A stretch of DNA of 41,030 nt, taken from assembly GCA_029882215.1 (NCBI GenBank), contig JAOULC010000027.1, positions 1 through 41,030 of the forward strand, written 5' to 3'. The DNA comes from Gammaproteobacteria bacterium (lineage in GTDB: Bacteria > Pseudomonadota > Gammaproteobacteria > SZUA-229). The position numbers and the translations under genes are program-made. Shown here in pieces: positions 1 through 41,030 of this stretch. The notes under the pieces are model-generated. The model was not told the DNA's origin. It saw nothing but the letters and a program-made list of their open reading frames with translations, and searched no databases. Position 1 is the stretch's first letter; each line of letters starts with the position of its first letter.

Positions 1-519
1 GTGTTTCAGATCACTGAAAATAATATTACCCGTGCTGTTACTGTACCAACAACTAATGGCATCGCAACTCATACACTTGCCTCGACAACGGCTGGAATTA
101 TTACTGTTAGCACAAGTATTGATAGCACAGACATTTCAAGTACGAGCACTATCTTATCAACGAATGATTTTAGTGACGTGTTACAAAAGGCCGAGTACAT
201 AAACGCAGACTATGCCAACGGCGTCTTTTTAACAGGCAGCCAGCTTGGTTTACTCGCCATAAATTTATCAAACAGAAGTTTCATTATTGATGAGTTACGC
301 GTACTTAACGGCACCACCGATTTTCCAAATACTCCTGTTGCAGGCAGCGATATTAATAGCGGGCTAATCGATAGCGGAGACAATGTATTTGTTCTTCTTA
401 GATTTTCCTCAGATATTACTGACAACGGAATCACTGCCGAGTTTTTCTTCTCAGATATACTAACCGGCTCTCAGTTACGCCTTTCATATGACTTTACTTT
501 CACACAGAGCGTTCCGTAA
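1..519 (+). CDS. C-terminal end of an Ig-like-domain (Big/invasin-type) surface protein, partial
   Basis: The reading frame is open from the first base and ends at a TAA at 517-519, so this is most likely the 3' end of a longer gene and the GTG at base 1 is probably internal. Residues about 10-45 show the pattern of bacterial Ig-like (Big_1/invasin) domains: an alternating beta-strand segment with a V-x-V-x-T-x-x-x-G-x-A signature, followed by a T-x-A-G-x-x-T-V strand. The remaining 120 residues are rich in Ser, Thr, Asn and Asp, contain no Cys, and look like a beta-sandwich without a family I recognise. No membrane anchor, LPXTG or PEP-CTERM motif is visible at the C-terminus. A cell-surface or secreted role is inferred. 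Identity of the full protein cannot be judged from this fragment. Confidence 0.6.
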   Translation: MFQITENNITRAVTVPTTNGIATHTLASTTAGIITVSTSIDSTDISSTSTILSTNDFSDVLQKAEYINADYANGVFLTGSQLGLLAINLSNRSFIIDELRVLNGTTDFPNTPVAGSDINSGLIDSGDNVFVLLRFSSDITDNGITAEFFFSDILTGSQLRLSYDFTFTQSVP

Positions 520-560
520 CAGCCATCTGTCATGATGACGAAGATAAACCGGTGGTTAGT

Positions 561-576
561 TTAAGACCTGTCTTAA
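561..576. terminator. Short perfect inverted repeat, possible terminator
   Basis: A 7-base perfect inverted repeat (TTAAGAC, 2-base spacer, GTCTTAA) lies between the end of the Ig-like gene and the convergent Sel1-repeat gene. It is AT-rich and has no clean U-tract, so termination is only a guess. Confidence 0.25.
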
Positions 577-636
577 TATTTAGCTTATCGCGGAGTTTTA
601 TCACCGCCTGCATCGGCTTTACTTTTATTCTGTATG

Positions 637-2592
637 TTAAATATGTTTAGTTGCCTCGCCTTGCTTATAAAGCCTTAAGTTCGTTGCGTATAGCGATTCT
701 TTTTCAGCATCTGATATCACCGACATCGCTTTCATCTGGTACTCAACAGCACTTTCGAACTCACCGGCTCGTGCAAAAGCAGCAGCGATAATTGCCAGTC
801 TTTTCGGACTTTTCTCTGTTCCATCTCTTTTAATTAATTTTCTCGCCCAGAAAACAGCTTTTTCACCATCACAACTTAAGCTACATACAGCATATCCGCT
901 GGCAACTTCCTCTTGTGCCCAAATGTGATTATTGTTAGCTGCCTTAATATGCCATTGATAAGATTTTTTAAGACTTTTTATTACACCTCTGCCATACATA
1001 TACATGAAGCCCAAAGAATACTGTGCTTCAGAGTTTGCCGAGGCATCACCCCAGCTACTCGAGCGCTCAGCAGAACGTTTATACCACTCTACCGCCTTGG
1101 CATCATTTTGCTTAATACCAGGATGACCTGAGTAATACATTTCTGCGACTTTATACATCGCAAGCGTCGATACATGCTGTGAATCAATCTCGGCAGCCTT
1201 TTTATACCAGTTGATAGCCTGTTTAAAATCTTTCGCTATACCTCTTCCGTCAAAGTACATATCTCCCAGCGTCATACGCGCTATCACCGCATATTCACCA
1301 TAAATATTTCTGGCAGCTTTTTTATACCAGCTAATGGCTGTCTCACTATTTTTTTCAACGGCCCGGCCGTTTTCATACATATTACCGATGGCAACCTGTG
1401 CCTGTGAGGCCTTGAAATGATCCTTATCTAGCGCTGCTTTTTTATACCATAGCAAGGCTTTTTCAAAGTCTGCCTTATCATAGTTTGAATAAATAACCCC
1501 AAGCTTCAGCATTGCTGCTGTGTACCCCTGGTTTGCTGATTGCTCGATGTAAAACAAGCCTTTTTCAAAATCCAGTGGAAATTGAGTCCCTTCAAGATAG
1601 TAATTACCAACACGATACTGCTCAACTCTGTCACCATTTTTTGCCAGCGTCTCGAGCCTGTATTTAGTTTCTTCTCCAATCAGCATCACATACCAGCGGG
1701 AAGCCGACGAAGACTCGACTTTTTCAAACTCAATTTCCAGACCTATCTGTTTTACATGTGAAAACAAATCCTCCAGTGTTGCATCTTGCTTGTGGTCTGA
1801 GTCAGCAAATACATCGCTTGTTTTTACCGATGTATTTAAGTTGTTACTGGATAGATAATAGTACTTTAAGCCCTTAGTATTTTTATTGTATGTGATGACT
1901 ATCATATCATCCTGTATTAATGCTCCACCTTCAACAGCCCATCTGACTGATGAATTAAGACGCAGATTTTCCGATACCTTCACCGTTTTATATTCTGCAT
2001 AGTCTGTGAAATCATCTTCATTAAAATACTGCGATTTAAACTGACTATAACTAATATTTCTGTCAATCAGTTTGTCTTTAATCAGGTAATTATGTAACGC
2101 AGCTGCAAAAGCCGCTTTTAAACTTTCGCCATCACCTATAACTGTGTACTTACCTACAATCTGTGGCCTCTTTATCACCCAGTCCGGTAACTGGCCTTTA
2201 TATTTTTTATTGCTAGTATTGACATCATTAATATCAACTGACAGCTGTGCGCTTATCTGACATATAAACTCACCCGATGGCATCTCTCTGGCAGAGAGTG
2301 ACTTACTTTTTACCCTGACAATTCCCCGTGCAAATTCTTTTATATTACTCGAGGCTGCAATATCGACTTCGCCATCCCGCTGCTGCACCAGACTATTAAC
2401 ATTTGACTCTATTATTGAGCCTGCTTCCTCAAGGGCTTTCTTCTTTACCTCTAACAGTGCCTTGGCGCAGGCTTTTTCTTCTGTTTTCGAAATACCTATC
2501 GCCTCCTTTGTATATAATTCTTCAGCTCCAAGTATAAAAAACGGACACATCAATAAAAAGAACACTAATATTTGCCGACGACTACAAACCAT
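637..2592 (-). CDS. Secreted Sel1-repeat (SLR/TPR-like) protein
   Basis: The 651-residue protein begins with a hydrophobic signal peptide (residues about 6-22, cleavage near GAEE), so it is probably periplasmic. Residues about 25-130 resemble LPP20-like N-terminal domains: an Ala/Glu/Lys-rich helix preceding a beta segment that ends in a conserved-looking I-x-A-x-L-S-V-D stretch. From about residue 355 to 600 there are at least five Sel1-like repeats, recognisable by A-x-x-x-L-G-x-M-Y-x-x-G-R-G and A-x-x-W-Y-K-K-A-A units. Sel1 proteins usually act as protein-protein adaptors. The ATG start has a purine-rich GGGGGGAGAG sequence just upstream. It stands alone between convergent and divergent neighbours. 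The specific partner or pathway is unknown. Confidence 0.8.
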   Translation of the reverse strand: MVCSRRQILVFFLLMCPFFILGAEELYTKEAIGISKTEEKACAKALLEVKKKALEEAGSIIESNVNSLVQQRDGEVDIAASSNIKEFARGIVRVKSKSLSAREMPSGEFICQISAQLSVDINDVNTSNKKYKGQLPDWVIKRPQIVGKYTVIGDGESLKAAFAAALHNYLIKDKLIDRNISYSQFKSQYFNEDDFTDYAEYKTVKVSENLRLNSSVRWAVEGGALIQDDMIVITYNKNTKGLKYYYLSSNNLNTSVKTSDVFADSDHKQDATLEDLFSHVKQIGLEIEFEKVESSSASRWYVMLIGEETKYRLETLAKNGDRVEQYRVGNYYLEGTQFPLDFEKGLFYIEQSANQGYTAAMLKLGVIYSNYDKADFEKALLWYKKAALDKDHFKASQAQVAIGNMYENGRAVEKNSETAISWYKKAARNIYGEYAVIARMTLGDMYFDGRGIAKDFKQAINWYKKAAEIDSQHVSTLAMYKVAEMYYSGHPGIKQNDAKAVEWYKRSAERSSSWGDASANSEAQYSLGFMYMYGRGVIKSLKKSYQWHIKAANNNHIWAQEEVASGYAVCSLSCDGEKAVFWARKLIKRDGTEKSPKRLAIIAAAFARAGEFESAVEYQMKAMSVISDAEKESLYATNLRLYKQGEATKHI

Positions 2593-2946
2593 CTTTTCTC
2601 TCCCCCCAAAATAAACTACCCATTACTCAGATTAAGTCTACTCAATTAGTATTTTTTATCAACAACGGCTTTTGTATATAGCAAACCGCTCACAAATTCA
2701 TACTTAATAAGGCTCATATATGCTCTTATCACCGCATGCAGGCTTTCAACCGAACGACACGAAGCAACCGGCAGAGAGACAACAAGATCCGACTTCACCA
2801 AAACCATAGTGTTTAAATTATTTACACTTTTACTATCTCGCTGTTCTTATAAACACTAACTTACTGATAATTAAAGATTTTACTTTTTGGTATGTTAATT
2901 GCTTTTATATCATTACTATTTAAGAACAGATAAACGGGAATTAAAA
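2593..2946. other. Divergent intergenic region
   Basis: This 354-base AT-rich gap separates the divergently read Sel1-repeat gene and the PEP-CTERM gene, so it must hold both promoters. I see no convincing small ORF, strong hairpin or recognisable operator. The last 60 bases (AT-rich, with a weak GGGA ribosome-binding sequence about 8 bases before the ATG at 2947) presumably serve the PEP-CTERM gene. Confidence 0.5.
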
Positions 2947-3456
2947 ATGAAAAATATACTCGCCACCATGCTGTTATCAATGACTTCCTTTATGGCCAAT
3001 GCCATTGTTATTGACTCAAGCATTAACCCTGACGGGGTCGATTACACCTACTTCTCAATTAACAATGATTCAACTGTACACATTGAAACCATGAACGCGC
3101 TGTTTGACCCGTATATGTACCTCTTCACAAATGACGGTGCTTTGGATGATACCGACTTTATTGCATTAGATGATGACAGTGGCACGCCTGCACATGCTTT
3201 CTCTAACTCTCTGTTAGATATTGATCTGATGGCTGGTAACTACATCGTCGCAGTTGGCGATTTCTATTTAGATATGACTGAGGCCCTCAGTGGATTTGCC
3301 GATAATTCATTTTCTGAGCTTGGTGGCGGCTACCAGCTAGACATTACAGCACAAAATGCAGACATCAGCTTCGATGTGCCAGAGCCGGAAAGTCTGCTGC
3401 TATTAGGTATTGGTATGTTAGGTCTTTTTGCTACTCGCAGACAAAAAAACCTTTAG
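2947..3456 (+). CDS. PEP-CTERM sorting-domain protein
   Basis: I start this gene at the ATG at 2947, which begins directly with a signal peptide (MKNILATMLLSM... ANA); an in-frame start 48 bases upstream would put 16 polar residues before it. The 169-residue product has an Asp-rich middle with F-D-P-Y-M-Y-L-F and D-D-S-G-T-P elements, like pre-peptidase C-terminal (PPC)/DVUA0089-type beta-sandwich domains. It ends in a textbook PEP-CTERM tail: V-P-E-P-E-S, a hydrophobic helix, then the basic A-T-R-R-Q-K. Such tails are processed by exosortase EpsH/XrtA in Gram-negatives that make exopolysaccharide; no exosortase is in this window. The likely destination is the cell surface or biofilm matrix. 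Confidence 0.88.
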   Translation: MKNILATMLLSMTSFMANAIVIDSSINPDGVDYTYFSINNDSTVHIETMNALFDPYMYLFTNDGALDDTDFIALDDDSGTPAHAFSNSLLDIDLMAGNYIVAVGDFYLDMTEALSGFADNSFSELGGGYQLDITAQNADISFDVPEPESLLLLGIGMLGLFATRRQKNL

Positions 3457-3479
3457 TAGCGTTATTAAAAGCTGTTTAA

Positions 3480-3510
3480 AAAAAAGCGCCGGCATTGCCA
3501 GCGCTTTTTT
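3480..3510. terminator. Bidirectional Rho-independent terminator
   Basis: A GCGC-C-GGC stem closes on an ATT loop and is flanked by six A before and six T after, so it gives a U-tract in both directions. It lies between the convergent PEP-CTERM gene (plus) and trpC (minus) and probably ends both transcripts. Confidence 0.85.
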
Positions 3511-3560
3511 AGTTTATACAAGTCTGTTTGTTAACGACCTGTACCTGGTTCCTCGTAGCA

Positions 3561-4370
3561 CTAACTAAAAAACAACTCCGCCAGCTTCTCACCGGGCTCA
3601 TCAACTTTCATAAACGCCTCGCCCACTAAAAAGGCATTTACCTGACTCTCACGCATCATGTTCACATCTTCTGCTGTATGTATGCCGCTTTCTGTTACCA
3701 GTAAACGCTCATCCGGCAGCATGGGCAACATTCTCAAAGTCGTATCAAGCGAGGTTTCAAAGGTCCGCAGATTACGGTTATTCACACCAATCAGTTCACA
3801 ATCTGTTGCCAGCGCACGTTTCATTTCTTCTTCATCATGCACTTCCATTAATACGTCCATACCCAGCTGATTGGCTTGAGCCAGCAAGCCATGCAGTGAC
3901 GCATCATCCAACGCCGCGACAATTAATAAAATACAATCTGCACCCATTGCCCGTGCTTCCAGCACCTGATACGGATCAATAATAAAATCCTTGCGGATAA
4001 CCGGCAGATCGCAGGCCGCCCGTGCTTCAATCAAATATCGGGTGCTGCCTTGAAAAAAATCTTCATCGGTTAATACCGACAAACAGGCCGCACCATGTCT
4101 GGCATAACTTTTGGCAATTTCAGCCGGATTGAAATTTTCCCGCATCACGCCTTTACTGGGTGAGGCTTTTTTAATTTCTGCAATCACTGCGGCTTCGCCG
4201 GCGGCGATTTTATTGCGCATACTCTGAATAAATCCGCGCGGTTTGTCGGCCGCCGCTGCACGACGACTCAGTTCTTCCATACTTACTTTTTGACAACGCT
4301 CAGCATTTTCTTCTGCTTTGCGCTGTAAAATTTTAATCAGTATATCTGCCTGATTGTCAGACTGTGACAT
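3561..4370 (-). CDS. trpC: Indole-3-glycerol phosphate synthase
   Basis: TrpC closes the indole ring of indole-3-glycerol phosphate from CdRP, the fourth step of tryptophan synthesis, in the cytosol. The 269-residue protein has the family's length and motifs: [11 protein letters not shown] near residue 65, S-V-L-T-D-E-x-F-F-Q-G-S near 100, [10 protein letters not shown] near 125, G-V-N-N-R-N-L near 195 and V-T-E-S-G-I near 225. It is a stand-alone enzyme with no fused TrpF. It follows trpD with a 13-base gap and is the last gene of the minus-strand trp cluster, ahead of the terminator at 3480-3510. Confidence 0.97.
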
Positions 4371-4383
4371 GATGTTTTCCTAT

Positions 4384-5397
4384 TTATCGGTTACTGGCTG
4401 CGATTAATTCGTCGAGTTTATTTTTAACAGCGCCTGAAGCTATGATTTCCTGCGCCCTGGCAACACCTTCGGCCAGTGTACTCGCCAGCCCCGCCACATA
4501 AATCGCTGCACCCGCATTCAGGCTGACAATATCTCTGGCCGGGCCTGCTTTGTTATCCATCACAGACTTTATAATGGCCAGACTGTCGGCAGCATCTTTA
4601 GCCCGAATTGTTTCAAGGCTGACGCGCTTCATGCCAAAGTCTTCCGGTTTTATGCTGTAGGTTTTAACTTCACTGTTTTTTAATTCGGCAATGAACGTTT
4701 CACTGCCGATACTGATTTCATCAAGCCCGTCTGCTGCATGCACGACCAGTACATGATTGCTGCCAAGGTTTTTTAAAACCTGCGCCAGCGGCTCCAGCCA
4801 TGCCTTGTCGTACACACCTAAAACCTGATTAGGTGCACCGGCCGGATTGGTTAACGGCCCCAGCACATTGAAAATAGTGCGTACGGCCATTTCTTTACGC
4901 GGACCTATCGCATGCTTCATCGCGCTATGGTGAGCCGGTGCAAACATAAAGCCGACACCGATGTCATTCACGCATTCTGCAACCAGCTCCGGTGTGACAT
5001 TCAAATTAACGCCGGCCGCCTCCAGTACATCCGCACTGCCGGATTTTGAAGTAATTGAACGATTGCCGTGTTTGGCGACATGACCACCGGCTGCGGCAAC
5101 AACAAAGGCGCTGGCGGTAGAGATATTAAATGAGCCGGATGAATCACCACCGGTGCCACAGGTATCAACCAGATGCTCTTTATTGACTTCAACCTTGCTA
5201 GCCAGCTCACGCATTACCGACGCCGCAGCCGTGACTTCATCAACCGTTTCACCTTTCATCCGCAGACCAACCAGAAAACCACCAATCTGCGCTGCTGTTG
5301 CCTCACCTGTCATAATGCTGCGCATCACACTGGTCATTTCATCAACTGATAAATCCCGGCGCTCTGTGACGGCTTTAATTGCTGCTGGCATATCCAT
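4384..5397 (-). CDS. trpD: Anthranilate phosphoribosyltransferase
   Basis: TrpD joins anthranilate to phosphoribosyl pyrophosphate, the second step of tryptophan synthesis. The 337-residue sequence has the PRPP-binding D-T-C-G-T-G-G-D motif (near residue 82), the [21 protein letters not shown] stretch split around residues 110-130, and the A-P-x-x-H-x-A and R-x-x-x-G-x-R-T-x-F-N-x-L-G-P-L-x-N-P signatures. It is a separate protein, not fused to the TrpG glutaminase. It sits directly upstream of trpC. A 69-base gap and an unrelated MFS transporter gene separate it from trpG. Confidence 0.97.
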
Positions 5398-5466
5398 AAA
5401 ATCGTACCCTTACATTTGCTGCTATTAATTATTCTGCTTAGATTGTCGCCCGCTGCCGGAGCACGG

Positions 5467-6687
5467 TCAAGCCGCTTTATCCTGCTTAAGTGCCGGCTCA
5501 CTAAAACCGGCAACCCAAAAAAACAATAATAAAGCGATAACATGAAAGCTCAACATTGCTAAGGCCAGGCCGGCAATACTGCCAAACACCAGCGGTGCGA
5601 TCAGACCCGCTACCAGTGCATTGCCACCCATGTGCATGAAACTCTGTAATGAAGACGCCAGCCCTTTGTTGTTTGGCAACTGATCCAGCCCGAGCACCGT
5701 CAGTGCCGGCATCGTCAGCGCCATGCCGATGGCATACAGCACCAGCGGTGTGATGATATTAAACGTCACAGGTTCAAGCACATACGCCTGCAGTACATTA
5801 ACCACTGAGGCAAACAGCATAATGGCCGAGCCGATTGCAACAATCTTTATTATCGTAAAATAACCGGACAGGCGTGCCGACGCATAGGATCCGAGCATAA
5901 TACCCAGCACTACCGGCACAAACATCAGGTAGAACTCATCTGCTGCAAAGCCAAGATGAATAAAAAGCAACTGAGGAGACGACATGATGTAAATAAAGAA
6001 GCCGGCAAAGTTAAACGCCACAATCAAAGCCAGCGCGGTAAATTTGGCATGCGTCATTGCATGCAGATAATTTTTTAATAACCTGACAGGGTGCATCGAA
6101 TGACGCTCCTCTTCTGGTAATGTCTCCGGTAAATAAGCTGCCACCAGAAATAAAACCAGTAAACCCAGCAACATTAAAAAGTAAAACACATAACGCCAGC
6201 CGGCATTCACTTCCAGCAGACCACCAATCACCGGCGCGATGGCAGGCGCCATAGCAAAGAACAGCATGACATTGGACATCATACGCTGGGCATCTGCACC
6301 GCTGTATAAATCTCTGACCACTGCGCGTCCAATCACAATACCAACACTTGCTGCTACACCCTGCAAAAAGCGCAGCCATAAAAAAGTTTCGATATCAGTA
6401 GCCAGTGCGCAGCCGAGAGAAGCCGCTGAGTACACGAATAAAGCAATCAGGGTAATACTGCGCCGGCCCAGCGCATCGGATATGGCCCCTGTGAACAATG
6501 TCATGATGGCAAAACCGAGCATGTATAAGCTCAGGCTTTGCTGCATTTGCAATGCCGATGCATTCAGTTCACTGGCGACACTGGGAAAAGAAGGCAGATA
6601 GGTATCAATACTAAAAGGGGCGATTGTCGACAGACTGGCGAGAATAATCGTTAGCAATATAACGGGTGTTGCGTGTTTATTTGTCAA
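5467..6687 (-). CDS. Bcr/CflA-family drug-resistance MFS transporter
   Basis: The 406-residue protein has 12 predicted hydrophobic helices and the motifs of the DHA1 Bcr/CflA branch. These include an N-terminal I-D-T-Y-L-P-S-F segment, G-A-I-S-D-A-L-G-R-R after helix 2 (the MFS motif A), R-F-L-Q-G-V-A-A-S in helix 4, and R-A-V-V-R-D-L-Y near residue 125. Family members are inner-membrane proton antiporters exporting bicyclomycin, sulfonamides, chloramphenicol or metabolites. The gene lies between trpG and trpD on the same strand, an unusual place for it. Export of an aromatic metabolite is possible from context but nothing in the sequence proves a substrate. Confidence 0.9.
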   Translation of the reverse strand: MTNKHATPVILLTIILASLSTIAPFSIDTYLPSFPSVASELNASALQMQQSLSLYMLGFAIMTLFTGAISDALGRRSITLIALFVYSAASLGCALATDIETFLWLRFLQGVAASVGIVIGRAVVRDLYSGADAQRMMSNVMLFFAMAPAIAPVIGGLLEVNAGWRYVFYFLMLLGLLVLFLVAAYLPETLPEEERHSMHPVRLLKNYLHAMTHAKFTALALIVAFNFAGFFIYIMSSPQLLFIHLGFAADEFYLMFVPVVLGIMLGSYASARLSGYFTIIKIVAIGSAIMLFASVVNVLQAYVLEPVTFNIITPLVLYAIGMALTMPALTVLGLDQLPNNKGLASSLQSFMHMGGNALVAGLIAPLVFGSIAGLALAMLSFHVIALLLFFWVAGFSEPALKQDKAA

Positions 6688-6716
6688 AATGCACCGCTTA
6701 CGATTAAATAAAAAAC

Positions 6717-6733
6717 TTGCCGCAGAGACGCAG
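6717..6733. repeat. Degenerate dispersed CTCTGCG-type motif, copy 1
   Basis: TTGCCGCAGAGACGCAG in the 58-base gap between the MFS gene and trpG. On the minus strand it reads CTGCGTCTCTGCGGCAA. Related degenerate forms occur at 9841-9860, 32166-32183 and 32270-32295, all intergenic. Confidence 0.5.
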
Positions 6734-6745
6734 CAGGCTTTGCTT

Positions 6746-7324
6746 TTACATATTCAAAAAATTCTGTAACAGGTCGTGACCATGTTGCGTCAGGATTGAT
6801 TCCGGATGGAATTGCACACCTTCGATTGCCAGTTTTTTATGTCGTACACCCATGATTTCATCCATGCTGCCGTCTGAATTTTGAGTCCACGCTGTAATTT
6901 CCAGACAATCCGGCAAGCTTTCTTTTTCAATCACCAGCGAATGATAGCGAGTCGCTTCATAAGGATTTGTCAGGCCTTTAAATACACCCTGACTGGTGTG
7001 ATGAATCATCGAGGTTTTGCCGTGCATGATTTCTCTCGCATGGATGATTTTCCCGCCAAAAACCTGACCGATAGACTGATGACCAAGACACACACCCAGG
7101 ATAGGCAGCTTACCGGCAAAGTGCTTTATTGCCTGCATTGAGATACCCGCTTCATTGGGGGTACACGGCCCCGGTGACACCATGATGCGTTCAGGTTTCA
7201 TCGCTTCGATATCTTCGATTGTTATCTGGTCATTACGCTGCACTTCAACATCTGCACCCAGCTCGCCGAGATACTGAACCAGATTAAAAGTAAATGAGTC
7301 GTAGTTGTCTATCATTAAAATCAT
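6746..7324 (-). CDS. trpG: Anthranilate synthase component II (glutamine amidotransferase)
   Basis: TrpG hydrolyses glutamine and passes ammonia to TrpE for anthranilate synthesis. The 192-residue class I amidotransferase starts with the standard [15 protein letters not shown]. The oxyanion-hole S-P-G-P-C-T-P is near residue 50, the nucleophile motif [10 protein letters not shown] near 77-86, and the His-Glu pair is in V-Q-F-H-P-E-S-I near 170. In many gammaproteobacteria one such protein (TrpG/PabA) serves both anthranilate and p-aminobenzoate synthases, so a dual role is possible. It lies 19 bases after the ion-channel gene and in the same direction as trpE. Confidence 0.96.
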
Positions 7325-7343
7325 GTCGATCTGCCTTAAACCA

Positions 7344-8147
7344 TTATCCGCTCATGCGTTCCATTTTTTCCTGCAGACGCTGTAGTGCCTGCTGGGTTGT
7401 TTTTAACTCTTCTAGTATTTCATCTTTACCAACCGGGCCCTGTAATTCCCGCAGCTGTTCCTGTTTGGCTTCATCCAGATTATTTAATACTACCGCAATA
7501 AACAGGTTGATGATAACGAAGGTTCCCATCACCACGAAACTGACAAAAAACATCCAGCTATAGCCGCTCATTTCCATCGCGGTGTACATCAGATCTGTCC
7601 AGTCTTCCAGTGTCACCACACGAAACAATGTCAGCAATGATATGCCCAGTGTTCCCCAGTGCTGCGGATCATGCTCGGCAAATAAGTGATAGCCCGCTAT
7701 GGCATACATATAAAAGATCACACCCATCAGCATAATAACGTGACTCATACCGGGCAGTGAGCGTATCAGTGTACTGACGATCAGCCGTAACTCAGGAATG
7801 GTGGAGATCAGACGCATGACCCGTAACAAACGCGCCAGTCTGGCCACCATTGCCAGCTCACCGGTTGCCGGCAGCAGTGACAAGACGATTACTGAGAAAT
7901 CAAACAGGTTCCAGCCATCTTTGAAATAAAGCCCCAGCCTTGGCATAACGGCAATCATTTTAAGTAAGGCTTCAGCAATAAACAGTGCGAGAATAATATC
8001 ACTGCTCAGTAACAGCTCATACTCGTAAAGCGCCATCATATCTCTGGATGTTTCCAGACCAAGCACAGCCGCGTTAATTAAAATTAATGCAATAATTGAA
8101 TAGTCAAAAAAGGCGTGATTAACAACACGCTGGGCAAACAATTTCAT
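7344..8147 (-). CDS. Voltage-gated cation channel of the bacterial NaChBac/NaV type
   Basis: The 267-residue protein has the layout of a single-domain six-helix voltage-gated channel. Helices S1-S3 fall in about residues 10-90. S4 carries four arginines at every third position in [11 protein letters not shown] near 100-112. A pore helix is followed by the selectivity-filter sequence T-L-E-D-W-T-D (residues 179-185), then S6 ([15 protein letters not shown]). A C-terminal coiled coil of about 40 residues follows, as in channels that tetramerise. NaChBac has T-L-E-S-W-A-S, so this filter has two extra acidic residues, which in engineered channels favours calcium. The gene is wedged between trpE and trpG with short gaps. 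Confidence 0.9.
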
Positions 8148-8196
8148 AAATTCAGGAATTCACTTAAAGAGTTTCAACAAGGTTTAAGCAGCAGCT

Positions 8197-9684
8197 TTAG
8201 CGATGCGTTCCATCAAGTCCGGCTTCGGCTAATGCCACCGCACGGAAAACAGCACGTCCTTTGTTCATGGTTTCGGCCCACTCATTTTCAGGCAGTGAAT
8301 CATAAACAATACCGGCACCTGCCTGTATATTTAATGTGCCGTCTTTGATAACGGCAGTACGGATAGCGATTGCTGTATCCATATTGCCGTTCCACGACAG
8401 ATAGCCGACTGCACCGGAATAAATACCGCGTTTAACGGGTTCCAGCTCGCTGATGATTTCCATCGCCCGAATTTTCGGTGCACCACTTACCGTCCCGGCG
8501 GGGAAAGTAGCACGCAGCACATCCATTGCGGACATGCCTTGTTTCAGTTTACCGACCACATTTGAGACGATGTGCATCACATGCGAATAACGTTCGATGG
8601 TCATTTTATCGGTCAGTTCAACCGTACCAATTTCACTGACGCGACCGGCATCATTTCGACCCAGATCAATCAGCATCAAATGCTCAGCCAGCTCTTTCGG
8701 ATCGGCCAGTAGTTCTTTTTCTAAGGCGATGTCTTCAGCCTCATCCTTGCCGCGCGGTCGGGTACCGGCTATGGGACGTACCGTGACTTCGTCATCTTCC
8801 AGTCGCACTAAAATTTCCGGCGATGAACCCACCACGTGATGATCGCCCAGATCTAAATAATACATATAGGGCGACGGATTCAGACTGCGTAGTGCACGGT
8901 ATAAATCCAGCGGCTTGGCAGCAAATGGAATCGACAGGCGCTGTGATAACACTACCTGCATGATATCGCCGTCAATAATGTATTCACGCGCTTTGGCAAC
9001 AGCATCTTTATAACCCTGCTCGGTAAAGCCGGAAACAAAGTCATCTTCCTGCACCTTTTTGCTGACCGCTGCAGGTGTGTACGACGGACTTGAAAAGTGC
9101 AGCTCATGTTCCAGCTGCTTTAAGCGTGCCTGACCCTGTGCATAAGCACCGTCTTGTGAGGCATCGACATAAACAATAATTTTGAGCTTGCCGGAAAGGT
9201 TATCAAATACCACCACCTCTTCAGACAACATTAGTAATATATCAGGCGTGCCCAGTACATCCGGTTTATTCTGATTGGCAAGTCGCGGCTCTATATAACC
9301 CACCGTTTCATAGCCGAAGTAACCCACCAGCCCGCCACTAAAACGGGAGATATCGCCCAGATCATAAGCATTAAATTGCTGCTGATAGTTTTCAATCCAG
9401 CTCAGCGGGTCTGCAGACTGAATGCTGTCAACCACCACACCGTCGGTCACAATATCGATTTGTTGCGCACTGATTTTAACCACGGTACGACAGGGCAGGC
9501 CGATAAACGAATAACGCCCCCATTTTTCGCCACCCTGAACGGACTCGAATAAATAGGTATACGGTGCATTGGCCAGTTTAAGGTAAGTGCTTAGCGGGGT
9601 ATCTAAATCAGCCAGCACTTCTTTAACCAGAGGAATGCGGCGATAGTTCTGTTGTTGCAGGCTTTGAAACTCTTCAGGCGTCAT
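8197..9684 (-). CDS. trpE: Anthranilate synthase component I
   Basis: TrpE converts chorismate and ammonia to anthranilate, the committed step to tryptophan. The 495-residue length and signatures match the family: Y-L-F-E-S near residue 45 (the L-L-E-S feedback-inhibition site, Ser retained), I-A-G-T-R-P-R-G near 305, the L-I-D-L-G-R-N-D chorismate-binding motif near 340, and the [11 protein letters not shown] segment near 400. The C-terminus ends with the usual E[11 protein letters not shown]. I see no Trp-rich leader peptide or obvious attenuator in the 336 bases upstream. It heads the trp cluster and probably forms a complex with TrpG. Confidence 0.96.
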
Positions 9685-10020
9685 GATTAATGCTCTTTAA
9701 ATATTATACAAACGAAAGTGGGTTGGGTACTGCGAGCCGCGCTTCACCATCGTTCTTTAAAGGAAGACTGACCTTGTTGTTGAATTAAGAGTTTCATAAT
9801 GCTTTTATATCACAAAATTGATGCCGGCTTAAAGACAATATCTGCCGCAGAGCTACGGAGAACAAGCTCTTTCTACAAACTGATATTGGTTTTGCTTAAC
9901 TTTTAATCGCTGACGGGTTCCGGTCTTCTTTCCAGCAAGGCGAAGATAATCAAAAAAGACAGCGATTTCTAACTGCAAATGCGCCTTTTTGAGACTAGCT
10001 TTAACGCCCTGGCTAGAAAA
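9685..10020. other. gph-trpE intergenic region without a clear gene
   Basis: This 336-base gap should carry the trpE promoter and leader. On the minus strand there is a 17-codon ORF (9797 to 9744) ending in a single Trp codon, but it has no good ribosome-binding site and no Trp-Trp pair, so it is not a convincing trp leader. A short CTAG-AAAA-CTAG inverted repeat abuts the gph stop codon near 10012-10023. A degenerate CTCTGCG-type motif is at 9841-9860. Confidence 0.4.
9841..9860. repeat. Degenerate dispersed CTCTGCG-type motif, copy 2
   Basis: TCTGCCGCAGAGCTACGGAG. On the minus strand it reads CTCCGTAGCTCTGCGGCAGA, similar to the motif at 6717-6733 (shared CTCTGCGGCA core with a preceding CTCCG/CTGCG unit). 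Confidence 0.45.
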
Positions 10021-10695
10021 CTAGGACCAGTCTATAATTTCTTTGATCTCATCCATGCGATCAACCACTGCATCCGGGTTGTAGCTGCGAATATCTTCAC
10101 CGTGGTTGTAGCCGTAGCTCATACATATGATCGAAAAGTTTGCAGCACGTGCGGCTTTCACATCACTCATTGAGTCACCCAGCATTAAGGCGTTTTCAGG
10201 CGCAACACCTAATTCTCTGGCGGCATGTAGCAAGGGCTCAGGATCCGGTTTCTTTTTAGCCAGGGTGTCACCACAAACAATGATTTCAAAGTCATCTTTG
10301 ATGCCCAGCTTTTCTAAAATCGGCAAGGTGAACTGGGCATTTTTATTAGTGACACAGCCGATTTTCACGCCTGTGCTTTTCAGAAATGCCATGGCTTCTG
10401 CTACGCCGTCATACAGGCAGCTTTTTTCGCAGACATTTTTATCGTACAAATCCAGAAAGATGGGGTAGGCTTTATTAAACAGCTCATCATCCGGCTCACC
10501 GTCAAGCTGACCAATCAGTGCGCGGCGGGTTAAACGCTCAACACCATTGCCAACCCAGTTACGCACTGCCGCTTCGCCATGCACCGGCATGCCCAGCGCT
10601 TTCATCATTTCATCTACGCAATACGCCAGATCAGGCACACTATCCACTAAGGTGCCATCAACATCAATCAGCACCATTTCAGGTTTTTTAATCAT
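10021..10695 (-). CDS. gph: Phosphoglycolate phosphatase (HAD superfamily)
   Basis: Gph dephosphorylates 2-phosphoglycolate, made by the oxygenase side reaction of RuBisCO and by DNA repair. The 224-residue protein has HAD motif I as D-V-D-G-T-L-V-D-S (residues about 11-19), motif II in V-T-N-K-N near 115, a Lys in K-K-K-P-D-P near 150 and motif III in L-G-D-S-x-x-D near 172. The size and cap domain fit Gph/CbbZ. It follows rpe on the same strand, the same order as in many gammaproteobacteria, and the nearby cbbM gives it a clear job in photorespiratory salvage. The stretch before the ATG has only a weak ribosome-binding sequence. Confidence 0.93.
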   Translation of the reverse strand: MIKKPEMVLIDVDGTLVDSVPDLAYCVDEMMKALGMPVHGEAAVRNWVGNGVERLTRRALIGQLDGEPDDELFNKAYPIFLDLYDKNVCEKSCLYDGVAEAMAFLKSTGVKIGCVTNKNAQFTLPILEKLGIKDDFEIIVCGDTLAKKKPDPEPLLHAARELGVAPENALMLGDSMSDVKAARAANFSIICMSYGYNHGEDIRSYNPDAVVDRMDEIKEIIDWS

Positions 10696-10717
10696 GGGGA
10701 AAAATCCAAAAGAATGC

Positions 10718-10775
10718 GGAGTCTAAAGTCCAAAGTCAGTAGTTTTTTAACTACTGGCTTTAGATGACTGACTCC
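10718..10775. repeat. Nested inverted repeat in the rpe-gph spacer
   Basis: The inner arms CAGTAGTT (10737-10744) and AACTACTG (10749-10756) are perfect around a TTTT loop. Further out, CTAAAG pairs with CTTTAG, and GGAGTC (10718-10723) pairs with GACTCC (10770-10775). The structure fills most of the 90-base gap between two co-directional genes and could be an attenuator, an mRNA-processing site or a small palindromic repeat. It has no U-tract long enough for a classical terminator. Confidence 0.65.
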
Positions 10776-10785
10776 CGACAGGGTT

Positions 10786-11472
10786 TTATACTTTAGCTAA
10801 CTCATCACGCATTTGCTGGACAACAGTGTTGTATACATTAGCATCGTTTTCATTCTTCGCACCGAAGATGGCAGAACCGGCAACAAACATGTCGGCACCT
10901 GCTTCAGCGATTTCACGGATGTTATCCACTTTAACGCCACCGTCAATTTCAAGACGAATATCAAAGCCACTTTCGTCGATCATTTTGCGCGCCTCGCGGC
11001 ATTTGTTCAGGGTTTCAGGAATAAAACTCTGACCACCAAAGCCCGGGTTCACTGACATCAGTAAGATAACGTCTACTTTATCCATTACATGCTTTAACAC
11101 ATCCAGCGGTGTCGCAGGGTTAAAGACCAGACCCGACTTACAACCACCTTCACGGATCATTTGCAGGGTACGGTCAATATGCTCTGATGCTTCCGGGTGA
11201 AAGGTAATATAGCTTGCACCGGCGGCAATGAAATCAGGGATGATGCGATCAACCGGCTTGACCATCAAATGCACATCAATTTCAGCCGTCACGCCGTGCT
11301 TGCGTAGTGCTTCACAGACCAATGGACCAATTGTCAGGTTTGGCACATAGTGATTATCCATGACGTCAAAATGCACGATATCAGCGCCTGACGCGATAAC
11401 ATCATCAACTTCCTGGCCTAATTTAGCGAAGTCTGCTGATAGAATTGACGGGGCGATTTTGAAATCTGCCAT
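10786..11472 (-). CDS. rpe: Ribulose-phosphate 3-epimerase
   Basis: Rpe interconverts ribulose 5-phosphate and xylulose 5-phosphate in the pentose phosphate and Calvin cycles. I place the start at 11472, where the product begins [16 protein letters not shown] as in the family and a GAGG sequence lies 8 bases upstream; a longer frame adds 13 residues with no homology. The 228-residue TIM barrel shows [12 protein letters not shown] near residue 35, H-L-M-V near 70, [10 protein letters not shown] near 140 and the E-I-D-G-G-V phosphate-binding motif near 175. It is the promoter-proximal gene of the rpe-gph-trp run. Confidence 0.96.
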
Positions 11473-11665
11473 GATCTGAGCCTCATTAGTCGTTTTAAAA
11501 TGAGCGCACACTTTACCCGATTAGTTGTGCTTTTTCAGCTCAATTTATATTATTTGCGTATTAATAGAATTTAACCGCATTAAAATCAAGGACTTAAATT
11601 AAGTTGGTCTTTCCTCAGTAATCGTTTATTCTGGCTAAATCAGTCAATTTTTCAGGAGAAAAACC

Positions 11666-12118
11666 GTGTTTTTAGCCAAATCCTTACATATTATCGCGGC
11701 CGTCATCTGGGTCGGGGGCATGTTTTTCGCCTATATGGCACTACGCCCTGCTGCTGCCAGCTTGCTGGAGCCTCCACAACGCCTGTCTTTATGGGACGGT
11801 GTGTTCACTAAATTTTTCTTCTGGGTATGGATCAGCATCGCCGTTATTGTATTGAGCGGTTATCACATGATGTTCAGTTATTTTGCTGGGTTTGCCGGCT
11901 CTGGCATGCATATTCACCTGATGCACGGCATGGGACTGCTAATGATAATGATTTTTATGCATGTTTACTTTGCGCCCTATAAACGCCTGAAAAAGCTCGT
12001 TGCCGAGAAGAATTATCCTGAGGCAGCGAAAAACCTCAACCTCATTCGCAAACTGGTTGCGCTCAACCTGACGATCGGCCTGCTGACCTTCATTGCAGCT
12101 GAAAGCGTATTACTTTAA
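11666..12118 (+). CDS. CopD-like four-helix inner-membrane protein
   Basis: The 150-residue protein has four predicted membrane helices. The first, K-S-L-H-I-I-A-A-V-I-W-V-G-G-M-F, matches the start of CopD-domain proteins. His residues recur within helices (H8, G-Y-H-M-M-F, H-I-H-L-M-H-G-M-G, M-H-V-Y-F-A-P-Y), which suggests b-type heme or metal coordination, though neither is shown. The GTG start at 11666 is chosen because AGGAG lies 7 bases upstream at 11654-11658. A small c-type cytochrome gene follows in the same direction, consistent with an electron-transfer role. It may equally be related to copper uptake, the role of full-length CopD. It is not part of the copper island. Confidence 0.72.
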   Translation: MFLAKSLHIIAAVIWVGGMFFAYMALRPAAASLLEPPQRLSLWDGVFTKFFFWVWISIAVIVLSGYHMMFSYFAGFAGSGMHIHLMHGMGLLMIMIFMHVYFAPYKRLKKLVAEKNYPEAAKNLNLIRKLVALNLTIGLLTFIAAESVLL

Positions 12119-12253
12119 CAAACTGGCAACCATCGTGATAAGAAACCCTGATATATAGAGTAAATAGTTGAATTTACTTTATATATTTGCTCTGTCACAA
12201 TAGCGCAACAAAAATTTTAACAAAATCTCATTATTTATCTGTGGAGGATAATC

Positions 12254-12562
12254 ATGAAACGTACTTTATTAACACTGGCCTCTGTTGCCATCCTGGGTCT
12301 TTCATCAAATGCAATCGCCGCTGGTGATGTAGCCGCCGGTAAAGCAAAAGCAGCAACTTGCATGGGCTGTCACGGTGCTAACGGCATCAGCTCTACTCCA
12401 ATGTTTCCTAACCTTGCTGGTCAGAAAGCCGCCTATACTGCCAAGCAGTTAAAAGCATTTAAAGACGGTTCACGTAAAGACGGAACAATGAACGCAATGG
12501 CTAAACCATTAAGCCCTGCAGACATTGATAATCTGGCTGCTTATTACGAAAGCCTGAAGTAA
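12254..12562 (+). CDS. Periplasmic monoheme cytochrome c (c553/c4-like)
   Basis: A 102-residue class I cytochrome c. The signal peptide (to about A-I-A-A-G, residue 23) is followed by the heme-binding C-M-G-C-H near residue 37. The distal ligand is probably the Met in M-N-A-M-A-K-P-L-S near residue 83, followed by D-I-D-N-L-A-A-Y-Y, the usual C-terminal helix. Such proteins shuttle electrons in the periplasm between quinol-cytochrome c reductases, oxidases or sulfur/nitrogen enzymes. GGAGG at 12243-12247 is a strong ribosome-binding site. A terminator-like hairpin at 12609-12648 ends this transcript and overlaps the next gene. Confidence 0.93.
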
Positions 12563-12601
12563 ACGATTGATCATTATTGAGCCGTTAAACAGACGTCGAC
12601 A

Positions 12602-13597
12602 ATGATGAAAAAAAGCCTTGCCAGGTCAAAAACCAGCAGGGCTTTTTTGTGCCTGCTTGGTTTTTTACTGTTAACGAAAACAGCCGTTGCCGCCACACCA
12701 TTACAAACACATGACCTGAACCCGTTAACCCTTGTTTACGGTCTGCCGCTGATCAGCCCTGCAAAATTACCCGGCCCGGATCAGTCTTTTTTTTCTGCCT
12801 CATATAACCGGAGTAATACACTTAATGTTGAGGACACACCTAGTGAAAACCTTTTTATCGATGGTGAGACCAGCGAGCTTAATCTGATTTACCTGTTTTC
12901 CATCAGTAATAACACCCACGTACGCCTGCGTATCCCGTTTATCAGTCACCGTGCCGGCTCTCTTGATAATTTCATTGACGACTTCCACGACACGTTTGGC
13001 TTTCCCGCCGGCAAACGAGCTGACTACCCTGCAGATCAGTTTTTGTTTTCATATAGCCTCGATGGTAGAGAACGTCTGCGTATGGACACAGCCAATCATG
13101 GTCTCGGTGATATCAGTATTGACGCTGCCTACCAGCTCTATGCTGGCTCTTCTCAGGCAGCCAGCATCTGGACCAGCATAAAACTTCCAAGCGGTGACAA
13201 TGACTTGCTAACTGGCAGCGGAAAAATCGATGCTTCCTTGTGGTTGTCCGCAGAGTCAGACTTCAGACAAGACTGGTCAAGCTATTATAATATTGGTTTA
13301 CTGATTCCCGGCAAAAGCCAGATATTGCCAGAACTGCAAAAAAGCACCGTGTATTTTGGTACTGCCGGTATTGAATGGCGGGCAATGGATCACCTGACAT
13401 TTAATATCCAGTTAGACTTTCACTCTGCATTTTATAACAGCCATACAACATTCCTTGGCGACAGCATACAAATCAGTTCCGGTGGTCATATAAAACTCAA
13501 TCCATCTCAGCGCATTGAAATTGTCGTTGTAGAAGACATTTATGTAGGCGCATCTCCCGATGTTACTTTTCAACTGGGCTATAGCCAGTTATTTTAG
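12602..13597 (+). CDS. DUF3187-family outer-membrane beta-barrel protein
   Basis: The 331-residue product has a signal peptide (hydrophobic core about residues 14-24, cleavage near A-V-A-A) and the alternating pattern of a beta-barrel ending in Q-L-G-Y-S-Q-L-F with a terminal aromatic residue. The F-I-D-D-F-H-D-T-F-G-F-P stretch near residue 125 is typical of DUF3187. Function of the family is unknown. The predicted ATG pair at 12602/12605 has no clear ribosome-binding site and lies at the foot of the terminator hairpin of the preceding cytochrome gene. The start could therefore be further in (TTG at 12647), but that shortens the signal peptide. The fusion protein at 13626 follows after 28 bases. 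Confidence 0.8.
   Translation: MMKKSLARSKTSRAFLCLLGFLLLTKTAVAATPLQTHDLNPLTLVYGLPLISPAKLPGPDQSFFSASYNRSNTLNVEDTPSENLFIDGETSELNLIYLFSISNNTHVRLRIPFISHRAGSLDNFIDDFHDTFGFPAGKRADYPADQFLFSYSLDGRERLRMDTANHGLGDISIDAAYQLYAGSSQAASIWTSIKLPSGDNDLLTGSGKIDASLWLSAESDFRQDWSSYYNIGLLIPGKSQILPELQKSTVYFGTAGIEWRAMDHLTFNIQLDFHSAFYNSHTTFLGDSIQISSGGHIKLNPSQRIEIVVVEDIYVGASPDVTFQLGYSQLF
12609..12648 (+). terminator. Terminator-like hairpin overlapping the next gene's first codons
   Basis: A 13-pair stem (A-rich arm plus GCCTTGC, 12609-12621, pairing with GCAGGGC plus a T-rich arm, 12636-12648, one G-U pair) ends in six T. It sits 46 bases after the cytochrome stop codon, where a Rho-independent terminator would be expected, yet it lies inside the predicted start of the DUF3187 coding sequence. 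Confidence 0.75.
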
Positions 13598-13625
13598 GCA
13601 CTCCAATCCGTCACAACTAGTTAAT

Positions 13626-14891
13626 ATGATTAATCGAATACATTACTTTTTCTTTCTGCTGGCTTTTTCACTGCCTGTTGCGGCTGAAGAAATACAGCTA
13701 GCGCTTAGCAGCGGCGCTGAAATCTCCGTCAGTCACTACCAAACTGAAAACCCTAAAGCCGTTGTTTTATGGCTTCCAACCGAATACGGCGTTCGCGGCA
13801 GAGAAGATGCCACCGCCCGCGAGCTGAACAAAAAAGGCATCGAAGTCTGGCTTGCCGATTTACACAGCAGCTATTTTATTCCGCCGGGCCGCAGCAGTTA
13901 CAATAATATTGATACAGCTGATATCAGTGAACTGATAAATAAAGTCAGTCATAATAACCGCCGTGAAGTCACTTTATTTGCTACCGGCCGGGCAGCGCCT
14001 CTCGCACTACAGGCCGCCAGACAACTGCAGCTTAATACGGCAAGCCGTAACACCGTTAAAAGCGCGATACTTTTGCACCCTAATTTCTACAGCAGTGCAG
14101 CCGAAGCCGGAAAAAGTGTCGAATACCTGCCAATAACATATGCCACCAATCTGTCTCTGTACATCATACAACCGTCACTGTCCGGTAAACTATATCAGCT
14201 AAGTACAATTAAAAATCACCTTGAAAAAGGCGGTAGCGATGTTATCACACAGGTGTTAGCGGAAGTCTCTGATGGCTTCAATGTAAGAACACCGGAAAAC
14301 CAAAACGACGAAAATTATTATAATAAAACCCCTGCCATTATCAGCGGCGCGATTGATCTGTTAGCTGGCTATGAAAAACCAAGAGCAGCAGCGCCATTAC
14401 CTGAAGCTACGGCGACGCTCAGTACGACTTCAGGCTCAATCAAGTCCGGTTTACAGGCTTACAAAGGTGACATTAAAGAGGTTTATTTAAACTTTAAAGA
14501 TTTCAACTCCCTGTCACACACGACTGAAAGTCACAAGGGAGAAATATTATTAATTAACTTCTGGGCCACATGGTGCCCGCCCTGTATTAAGGAACTGCCT
14601 TCATTAAACAGACTGCAGGACAAAATCAATGATAAAAACTTTAATATCCTTGCCGTCAATATCGGTGAAAAAGCTGACACCGTTAAAAACTTTCTATCAC
14701 CCATGTCAATTAAGTTCCCGGTACTTACCGATCCGCAGGCTGAAGCAGTAGAGCCGTGGAAACTTATTGCCTTTCCTTCGAGTTTTATTATTGATAAAAA
14801 GGGTGTGATTCGTTATGGCTTGTTTGGTGCTATTGAATGGGATAATACAGATGTACTTGAAATAATCCGCCGTCTACTCCTAGAGGAATAA
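13626..14891 (+). CDS. Secreted alpha/beta-hydrolase-like domain fused to a TlpA-type thioredoxin
   Basis: I use the ATG at 13626, which opens directly with a signal peptide (M-I-N-R-I-H-Y-F-F-F-L-L, cleavage near V-A-A-E-E); an upstream in-frame ATG overlaps the previous gene. The product is 421 residues. Residues about 25-255 look like an alpha/beta hydrolase: an A-V-V-L-W-L-P strand near 45, then an elbow region A-T-G-R-A near 119-123 where the nucleophile Ser would be Gly. Residues about 275-421 form a TlpA/ResA-type thioredoxin with W-C-P-P-C at 316-320 and the cis-Pro in F-P-S-S-F-I-I. The thioredoxin half is probably an active periplasmic disulfide reductase; the N-terminal half may be non-catalytic. 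It likely shares a transcript with the DUF3187 gene. Confidence 0.82.
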   Translation: MINRIHYFFFLLAFSLPVAAEEIQLALSSGAEISVSHYQTENPKAVVLWLPTEYGVRGREDATARELNKKGIEVWLADLHSSYFIPPGRSSYNNIDTADISELINKVSHNNRREVTLFATGRAAPLALQAARQLQLNTASRNTVKSAILLHPNFYSSAAEAGKSVEYLPITYATNLSLYIIQPSLSGKLYQLSTIKNHLEKGGSDVITQVLAEVSDGFNVRTPENQNDENYYNKTPAIISGAIDLLAGYEKPRAAAPLPEATATLSTTSGSIKSGLQAYKGDIKEVYLNFKDFNSLSHTTESHKGEILLINFWATWCPPCIKELPSLNRLQDKINDKNFNILAVNIGEKADTVKNFLSPMSIKFPVLTDPQAEAVEPWKLIAFPSSFIIDKKGVIRYGLFGAIEWDNTDVLEIIRRLLLEE

Positions 14892-14908
14892 TATTTCTCA
14901 GGTATACA

Positions 14909-15994
14909 TTAAAACAGTGATAGCTGTCGCATTGCTCCGTTATTGCTTTCACTATCGGCATCAGTAAAACCGGAAATCGTGACACCAAGCAGCCTTACTT
15001 TTCTGTTACCGGCCTGTGTTTTTAGCAACAGCATTTCAAGCACAGGCAACATTTCATGCTCACGGGTTAAAGCAGATGGCATTGTTTTGCTTCTTGTTAC
15101 CTGTTCAAAATTATCAAACTTAACTTTTAATGTGATGGTATAACCATGCAGATTTTTTTCTGCTAAAGAACCCGCCACTTCTGTGGCCAGTGCATTTAAT
15201 ACATTTATCATTTGCTCAATGCTGTCGATATCACTTTCAAATGTAGTTTCTGAACCTAATGATTTTCTCTCCCGCGAGTTCATCACTTCACGTTTATCTA
15301 TTCCGCGGCTAATGTCATAGTAATAACTGCCGGACTTACCAAAAAATTGCAGGCATTCATTTAATGATAATTTTTTAAGATCACTGCCGGTATTGATACC
15401 CAGAGACTTCATTCTTGCTTCTGTCGCCTTGCCGACGCCATGAAACTTGCCCACGGCCAGCTCCGCAACAAACTGCTCGCCCTGATCCGGGCGAATCACG
15501 GTAATACCATCCGGCTTGTTAATATCAGATGCCACTTTCGCCAGAAATTTATTATATGAAACACCGGCCGATGCAGTCAGCTCTGTTTGTTGCAAAATTT
15601 TTTGTTTAATTTCTCTGGCAATAAGGGTTGCAGAACCCTCAAACAATTCACTGTCACTGACATCAAGGTAAGCCTCATCCAGTGATAAAGGCTCTACCAT
15701 ATCGGTGTACTGATGAAATACTGAACGAATGATATCTGATGCTTCGCGGTAAGCATCAAAACGCGGCGGCACTACGATTGCCTGAGGGCACAACCTGTAT
15801 GCACGCGAGGAAGACATCGCCGAATGGATACCAAATTTTCGCGCCTCATAACTGCAGGTGGCCACCACACCTCTTTTGTCCGCACTGCCACCAACGATTA
15901 ATGGCTTGCCACGGTACTCCGGAAAATCACGCTGTTCAACTGCCGCAAAAAAAGCATCCATATCAATATGAATAATTTTTCTTTGTCCCGTCAT
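14909..15994 (-). CDS. dinB: DNA polymerase IV (Y family)
   Basis: DinB is an error-prone translesion polymerase of the SOS response. The protein begins M-T-G-Q-R-K-I-I-H-I-D-M-D-A-F-F-A-A-V-E, matching E. coli DinB after its first residues, so I prefer the ATG at 15994 to the GTG six bases upstream. Catalytic acidic residues are in H-I-D-M-D (near 8) and S-L-D-E-A-Y-L-D (near 100). Helix-hairpin-helix (F-H-G-V-G-K-A-T near 180) and little-finger domains follow. At 361 residues it is full length, though its tail (R-Q-L-S-L-F) is a plausible beta-clamp-binding peptide. It abuts dusA. I found no obvious LexA box in the short space upstream. Confidence 0.96.
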   Translation of the reverse strand: MTGQRKIIHIDMDAFFAAVEQRDFPEYRGKPLIVGGSADKRGVVATCSYEARKFGIHSAMSSSRAYRLCPQAIVVPPRFDAYREASDIIRSVFHQYTDMVEPLSLDEAYLDVSDSELFEGSATLIAREIKQKILQQTELTASAGVSYNKFLAKVASDINKPDGITVIRPDQGEQFVAELAVGKFHGVGKATEARMKSLGINTGSDLKKLSLNECLQFFGKSGSYYYDISRGIDKREVMNSRERKSLGSETTFESDIDSIEQMINVLNALATEVAGSLAEKNLHGYTITLKVKFDNFEQVTRSKTMPSALTREHEMLPVLEMLLLKTQAGNRKVRLLGVTISGFTDADSESNNGAMRQLSLF

Positions 15995-15999
15995 CGCCA

Positions 16000-17001
16000 C
16001 TACCCGGCGCTGGTCTCTTCATCTTGCGGGGCGTTACCCTGACTCACAAGAGTCAGCGCGTGTTGTAAAACCTCAATACCTGAGCTTTCCTTATATGCAT
16101 TTTCACTCAAAAACCGTTTCCATGCCTTGGTACCATTAACTCCCTGAAACACTCCCAGCATATGACGCACAATCGACTGTAAGCGGACACCCTTTGCCAT
16201 TTCTTTTTCTATATACGGGAACATACTTTCAACCAACTGATGGCGTGTCAGCAGCGGGTGATTATCGTCATACAGCAAACAGTCAATCTCAGATAACAAG
16301 TAAGGATTATGGTAGGCTTCGCGCCCCATCATTACCCCGTCAACCTGCTGCAAATGTTCGCGTGTTTCAGCCAGTGTTTTAACGCCACCGTTCAGACTGA
16401 TATGACACTGCGGAAATAATTCTTTAATCTTATACACCACATCATATTTTAGCGGTGGAATGCTTCTGTTTTCTTTCGGGCTCAGGCCCTGCAATATGGC
16501 TTTACGCGCATGTATAACAAAATCATCACAACCGGCTTCATGCAGTGTTCCAACAAAATGAACCAGTTCTTCAAACGAATCCCTGTCATCAATGCCGATA
16601 CGGGTTTTTGCGGAAACCGTCATATTTGCCGCCGCTTTCATCGCTGTTATACACTCAGCAACCAGTTCTGGCTGCGCCATCATGCAGGCGCCAAAGCTGC
16701 CATTTTGCACCCGGTTACTGGGGCATCCCAGATTAAGATTCACCTCATCATAACCGTAATCTTCTGCAATTTTTGTGCACTCGGCCAGATGTTTCACATC
16801 ACTGCCACCCAGTTGCAGTGAGACCGGGTGCTCTTCATCATTAAACTGCAGGTAACGATCACGATCACCAAAAATAATGGCCCCGGTGGTGACCATTTCA
16901 GTATAAAGCAGGGCATGGTGGCTGATCAGACGCATGAAATATCGCTGATGACGGTCGGTCCAGTCGAGCATCGGTGCGACACTGAAGGTGTTATTAAGCA
17001 T
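16000..17001 (-). CDS. dusA: tRNA-dihydrouridine synthase A
   Basis: DusA reduces uridines 20/20a in the tRNA D-loop with FMN and NADPH. The 333-residue sequence starts with F-S-V-A-P-M-L-D-W-T-D-R-H near residue 5, the DusA signature, followed by Y-T-E-M-V-T-T-G-A-I. The L-N-L-G-C-P-S motif and catalytic Cys in G-S-F-G-A-C-M-M are near 93-110, and T-R-I-G-I-D and I-H-A-R-K occur further on. The ribosome-binding sequence is weak. The stop codon (TAG, 16000-16002) touches the possible GTG start of dinB, so the two genes are probably co-transcribed. Confidence 0.96.
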   Translation of the reverse strand: MLNNTFSVAPMLDWTDRHQRYFMRLISHHALLYTEMVTTGAIIFGDRDRYLQFNDEEHPVSLQLGGSDVKHLAECTKIAEDYGYDEVNLNLGCPSNRVQNGSFGACMMAQPELVAECITAMKAAANMTVSAKTRIGIDDRDSFEELVHFVGTLHEAGCDDFVIHARKAILQGLSPKENRSIPPLKYDVVYKIKELFPQCHISLNGGVKTLAETREHLQQVDGVMMGREAYHNPYLLSEIDCLLYDDNHPLLTRHQLVESMFPYIEKEMAKGVRLQSIVRHMLGVFQGVNGTKAWKRFLSENAYKESSGIEVLQHALTLVSQGNAPQDEETSAG

Positions 17002-17068
17002 AGATAGTAAGATGTCAGGTGAGAGAGGGAGGAATTTTAAGGCAATTTCGAATAGAAGGAAAACGCTG

Positions 17069-17090
17069 AGGCCTTCATATACGAAGGCCT
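17069..17090. repeat. Perfect 8-base inverted repeat upstream of dusA
   Basis: AGGCCTTC (17069-17076) and GAAGGCCT (17083-17090) flank a 6-base loop. It lies between the 57-residue gene and dusA, both on the minus strand, and may terminate or attenuate the small gene's transcript, though the following T-run is short. Confidence 0.5.
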
Positions 17091-17109
17091 GCTGATTATC
17101 ACGATAATA

Positions 17110-17283
17110 TCAGGCGTTGGCACCGCGGCGGTCATTGTTCACCCGGCGTTCATCAGTCGTGGCTTTTTTCCTGTTCTCTTCAGCTTCTTTCTGCCGACGT
17201 TCAACACCTACTTTACGCTCTTCGAGCTCCCCTTCTATTAGCTCCATCATCATCGTTAATCCTAATTTTTCTTCAAAACTCAT
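17110..17283 (-). CDS. Small charged hypothetical protein (57 residues)
   Basis: A 57-codon ORF starts at an ATG at 17281-17283 with GAGGA about 7 bases upstream, an excellent ribosome-binding site, and stops at TGA (17110-17112). The product begins M-S-F-E-E-K-L-G-L-T-M-M-M-E-L and continues with a long run of Glu, Lys and Arg in heptad-like spacing, then D-E-R-R-V-N-N-D-R-R. It looks like a soluble, helical, possibly coiled-coil protein with a basic tail. No membrane segment or Cys is present. I recognise no family. A hairpin follows it at 17069-17090 and dusA lies downstream on the same strand. Confidence 0.62.
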   Translation of the reverse strand: MSFEEKLGLTMMMELIEGELEERKVGVERRQKEAEENRKKATTDERRVNNDRRGANA

Positions 17284-17721
17284 CGTGTCATCCTCGGAAA
17301 TTACTCACAAGCGGCATGCTGTTTAATAGAGTAAAGCCACAGCTATTGGTTAATGTATAGATTGTTTACAGTGAGAAGTCCATTCAAAGCCGGAGACGGT
17401 CACCCAGATATCATGAACAGACACAATACTTGTGTCAGCATTAACTGGCCTGACTCCAGTGCATCAATGCGAGCATTATTTAACCACTCAAGACATGCCA
17501 TTGCAAAACTCACACCCTCATTTCTGATAAATGGGCCTGATTTAATCGTATCCGGCAACTTGTCAGAAAATTTGTACAACAAATACGTTTGATTTTTTCC
17601 ATATATGCCGCTGCAGCTTATTCCTATAAAAACATATAAAACATTTATAAATAATAAAGACCTCTACTAAGAAGTCTTTATGCATGATTCTCTCGGCTTG
17701 TCAGCTGACAATAAATCAGAG
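17284..17721. other. Intergenic region with no convincing gene
   Basis: This 438-base gap lies upstream of the 57-residue gene and downstream of the TPR gene. Two overlapping open frames exist around 17353-17592 on opposite strands, but neither has a good ribosome-binding site, and one needs a TTG start. I could not assign them to a family. The only structure I see is the hairpin at 17655-17680. Confidence 0.45.
17655..17680 (-). terminator. Probable terminator of the TPR gene
   Basis: TAAAGAC (17655-17661) pairs with GTCTTTA (17674-17680) around a 12-base loop. Read on the minus strand it follows the TPR stop codon by about 40 bases and is trailed by a T-rich stretch (TTTATTATTTAT, partly in the stem). 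Confidence 0.5.
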
Positions 17722-18558
17722 CTAATGAATGGATGCAGAATCTTTCCAGCTATCAGCGTTCAAAAATTTAGCATAATGACGGACTTTCTTTGCCTCCTCA
17801 ACCTTTCCTAATGCATCCAGAATTTGCGCTTTAAGTATATAAGTATCATACGCTTCCGGGGTTAGTCTGATGGCCCTGTTGACGGCTATCAGCGCTTTAT
17901 CATTTACTTCCTGCAAATAATACACAATAGCCAGATTGTGATACGCCGTTTCATTATACGGATCCAGTCTTAATGCCTGTCCGAAGTACTTCAGTGAGTG
18001 CTCAAGATAACCCTGTCTGGCATATAGCACGCCGGTATCATCGTATGCCCGTGCATTTCGTGGATCGAGTTCAATCGCCTTCAGCAGGTTTGTTTCTGCC
18101 ACCACCATATCACCCCGCGACATATAGCGTACACCACGATAAACATGCGCCATAGAATCATCAGGGTTTCGCAAAATATAAACATTCAGATCGGCTATCG
18201 ACTCTTCCAGCCGTCCGGCACCATCATTAGCGATACTTCGGCCCAGAAACGCAGCATCAATATCGCGATCCAGTCTGATCACTTTATCGTAGTATTTTAG
18301 TGCCAGCTTGAACTTCTGCTCACCCAGCAACTGATCGGCATAAGCCAGATAAGATTCTTTTGACAGTCCCTGCGTAACCTCGGCTACTTCAGCTTGCTGG
18401 TTGTCTTTCATATGCACATTTTTTGCATTATTGGCATTTACCACGGAAGCCAGCAATAACAAAAGCAGACTCATCATGACTAATGACAGACGAGAAAAGC
18501 CATCGGCTACTAAAACCGTCAGCTGCTCCCTTGAATCGTTTTTAGTTTGATACATCAT
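17722..18558 (-). CDS. Membrane-anchored or secreted TPR-repeat protein
   Basis: A 278-residue protein. A hydrophobic segment at about residues 26-42 (L-V-M-M-S-L-L-L-L-L-L-A-S-V-V) follows a 25-residue N-tail and could be a signal anchor or a late signal peptide. From about residue 68 to 265 there are five to six TPR units, with A-x-x-x-Y-G-x-A-L-R-L-D-P and A-Y-H-N-L-A-I-V-Y-Y patterns and the canonical D-P/N-P helix caps. TPR proteins act as scaffolds in envelope assembly, secretion or polysaccharide export. No neighbour points to a partner; long gaps flank it on both sides. Confidence 0.8.
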   Translation of the reverse strand: MMYQTKNDSREQLTVLVADGFSRLSLVMMSLLLLLLASVVNANNAKNVHMKDNQQAEVAEVTQGLSKESYLAYADQLLGEQKFKLALKYYDKVIRLDRDIDAAFLGRSIANDGAGRLEESIADLNVYILRNPDDSMAHVYRGVRYMSRGDMVVAETNLLKAIELDPRNARAYDDTGVLYARQGYLEHSLKYFGQALRLDPYNETAYHNLAIVYYLQEVNDKALIAVNRAIRLTPEAYDTYILKAQILDALGKVEEAKKVRHYAKFLNADSWKDSASIH

Positions 18559-18807
18559 CTACACCTTAATTTAAGTGTTATGCCATCCAGCAGAGTAAAT
18601 ATCCTGTGTCTGTTAACAGCTTACAATCTGTGCGCTTAACAAAACCAAACCTCTTAGTAAGCGACATACTTTGAATGTTTAGACCACCTGACTGATGGCT
18701 GCAATCGCTGTTACAAAATATTTACAATGCCATGTTGTGGCAGCATGTAAAACTCCGGCACATTGTGAAGCTATTAATTTCTGGAAAAACACAAAGGAGT
18801 TACTGAT

Positions 18808-18933
18808 GTGTCAGATATACTGATTCAAACGCGAATTAAAATTTGTACGCCCATTGAAATACGAATTACGCATAAATTATTATGCCCACGGTACCCTGTG
18901 ACTTCATTATTTACAGTTTACAATCACTTATAA
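18808..18933 (+). CDS. Possible 41-residue small ORF
   Basis: GTG at 18808 is preceded by AAAGGAG with 8 bases of spacing and opens a frame of 41 codons ending at TAA (18931-18933). The peptide starts M-S-D-I-L-I-Q-T-R-I-K-I and has no recognisable domain. An out-of-frame ATG at 18806 uses the same ribosome-binding site but stops after five codons. The ribosome-binding site is good but the coding evidence is poor. Confidence 0.2.
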   Translation: MSDILIQTRIKICTPIEIRITHKLLCPRYPVTSLFTVYNHL

Positions 18934-19001
18934 CCTGCAAATATTTCTTAAATATTAAACTAAAGAACTGTTTTTTATAACAAAATGAGAAAGGTAAATT
19001 G

Positions 19002-19028
19002 CAGACTAAGGCAGAACCGCTTAGTCTG
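19002..19028 (-). terminator. Inverted repeat after the cupredoxin gene, probable operon end
   Basis: CAGACTAAG (19002-19010) and CTTAGTCTG (19020-19028) are a perfect 9-base repeat with a 9-base loop, 17 bases after the cupredoxin stop codon. The U-tract is weak, so this may be an mRNA-stabilising hairpin or a moderate terminator. Confidence 0.55.
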
Positions 19029-19044
19029 GAAAGTGCTTATCAGG

Positions 19045-19416
19045 CTAAACCTGCGCGGTTGCCACTAATCTGCCGTGATACATTTTCATATCACAGCTAA
19101 AGCCATATTCTCCTGCCACAGGTAAGATAATTTCAATCTCAACCGGAAGACCTAATGGCAGATCCAGACTTTTACCGATGCCTTCAAACAGCACTTTTTC
19201 TGCACACGGACTGGGGTCTTTTCGCAAAAAACGCAGGGTGTATTTTTGATTGGCAGTAACTTCAATATTGGCCGGGGTATAGACACCGTTTTCAACGGAT
19301 ATATCGATTATTTGTTTGCCTGTCATTGATATGGTCTTTATTGGTGCAAGCCAGAACCACCAGATAATTGCTGCAATCAGTATCAAAGCCAGTACATTCA
19401 CGATCAGCACCGTCAT
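19045..19416 (-). CDS. Membrane-anchored cupredoxin-domain protein
   Basis: The 123-residue protein has an N-terminal hydrophobic helix (residues about 3-23, N-L-A-L-I-L-I-type followed by I-I-W-W-F-W) and then a cupredoxin fold like the EfeO/PF13473 group. Possible copper ligands are C71 in D-P-S-P-C-A and C108-D-M110-K-M112-x-x-H114 near the C-terminus. The expected location is the periplasmic face of the inner membrane. Its ATG overlaps the stop codon of the CopA ATPase gene (ATGA), so translation is coupled. That suggests it receives or stores copper exported by the pump. This is an inference from context; similar small proteins are often found next to copper ATPases. Confidence 0.82.
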
Positions 19417-21656
19417 TTTTTATCCCCTGTTGAGCGGAACCAGCGTAAACGATTGGCATTCGTCACCACCGTGAGCGATGACATCGCCATCGCAGCACCG
19501 GCAATCATAGGATTTAACAGCACGCCGAAAAGTGGGAATAAAATACCGGCAGCAACAGGAATACCTAAACTGTTATAAATGAAAGCACCAAATAAATTCT
19601 GTTTTATATTTCTCACGGTTGCTTTTGAAACCGCAATCGCATCGGCCACGCCATTTAATGAACCGCGCATCAGGGTAATATCGGCGCTTTCGATCGCCAC
19701 ATCGGTGCCCGTGCCGATAGCAAACCCCACATCGGCACGCGCCAGTGCCGGTGCATCATTAATACCGTCACCCACCATGCCGACAACGTGTCCCTGCGCC
19801 TGCAGCATACTGATCTTCTGTTCTTTAGTTTGTGGCAGCACTTCAGCATAGTACTCATCAATATTTAACTGTTCAGCCACCGCTTTCGCGGTGTGGCTGT
19901 TATCACCCGTTAACATCACCACTCTGATTCCCAGCTTATGCAATGTCTGAATTGCCTGCTCGGAATCTTCTTTGAGCGGGTCAGATACCGAAACAATACC
20001 GGCAAGCTGATTATTGATCGCCACAAACACCGGGGTTTGTGCCTGCGCGGCTAGCTGCTCAGCCTGTACCTCTGCTGCCGTTATATCGACATTATATCTG
20101 TGCATCAGCACTGCATTACCCACCAATACCGGCGACAGATCAGTACTGCCACTGACACCCAGCCCTGCCAGTGCATTAAACTCCGCGATCTCAAACAAAT
20201 TAATGCCTTTTTCTTTCGCCGCATTAACAATGGCTTCTGCCAGCGGGTGTTCTGATCCCTTTTCCAGACTCGCTGCGTATTTCAGTACATCATTTTGTTG
20301 CCATGATCCGAAGCCAATTAGTGCTGTCACAGTTGGCTTACCCTGGGTAATGGTACCGGTTTTATCCAGCACCACCACATCCAGTTTGCCTGATTGCTGT
20401 AAGGCTTCGCCATTACGTATCAGCACTCCCAGCTCAGCGGCTTTGCCGACGCCCACCATAATTGAAATCGGCGTTGCTAAACCCAGTGCACAGGGACAGG
20501 CAATGATCAGCACTGTCATCATGGTGACCAGTGCATAACTGACAACCATGTCTTCAGCCACCAGAGCGGCCGAAAAATTAAACCATAACAGGAAGGTGAT
20601 AACGGCAATAATCAAAACAGCCGGCACAAATACCGATGCAATTTTATCCGCCAGTTTACCGATCGCTGGTTTAGAGTTTTGTGCCTTTCTAACCAGTGCA
20701 ATAATTTGTGCCAGCGCTGTTTCACTGCCGATTTTTTTTGCCTGAAATAAAAACGTGCCTGTTTTGTTTATCGTACCGCCAACCACCTCATCACCGGTAT
20801 TTTTTTCAACCGCCAGTGGCTCTCCCGTCAGCATGGACTCATCCACACTGGAATGACCATCGATAATGACTCCATCGAGCGGAATTTTTTCTCCCGGGCG
20901 AACTCGCACTGTTTCACCCAGACCAACATCATTAACTGCCACATCCAGTTCTTTACCGTCACGAATCACCCGCGCCGTTTTTGGCTGCAAACCAATTAAT
21001 CGTTTGATTGCCTCAGAAGTTTTACCGCGTGCCCGCATTTCCAGTGCTGAGCCCAGATTGATTAATGCAATAATAATGGCCGCGGCTTCAAAATAAGCAT
21101 GCCGGGCAAGCGCAGGTACCAGCTCAGGATTAACAGTAATCACCATTGAAAACAGCCAGGCAGTACCCGTTCCCAGTGCTATCAGTGTGTCCATATTGGC
21201 GTTATGATTTTTAAAAGACTTCCAAGCCCCGCTATAAAACTGACCGCCTGAAAACCACAGAACCCATGCACTCGCCAGGCCGATGAGAAACCAGATACCC
21301 TGCCCCTGCAGATTATTCAAACCGGGTAATAAACCGGCCATTCCGAATATAAATAACGGTACCCCCAGCAGCGCTGCAGCCAGTGATTTTTTCAACAAAT
21401 TCCGGTAATACTCAAATTCTGCGGCTTCTTTTTCTGTCTCATCTTCCTCTGTAACCAGCAGGCTTGCTTCATACCCGGCATCCGCTACGGCTTTTAACAG
21501 CACTCCTGTATCATAATCACCTTCCACCTGAGCAACATGCTCTGCGAAATTAACTGACGACTGTTTCACACCAGCCACATTCACCAGTGCTTTTTCAACA
21601 CTGCTAACGCAGCCAGCGCACATCATGCCAGCGATTGAAAAACGTTCGGTTTTCAT
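19413..21656 (-). CDS. copA: Copper-exporting P1B-type ATPase
   Basis: CopA pumps Cu(I) from cytosol to periplasm. I choose the ATG at 21656, which begins [16 protein letters not shown] and lies 7 bases after copZ; the longer frame would overlap copZ. The 747-residue protein has one N-terminal HMA domain (C13-x-x-C16), eight predicted membrane helices, the metal-site C387-P388-C389 in helix 6, the phosphorylation site D431-K-T-G-T and the S-E-H-P-L nucleotide-domain motif. [10 protein letters not shown] and a helix-8 M-S-S-L motif are near the end. These fit the CopA (Cu+) subgroup rather than zinc or cadmium pumps. It is in an operon with copZ and the cupredoxin gene. Confidence 0.96.
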
Positions 21657-21663
21657 TTTAACA

Positions 21664-21873
21664 TCACACAGCCAGCTCAGCTGTAAAGCCAGCCTTCTCA
21701 ACTGCCGCTATCAATGCAGCAACATCCGTTGAGCCGGACACCACTGCTTCCTTATTTTCAAGGCTGACGTTCACACCATCAACCGCAACGACTTCTTTTA
21801 ATGCCGTTTCTACTGCAGAAACACATCCGGCGCATTTCATACCCGTGATATTTAATGTGACATGATTACTCAT
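21664..21873 (-). CDS. copZ: Copper chaperone (HMA domain)
   Basis: A 69-residue single HMA domain with the metal site G-M-K-C14-A-G-C17 and the usual beta-alpha-beta pattern. CopZ binds Cu(I) in the cytosol and delivers it to CopA. The ATG at 21873 is preceded by GAGAG at a suitable distance; the alternative start 15 bases upstream adds M-R-V-N-I. The gene is first of the copZ-copA-cupredoxin operon and is separated from the upstream DUF2231 gene by 245 bases carrying a nested inverted repeat. Confidence 0.93.
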
Positions 21874-22017
21874 AATATTTACTCTCAACGCTTAGTGACA
21901 ACAACAGCCCGACTTCTCTACCACCCTTCATTCAGAAGGTATATTTTATATCATTCTTGTAACTGAAATAGTAATCATCTGCTGCTTTTTTCAGCATGCT
22001 CTGGCTTATCCGGTCCC

Positions 22018-22094
22018 TTACGACAGATGCGCTTCTGTTATGCTGTTTTCAAGCAGCATAACTTCCACGGGCTACTCACTCTTGGCTGTCGTAA
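22018..22094. repeat. Nested double inverted repeat upstream of copZ
   Basis: The outer arms TTACGACAG (22018-22026) and CTGTCGTAA (22086-22094) are perfect. Inside them GTTATGCTG (22037-22045) and CAGCATAAC (22054-22062) form a second perfect hairpin. No U-tract follows on either strand. The element sits in the spacer between the DUF2231 gene and copZ, both minus strand, and may be a processing or regulatory structure or a small palindromic repeat unit. Confidence 0.7.
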
Positions 22095-22118
22095 AAACCT
22101 CTGATTCTTACTTTTAAG

Positions 22119-22727
22119 TCAATGTTTATGACCATCATTATTGTGCATATCTTCGTGATGTGTTGACTTGTTTACATCATTATCCTTTGTCATAGGCAAA
22201 TCATCACTAAGTGTTGAGTGACCATGTTCAGCCCCCTCAGCATGTTCATGATTGTGTCCATCCTGTCCTTCTTCAACCGCAGGTAAAGACATTACTCCAA
22301 GACCATAACGATAGACTGCTTCTCCACCTCTCCATGCTGCAGATGCAAGTAACAAAAATGCAATCAGAGTAATGACCGTAAATCCAATATTGATTATTTT
22401 ATCTGATCTATTTCTGAAAAATGCCCATATAGCTGTTACAACAAACAGCACCAGAGCTGCCAACGCCCAGTTACGGTGATCTGTCATTGCTGCGTGCGAT
22501 GGTCCGTCATGTGCGACGGTGTTATACGCAAACCAGCCTGCTGTGGCTGTCACCATGATAAAGCCACTTCCCAACCACAGGTTCCAGTCGGCAAAGGTTT
22601 TAACTGCGACATAGCTGACTTTTTTTCTTAACGCATAAGCCAGACAATAGAAGACAACTGCAAGAGTTAAAGTCGACACTGTGAAATGTACAAACACAGG
22701 GTGCCAGTTTGGGATAATTTCAAACAT
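22119..22727 (-). CDS. DUF2231 membrane protein with a His-rich tail
   Basis: The 202-residue protein starts M-F-E-I-I-P-N-W-H-P-V-F-V-H-F, the typical N-terminus of DUF2231 proteins, and has four predicted membrane helices between residues about 12 and 145. The C-terminal 50 residues are hydrophilic and carry many His, Asp and Glu in clusters such as H-N-H-E-H, H-H-E-D-M-H and H-K-H at the very end, a likely metal-binding tail. Family function is unknown. Here it is the last gene of the run small Cys-rich protein - multicopper oxidase - CopB - cytochrome c - DUF2231, so a part in periplasmic copper handling or in the associated electron transfer is likely. Confidence 0.82.
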   Translation of the reverse strand: MFEIIPNWHPVFVHFTVSTLTLAVVFYCLAYALRKKVSYVAVKTFADWNLWLGSGFIMVTATAGWFAYNTVAHDGPSHAAMTDHRNWALAALVLFVVTAIWAFFRNRSDKIINIGFTVITLIAFLLLASAAWRGGEAVYRYGLGVMSLPAVEEGQDGHNHEHAEGAEHGHSTLSDDLPMTKDNDVNKSTHHEDMHNNDGHKH

Positions 22728-22780
22728 GTTTTTACCTTATTAATTTAGTTACAAGCGTTTTAATAAATAAATCGGTATGC

Positions 22781-23221
22781 TTATTTATTTTTACTTTCTA
22801 CCTTTTCATACCAGAGCTGGTAAATTTCATCCGACCACTTTGACTGAAACCATGCCATTACATCGGTAATTTCCTGTTCACTGAGTTTGTCCTTCCATGC
22901 TGGCATTGTTCCACCCAGGTGTTTTGTGCCGTCGCTAATCGTACGTCTGTTCATTTGGCTCGAATGATGCCATGCGTGCCCGCTGCCATTGAGTGGTGGT
23001 GCGGGTGACTTACCCTCGCCTTTTGCCCCGTGACAAATAGCACAGTTTTGTTGAAAGACTTTCTTACCGCGCCTGATTTGTTCACTATCAGTGATTCTTA
23101 TATGCTTTGAGCTGACCACAGCCGGTGATTCGGCTTGTTTTTTATTTTCACTGTCGGCCGGCTCTGAACATGCGGCCAGCACAGTTGTGAAAGCTGCTAG
23201 CATTAACAAATGATATTTCAT
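22781..23221 (-). CDS. Lipoprotein cytochrome c of the copper cluster
   Basis: I start at the ATG at 23221, where the product begins M-K-Y-H-L-L-M-L with a lipobox L-A-A-C at residues about 15-18; an upstream frame adds 21 residues rich in Arg and Cys. The 146-residue protein is thus probably outer-membrane anchored. One heme site, C-A-I-C-H, is near residue 59, and the axial Met is probably in G-G-T-M-P-A-W near 104, followed by the D-V-M-A-W-F-Q helix. Such cytochromes occur next to CopA/CopB-type copper systems and could receive electrons from the multicopper oxidase or a membrane oxidoreductase; that is inference. Confidence 0.87.
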   Translation of the reverse strand: MKYHLLMLAAFTTVLAACSEPADSENKKQAESPAVVSSKHIRITDSEQIRRGKKVFQQNCAICHGAKGEGKSPAPPLNGSGHAWHHSSQMNRRTISDGTKHLGGTMPAWKDKLSEQEITDVMAWFQSKWSDEIYQLWYEKVESKNK

Positions 23222-23320
23222 AATTATATTCTCTCTGGTTTTTAAGCAAGCGGCTTGTCTGCCGCCTTGCCTTAAGCACATCATCTGATGTGCTTAAGGG
23301 ATATCTGACTTTATAGTTTT

Positions 23321-24019
23321 TTAAAACCAGGCACTAAAACCGACAACCACGGCAAAATCACTGGACTCAGCACCATTTGCATTGGCCATATCGGCCGTAG
23401 CAGAGAACTTATTACTCCAGCTCAAGCCGATGTAAGGCGCAAACTCACGTTTTATTTCATAGCGTAAGCGGATCGCCGCATCGATACCGGACAAGCCTGA
23501 ACCAATACCGCGATCAGGATCATCTTTCGTATAAAAAGTTACTGTAGCTTCCGGGCTCAGTACCAACCGCTGTGTCAGCATCATTTCATATTCAGCATTA
23601 ACACGTAACGATGCCTGACCGGATTCTGCGACAAACAAGGCTGCATCCATGTCAATGAAATACGGTGCCTGCCCATCAAAACCTATCACTACCCAGTCTT
23701 GTGTAAGGCCGTCAGTATCATCGTGACGCACTCCTGTTTGCAGGTCCCAGTAGGCTGAAATCGCGCGACTGTACAGCAACTGAATTTCACTTTCTTCTGT
23801 CACACCATCCAGTCTTTCAACATCTGTTTTTATCCAGAATTTATTCAGGTCTTTGCCGACCCAGATTTCCGCATCAAGAGTCAGTGGATCACCTTTTTCA
23901 TCACTGGTTTCCAACTCGTTTATCATTACTTTAGTCAGCACAGGATCATCTGCACCGCCGGCAAAAATTTGCGAAGAGAAGCCAAAGATTAAGGCTGATA
24001 TAAATATTATACTTTTCAT
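23321..24019 (-). CDS. copB: Copper-resistance outer-membrane protein CopB
   Basis: A 232-residue protein with a signal peptide (cleavage near I-F-A-G-G) and a C-terminal beta-barrel pattern that ends in F-S-A-W-F. The L-x-A-E-I-W-V-G-K-D-L-N-K-F-W-I-K-T stretch near 50 and R-x-D-x-G-L-T-Q-D-W near 100 are characteristic of CopB/PcoB (PF05275). CopB is needed for copper resistance together with the multicopper oxidase CopA. Unlike PcoB and Pseudomonas CopB, this version has no long Met/His-rich N-terminal region. Its gene follows the oxidase gene after 12 bases, as in classical cop operons. Confidence 0.9.
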   Translation of the reverse strand: MKSIIFISALIFGFSSQIFAGGADDPVLTKVMINELETSDEKGDPLTLDAEIWVGKDLNKFWIKTDVERLDGVTEESEIQLLYSRAISAYWDLQTGVRHDDTDGLTQDWVVIGFDGQAPYFIDMDAALFVAESGQASLRVNAEYEMMLTQRLVLSPEATVTFYTKDDPDRGIGSGLSGIDAAIRLRYEIKREFAPYIGLSWSNKFSATADMANANGAESSDFAVVVGFSAWF

Positions 24020-24031
24020 TATTCCTCTCCT

Positions 24032-25885
24032 TTACACCACTTCAACTTTACGGAACATGCCCATCATGTGATACATCAGGTGGCAATGGTAGGCCCAGCC
24101 ACCTTTTGCATCAGCCGTCACCAGATAACTGGCTTTACCACCTGGAGGCACAATAATCGTATGTTTACGCGGTATAAAGTCCGGGTCACCGGTTTCCAGA
24201 TCACTCCACATACCATGTAAATGAATCGGATGATTCATCATCGTGTCATTCACTAAATTAAATCGAACACGTTCTCCAAATTTAAGTTTAATCGGTTCTG
24301 CATCGGCAAATTTCACACCATTCATCGACCACATATAGCGGCTCATGTTACCTGTCAGGTGGATATCAATTTCACGTGAAGGCTCACGTTTATCCGGCGT
24401 TGGGTAATAGTTACGCAGGTCTGCATAAGTTAAAACTTTACGGCCATTATTTTCTAAACCGATACCAGCTTCATCAAGTCTGTAAGCCGGCGCATCGGAT
24501 CGCATATCAACATGCGGGCCATATTCGGTGTCGGCATGTACTATTTCTCGCGCACTGCCATAACCGGCTTTTCCAGCTTTATCAACCGCATGTTCGGAGA
24601 ATGTCATGCCGCCATCAGATCGTTTATCACCGCCGGACATATCCATATTGCCACCACACTTCATCTCCGGCACAGCAGGCGATTTTGACATAGCCGACAT
24701 GTCATGACCGGCATGCGCGCCACCCGACATATCCATACCCATATCTTTATGACCTAACAGTGGAGCCGCATCCATAGCCGGTATCATTGCTTTCATTTGT
24801 GGATCCGGTGTTAAGGTGCCACGCGCATAGCCACTGCGATCAATCGCCTGTGCAAAGACGGTATAGGCCTTATTATCTTCTGGCTCAACAATGACATCAT
24901 AGGTTTCAGCCACACCTATTCTGAATTCATCAATAGAAACCGGCTTAACCAGCTGACCGTCTGCAGCCACCACGGTCATTTTTAAGCCCGGAATGCGCAC
25001 ATCAAAAAAGGTCATTGCCGCTGAATTGATAAAACGCAGCCGTATTTTTTCACCCGGATTGAACAAACCCGTCCAGCCCGTTGCGGGATTTTGCCCGTTC
25101 ATCAAAAACGTATAGGTATAACCTGTAACATCCGAAATATCGCGGTCACTCATGCGCATATCATTCCACATGCCACGCTTAGACCAGGTCATCGCCCAGC
25201 CATCTTTCCTGATATCATCATAAAGATCGCCGGCGGTACGCTCGCGGAAATTATAATAGTGACTCAGTTTTTTAAGCTTGCCATAAACATTCTCCGGCTT
25301 TTCATCACTCCAGTCAGATAGCATCACCACGTAATCTTTATCATAACTAAAAGGATCTGTTTTTTTAGGCTCGATAACAATGGCACCATATACCCCGGTC
25401 TGCTCCTGAAAACCGGAATGACTGTGATACCAGTATGTACCTGACTGAATGACCGGGAACTTATAAGTGAATGTTTCGCCCGGCTTAATGCCCTTAAAAC
25501 CTTCACTGATGTGCGGCACACCATCCATTGCCGATGGCAAAATCAGCCCGTGCCAGTGAATTGAGCTGTCAACTGACAAGGCATTTTTAACATTTAAGGT
25601 AACATCATCACCTTCCTGAAAATACAGCGTCGGTGCCGGTAAACTTCCATTCACAGTAGTCGCAGGACGGTTAACACCGGTAATATTGACGGCTTGTTCA
25701 CCAATAGTTAAATCAAAATTTGTGCCTTTCAGCGTTTGCGGCGTATTTTGCTGCACCGCAGCCATTATCGATTCTGGAATAATACCCAGACCAATAGCGA
25801 CTGAACCCACGGTCATTCCCTGAACAAACCGTCTGCGTTTTTTATTAAAAAGTTTACTTTCAAAATTCGAATCATTGCGAGACAT
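24032..25885 (-). CDS. copA: CopA/PcoA-type periplasmic multicopper oxidase
   Basis: The 617-residue protein has a twin-arginine signal (R17-R-R-F-V-Q-G, then a hydrophobic stretch to about residue 42) and three cupredoxin domains. Copper-ligand motifs are H-W-H-G near 113, W-Y-H-S-H near 155, H-P-I-H-L-H-G-M near 555 and H-C-H-L-M-Y-H-M-M-G-M near 600. Residues about 400-445 hold a Met/His-rich insert (D-M-G-M-D-M-S-G-G and similar) that probably binds extra Cu(I). It oxidises Cu(I) in the periplasm and can sequester copper. This protein is unrelated to the P-type ATPase at 19413-21656 despite sharing the name. It is followed by copB. Confidence 0.95.
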   Translation of the reverse strand: MSRNDSNFESKLFNKKRRRFVQGMTVGSVAIGLGIIPESIMAAVQQNTPQTLKGTNFDLTIGEQAVNITGVNRPATTVNGSLPAPTLYFQEGDDVTLNVKNALSVDSSIHWHGLILPSAMDGVPHISEGFKGIKPGETFTYKFPVIQSGTYWYHSHSGFQEQTGVYGAIVIEPKKTDPFSYDKDYVVMLSDWSDEKPENVYGKLKKLSHYYNFRERTAGDLYDDIRKDGWAMTWSKRGMWNDMRMSDRDISDVTGYTYTFLMNGQNPATGWTGLFNPGEKIRLRFINSAAMTFFDVRIPGLKMTVVAADGQLVKPVSIDEFRIGVAETYDVIVEPEDNKAYTVFAQAIDRSGYARGTLTPDPQMKAMIPAMDAAPLLGHKDMGMDMSGGAHAGHDMSAMSKSPAVPEMKCGGNMDMSGGDKRSDGGMTFSEHAVDKAGKAGYGSAREIVHADTEYGPHVDMRSDAPAYRLDEAGIGLENNGRKVLTYADLRNYYPTPDKREPSREIDIHLTGNMSRYMWSMNGVKFADAEPIKLKFGERVRFNLVNDTMMNHPIHLHGMWSDLETGDPDFIPRKHTIIVPPGGKASYLVTADAKGGWAYHCHLMYHMMGMFRKVEVV

Positions 25886-26003
25886 ATTTAAAACCTCATC
25901 ACTATCGTATATGCAATATTTAATTAAGCAGACTCAGTTGAGCGCGCCGTAATTTTTTTGTTTTGCCGCAGATTATGCGTGCATTACTACCGATAAGGAG
26001 GTA

Positions 26004-26345
26004 CTAATGCGGCGGGTGATAAAACCGATAGGATATGTATTGCGGGGTGCTTGCCAGCTGATTTGTCAGTCGAACAACATCAACCACCATTGTCAAATCG
26101 TCCAGCTCTGTGCTAATAATAAAATGACAGGCTGCACAATGCCCCGTGTCACAGGGGAAGTCGCTGCCTGTGTGACAACTGGTTGTATCAGCCGGTGCGG
26201 CACTGTTCATGTAATGATGATCTGTTTGCTGAGTCAGCATTTCTGCCTCTGCAACTAAACCGCTATTTGCGAGCGCAAAGGATGCCTGCATGCACCATAT
26301 AACTAGTGCACAGATGCTTATTCCTTTGCTGGGTTTATTGATCAT
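26004..26345 (-). CDS. Small secreted Cys/His-rich protein with a CxxCH motif
   Basis: The 113-residue product has a signal peptide (hydrophobic residues about 9-25, cleavage near A-L-A-N). A cluster of potential metal ligands follows: H43-H44, C57-H58, C65, H69, and C70-A-A-C73-H74. The last could attach one heme c, although the protein lacks the rest of a class I cytochrome fold, so copper binding is just as possible. It is the first gene before the multicopper oxidase, with a 118-base gap. I do not recognise its family. A strong -10-like sequence lies about 35 bases upstream of its ATG. Confidence 0.6.
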   Translation of the reverse strand: MINKPSKGISICALVIWCMQASFALANSGLVAEAEMLTQQTDHHYMNSAAPADTTSCHTGSDFPCDTGHCAACHFIISTELDDLTMVVDVVRLTNQLASTPQYISYRFYHPPH

Positions 26346-26379
26346 ACCTGATAGATAACCTGTTTTTATGACTGAGCCT

Positions 26380-26385
26380 ATTATA
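26380..26385 (-). promoter_or_regulatory. Possible -10 element of the multicopper-oxidase operon
   Basis: On the minus strand this reads TATAAT, a perfect sigma-70 -10 hexamer, about 35 bases before the ATG of the small Cys/His-rich gene. The hexamer 17 bases further upstream (ACAGCA) is a poor -35, as is common for activator-dependent promoters. Confidence 0.4.
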
Positions 26386-26464
26386 TAGCGCTACGCGTAT
26401 ACTGCTGTTACAGAATTATTATTTATATTTGCATAATTAAAAACAGCCTCAGAATAAATAGTGC

Positions 26465-26519
26465 TGACCAGTCTCTGCTGTCATCAGTATATGATCAGTC
26501 TATTGTTCTGACCATAGAC
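26465..26519. promoter_or_regulatory. Repeated TGAYCAGTCT motifs, candidate operator
   Basis: TGACCAGTCT (26465-26474) and TGATCAGTCT (26492-26501) are direct repeats 27 bases apart. A third partial copy, TGACCATAGAC, starts at 26509 and is inverted-repeat partner to GTCTAT at 26498-26503. They lie upstream of the possible promoter of the copper operon and just downstream of the AraC-family gene. Binding by that regulator is a guess. Confidence 0.3.
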
Positions 26520-26612
26520 AGATTAACTGCCACAAAGTTGCATAACTATTTATGGATCAGCCTGACAACTATACGCCTGTCACTGTTGATTTTTTAGCAG
26601 GCATGGCCAGCT

Positions 26613-27179
26613 TCAGACTTTATCCAGTGAGTTTCTCGAGAGATTATCCGATGACTTCTTATACTGACTGGGCGTATAGCCTGTGACTTTTTTAAACTGG
26701 TTACTCAGGTGAGAAAGGCTGCTATAACCGAGCTGATAAGCAATTTCGGTGGTGGTTAATTCATTATAGGCCAGTAACTCTTTTACTTTCTCTATTTTCT
26801 GATTAATAAAATACTGCTCGATTGTCACGCCTTCATGAGAGGAAAATAACTGACTGATATAATTATAATCCTGGTTAACTTTCTCCTTTAAATAGTCCGA
26901 TATTTTTATTTTCTCCAGTGCGCCCTGGTGGTGAACCAGCTCTATAACCGCGCTTTTTATCTGATCAACAAGCCGGCTTTTACGGTCCCCAAGTAACTCA
27001 AATCCCAGTGGCTCTATTGCTTTTCTGATCTGTAGCAGCTCTTCATTCGATAGTGTGTCCTTTGCCAGCTCTATTTCTCCCAGCCTAACCGATAACAGTT
27101 CATAGCCCAGTACTTGAAACTGATTTTCAATCACCATATTACAGCGATCACAAACCATGTTTTTAATATACAATTTCAT
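26613..27179 (-). CDS. AraC-family regulator with an N-terminal HMA-like metal-sensing domain
   Basis: The 188-residue protein joins two parts. Residues 1-70 resemble a heavy-metal-associated domain: M-K-L-Y-I-K-N-M-V-C10-D-R-C13, with a predicted beta-alpha-beta pattern. Residues about 85-180 form an AraC DNA-binding domain with two helix-turn-helix motifs, including T-T-E-I-A-Y-Q-L-G-Y-S-S-L-S-H-L-S-N-Q-F-K and the G-Y-T-P-S-Q-Y end. Binding of Cu(I) by the CxxC would be an obvious trigger for the HTH. Its ATG overlaps the stop of the upstream cytochrome c gene (TAATG). Similar short regulators are familiar beside efflux and copper genes in Bacteroidetes, so transfer is possible. It is the only dedicated regulator visible in the copper island. 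Confidence 0.85.
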   Translation of the reverse strand: MKLYIKNMVCDRCNMVIENQFQVLGYELLSVRLGEIELAKDTLSNEELLQIRKAIEPLGFELLGDRKSRLVDQIKSAVIELVHHQGALEKIKISDYLKEKVNQDYNYISQLFSSHEGVTIEQYFINQKIEKVKELLAYNELTTTEIAYQLGYSSLSHLSNQFKKVTGYTPSQYKKSSDNLSRNSLDKV

Positions 27180-27586
27180 TAGTACAAACCACTCTCGCGC
27201 TGCTTGTCTCGAATATACTTTATAATATGAGTAACCTGCTCTGGTCTCAGCTCGGTTACTGCAGGCATATTACCAAAATACCAGTGATGTTGTTGTACCC
27301 CCTGATAGACAGCCAGATAAATTGATAAGTCACCATGATGATCCGGCTTATAATACGCATGCAGTAATGAAGGTCCTTTATCCGTTCCGTCAAGCGACAT
27401 GCCGTGGCATTGAACACAATACATGCCGAATAATTCACGGCCTTTTTCCTTATTACCAACAACACTTTCTTCGGGCAAATACGCAGCCCTTTTCTTAACT
27501 GCTACTGGGCGCTCATATAATATCGCTATAGCAATAAAACAGAACAACATCAGCACAGCACCACGAATTATAAATCTGTCCATCAT
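27179..27586 (-). CDS. Membrane-anchored monoheme cytochrome c coupled to the AraC gene
   Basis: A 135-residue protein with an N-terminal hydrophobic helix (residues about 8-25) that may be an uncleaved anchor, then a class I cytochrome c domain. The heme site is C-V-Q-C-H near residue 58, and the distal Met is probably in Y-F-G-N-M-P-A-V near 105, followed by V-T-H-I-I-K-Y-I-R. Its stop codon overlaps the ATG of the HMA-AraC gene, so the two are translated from one message, an unusual pairing of a periplasmic cytochrome with a cytosolic metal sensor. The 9-base tandem repeats lie just upstream. Confidence 0.87.
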   Translation of the reverse strand: MMDRFIIRGAVLMLFCFIAIAILYERPVAVKKRAAYLPEESVVGNKEKGRELFGMYCVQCHGMSLDGTDKGPSLLHAYYKPDHHGDLSIYLAVYQGVQQHHWYFGNMPAVTELRPEQVTHIIKYIRDKQRESGLY

Positions 27587-27603
27587 CTCACCTATACCGC
27601 ATA

Positions 27604-27630
27604 ATCAACAACATCAACAACATCAACAAC
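27604..27630. repeat. Three tandem 9-base repeats
   Basis: Three perfect copies of ATCAACAAC occupy 27604-27612, 27613-27621 and 27622-27630, in the 119-base divergent gap between the cytochrome c/AraC pair and the diguanylate cyclase gene. Copy number of such a repeat can vary by slippage and may affect promoter spacing for either gene. Confidence 0.85.
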
Positions 27631-27705
27631 TAAATGAATTGCATGGTTTTGTCTTTCTTGTTTTACTATACATAAATTTTATCACCTGCAGCAGGAGCTT
27701 TACTT

Positions 27706-28878
27706 TTGTCACAGTCGTTGTCCGCCAGCCGTTCACATACAGAAAACACCCAGTCTGATAAATTACAACTGCTGTATCACCAGTCGTTTCAGGCTGTCTT
27801 TTTTAGCCTGGTTGCTGCCCTGATCTACACCGCAATCTTATGGAGACAACCAGATCATCAGTTGCTACTGGTCTGGCTGGCGGTCATCCTGATGACATCG
27901 CTACTCAGGCTAGCGCTGTTCATAAGCTACCGCTGTAAAAAACCCGATAAGACTGCAGTTTTAAAGTGGCAACACCCGTACTATATTTCACTGATGCTCT
28001 CTTCTCTTAGCTGGGGTACCGGTACCCTTATTATTTGCATGGATAAACCCCTGTTATTTCAGATTATCACCTATTGCTTTTTGCTGGGTATGGCAGCCGC
28101 CGCTTTATCTGTCTATTCGTCGATACGCTATATGTCTGTATCGACTATCACTGTGATGTTAGTACCCATTACCGCCTGGTTTACTATACACCCTGACACC
28201 ACCGCCAATCTGATGGCTGTTGCCGGTGTGTTTTTTCTCATTTCCACTCTGCGTGCTACTAGCATTCTTGCTGATACATTACACAATAGCTTCATGCTGA
28301 CACATAAATTAAAGCTTGCCTATGAAACAGCTGAGCACCTGGCCCGAACTGACATGTTAACCGGATTGAATAACCGCCGGGCTTTTATCGAGCTTTCTGA
28401 GCGGCAACTTAGCCTTTGTAAACGTAACAATACTCCCGCCTCACTGCTGGTGCTGGATCTGGATCATTTCAAGACCATTAACGATGAGCTAGGTCATGCA
28501 ACCGGTGATTTTGCATTGCAACATTTCTCTGAATTATTACAAAAATCCGTCCGCTCCTCTGATATTTGCGCCAGAATAGGCGGCGAAGAGTTCGCACTTC
28601 TGTTACCTAACACCGGCTTAAGCTCTGCTCATAAAGTCGCTGAAAAACTAAGAATGATTATTGCCAGCGAAGTCATCAATACAGCTGACAATACTTTTTC
28701 AATATCGACCAGCATCGGCATTGCCAGTGGCCAGTACGAACTGGACGTTTTATTACAAACCGCAGATATGGCCATGTATGAAGCAAAGCAATCCGGTCGC
28801 AATCAGGTAAAGCTTTATACGAACGAACAGCCCGTTTCTGAGAATAACTCACTTGCACTGGAGCCTGCCCGCCACTAA
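27706..28878 (+). CDS. Membrane-bound diguanylate cyclase (GGDEF)
   Basis: The 390-residue protein has five to six predicted membrane helices in residues about 25-205 and a GGDEF domain at about 215-375. The active-site loop is R-I-G-G-E-E-F at 290-296, and the inhibitory I-site R-S-S-D (283-286) lies five residues before it. L-T-G-L-N-N-R-R-A-F opens the domain. It therefore should make c-di-GMP and be product-inhibited. The TTG start at 27706 is chosen because AGGAG (27693-27697) sits 8 bases upstream and no better ATG is near. It is the only plus-strand gene inside the copper island and has no recognisable ligand-binding domain. Confidence 0.93.
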   Translation: MSQSLSASRSHTENTQSDKLQLLYHQSFQAVFFSLVAALIYTAILWRQPDHQLLLVWLAVILMTSLLRLALFISYRCKKPDKTAVLKWQHPYYISLMLSSLSWGTGTLIICMDKPLLFQIITYCFLLGMAAAALSVYSSIRYMSVSTITVMLVPITAWFTIHPDTTANLMAVAGVFFLISTLRATSILADTLHNSFMLTHKLKLAYETAEHLARTDMLTGLNNRRAFIELSERQLSLCKRNNTPASLLVLDLDHFKTINDELGHATGDFALQHFSELLQKSVRSSDICARIGGEEFALLLPNTGLSSAHKVAEKLRMIIASEVINTADNTFSISTSIGIASGQYELDVLLQTADMAMYEAKQSGRNQVKLYTNEQPVSENNSLALEPARH

Positions 28879-28984
28879 AGGATAATGCAGCCATCATCCG
28901 CAGAGCAGCCTGCCGGTTCCGGAGTGCAATCATGTCACGGACAGTATCACCAGACTCATTATTCATACCCTTATCTTCTACCAT

Positions 28985-29030
28985 GCATTTTCATGCATAT
29001 CAGTATTCAGCCTGACATACATGAAAATGC
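28985..29030. terminator. Long inverted repeat between convergent genes
   Basis: GCATTTTCATG (28985-28995) and CATGAAAATGC (29020-29030) are a perfect 11-base inverted repeat with a 24-base loop; the last base is part of the cusA stop codon. It lies between the convergent diguanylate cyclase and cusA genes and probably limits transcription from both sides. Confidence 0.6.
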
Positions 29031-32000
29031 TAGCCTGCTTTGCGCTGTTTCCAGACAAGAAAAATAGCAGGTATGACTATTAATGTCAGAATCGTTGCGC
29101 TTACCATACCGCCTACCATTGGAGCCGCGATTCGTCGCATCACCTCTGAGCCGGTACCGCTGCCCATCATTATGGGTAATAAACCAGCAATAATTGCAGC
29201 CACTGTCATCATGATGGGGCGCACTCTTAATAGAGCGCCCTCTACAACAGCATCACGCACTTCCTGAACGGTGATACTTCGTTTCTCAAGTTCTGCTTTC
29301 GCAAGTTTCTTACGGTACGCCTGATTCAGATACACCAGCATTACCACGCCGATTTCAACCGCGACACCGGCAAGTGCTATAAAACCGACACCCACAGCAA
29401 CTGACATGTTGTAACCGAGTAAGTACAACAACCAGAAACCACCAATTAACGCCATTGGCAGTGTCCCCATAATGATAGTGACTTCAATCAGGTTTTTAAA
29501 ATTCAGATACAATAATAAAATGATAATCGCTAAAGTAATGGGTACTACCGTACCTAGTCGCTCTTTTGCCCGAACCATGTATTCATACTGACCTGACCAG
29601 GTAATTGAATATCCGGCAGGCAATTTTACTTCAGCGGCAACTGCTTTTTGCGCTTCCTCAACATACGATCCCAGATCACGACCTTTTATATCGACAAAAG
29701 TCCAGCCATTCGGCCTGGCGTTTTCACTTTTGATCATTGCCGGTCCCATTTCGATACGAATATCCGCCACTTCTATCAGCGGAATTCGCGCACCTGATGG
29801 CGTCACAACCGGTAGGTTTTTCAGCTTTTCCAGTGAATCACGGTAATCCCGGGGGTATCGCACATTGACAGGATAACGCTCCAGACCTTCTACTGTTTGC
29901 GTGACTTGCATGCCACCTAACGCCGTACTGATAACAGCTTGCACATCAGCAATATTCAAACCATATCTTGAGGCCGCCAAACGATCAATATCAACCGTTA
30001 CATAACGTCCCCCGGCGACTCTTTCTGAGTATGCCGAGGTGGTTCCCGGTACTTTCAAGACCGCCTTCTCTATTTCCTTACCGATATCTTCAAGGACTTT
30101 TAAGTCTGAACCGGCGACTTTAATACCCACCGGCGTTTTAATACCGGTCGCCAGCATGTCGATACGTGTTTTGATGGGCATGACCCAGGCATTGGTCAAA
30201 CCTGGAAACTTAATTAGATCATTCAGTTCCTGTTTGATTTTTTCAAGCGTCATACCGTCACGCCACTGCTCACGCGGCTTGAACTGGATTGTTGTTTCAA
30301 TCATGGTTAACGGTGCCGGGTCAGTGGCTGTTTCAGCACGGCCAATTTTACCAAACACACGTTTCACTTCAGGCAGTGTTTTAATCAGTTTATCTGTTTG
30401 TTGCAAAATTTCCTGCGCCTTGCCTATTGAAACACCGGGAAAAGTTGTCGGCATATACATCAGATCACCTTCATCCAGATCAGGCATAAATTCCGAACCG
30501 AGCTGAGTCGCAGGCCACATACCAATTACCACGACAAATACTGAACCAATTAGCAATTTACCCGGCATATTTAATACCGCATTGATCAGTGGGCGATACG
30601 CTGCGATCAGTACACGGTTAACTGGATTTTTATGCTCCGGTGTAATATGTCCACGCACAAAGTATCCCATTAACACCGGCACCAAAGTAATTGATAACCC
30701 GGCTGCCACCGCCATGGCAAATGTTTTAGTAAACGCCAGTGGCGCGAACAGCTTTCCTTCCTGTGCTTCCAGTGTAAACACCGGTAAAAAGCTCAGGGTA
30801 ATAATTAACAGTGAAAAGAATAATGGCGGACCTACTTCTGTCGCGGCCCTTTGCATTATTTGCCAGCGATTATTTTCCGTAACCTCTTGGTTCTCCATGT
30901 GTTTATGCACGTTTTCTATCATGACGATGGCTGCATCAACCATGGCTCCAATGGCGATCGCAATGCCACCTAGCGACATAATATTGGCATTAATAGCCTG
31001 CGACTTCATAATAATAAAGGCACCAAGTATGCCAAGCGGTAACGAAAGAATAACTACTAATGACGAACGCAAATGAAACAAAAAAACAACACAGACTAAA
31101 GCAACAACAATAAACTCTTCCACTAGTTTATAACTAAGGTTGTCTACTGCACGGTTGATTAACTGTGAACGGTCGTAAGTGGTTACAATTTCAACACCTT
31201 CTGGCAAACCGTGCTTCAACTCTTCCAGTTTCTCTTTGACTTTTTGAATGGTTGTTAATGCATTCTCACCAAAACGCATTACCACAACACCGCCAACAAC
31301 TTCACCCTCACCATCTAACTCGGCAATACCTCGGCGCATTTGTGGACCAATTCTGATATCGGCCACGTCCTTTAATAAAACCGGTGAACCCGATGCACTC
31401 ACACCTAAAGGAATCAGGCGTAAATCATCGATACCCTTTAAATATCCGGTTGCCCGAATCATGTATTCGGCTTCAGCCATTTCAATCACCGACCCCCCTA
31501 CTTCCTGGTTAGCTCTTTGAATCGCCATTCGGATTTTATCTAACGGTAAGCCATAGGCGCGTAATCGTTCAGGGTCAACCACCACCTGATACTGTTTTAC
31601 CATGCCGCCAATGGTTGCCACCTCTGAGATGCCGGCAACGGTTTGCAATTCAAATTTAATAAACCAGTCCTGTAAACTCCGCAGTTGCGCAAGATCATTT
31701 TTACCTGTTTTATCAATCAATGCATATTCATAAACCCAGCCAACACCGGTTGCATCTGGCCCCAGCGATGGCTTAGCGGAGGAGGGCAACTTACTGGTAA
31801 CCTGACTTAAATATTCCAGCACACGTGACCGTGCCCAGTAAGGATCCGTTCCATCTTCAAATATAACGTAGACATACGAATCACCAAAAAATGAATAACC
31901 CCGTACATTCATTGCTTTTGGCACCGACAGCATCGCGGTGGTTAAAGGATAAGTAACCTGGTCTTCAACCACACGCGGTGCCTGACCAGGATACGATGTT

Positions 32001-32149
32001 TTAATAATAACCTGCACATCTGACAGGTCCGGAATGGCATCCAGTGGTGTGTTGTTTACAGACCAGATACCAACGCCCGTCATGACGACAGCCATTAACA
32101 ACACCATAATACGATTATGTATTGACCATCTGATTATATGAGCAATCAT
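29030..32149 (-). CDS. cusA: Copper/silver RND efflux pump, inner-membrane component
   Basis: CusA is the proton-driven trimeric pump of the Cus system, moving Cu(I)/Ag(I) from periplasm or cytosol into the CusBC channel. The 1039-residue length, twelve membrane helices and motifs match the heavy-metal RND (HME) group. T-P-L-D-A-I-P-D-L-S-D-V-Q-V is near residue 33, and A-I-A-I-G-A-M-V-D-A-A-I-V-M-I-E-N-V-H-K (the helix-4 Asp relay) near 400-415. G-S-E-F-M-P-D-L-D-E-G-D-L-M-Y-M-P-T-T-F-P-G-V-S precedes the Met-rich binding region. The ATG has AAGGA 7 bases upstream. A 150-base gap with degenerate repeats separates it from cusB, while cusB and cusC overlap. Confidence 0.96.
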   Translation of the reverse strand: MIAHIIRWSIHNRIMVLLMAVVMTGVGIWSVNNTPLDAIPDLSDVQVIIKTSYPGQAPRVVEDQVTYPLTTAMLSVPKAMNVRGYSFFGDSYVYVIFEDGTDPYWARSRVLEYLSQVTSKLPSSAKPSLGPDATGVGWVYEYALIDKTGKNDLAQLRSLQDWFIKFELQTVAGISEVATIGGMVKQYQVVVDPERLRAYGLPLDKIRMAIQRANQEVGGSVIEMAEAEYMIRATGYLKGIDDLRLIPLGVSASGSPVLLKDVADIRIGPQMRRGIAELDGEGEVVGGVVVMRFGENALTTIQKVKEKLEELKHGLPEGVEIVTTYDRSQLINRAVDNLSYKLVEEFIVVALVCVVFLFHLRSSLVVILSLPLGILGAFIIMKSQAINANIMSLGGIAIAIGAMVDAAIVMIENVHKHMENQEVTENNRWQIMQRAATEVGPPLFFSLLIITLSFLPVFTLEAQEGKLFAPLAFTKTFAMAVAAGLSITLVPVLMGYFVRGHITPEHKNPVNRVLIAAYRPLINAVLNMPGKLLIGSVFVVVIGMWPATQLGSEFMPDLDEGDLMYMPTTFPGVSIGKAQEILQQTDKLIKTLPEVKRVFGKIGRAETATDPAPLTMIETTIQFKPREQWRDGMTLEKIKQELNDLIKFPGLTNAWVMPIKTRIDMLATGIKTPVGIKVAGSDLKVLEDIGKEIEKAVLKVPGTTSAYSERVAGGRYVTVDIDRLAASRYGLNIADVQAVISTALGGMQVTQTVEGLERYPVNVRYPRDYRDSLEKLKNLPVVTPSGARIPLIEVADIRIEMGPAMIKSENARPNGWTFVDIKGRDLGSYVEEAQKAVAAEVKLPAGYSITWSGQYEYMVRAKERLGTVVPITLAIIILLLYLNFKNLIEVTIIMGTLPMALIGGFWLLYLLGYNMSVAVGVGFIALAGVAVEIGVVMLVYLNQAYRKKLAKAELEKRSITVQEVRDAVVEGALLRVRPIMMTVAAIIAGLLPIMMGSGTGSEVMRRIAAPMVGGMVSATILTLIVIPAIFLVWKQRKAG

Positions 32150-32165
32150 ATTTTATTCCTTAAAG

Positions 32166-32183
32166 ATCTGCTGCAGAGACAGG
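32166..32183. repeat. Degenerate dispersed CTCTGCG-type motif, copy 3
   Basis: ATCTGCTGCAGAGACAGG in the cusA-cusB gap. On the minus strand it reads CCTGTCTCTGCAGCAGAT, comparable to the copies at 6717-6733 and 9841-9860. It is in inverted orientation to the copy at 32270-32295. Confidence 0.4.
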
Positions 32184-32269
32184 GGCAATAACTACAATAA
32201 ACATTATTTCCGGCCATCCTCTCTGCTACAGTAAATTTCATATATAACAGTTAACTGGAAACACAAAAA

Positions 32270-32295
32270 CTCTGCATCTCCGCATCTGTGGTGAA
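32270..32295. repeat. Degenerate dispersed CTCTGCG-type motif, copy 4
   Basis: Two and a half degenerate units (CTCTGCATC, TCCGCATC, TGTGGTGAA) read on the plus strand next to the cusB stop codon. With copy 3 it brackets about 85 bases as an imperfect inverted pair. Confidence 0.45.
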
Positions 32296-32299
32296 TGTT

Positions 32300-33916
32300 T
32301 TATTTTTTATTGATCGATGTAATCACATAGCCGTCTTCAGCTTTTTCGAGATGAAACATGACCGTATCTTGCGGCTTTAAATCACTGACATCTACACCGT
32401 GCTGAAAACTAAAATCCATTGTCATTGACGGCCAGCCAATACTTTCTATTGGCTCATGCATCATATTCAGTTTATGCTCCTCTGCCATTATCTTTTTAAT
32501 GACACCACTACCCATAATGACCGATACTCCCTCAGCCTGCATATCCGCAGCAGACATATTCATATTTTTATCAGCTGAGATATCGGTCATTCGCATTAAA
32601 CTGGCTTTAAGACTGGCCTCTGAATCAATTAGAAAATGCCCCGATAAAACGACTTTTTCACCTTCATTCAAACCTTTTTTAATTTCTACATTACCACCAC
32701 TTTCTATACCTGCGACAACATTTCTCGGCACGAACCGGCCTCCACCCAGATCAATGATCACACGCTGATCCTTACCGGTTCGTATCAGCGCTTCTTTTGG
32801 TACGGTAATCAGACCCTTCTTTGCTCCACCGTATATTTCAACTTTTGCAAACATATTTGGCTTCAATAATTCACCCGGGTTATCAAATCGTAAGCGGGCT
32901 TTTAACGTTCTTGTTTTACTATCCAGCTGCGGATAGACATATTCAACCTTTCCTTCCCATTTTTTACCGGGAACAAAACCCATTGTTACATCAGCAAACT
33001 GTCCCACCTTTACCCAGTTAGCCTGACGTTCAAACACTTCTGCTAGCAACCAGACTGATGAAAGATCCGCCAGACTCATTACAATTGTGCCCGGTTTAAC
33101 GAACATCCCTTCACGCACTTTCAGTTTTGACACAACGCCATCCTGAGCTGCATACACGCTGATCGTTTGCGGAACCCGGGATGTATTCGCTAATATTTTA
33201 ATTTCTTTACCATCCACGCCAAGTGAAAGCAGCCGGTCGTTCGAGGCTCTTATCAGATTTTTTGAGTGACTTTTAATTGCCTGTAAGTATTCTTCCATTG
33301 CATTCACTATGGCGGGAGAGTAAAACTCAAACAGTTTTTCTCCTTTCTTTACTCGCACACCTTCCGATTGGGTAAATAATTTCTGGATCCAGCCATCTGT
33401 ACGTAAATGCACATGACTCATTCTTGTTTCATCGTAATCAATGTAACCTACCGTATCGATTTTTCGCCACAACCTGCCCTTTTCTACTATCGCACTTCTA
33501 ACCCCCATACTACTCACCATCGCCGGCGATACTGTGACCACAGGGCCACTTTCATCAGGCTCGTAAAACGGTACTAAATCCATCCCCATGGGTGATTTTC
33601 CCGGTGCATCACGACGGTAACCGGCATCCATTGGTGCTACCCAGTAGAGAATTTTTCGCTCTTTTTTTGTTCGCGGCTTCTCTGCTTCGATTTTAATTAA
33701 ATCCATTCCACAAATAGGACAACTCCCCGGCTCTCCTTTTACAATCTGCGGGTGCATTGGACACACATAGTTCGGATCTGCGTGTTTTTCTGCATGCTCA
33801 AGAGCTGACTCCTGCTTAACAACCGGACTGGTTGTTTCTTCCGGCATGATAAAAGAAATACCCCAGCCAACTGCAATCGCGACCACAACAAGTACTGCCA
33901 TTAATTTACTATTCAT
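32300..33916 (-). CDS. cusB: RND adaptor with N-terminal metal-binding domain and C-terminal CusF domain
   Basis: CusB is the periplasmic adaptor linking CusA to CusC. The 538-residue protein starts with an uncleaved hydrophobic anchor (residues about 5-22). A short heavy-metal-binding domain comes next, with C-P-M-H-P near 52 and C-P-I-C-G-M-D near 67, then a repeat of G-M-D-L-V-P-F-Y near 110. The central part is an HlyD-like adaptor (barrel-sandwich and alpha-hairpin domains, about 120-440). From about residue 465 a CusF-like domain carries W-P-S-M-T-M-D-F, whose Trp and Met residues bind Cu(I)/Ag(I) in free CusF. The metallochaperone is therefore fused to the adaptor. The ATG overlaps the cusC stop (ATGA). 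Confidence 0.94.
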   Translation of the reverse strand: MNSKLMAVLVVVAIAVGWGISFIMPEETTSPVVKQESALEHAEKHADPNYVCPMHPQIVKGEPGSCPICGMDLIKIEAEKPRTKKERKILYWVAPMDAGYRRDAPGKSPMGMDLVPFYEPDESGPVVTVSPAMVSSMGVRSAIVEKGRLWRKIDTVGYIDYDETRMSHVHLRTDGWIQKLFTQSEGVRVKKGEKLFEFYSPAIVNAMEEYLQAIKSHSKNLIRASNDRLLSLGVDGKEIKILANTSRVPQTISVYAAQDGVVSKLKVREGMFVKPGTIVMSLADLSSVWLLAEVFERQANWVKVGQFADVTMGFVPGKKWEGKVEYVYPQLDSKTRTLKARLRFDNPGELLKPNMFAKVEIYGGAKKGLITVPKEALIRTGKDQRVIIDLGGGRFVPRNVVAGIESGGNVEIKKGLNEGEKVVLSGHFLIDSEASLKASLMRMTDISADKNMNMSAADMQAEGVSVIMGSGVIKKIMAEEHKLNMMHEPIESIGWPSMTMDFSFQHGVDVSDLKPQDTVMFHLEKAEDGYVITSINKK

Positions 33917-35193
33917 TTTTCTTCCCCGAGCAGATAGCGTATTTCAGTGAGTACGCTGGCTTTTTCTACAGTAAGTTTTATGTGTGATAACTGTGCTGTT
34001 AATTCAGATACGCGCGCGCGTGTTAATGCGATGAATGATCCTACACCACTTTGATAAGCAGACATTGCTGCACTGGCGTTTTGTTTTACCTGTGGTAATA
34101 CTTTTTCTTCATATCGGGCGATACGATCAATGGTTTTATACCAACGGGCTTTTACTTGTTGCAAGCGGGAGTTAAGCGCACGCAACTCATCCTGACGCTG
34201 ATATTGTTTTGCCAGTAATAATTGTTTACTGGCAATAACATCTCTGTCCTGCTTATTACTTGTGAATACAGGCACACTAACCACAGCCATCACGCTCAGG
34301 AAATCCGGCCTTTCACCGCCGCCAGCCATCAGTGGATTATTACCCTGACGCATGCCATAAGTAATATCAAAGCCCCACCTGGTGCTATTTTTTTCATTTG
34401 CTAAACTGACATCATGTTCAGCTACAGCAACATCTGCATCACGCTGACTCAGCACAGGGTGTTTAATCAGACCATTGCCTGAAAGCTGCTGCTGTGACAG
34501 CATTAATTCCGTCAGAAAATCTGTTGAGGTATCTAATGCAAGCATGGACTTATCATCACCTACCCATTGTGCTAGAGCAGCCCGCGATACTTCCTTTTCA
34601 GCCTGCACTTTTTCAAGCCGGTCTTGCATCAGGGAGTACTCAACTTCTGCCTGTAAAACATCCTGCCGTTTTTTTCGGCCGGCGACATATTGTGACTGGC
34701 TCACCGTTACCAATTGCTTAAACAGTTCAGCATTAGTTTTGATAATGCGTTGCTCAGCTTCTTTCAGGTACACCTTAAGCCAGGCTTTTCGCACCATTTT
34801 CTTCAGCATGCTTTCACGCTGACTTTTGTTGGCCGCCACAAGCTCGGCTTTTGCTAACCATTTTCGTGAATTTATCTCTGCGCTGTCGCCGCGCGGAAGC
34901 ATTTGCTTATATCCAATAACCAGCTGTGTCATCTGCTCCTGCTGCAGATCAAAGCTATCTACTGGCACCGCCAGTGCGCCAATTTTAAACTCCGGATCTG
35001 CCCAGCTATCCGCTGACACTGACATTTCTATCATCGCTTTTTTTTGAGCCAGTTGACTCTGAATTATTAAGTCACGCTCTAAGGCAATTTTCTCAGCTTC
35101 CATCAAACTGAGAGAAACAGGCTGATTTTCCGCTAACAACGACGTACTGATTGCCATCCATAAGACAGCAATTGCATGAATTTTATTTTTCAT
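33913..35193 (-). CDS. cusC: CusC-type outer-membrane efflux protein
   Basis: The TolC-family outer-membrane factor of the Cus efflux complex. From the ATG at 35193 the product is 426 residues with a signal peptide (M-K-N-K-I-H..., cleavage near S-L-L-A-E). Long coiled-coil helices follow, with an A-E-K-I-A-L-E-R-D start near 32, Y-K-Q-M-L-P-R-G-D-S-A near 95 and a repeated second half. A GTG nine bases further upstream is an alternative start. No lipobox Cys is seen, unlike E. coli CusC, which is a lipoprotein. It is first in the cusCBA operon and overlaps cusB by four bases. Confidence 0.9.
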   Translation of the reverse strand: MKNKIHAIAVLWMAISTSLLAENQPVSLSLMEAEKIALERDLIIQSQLAQKKAMIEMSVSADSWADPEFKIGALAVPVDSFDLQQEQMTQLVIGYKQMLPRGDSAEINSRKWLAKAELVAANKSQRESMLKKMVRKAWLKVYLKEAEQRIIKTNAELFKQLVTVSQSQYVAGRKKRQDVLQAEVEYSLMQDRLEKVQAEKEVSRAALAQWVGDDKSMLALDTSTDFLTELMLSQQQLSGNGLIKHPVLSQRDADVAVAEHDVSLANEKNSTRWGFDITYGMRQGNNPLMAGGGERPDFLSVMAVVSVPVFTSNKQDRDVIASKQLLLAKQYQRQDELRALNSRLQQVKARWYKTIDRIARYEEKVLPQVKQNASAAMSAYQSGVGSFIALTRARVSELTAQLSHIKLTVEKASVLTEIRYLLGEEK

Positions 35194-35275
35194 GTAAAAC
35201 ACCCGGTAAATTTAGATCAAAAAACATCATGCACAGTTTATTAACGGTGCTGTATCACAATCTAAAAAAGGTGTA

Positions 35276-35656
35276 TCAGACCCGGAGAATTCCGGTTTTT
35301 TGCAAAAAAGAGGGCCCGTAATCGTGCTGCTCAGAAAAGTATTCAACTATGGCTGAGATTACTGGCGGGGTATTAATGAGAGTAACAGATAAATTTGCAG
35401 GCAGTAAAGACAGGTCGATCAGTGAAACAGGCTCAGAACCTGTACTGTGCCCGTTATCCAGAGCGGTCACGCTTTCACAAATAACCGGCTGACAGTGAGC
35501 CTGCATATCATGCCCCATCGCCTTGTGTTGCTGCATCTCTACCATCATCAGTGCATGCGCACCGCTCTGAACAGCCAGCCCAAACGATGACAATACAAAA
35601 AAGAACAAGATTATCTTGCTGATTTTGTTTTGTTTTTTACGCATCAATTTAAACAT
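35276..35656 (-). CDS. Small secreted Met/His-rich hypothetical protein upstream of cusC
   Basis: The 126-residue product has a basic N-terminus and a hydrophobic signal sequence (residues about 14-32, cleavage near A-H-A). The next 30 residues contain M-M-V-E-M-Q-Q-H-K-A-M-G-H-D-M-Q-A-H-C, a run of Met, His and Cys typical of periplasmic copper ligands, then a second Cys. The C-terminal half has no motif I recognise. It is 82 bases before cusC on the same strand and is probably the first gene of the cus operon. Its position mirrors that of the small Cys/His-rich gene before the multicopper oxidase. Confidence 0.6.
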   Translation of the reverse strand: MFKLMRKKQNKISKIILFFFVLSSFGLAVQSGAHALMMVEMQQHKAMGHDMQAHCQPVICESVTALDNGHSTGSEPVSLIDLSLLPANLSVTLINTPPVISAIVEYFSEQHDYGPSFLQKTGILRV

Positions 35657-35924
35657 GGGTTATTTTCATACATGGCCTGTGCAGATATTAATACTTCAGA
35701 CCAATTAACTCAACATTTGTTCCAAATAACTTTAATACTCTGAACACTGATCAGAACACCTGGCTAACAGCCGTCAGTTTCTCATACACGTACTCTAGTA
35801 TTAGGTAGCGTCCTAAGATATTTAAAGCATCACAACAATTGAAGCATGTATAACGCCGCTAATCAGCTATTCGTTATTTTTATTTCTATCTTGTATCTGA
35901 TCACTGCTTTGTTCCATTCATCTA

Positions 35925-36764
35925 CTATTTTAAAAGTCCATCAAGATATTTAATTATCAGATTTTTGTTATTCTCAACTACAAAAGCGGCATTATGAGAA
36001 CCCGTTATTTCAATGAAAGTTTTAGGTTGTGTCGCAGCTTCAAACAAATCTGTAGCATGGTGATAAGGGATAATTTCATCTTCACGGCTATGTAATACAG
36101 CTAACGGAACCGGTGTGATATTGGCGACATGGTCAAGTGGTCGAAAATCATTATTAACGGTAAATGACAACGGCCACTGCAAAGCCCATGTTAGCCACCA
36201 GTTGGAAAGCACTTCTCTGGTAATATTGTGAAAATCTGAGAATGCACTCACTATCATTAGTGCTTTAATTTTTTCCTTAAATTCACTGCTTGCAACTGCA
36301 TAAACCGCCAGACTGGCACCAAGGCTTTGAGCCATAACATAAACGGGTATATCTTCTCTGGCGGAACGCTCAGCCCCATACGCTATTGCATCCATCGCAT
36401 CATGCATGATACCGGCTAAGTCGACCTCTCCCTGTGAGTAACCATAACCCCGGTAGTCAAATATAAAAACATCATAGCCTTGCTTTGTGAGCCAGGCGAC
36501 ATTAGCCACATGTGAGCTGATATTCTGAGCATTACCGTGCAGATAAATAATATTAGCTTTTTTAGCCGGCCCACTTTTAAGCCACCAGCCATGTAAGCGA
36601 AGATTATCTCTTGTCTTCATGAAGACTTCTTCGTGTTTTATATCAAATGACTCAGGTGTATAGTATCTGACATTATTCGGCTGAAAGATTAAGTTTGTAC
36701 AGCCAGACAGCAATGCCAGCTGAGTAAGGCACATCATAGTCAGTAATGCTTTTAGTAATACCAA
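35925..36764 (-). CDS. Alpha/beta hydrolase lipoprotein
   Basis: A 279-residue serine hydrolase-like protein with a lipobox L-L-S-G-C at residues about 18-22, so probably lipid-anchored. The oxyanion-hole H-G-N-A-Q-N is near residue 75, the D-Y-R-G-Y-G-Y-S-Q-G strand near 100, the nucleophile in M-A-Q-S-L-G-A near 147, the Asp in H-S-R-E-D-E near 227 and the His in G-S-H-N-A-A near 257. This pattern fits the BEM46/YfhR-like hydrolases, substrate unknown. The start is a TTG (36764) inside the end of the DUF4105 gene (13-base overlap); an ATG at 36737 would give a signal peptide with no positive charge. Confidence 0.85.
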   Translation of the reverse strand: MVLLKALLTMMCLTQLALLSGCTNLIFQPNNVRYYTPESFDIKHEEVFMKTRDNLRLHGWWLKSGPAKKANIIYLHGNAQNISSHVANVAWLTKQGYDVFIFDYRGYGYSQGEVDLAGIMHDAMDAIAYGAERSAREDIPVYVMAQSLGASLAVYAVASSEFKEKIKALMIVSAFSDFHNITREVLSNWWLTWALQWPLSFTVNNDFRPLDHVANITPVPLAVLHSREDEIIPYHHATDLFEAATQPKTFIEITGSHNAAFVVENNKNLIIKYLDGLLK

Positions 36765-38656
36765 TGTAACGCTATCTCATATTGATTTTCATACAACTCA
36801 GAAAGTTTTTCTCTGCTTGCTTTAAACCTTAAACCCTGGTTTTTACTTATGTGAACCGACAGCTCCCACTCTGCAACAGAATCACGATACTGTTCACCCG
36901 CCCTATATTCTATCGTTTCTAATTTTAACTTAGATGAAACGGAACTACCTGTGATCAGCCACTCTGCTTTTAAACCAGCCCCTAGAGAATAGCCTTTCGA
37001 TAAATCATTACCGTAATCCAGCGCGCCCTCAGCTATAACACTTATCATGTTATGATCAGCAAGCAGGTAACTCTTTCCCCCTCCCGCTTTAACTGAAAAC
37101 AAATTATGCAACTCTGAATTAACCTTGCGCCTTTCAAGAGCAACATCAGCCGCCCATGACACCGGAGAAATAAAGCGGCTAACTGGTGTCATTGAAGAAA
37201 TATTTATAAACGTCAGCTTTTCCAGCTCCAGCTTTTCTGCGGCTGAAAAGTATTTAAGCGACAAATCAAGAAAATTAATTTGAGCACCAAAACCATAACC
37301 GGGCAACGGGTCCATCACATCATGGTAGGCGGGTCTGATTTTCACAGACAAATACTCCAGTGCATTTTCCTGCCCGAGGCCAACAGCAACTCTGGATGTA
37401 TCATGACCTTCATCATTTCTTACTTCAGGCACTGGTATTTGCGGCCAGTTTGCTGCAACCGGCTGCTCACTTCTGACACGTAGCAGATCATAAGAACGAC
37501 TGGCATTTTTATCTCTCAGGTGAGGCGTATCAGAAGATTTATAGCGAAAGAAGTCATATGCATATTCAATCACACGAGATCTGGATTCAGGCCCGAGTGG
37601 ATCAGTTAGCTCTGTTATATCCTTATCTGTTTCTATTAAAGCCTTAATGATCTCTGTTTCATGTTCAGAGATAACTGCATTACGTTCGAGTAACACCGTA
37701 GTACCTGAAGGTCGATACTCGGCTGACACTATAATTCCTGCATCAACAACTGAGCGCACTGTATCGGCTGGTACCGCCTTGTAATTGAACTGTTCTCTCA
37801 GTTTTAACTCAGGCCGTACTATTTCAAGTAACGTTAATAATTGATAGGAGCAATTCTCTGTAAGAAAAAAATAATCAAAATTAATATCCTTAAGTTCCCA
37901 CACATGCCTCAAAACTTGCTTGGATTCCTCCGCAGTAAAATTCAGCCCGTATTCCCATATATCACGGTTTTCAATATCATTATATTCTTTAATTTTTTCG
38001 TAATAAGGAACAATACTAAAATTACCTTCATAGCCACCAAATATCCCTCTATATGCAAATAAAAAACCTATTTCATTCGCCGGAACATTGGCAGCATAAC
38101 TGACTGAAAAACCAGTCAATGGATTATCACTTTTATCACCAGCCAGATTGATCCGCAATAAGGTGTGACCAAACATTGAAGAAGGGCTGTTGACGTATGA
38201 CGCAGGAAAAACGAGTGTTACTGACTCTGGTTCTAATTCATCAAGCCATTTATTCGTTTCTTTACACTCGGCATTGAGCACCACATCAGGCTTGAGTTGC
38301 TGCTTAAGCCAAAAATAACGAGCTGGAAACTGGCACTGCTTTTCTCTGCTTTCTTCCGATGAACTAAAAAAAGTACGGATATTGGCTAGCAGCTCCTCTG
38401 CGGGTGAATATTTACCATTGGCTGAAAGAAAAAAGCGTTCATCATCGGCCTCACTGGTGAAGCCGCCACCAAATGTATCTTTGCGGTAATGTACCAGCGC
38501 CATCCATGATGAATGTTCAGATAAGCGCATTAAATCTGCTTTTTCCAGTAATCTCTCGACTGGTAATGCGTGCACCCGAGAACTCGCCAGACATAAAAAA
38601 ATCAGCTGAAGGCTGATCACTAATAGTCGTATCAAAATATTTAGTTTAAAAACCAT
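36752..38656 (-). CDS. DUF4105-domain envelope protein
   Basis: I start at the ATG at 38656 (634 residues), which opens with a basic, hydrophobic signal sequence (V-F-K-L-N-I-L-I-R-L-L, cleavage near V-H-A-L-P). The GTG 15 bases upstream is an alternative. The DUF4105 domain, about residues 140-300, includes V-N-S-P-S-S-M-F-G-H-T-L-L-R-I and N-C-S-Y-Q-L-L-T-L-L, whose conserved His and Cys recall the NlpC/P60-like papain fold and the Lnb lacto-N-biosidase family. The remaining 300 residues look beta-rich and end in W-Y-Y, possibly a barrel. Both candidate starts lie in or near the hairpin at 38648-38683. Confidence 0.83.
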   Translation of the reverse strand: MVFKLNILIRLLVISLQLIFLCLASSRVHALPVERLLEKADLMRLSEHSSWMALVHYRKDTFGGGFTSEADDERFFLSANGKYSPAEELLANIRTFFSSSEESREKQCQFPARYFWLKQQLKPDVVLNAECKETNKWLDELEPESVTLVFPASYVNSPSSMFGHTLLRINLAGDKSDNPLTGFSVSYAANVPANEIGFLFAYRGIFGGYEGNFSIVPYYEKIKEYNDIENRDIWEYGLNFTAEESKQVLRHVWELKDINFDYFFLTENCSYQLLTLLEIVRPELKLREQFNYKAVPADTVRSVVDAGIIVSAEYRPSGTTVLLERNAVISEHETEIIKALIETDKDITELTDPLGPESRSRVIEYAYDFFRYKSSDTPHLRDKNASRSYDLLRVRSEQPVAANWPQIPVPEVRNDEGHDTSRVAVGLGQENALEYLSVKIRPAYHDVMDPLPGYGFGAQINFLDLSLKYFSAAEKLELEKLTFINISSMTPVSRFISPVSWAADVALERRKVNSELHNLFSVKAGGGKSYLLADHNMISVIAEGALDYGNDLSKGYSLGAGLKAEWLITGSSVSSKLKLETIEYRAGEQYRDSVAEWELSVHISKNQGLRFKASREKLSELYENQYEIALHWYY

Positions 38657-38683
38657 GACCAGAAGAACCACTGGCCATGGTTT
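38648..38683 (-). terminator. Terminator-like hairpin overlapping the DUF4105 start codon
   Basis: On the minus strand a 13-base stem with one mismatch (AAACCATGGCCAG with CTGGTCATGGTTT) around an 8-base loop ends in TTTTT, 18 bases after the DUF3015 stop codon. The DUF4105 ATG (38654-38656) lies in its 3' arm. A GGGAGAG sequence just before it is correctly spaced (6 bases) for a 10-codon ORF at 38678-38646, not for the DUF4105 start. Confidence 0.75.
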
Positions 38684-38701
38684 ACTCTCCCTGTAAGTTT
38701 T

Positions 38702-39172
38702 TTATGAAATGTACTTAGACAGTGAAGAGTCCTGTTGCATAACTGACTTTAATGAAGCCATTACATCTTCTGCAGAAACAGAGTTACCTTTAAAGATTTT
38801 GCCGAAATTTTTCTGCATAGCCGTGAAGAAAGCCGCTTTATCTTCTGTCTGAACACCCATTAAGTCAGCCAGAGTATTCAAAGCTTCGCCTTCACCTGTT
38901 GCCATACCACGAGCAACTTTTTCCATATTACTATTCAGGTAAATGCCTGCAGCATAGGTTACTTTTTTGCTGGTATCACAACCCAAAGTACCACTACTCA
39001 TACCGAAAGTCTGATTACCAGATATACCATTTGTAGTCGCAGCAAGAATATGTGAACCAGCACCATCTTTACCTGCAAATACCTGTGCACCAAGACCACA
39101 ACCCGGGTCAGCTTGCGCAATCATTGGTAAAGAAGCTGCCATGACTACTGACATCAATATTACTTTTTTCAT
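38702..39172 (-). CDS. DUF3015-family secreted protein
   Basis: I use the ATG at 39172, preceded by AAGGAAA at a good distance and followed at once by a signal peptide (M-K-K-V-I-L-M-S-V, cleavage near A-Q-A-D-P); a longer frame adds 28 residues without homology. The 156-residue product has D-P-G-C-G-L-G-A-Q-V-F near residue 22 and S-G-T-L-G-C-D near 60, so its two Cys probably form a disulfide. These are DUF3015 signatures. Function is unknown. The family often sits beside a DUF4105 gene and a hydrolase gene, as it does here, which suggests a shared envelope role. Confidence 0.88.
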   Translation of the reverse strand: MKKVILMSVVMAASLPMIAQADPGCGLGAQVFAGKDGAGSHILAATTNGISGNQTFGMSSGTLGCDTSKKVTYAAGIYLNSNMEKVARGMATGEGEALNTLADLMGVQTEDKAAFFTAMQKNFGKIFKGNSVSAEDVMASLKSVMQQDSSLSKYIS

Positions 39173-39218
39173 AATTATTTCCTTGTATTTATAAGTTATT
39201 CGTTTATTTAGGTACAAA

Positions 39219-39243
39219 GTAAGGCCATCAATAATGACCTTAC
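39219..39243 (-). terminator. Probable cbbR terminator
   Basis: GTAAGG-C-CAT and ATG-A-CCTTAC form a 10-position stem with one mismatch around CAATA. On the minus strand it lies about 75 bases after the cbbR stop codon and is followed by CTTTGT, a weak U-tract. Confidence 0.5.
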
Positions 39244-39316
39244 TCAATCTACGCATATAGCACTTTAAAGTCCATAAAGCTAATGACAGCTTATCCTGCC
39301 TTTGCTACCGCTGACC

Positions 39317-40225
39317 CTAGCCAGGTAATCGTATAAACTGTTTTGCATCATTTAATACAAACTCCCTAAACGCCTCGGCAGCGACCGATAAGCGCTTTCC
39401 TTTACGTGATACCAGATACCACTGTCTTCGTATAGGAAAATCTTTCACCTCTAATACCGCCAGCCGGGCGGTTTCCAGCTCAAGCTCCAGTGTATGGATT
39501 GAGGCGATTCCTAAACCAAGACCGGCTTCCACGGCCTGCTTAATGGCTTCATTGCTAGACATTTCTATACCGGTGTGAAACGGCACCTCGTGCTTTTTAA
39601 AGAACCGTTCAATCGCCCCGCGGGTACCTGAGCCTTTTTCTCGCACCACAAAACGCTCATCGGTAAAGCGATTTAAGTCAATTTGACTTTCTTTAGCCAG
39701 TGCATGATCAGCCGGTGCAATCATTACCAGCGGATTACTCATAAACGCCTGTGCATCGACTTCAATACCCTCTGGAGGCTGTCCCATGATCACCAGGTCC
39801 GGTTCATTGTCTTCCAGCTGACGCCGCAAACTTTCCCGGTTAGTCACATCCAGGTTGATTTGCACGCCTTCAAAACGTCTGGAAAAGGCCGCTAATAACC
39901 GAGTTGTAAAATAGCTGGCCGTGGTTGCCACCGATATTTTCAGGCGCCCGCTGTGCATGCCTTTCATTGATTTAATGACCGCTTCTGCCTCATCCAGCTG
40001 CTGAAAGATGGCCTTGCTATAGCCATAAAACTCTTTGCCCGCATCCGTTAAAAATAATTTTTTACCCAGCATCTCAAATAATGACATTCCGACATTTTCT
40101 TCTAACTGTTTAATTTGCATAGAAACAGCCGGCTGACTCAGGTGCAACGCCTCTGCGGTGCGGGTATAGCTCAATAGCCTGGCTGCGGCTTCAAAGACCT
40201 TTAGCTGGCGGAATGTCACATGCAT
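39317..40225 (-). CDS. cbbR: LysR-type regulator of RuBisCO genes
   Basis: A 302-residue LysR regulator. The winged helix-turn-helix occupies residues about 4-60 (F-R-Q-L-K-V-F-E-A-A-A-R-L-L-S-Y-T-R-T-A-E-A-L with L-S-Q-P-A-V-S-M-Q-I), and the effector-binding domain about 90-300. The sequence and its position, divergent from the form II RuBisCO gene with a 144-base gap, are those of CbbR. CbbR activates Calvin-cycle genes in response to metabolites such as RuBP or phosphoenolpyruvate. The start codon ATG (40225) is part of a CATAAG-N6-CTTATG dyad, a possible autoregulatory site. Confidence 0.92.
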   Translation of the reverse strand: MHVTFRQLKVFEAAARLLSYTRTAEALHLSQPAVSMQIKQLEENVGMSLFEMLGKKLFLTDAGKEFYGYSKAIFQQLDEAEAVIKSMKGMHSGRLKISVATTASYFTTRLLAAFSRRFEGVQINLDVTNRESLRRQLEDNEPDLVIMGQPPEGIEVDAQAFMSNPLVMIAPADHALAKESQIDLNRFTDERFVVREKGSGTRGAIERFFKKHEVPFHTGIEMSSNEAIKQAVEAGLGLGIASIHTLELELETARLAVLEVKDFPIRRQWYLVSRKGKRLSVAAEAFREFVLNDAKQFIRLPG

Positions 40226-40240
40226 AAGATAAACCTTATG
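40223..40240. promoter_or_regulatory. Candidate CbbR operator
   Basis: CATAAG-N6-CTTATG is a perfect 6-base dyad overlapping the cbbR start codon. Within it TAA-N8-TTA fits the loose T-N-A-N7/8-T-N-A pattern described for CbbR boxes. A second AT-rich half-site pair (TTAT-N13-ATAA) occupies 40236-40256. Confidence 0.45.
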
Positions 40241-40261
40241 GTTTTCATCAGAATAATTGAG

Positions 40262-40290
40262 TTTTCATTATGATATACAAACCGTATAGT
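40262..40290 (+). promoter_or_regulatory. Candidate cbbM promoter
   Basis: TTTTCA (40262-40267), 17 bases, then TATAGT (40285-40290) is a plausible sigma-70 promoter between the candidate operator and the cbbM start. It would give a 5' leader of about 70 bases ending in AGGAG at 40356-40360, 9 bases before the ATG. Confidence 0.4.
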
Positions 40291-40369
40291 CGCAATCCTT
40301 CTAATTGGTAGGGTATTTTTTAGTGTCCCGAGCAATTAGATCCGAATTTATTAATAGGAGACCATATCA

Positions 40370-41030
40370 ATGGCTTTATTAGATCAAACAGGTCGTTATT
40401 CTGACCTTAGCTTGAACGAAGATACTTTACTTGCTGATGGCAAACACATCCTGGTTGCTTACACAATGGAACCTGCTGCAGGTTACGGTTACTTAGAAGC
40501 GGCTGCTCACTTTGCTGCTGAATCTTCAACAGGTACTAACGTTGAAGTTTCTACGACTGATGACTTTACTAAAGGCGTTGATGCTTTAGTTTATTTCATT
40601 GATGAAGCTAAAGGCATTATGAAAATTGCTTACCCGAACGACCTGTTCGACCGCAATGTCATTGATGGCCGTGCAATGATCGTTTCTTTCCTTACGCTTG
40701 CTATTGGTAATAACCAGGGCATGGGTGATATCAAGAACGCTCAAATGTATGACTTCTACATTCCACCTAAGATGCTAAACCTGTTTGATGGCCCTTCAAT
40801 GGATATCACTGACCTGTGGAATGCATTAGGTCGCCCGCGTGAAAACGGCGGTTACATCGCCGGTACTATCATCAAGCCTAAGCTGGGTTTACGTCCTGAG
40901 CCATTTGCTGCAGCGGCATACTCATTCTGGTTAGGCGGTGATTTCATCAAGAATGATGAGCCACAAGGTAATCAGGTTTTCTGCCCGATGAAGAAGGTAT
41001 TGCCTTTAGTTCATGACGCAATGAAACGTG
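40370..41030 (+). CDS. cbbM: Form II ribulose-1,5-bisphosphate carboxylase/oxygenase, partial
   Basis: The first 220 residues of a gene that runs off the right edge. The product begins [15 protein letters not shown] and has the form II pattern: [18 protein letters not shown] near residue 45, I-A-Y-P-N-D-L-F near 87 and [12 protein letters not shown] near 110. The catalytic K169 in I-I-K-P-K-L-G-L is present, as is the carbamylated K194 in [10 protein letters not shown]. Form II RuBisCO is a large-subunit-only enzyme suited to high CO2 and low O2, and common in sulfur- and iron-oxidising proteobacteria. AGGAG precedes the start. Regulation by the divergent cbbR is likely. Confidence 0.97.

Follow-up and report, generated by a model that had tools for sequence, protein, structure and literature searches.

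A 41,030-nt contig from a gammaproteobacterium of the SZUA-229 lineage (the window, by which we mean this whole stretch) carries a copper gene island in which a cytochrome c gene overlaps the gene of a regulator that joins a CxxC-containing domain to an AraC-type DNA-binding domain. What does this regulator sense, which genes does it control, and is the cytochrome its functional partner? An earlier note on this DNA had described the two genes and their TAATG junction, and both are present on the minus strand as follows:

27179–27586, minus strand: cytochrome c gene, 135 amino acids (Pfam PF00034, Cytochrom_C, 3.3e-11; one CxxCH)
26613–27179, minus strand: HMA-AraC regulator gene, 188 amino acids (Pfam HTH_18, 4.2e-18)
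27141–27152, minus strand: codons of C10-x-x-C13 (MVCDRC) of the regulator; both cysteines are present in 90/90 first-set and 51/59 held-out regulators

At the junction, the last A of the cytochrome TAA stop is also the A of the regulator ATG, a 1-nt overlap. From sequence comparisons, we consider it quite likely that this protein senses Cu(I) in the cytosol as a one-component system and activates transcription, that it is of Bacteroidota origin, and that it acts through an operator of two direct half-sites 21 bp apart.

The regulator and its CxxC motif

The HTH_18 match of the regulator spans residues 102–175. This AraC domain is present in 34/34 family members, and no MerR family (MerR-type HTH or CueR profile) is among the regulator's listed Pfam or NCBIfam matches. 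In an AlphaFold model built on an alignment of 34 sequences (mean pLDDT 88.4), the AraC helices occupy residues 66–177, and the best AraC fold match to residues 65–188 is AraT (Z 14.4). The N-terminus, about residues 1–64, is predicted to form a strand-helix-strand-strand-helix-strand arrangement (over about residues 1–62), an HMA-like fold into which the position of C10 and C13 fits. This part scores Z 7.1–7.5 against GolB, Atx1, and CopZ; because ACT and AcuB domains of similar general fold score alike (7.0–7.6), the fold by itself is no proof of metal binding, and a Z near 7 can reflect a common arrangement. In a profile alignment by hhalign, 15 regulator N-terminal domains matched 6 CopZ/CopA HMA domains with a probability of 86.9 (E 4.2e-6), and the regulator CxxC fell on that of CopZ/CopA. 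The HMA domain named in the earlier note is thus backed by the profile comparison, the predicted fold, and Pfam HMA matches in 5/34 relatives (best 1e-4), but not by a Pfam HMA (PF00403) call in the window protein. The CxxC itself is present as C10 and C13, and the pairing of an HMA-like domain with an AraC HTH supports the suggestion of a one-protein soft-metal sensor.

The motif is widely shared but not universal. Residues M8, V9, C10, R12, and C13 are identical in 90/90 regulators of the first set (89 loci), whose members were in part preselected through an IKNMVC-containing search pattern and a 110-bit cut; a divergent regulator excluded by that cut (L011) reads MVCARG. In the held-out set of 59 regulators, for which a profile was the sole search tool, all 59 keep M8, V9, R12, and C13, and C10 is replaced by serine in 8/59. 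These MVSxRC variants (L171, L177, L178, L181, L185, L187, L188, and L203) are close kin in the tree and possibly have a different function. Some loci encode a second regulator-like ORF (L065:12073–12660, 133 bits; L008:9341–9952, 53 bits), and weaker second matches in L016, L032, L068, and L073 may be AraC domains alone.

A direct-repeat candidate operator and the genes behind it

A conserved direct repeat was first seen in the regions between regulator and copA genes. Its consensus comprises two direct half-sites of about AATTNTRYAAC spaced 21 bp apart, and it was modeled with a single half-site matrix applied twice at fixed spacing, with spacings of 14–29 bp compared. At 21 bp the median score over 90 regions was 18.5 bits, and every other spacing gave 13.3 bits or less; 65/90 regions exceeded 12 bits at the 21-bp spacing, and 25/90 had no such site just after the regulator. 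A matrix trained solely on 84 Bacteroidota regions was applied to what we call the window clade, comprising the window, one genome of the same family (G016), three of the same class (G164, G236, and G335), and a Woeseia record (L015). In the window and in 5/5 other clade loci, its top site lies directly behind the regulator gene (19.9–28.9 bits). The window site and the promoter element next to it are:

26406–26438, minus strand: predicted operator, a direct repeat with 21-bp spacing (26.7 bits, Bacteroidota-only matrix)
26427–26438, minus strand: first half-site of the direct repeat, AATTATGCAAAT
26406–26417, minus strand: second, promoter-proximal half-site, AATTCTGTAACA
26380–26385, minus strand: consensus −10 box TATAAT, starting 20 nt after the operator

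Runner-up scores in the six clade loci were at most 14.5 bits (14.5 in the window), and the maximum over 40 Markov shuffles of the window was 19.7 bits. The operator IUPAC pattern has one exact match in the 3.4-Mb genome, at the window site. With up to two mismatches it occurs in 24 places versus 21 for a reversed control, so the weaker matches in the genome are noise. Of two regions that the earlier note had singled out for footprinting, 26346–26612 does contain an operator-like direct repeat, and 35657–35924 holds none of the window's 14 best sites (down to 7.9 bits). Next to the latter region, a small His/Met-rich orphan gene (35276–35656, minus strand), its product apparently exported, heads CusCBA-like genes and is preceded by no operator of this family.

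Several other motif searches were set aside. A shared-motif search over five intergenic regions of the window stayed within the range of 12 shuffles at widths 12 and 16 and rose just above it at widths 20 (46.4 versus ≤44.4) and 24 (55.4 versus ≤54.3); the sites were low-complexity, distinct from the later operator, and were dropped. A 33-bp matrix without tied half-sites settled on single half-sites and placed the window site below first rank, and a first tied fit, with its left half-site cut at the stop codon, gave no clear spacing. The conserved 21-bp direct repeat, as a predicted operator, is new here.

The model was then applied to 60 further Bacteroidota loci, 58 of which were usable, with regulators <95% identical to those used for training. 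Within 330 nt after the regulator, 34/58 had a site above 12 bits and 29/58 one above 16 bits, leaving 24/58 with none above 12. Among shuffles (20 per locus), at least one passed 12 bits in 18/59 loci and 16 bits in 3/59; sites above 12 bits on the opposite strand occurred in 15/58. In seven held-out loci lacking a site after the regulator, a same-strand site above 20 bits lies elsewhere. The MVSxRC variants differ from regulators with both cysteines in this respect: a predicted operator above 16 bits follows the regulator in 0/8 of the former versus 29/50 of the latter (Fisher p 0.004, uncorrected for kinship, the serine variants being close kin), and one above 12 bits in 1/8 versus 33/50.

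Over loci totaling 1.38 Mb, those used for training among them, 104 sites exceeded 17 bits versus 7 for a control matrix. The downstream gene is a copA relative at 46 of these strong sites and the 113-aa gene of the window at one. At another 21, the downstream gene is related to one of the following: HMA chaperone (10 sites), the HMA-AraC regulator itself (4), hyp_L005 (2), four-helix copper protein (2), DUF305 (1), or CusB (2). At the remaining 36, the downstream gene has no assigned identity (21), there is none (11), or the site lies inside a gene (4). Upstream regions of copA scored above 16 bits in 11/30 regulator-positive versus 0/30 regulator-negative genomes (Fisher p 3e-4; the two groups were unmatched for kinship).

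In class-II AraC-family promoters, the activator site takes the −35 position. No recognizable −35 was read ahead of the TATAAT in the window; the half-site edge lies there, unlike TTGACA. An operator at the −35 position, followed by a consensus −10 without a −35, is the geometry of an activator. At the same 20-nt offset, other clade loci have TATTAT (L095 and L098) or TATGCT (L097); L096 has TATAGT at offset 19, and the Woeseia record lacks a good −10 at offset 20. In Bacteroidota, the −7 box has the core TTTG, which lies 23–24 nt after the right half-site in 54/59 training sites, although the longer TAnnTTTG begins at 19–20 nt in just 10/59. In held-out sites above 16 bits, TTTG lies at 23–25 nt in 23/41 and is absent from 15–31 nt in 18/41.

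Behind the predicted operator, the window encodes a run of copper genes:

26004–26345, minus strand: Cys/His-rich 113-aa protein (GHCAACH), first gene behind the operator, no Pfam match
24032–25885, minus strand: CopA-type multicopper oxidase (TIGR01480, 846 bits)
23321–24019, minus strand: CopB (PF05275, 3.5e-77)
22781–23284, minus strand: second small cytochrome c (PF13442, 7.9e-15)
22119–22727, minus strand: DUF2231 membrane protein (PF09990, 6.3e-12)
21664–21873, minus strand: CopZ-like HMA copper chaperone, 69 aa (sequence reading, alignment with HMA domains)
19413–21656, minus strand: Cu(I)-exporting P-type ATPase, copA (TIGR01511, 617 bits; start set at MKTERF, the longest ORF beginning at 21701)
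19045–19416, minus strand: cupredoxin-like protein (PF13473, 6e-20)

The start codon of the 113-aa gene lies 60 nt from the operator. Its product is apparently exported, as judged by eye; across 368 other genomes of the class it has three matches, all weak (E 5e-4 to 5e-3), which were not used. CopL is a copper-binding leader-type protein, and the 113-aa protein could be a leader of the CruR/CopL kind. The copZ-copA genes lie ~4.5 kb from the operator, and a simple scan of the gaps 25886–26003 and 21874–22118 found nothing terminator-like on the minus strand, so read-through across the copper genes is possible. A second Cu-ATPase of this genome is encoded on another contig. Set against the other clade loci, the window seems to have the order regulator-operator-copZ-copA, into which five genes have been inserted behind the operator.

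Origin, mechanism, and alternative explanations

Among the genomes compared, the regulator is found chiefly in Bacteroidota. It occurs in 142/296 Bacteroidota genomes (a known-positive center included) and, besides the window's own, in 3/368 genomes of the window's class. Among 36 other genomes of the window's family or genus, it was found in one, G016; a match in another (G037) covers the AraC part alone and was not counted. The genome collection holds at least 583 relatives, of which the best 80 comprise 79 from Bacteroidota and one from Woeseia. Plasmid relatives (31 records) all bear Bacteroidota names, with copper-type genes in all seven contexts inspected, and no relatives were found on viral contigs. 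In a midpoint-rooted tree of 149 rows, the six window-clade regulators form one clade (96/91) nested among Bacteroidota, bootstrap values being unsettled. The kinship with Bacteroidota put forward in the earlier note therefore agrees with both phylogeny and genome counts, and the lineage probably came from that phylum.

At the five other clade loci, copZ and/or copA lie downstream of the regulator; a 113-aa ORF intervenes in L097, and the Woeseia record ends inside copA. More broadly, a copA-like ORF lies within 300 nt downstream of the regulator in 38/89 loci and within 350 nt in 21/59 held-out loci; copA directly behind the regulator is thus frequent, without being the arrangement in most loci. 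A CueR profile run over 25 genomes exceeded its cut-off in Woeseia alone, which so has both CueR and HMA-AraC, and in 0/19 Bacteroidota, a weak survey because just 1/14 control genomes passed the strict cut-off. The best CueR-like match in the window genome reaches 94 bits, with the cut-off at 147.

The likeliest reading of these observations is a class-II activator that responds to Cu(I). Whether free or delivered by CopZ, the metal would bind C10-x-x-C13 of the HMA-like domain. The AraC domains of two protomers would then occupy the half-sites 21 bp apart on one helix face, the promoter-proximal one taking the place of a −35 box, and RNA polymerase would be recruited to the −10 box 20 nt downstream. 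In Bacteroidota, the predicted targets are most commonly copA, along with genes for a copper chaperone, the four-helix copper protein, DUF305, and CusB. The single site of the window would drive the 113-aa gene and probably the genes from the multicopper oxidase through CopB and cytochrome c to DUF2231, perhaps extending by read-through to copZ-copA-cupredoxin.

The earlier note had advanced a different role, in which cytochrome and sensor form a functional pair, made in fixed ratio, that ties respiratory electron flow to metal status. We regard this as highly improbable. In its favor are the 1-nt overlap, a Pontibacter plasmid (L007) with a monoheme cytochrome c (and SCO) directly ahead of the regulator, and three loci with other heme-motif proteins upstream (a protein with two CxxCH in two, a Haem_bd protein in one). 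That plasmid is, however, the one other such pairing among 90 regulators, and at the five other clade loci the upstream gene lacks CxxCH or is absent on the regulator strand. The 59 held-out loci yield just one Haem_bd-like and one CusB-like CxxCH protein upstream; on these counts the cytochrome is rejected as a conserved partner. None of the window's 14 best sites (down to 7.9 bits) lies ahead of the cytochrome gene. The overlap as such is ordinary for this family: according to a simple ORF caller, 26/90 regulators begin −10 to +10 nt from the end of an upstream same-strand ORF, which encodes a DUF3347 protein relative in 16/26, and three loci (L062, L070, and L086) have the identical 1-nt overlap with a DUF3347-type gene. 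Nor does a 1-nt overlap imply a fixed ratio, and a link of metal status to respiration is unsupported beyond adjacency. The cytochrome has a hydrophobic N-terminus, by eye a putative membrane anchor. Its relatives occur in 34/368 other genomes of the class and in 162 plasmid records (10 covering ≥80% of the protein); 3/3 plasmid contexts inspected are copper islands, and 7/14 further loci encode a copA-like ATPase. These relatives are widespread and often lie beside copper genes without an HMA-AraC regulator, so the cytochrome is an ordinary component of copper islands with a distribution of its own. Here it would simply share the regulator transcript; at a guess, it might be an electron acceptor when copper is oxidized in the periplasm.

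Two other readings were weighed. It is rather unlikely that the protein responds to a soft metal other than copper (Ag(I), Au(I), or Hg(II)) or to zinc, or acts as a repressor. HMA-type CxxC sites can accept several thiophilic metals, and the gold protein GolB is among the best N-terminal structure matches; against this, most of the identified genes that follow strong sites are copper genes (copA, chaperone, four-helix protein, and CusB), and the site has the geometry expected for an activator. Alternatively, the repeat might serve a different regulator that acts on copA promoters in Bacteroidota, its link to HMA-AraC being one of neighborhood alone. Some regulator-positive loci indeed lack the repeat, yet none of the 30 copA promoters from regulator-negative genomes carries it, it accompanies the regulator outside Bacteroidota (6/6 loci), and it is missing beside the Cys-to-Ser variants. 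Direct repeats about two helical turns apart also fit AraC-type binding, and we judge this alternative very unlikely.

Three features of the surroundings are recorded here. Between the cytochrome start and a divergent GGDEF gene, positions 27603–27631 hold ATCAACAAC as three tandem 9-bp copies. The GGDEF gene (27706–28878, plus strand) encodes a diguanylate cyclase and lies within the copper island, divergent from the cytochrome-regulator pair. In Bacteroidota, two proteins of ~360 aa with two CxxCH each, encoded upstream of HMA-AraC (L048:6833–7909 and L061:6911–7993), are possibly peroxidase-like.

Returning to the Cu(I)-responsive activator, we lean slightly toward a broader proposal. HMA-AraC proteins would constitute an undescribed sensor class in which a copper-chaperone fold is fused to AraC, loaded by CopZ through HMA-to-HMA transfer, and activates copA through the 21-bp repeat as a main cytosolic Cu(I) switch of Bacteroidota. 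Regulator and operator would have crossed phyla together, keeping the promoter geometry despite different boxes, and the side branch lacking the first cysteine would have lost both copper function and operator.

Comparison with known systems

A search of the open-access literature found no description of an HMA-AraC copper regulator, which is no proof of absence. For the copper genes of the flavobacterium Bizionia argentinensis, one study reports MerR and CopY candidates without copper sites, suggests that ArsR-type proteins might act as regulators in the cytoplasm, and considers response regulators resembling CusR; it finds around copA no chaperone-plus-regulator arrangement as in other Gram-negatives, and its text has no mention of AraC (PMC11213822). 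With a defined operator and a presence in about half of the sampled Bacteroidota, HMA-AraC would be a better sensor candidate than ArsR-type or two-component proteins, and is possibly a main cytosolic copper sensor of this phylum. Its operator would provide a searchable copper regulon for Bacteroidota, and the two together would be a regulator-operator pair that seems to function across phyla whose promoter boxes differ.

The gene order recalls CruR, a DUF2946 protein reported to be a copper-responsive uORF product, small, exported, and carrying CxxC, that heads copper operons (PMC9426467). The gene at 26004–26345 may likewise head a copper operon as a small exported protein, but its product matches no DUF2946 (0 Pfam families) and has no C-terminal RAPP motif. 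The predicted N-terminal fold of HMA-AraC has the beta-alpha-beta-beta-alpha-beta order of CopZ and Atx1 chaperones, and its CxxC aligns with that of CopZ; HMA-AraC differs in being fused to a DNA-binding domain and in carrying an Arg between the cysteine positions (90/90 and 59/59).

In presumed role, a counterpart is CueR, the MerR-family copA activator of proteobacteria that also senses cytosolic Cu(I), although its fold and DNA-binding domain are unrelated. The target of CueR is a dyad within a stretched spacer, whereas HMA-AraC would act on direct repeats 21 bp apart upstream of the −10. The DNA-binding fold is that of AraC/XylS activators (AraC at I1-I2, MarA, and SoxS), from which HMA-AraC departs in its short length of 188 aa and in a sensor domain that is HMA-like rather than a cupin, with metal as the presumed ligand. 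At araBAD, direct half-sites about 21 bp apart overlap the −35, and the predicted HMA-AraC operator has the same layout, with direct half-sites spaced ~21 bp that overlap the −35 position.
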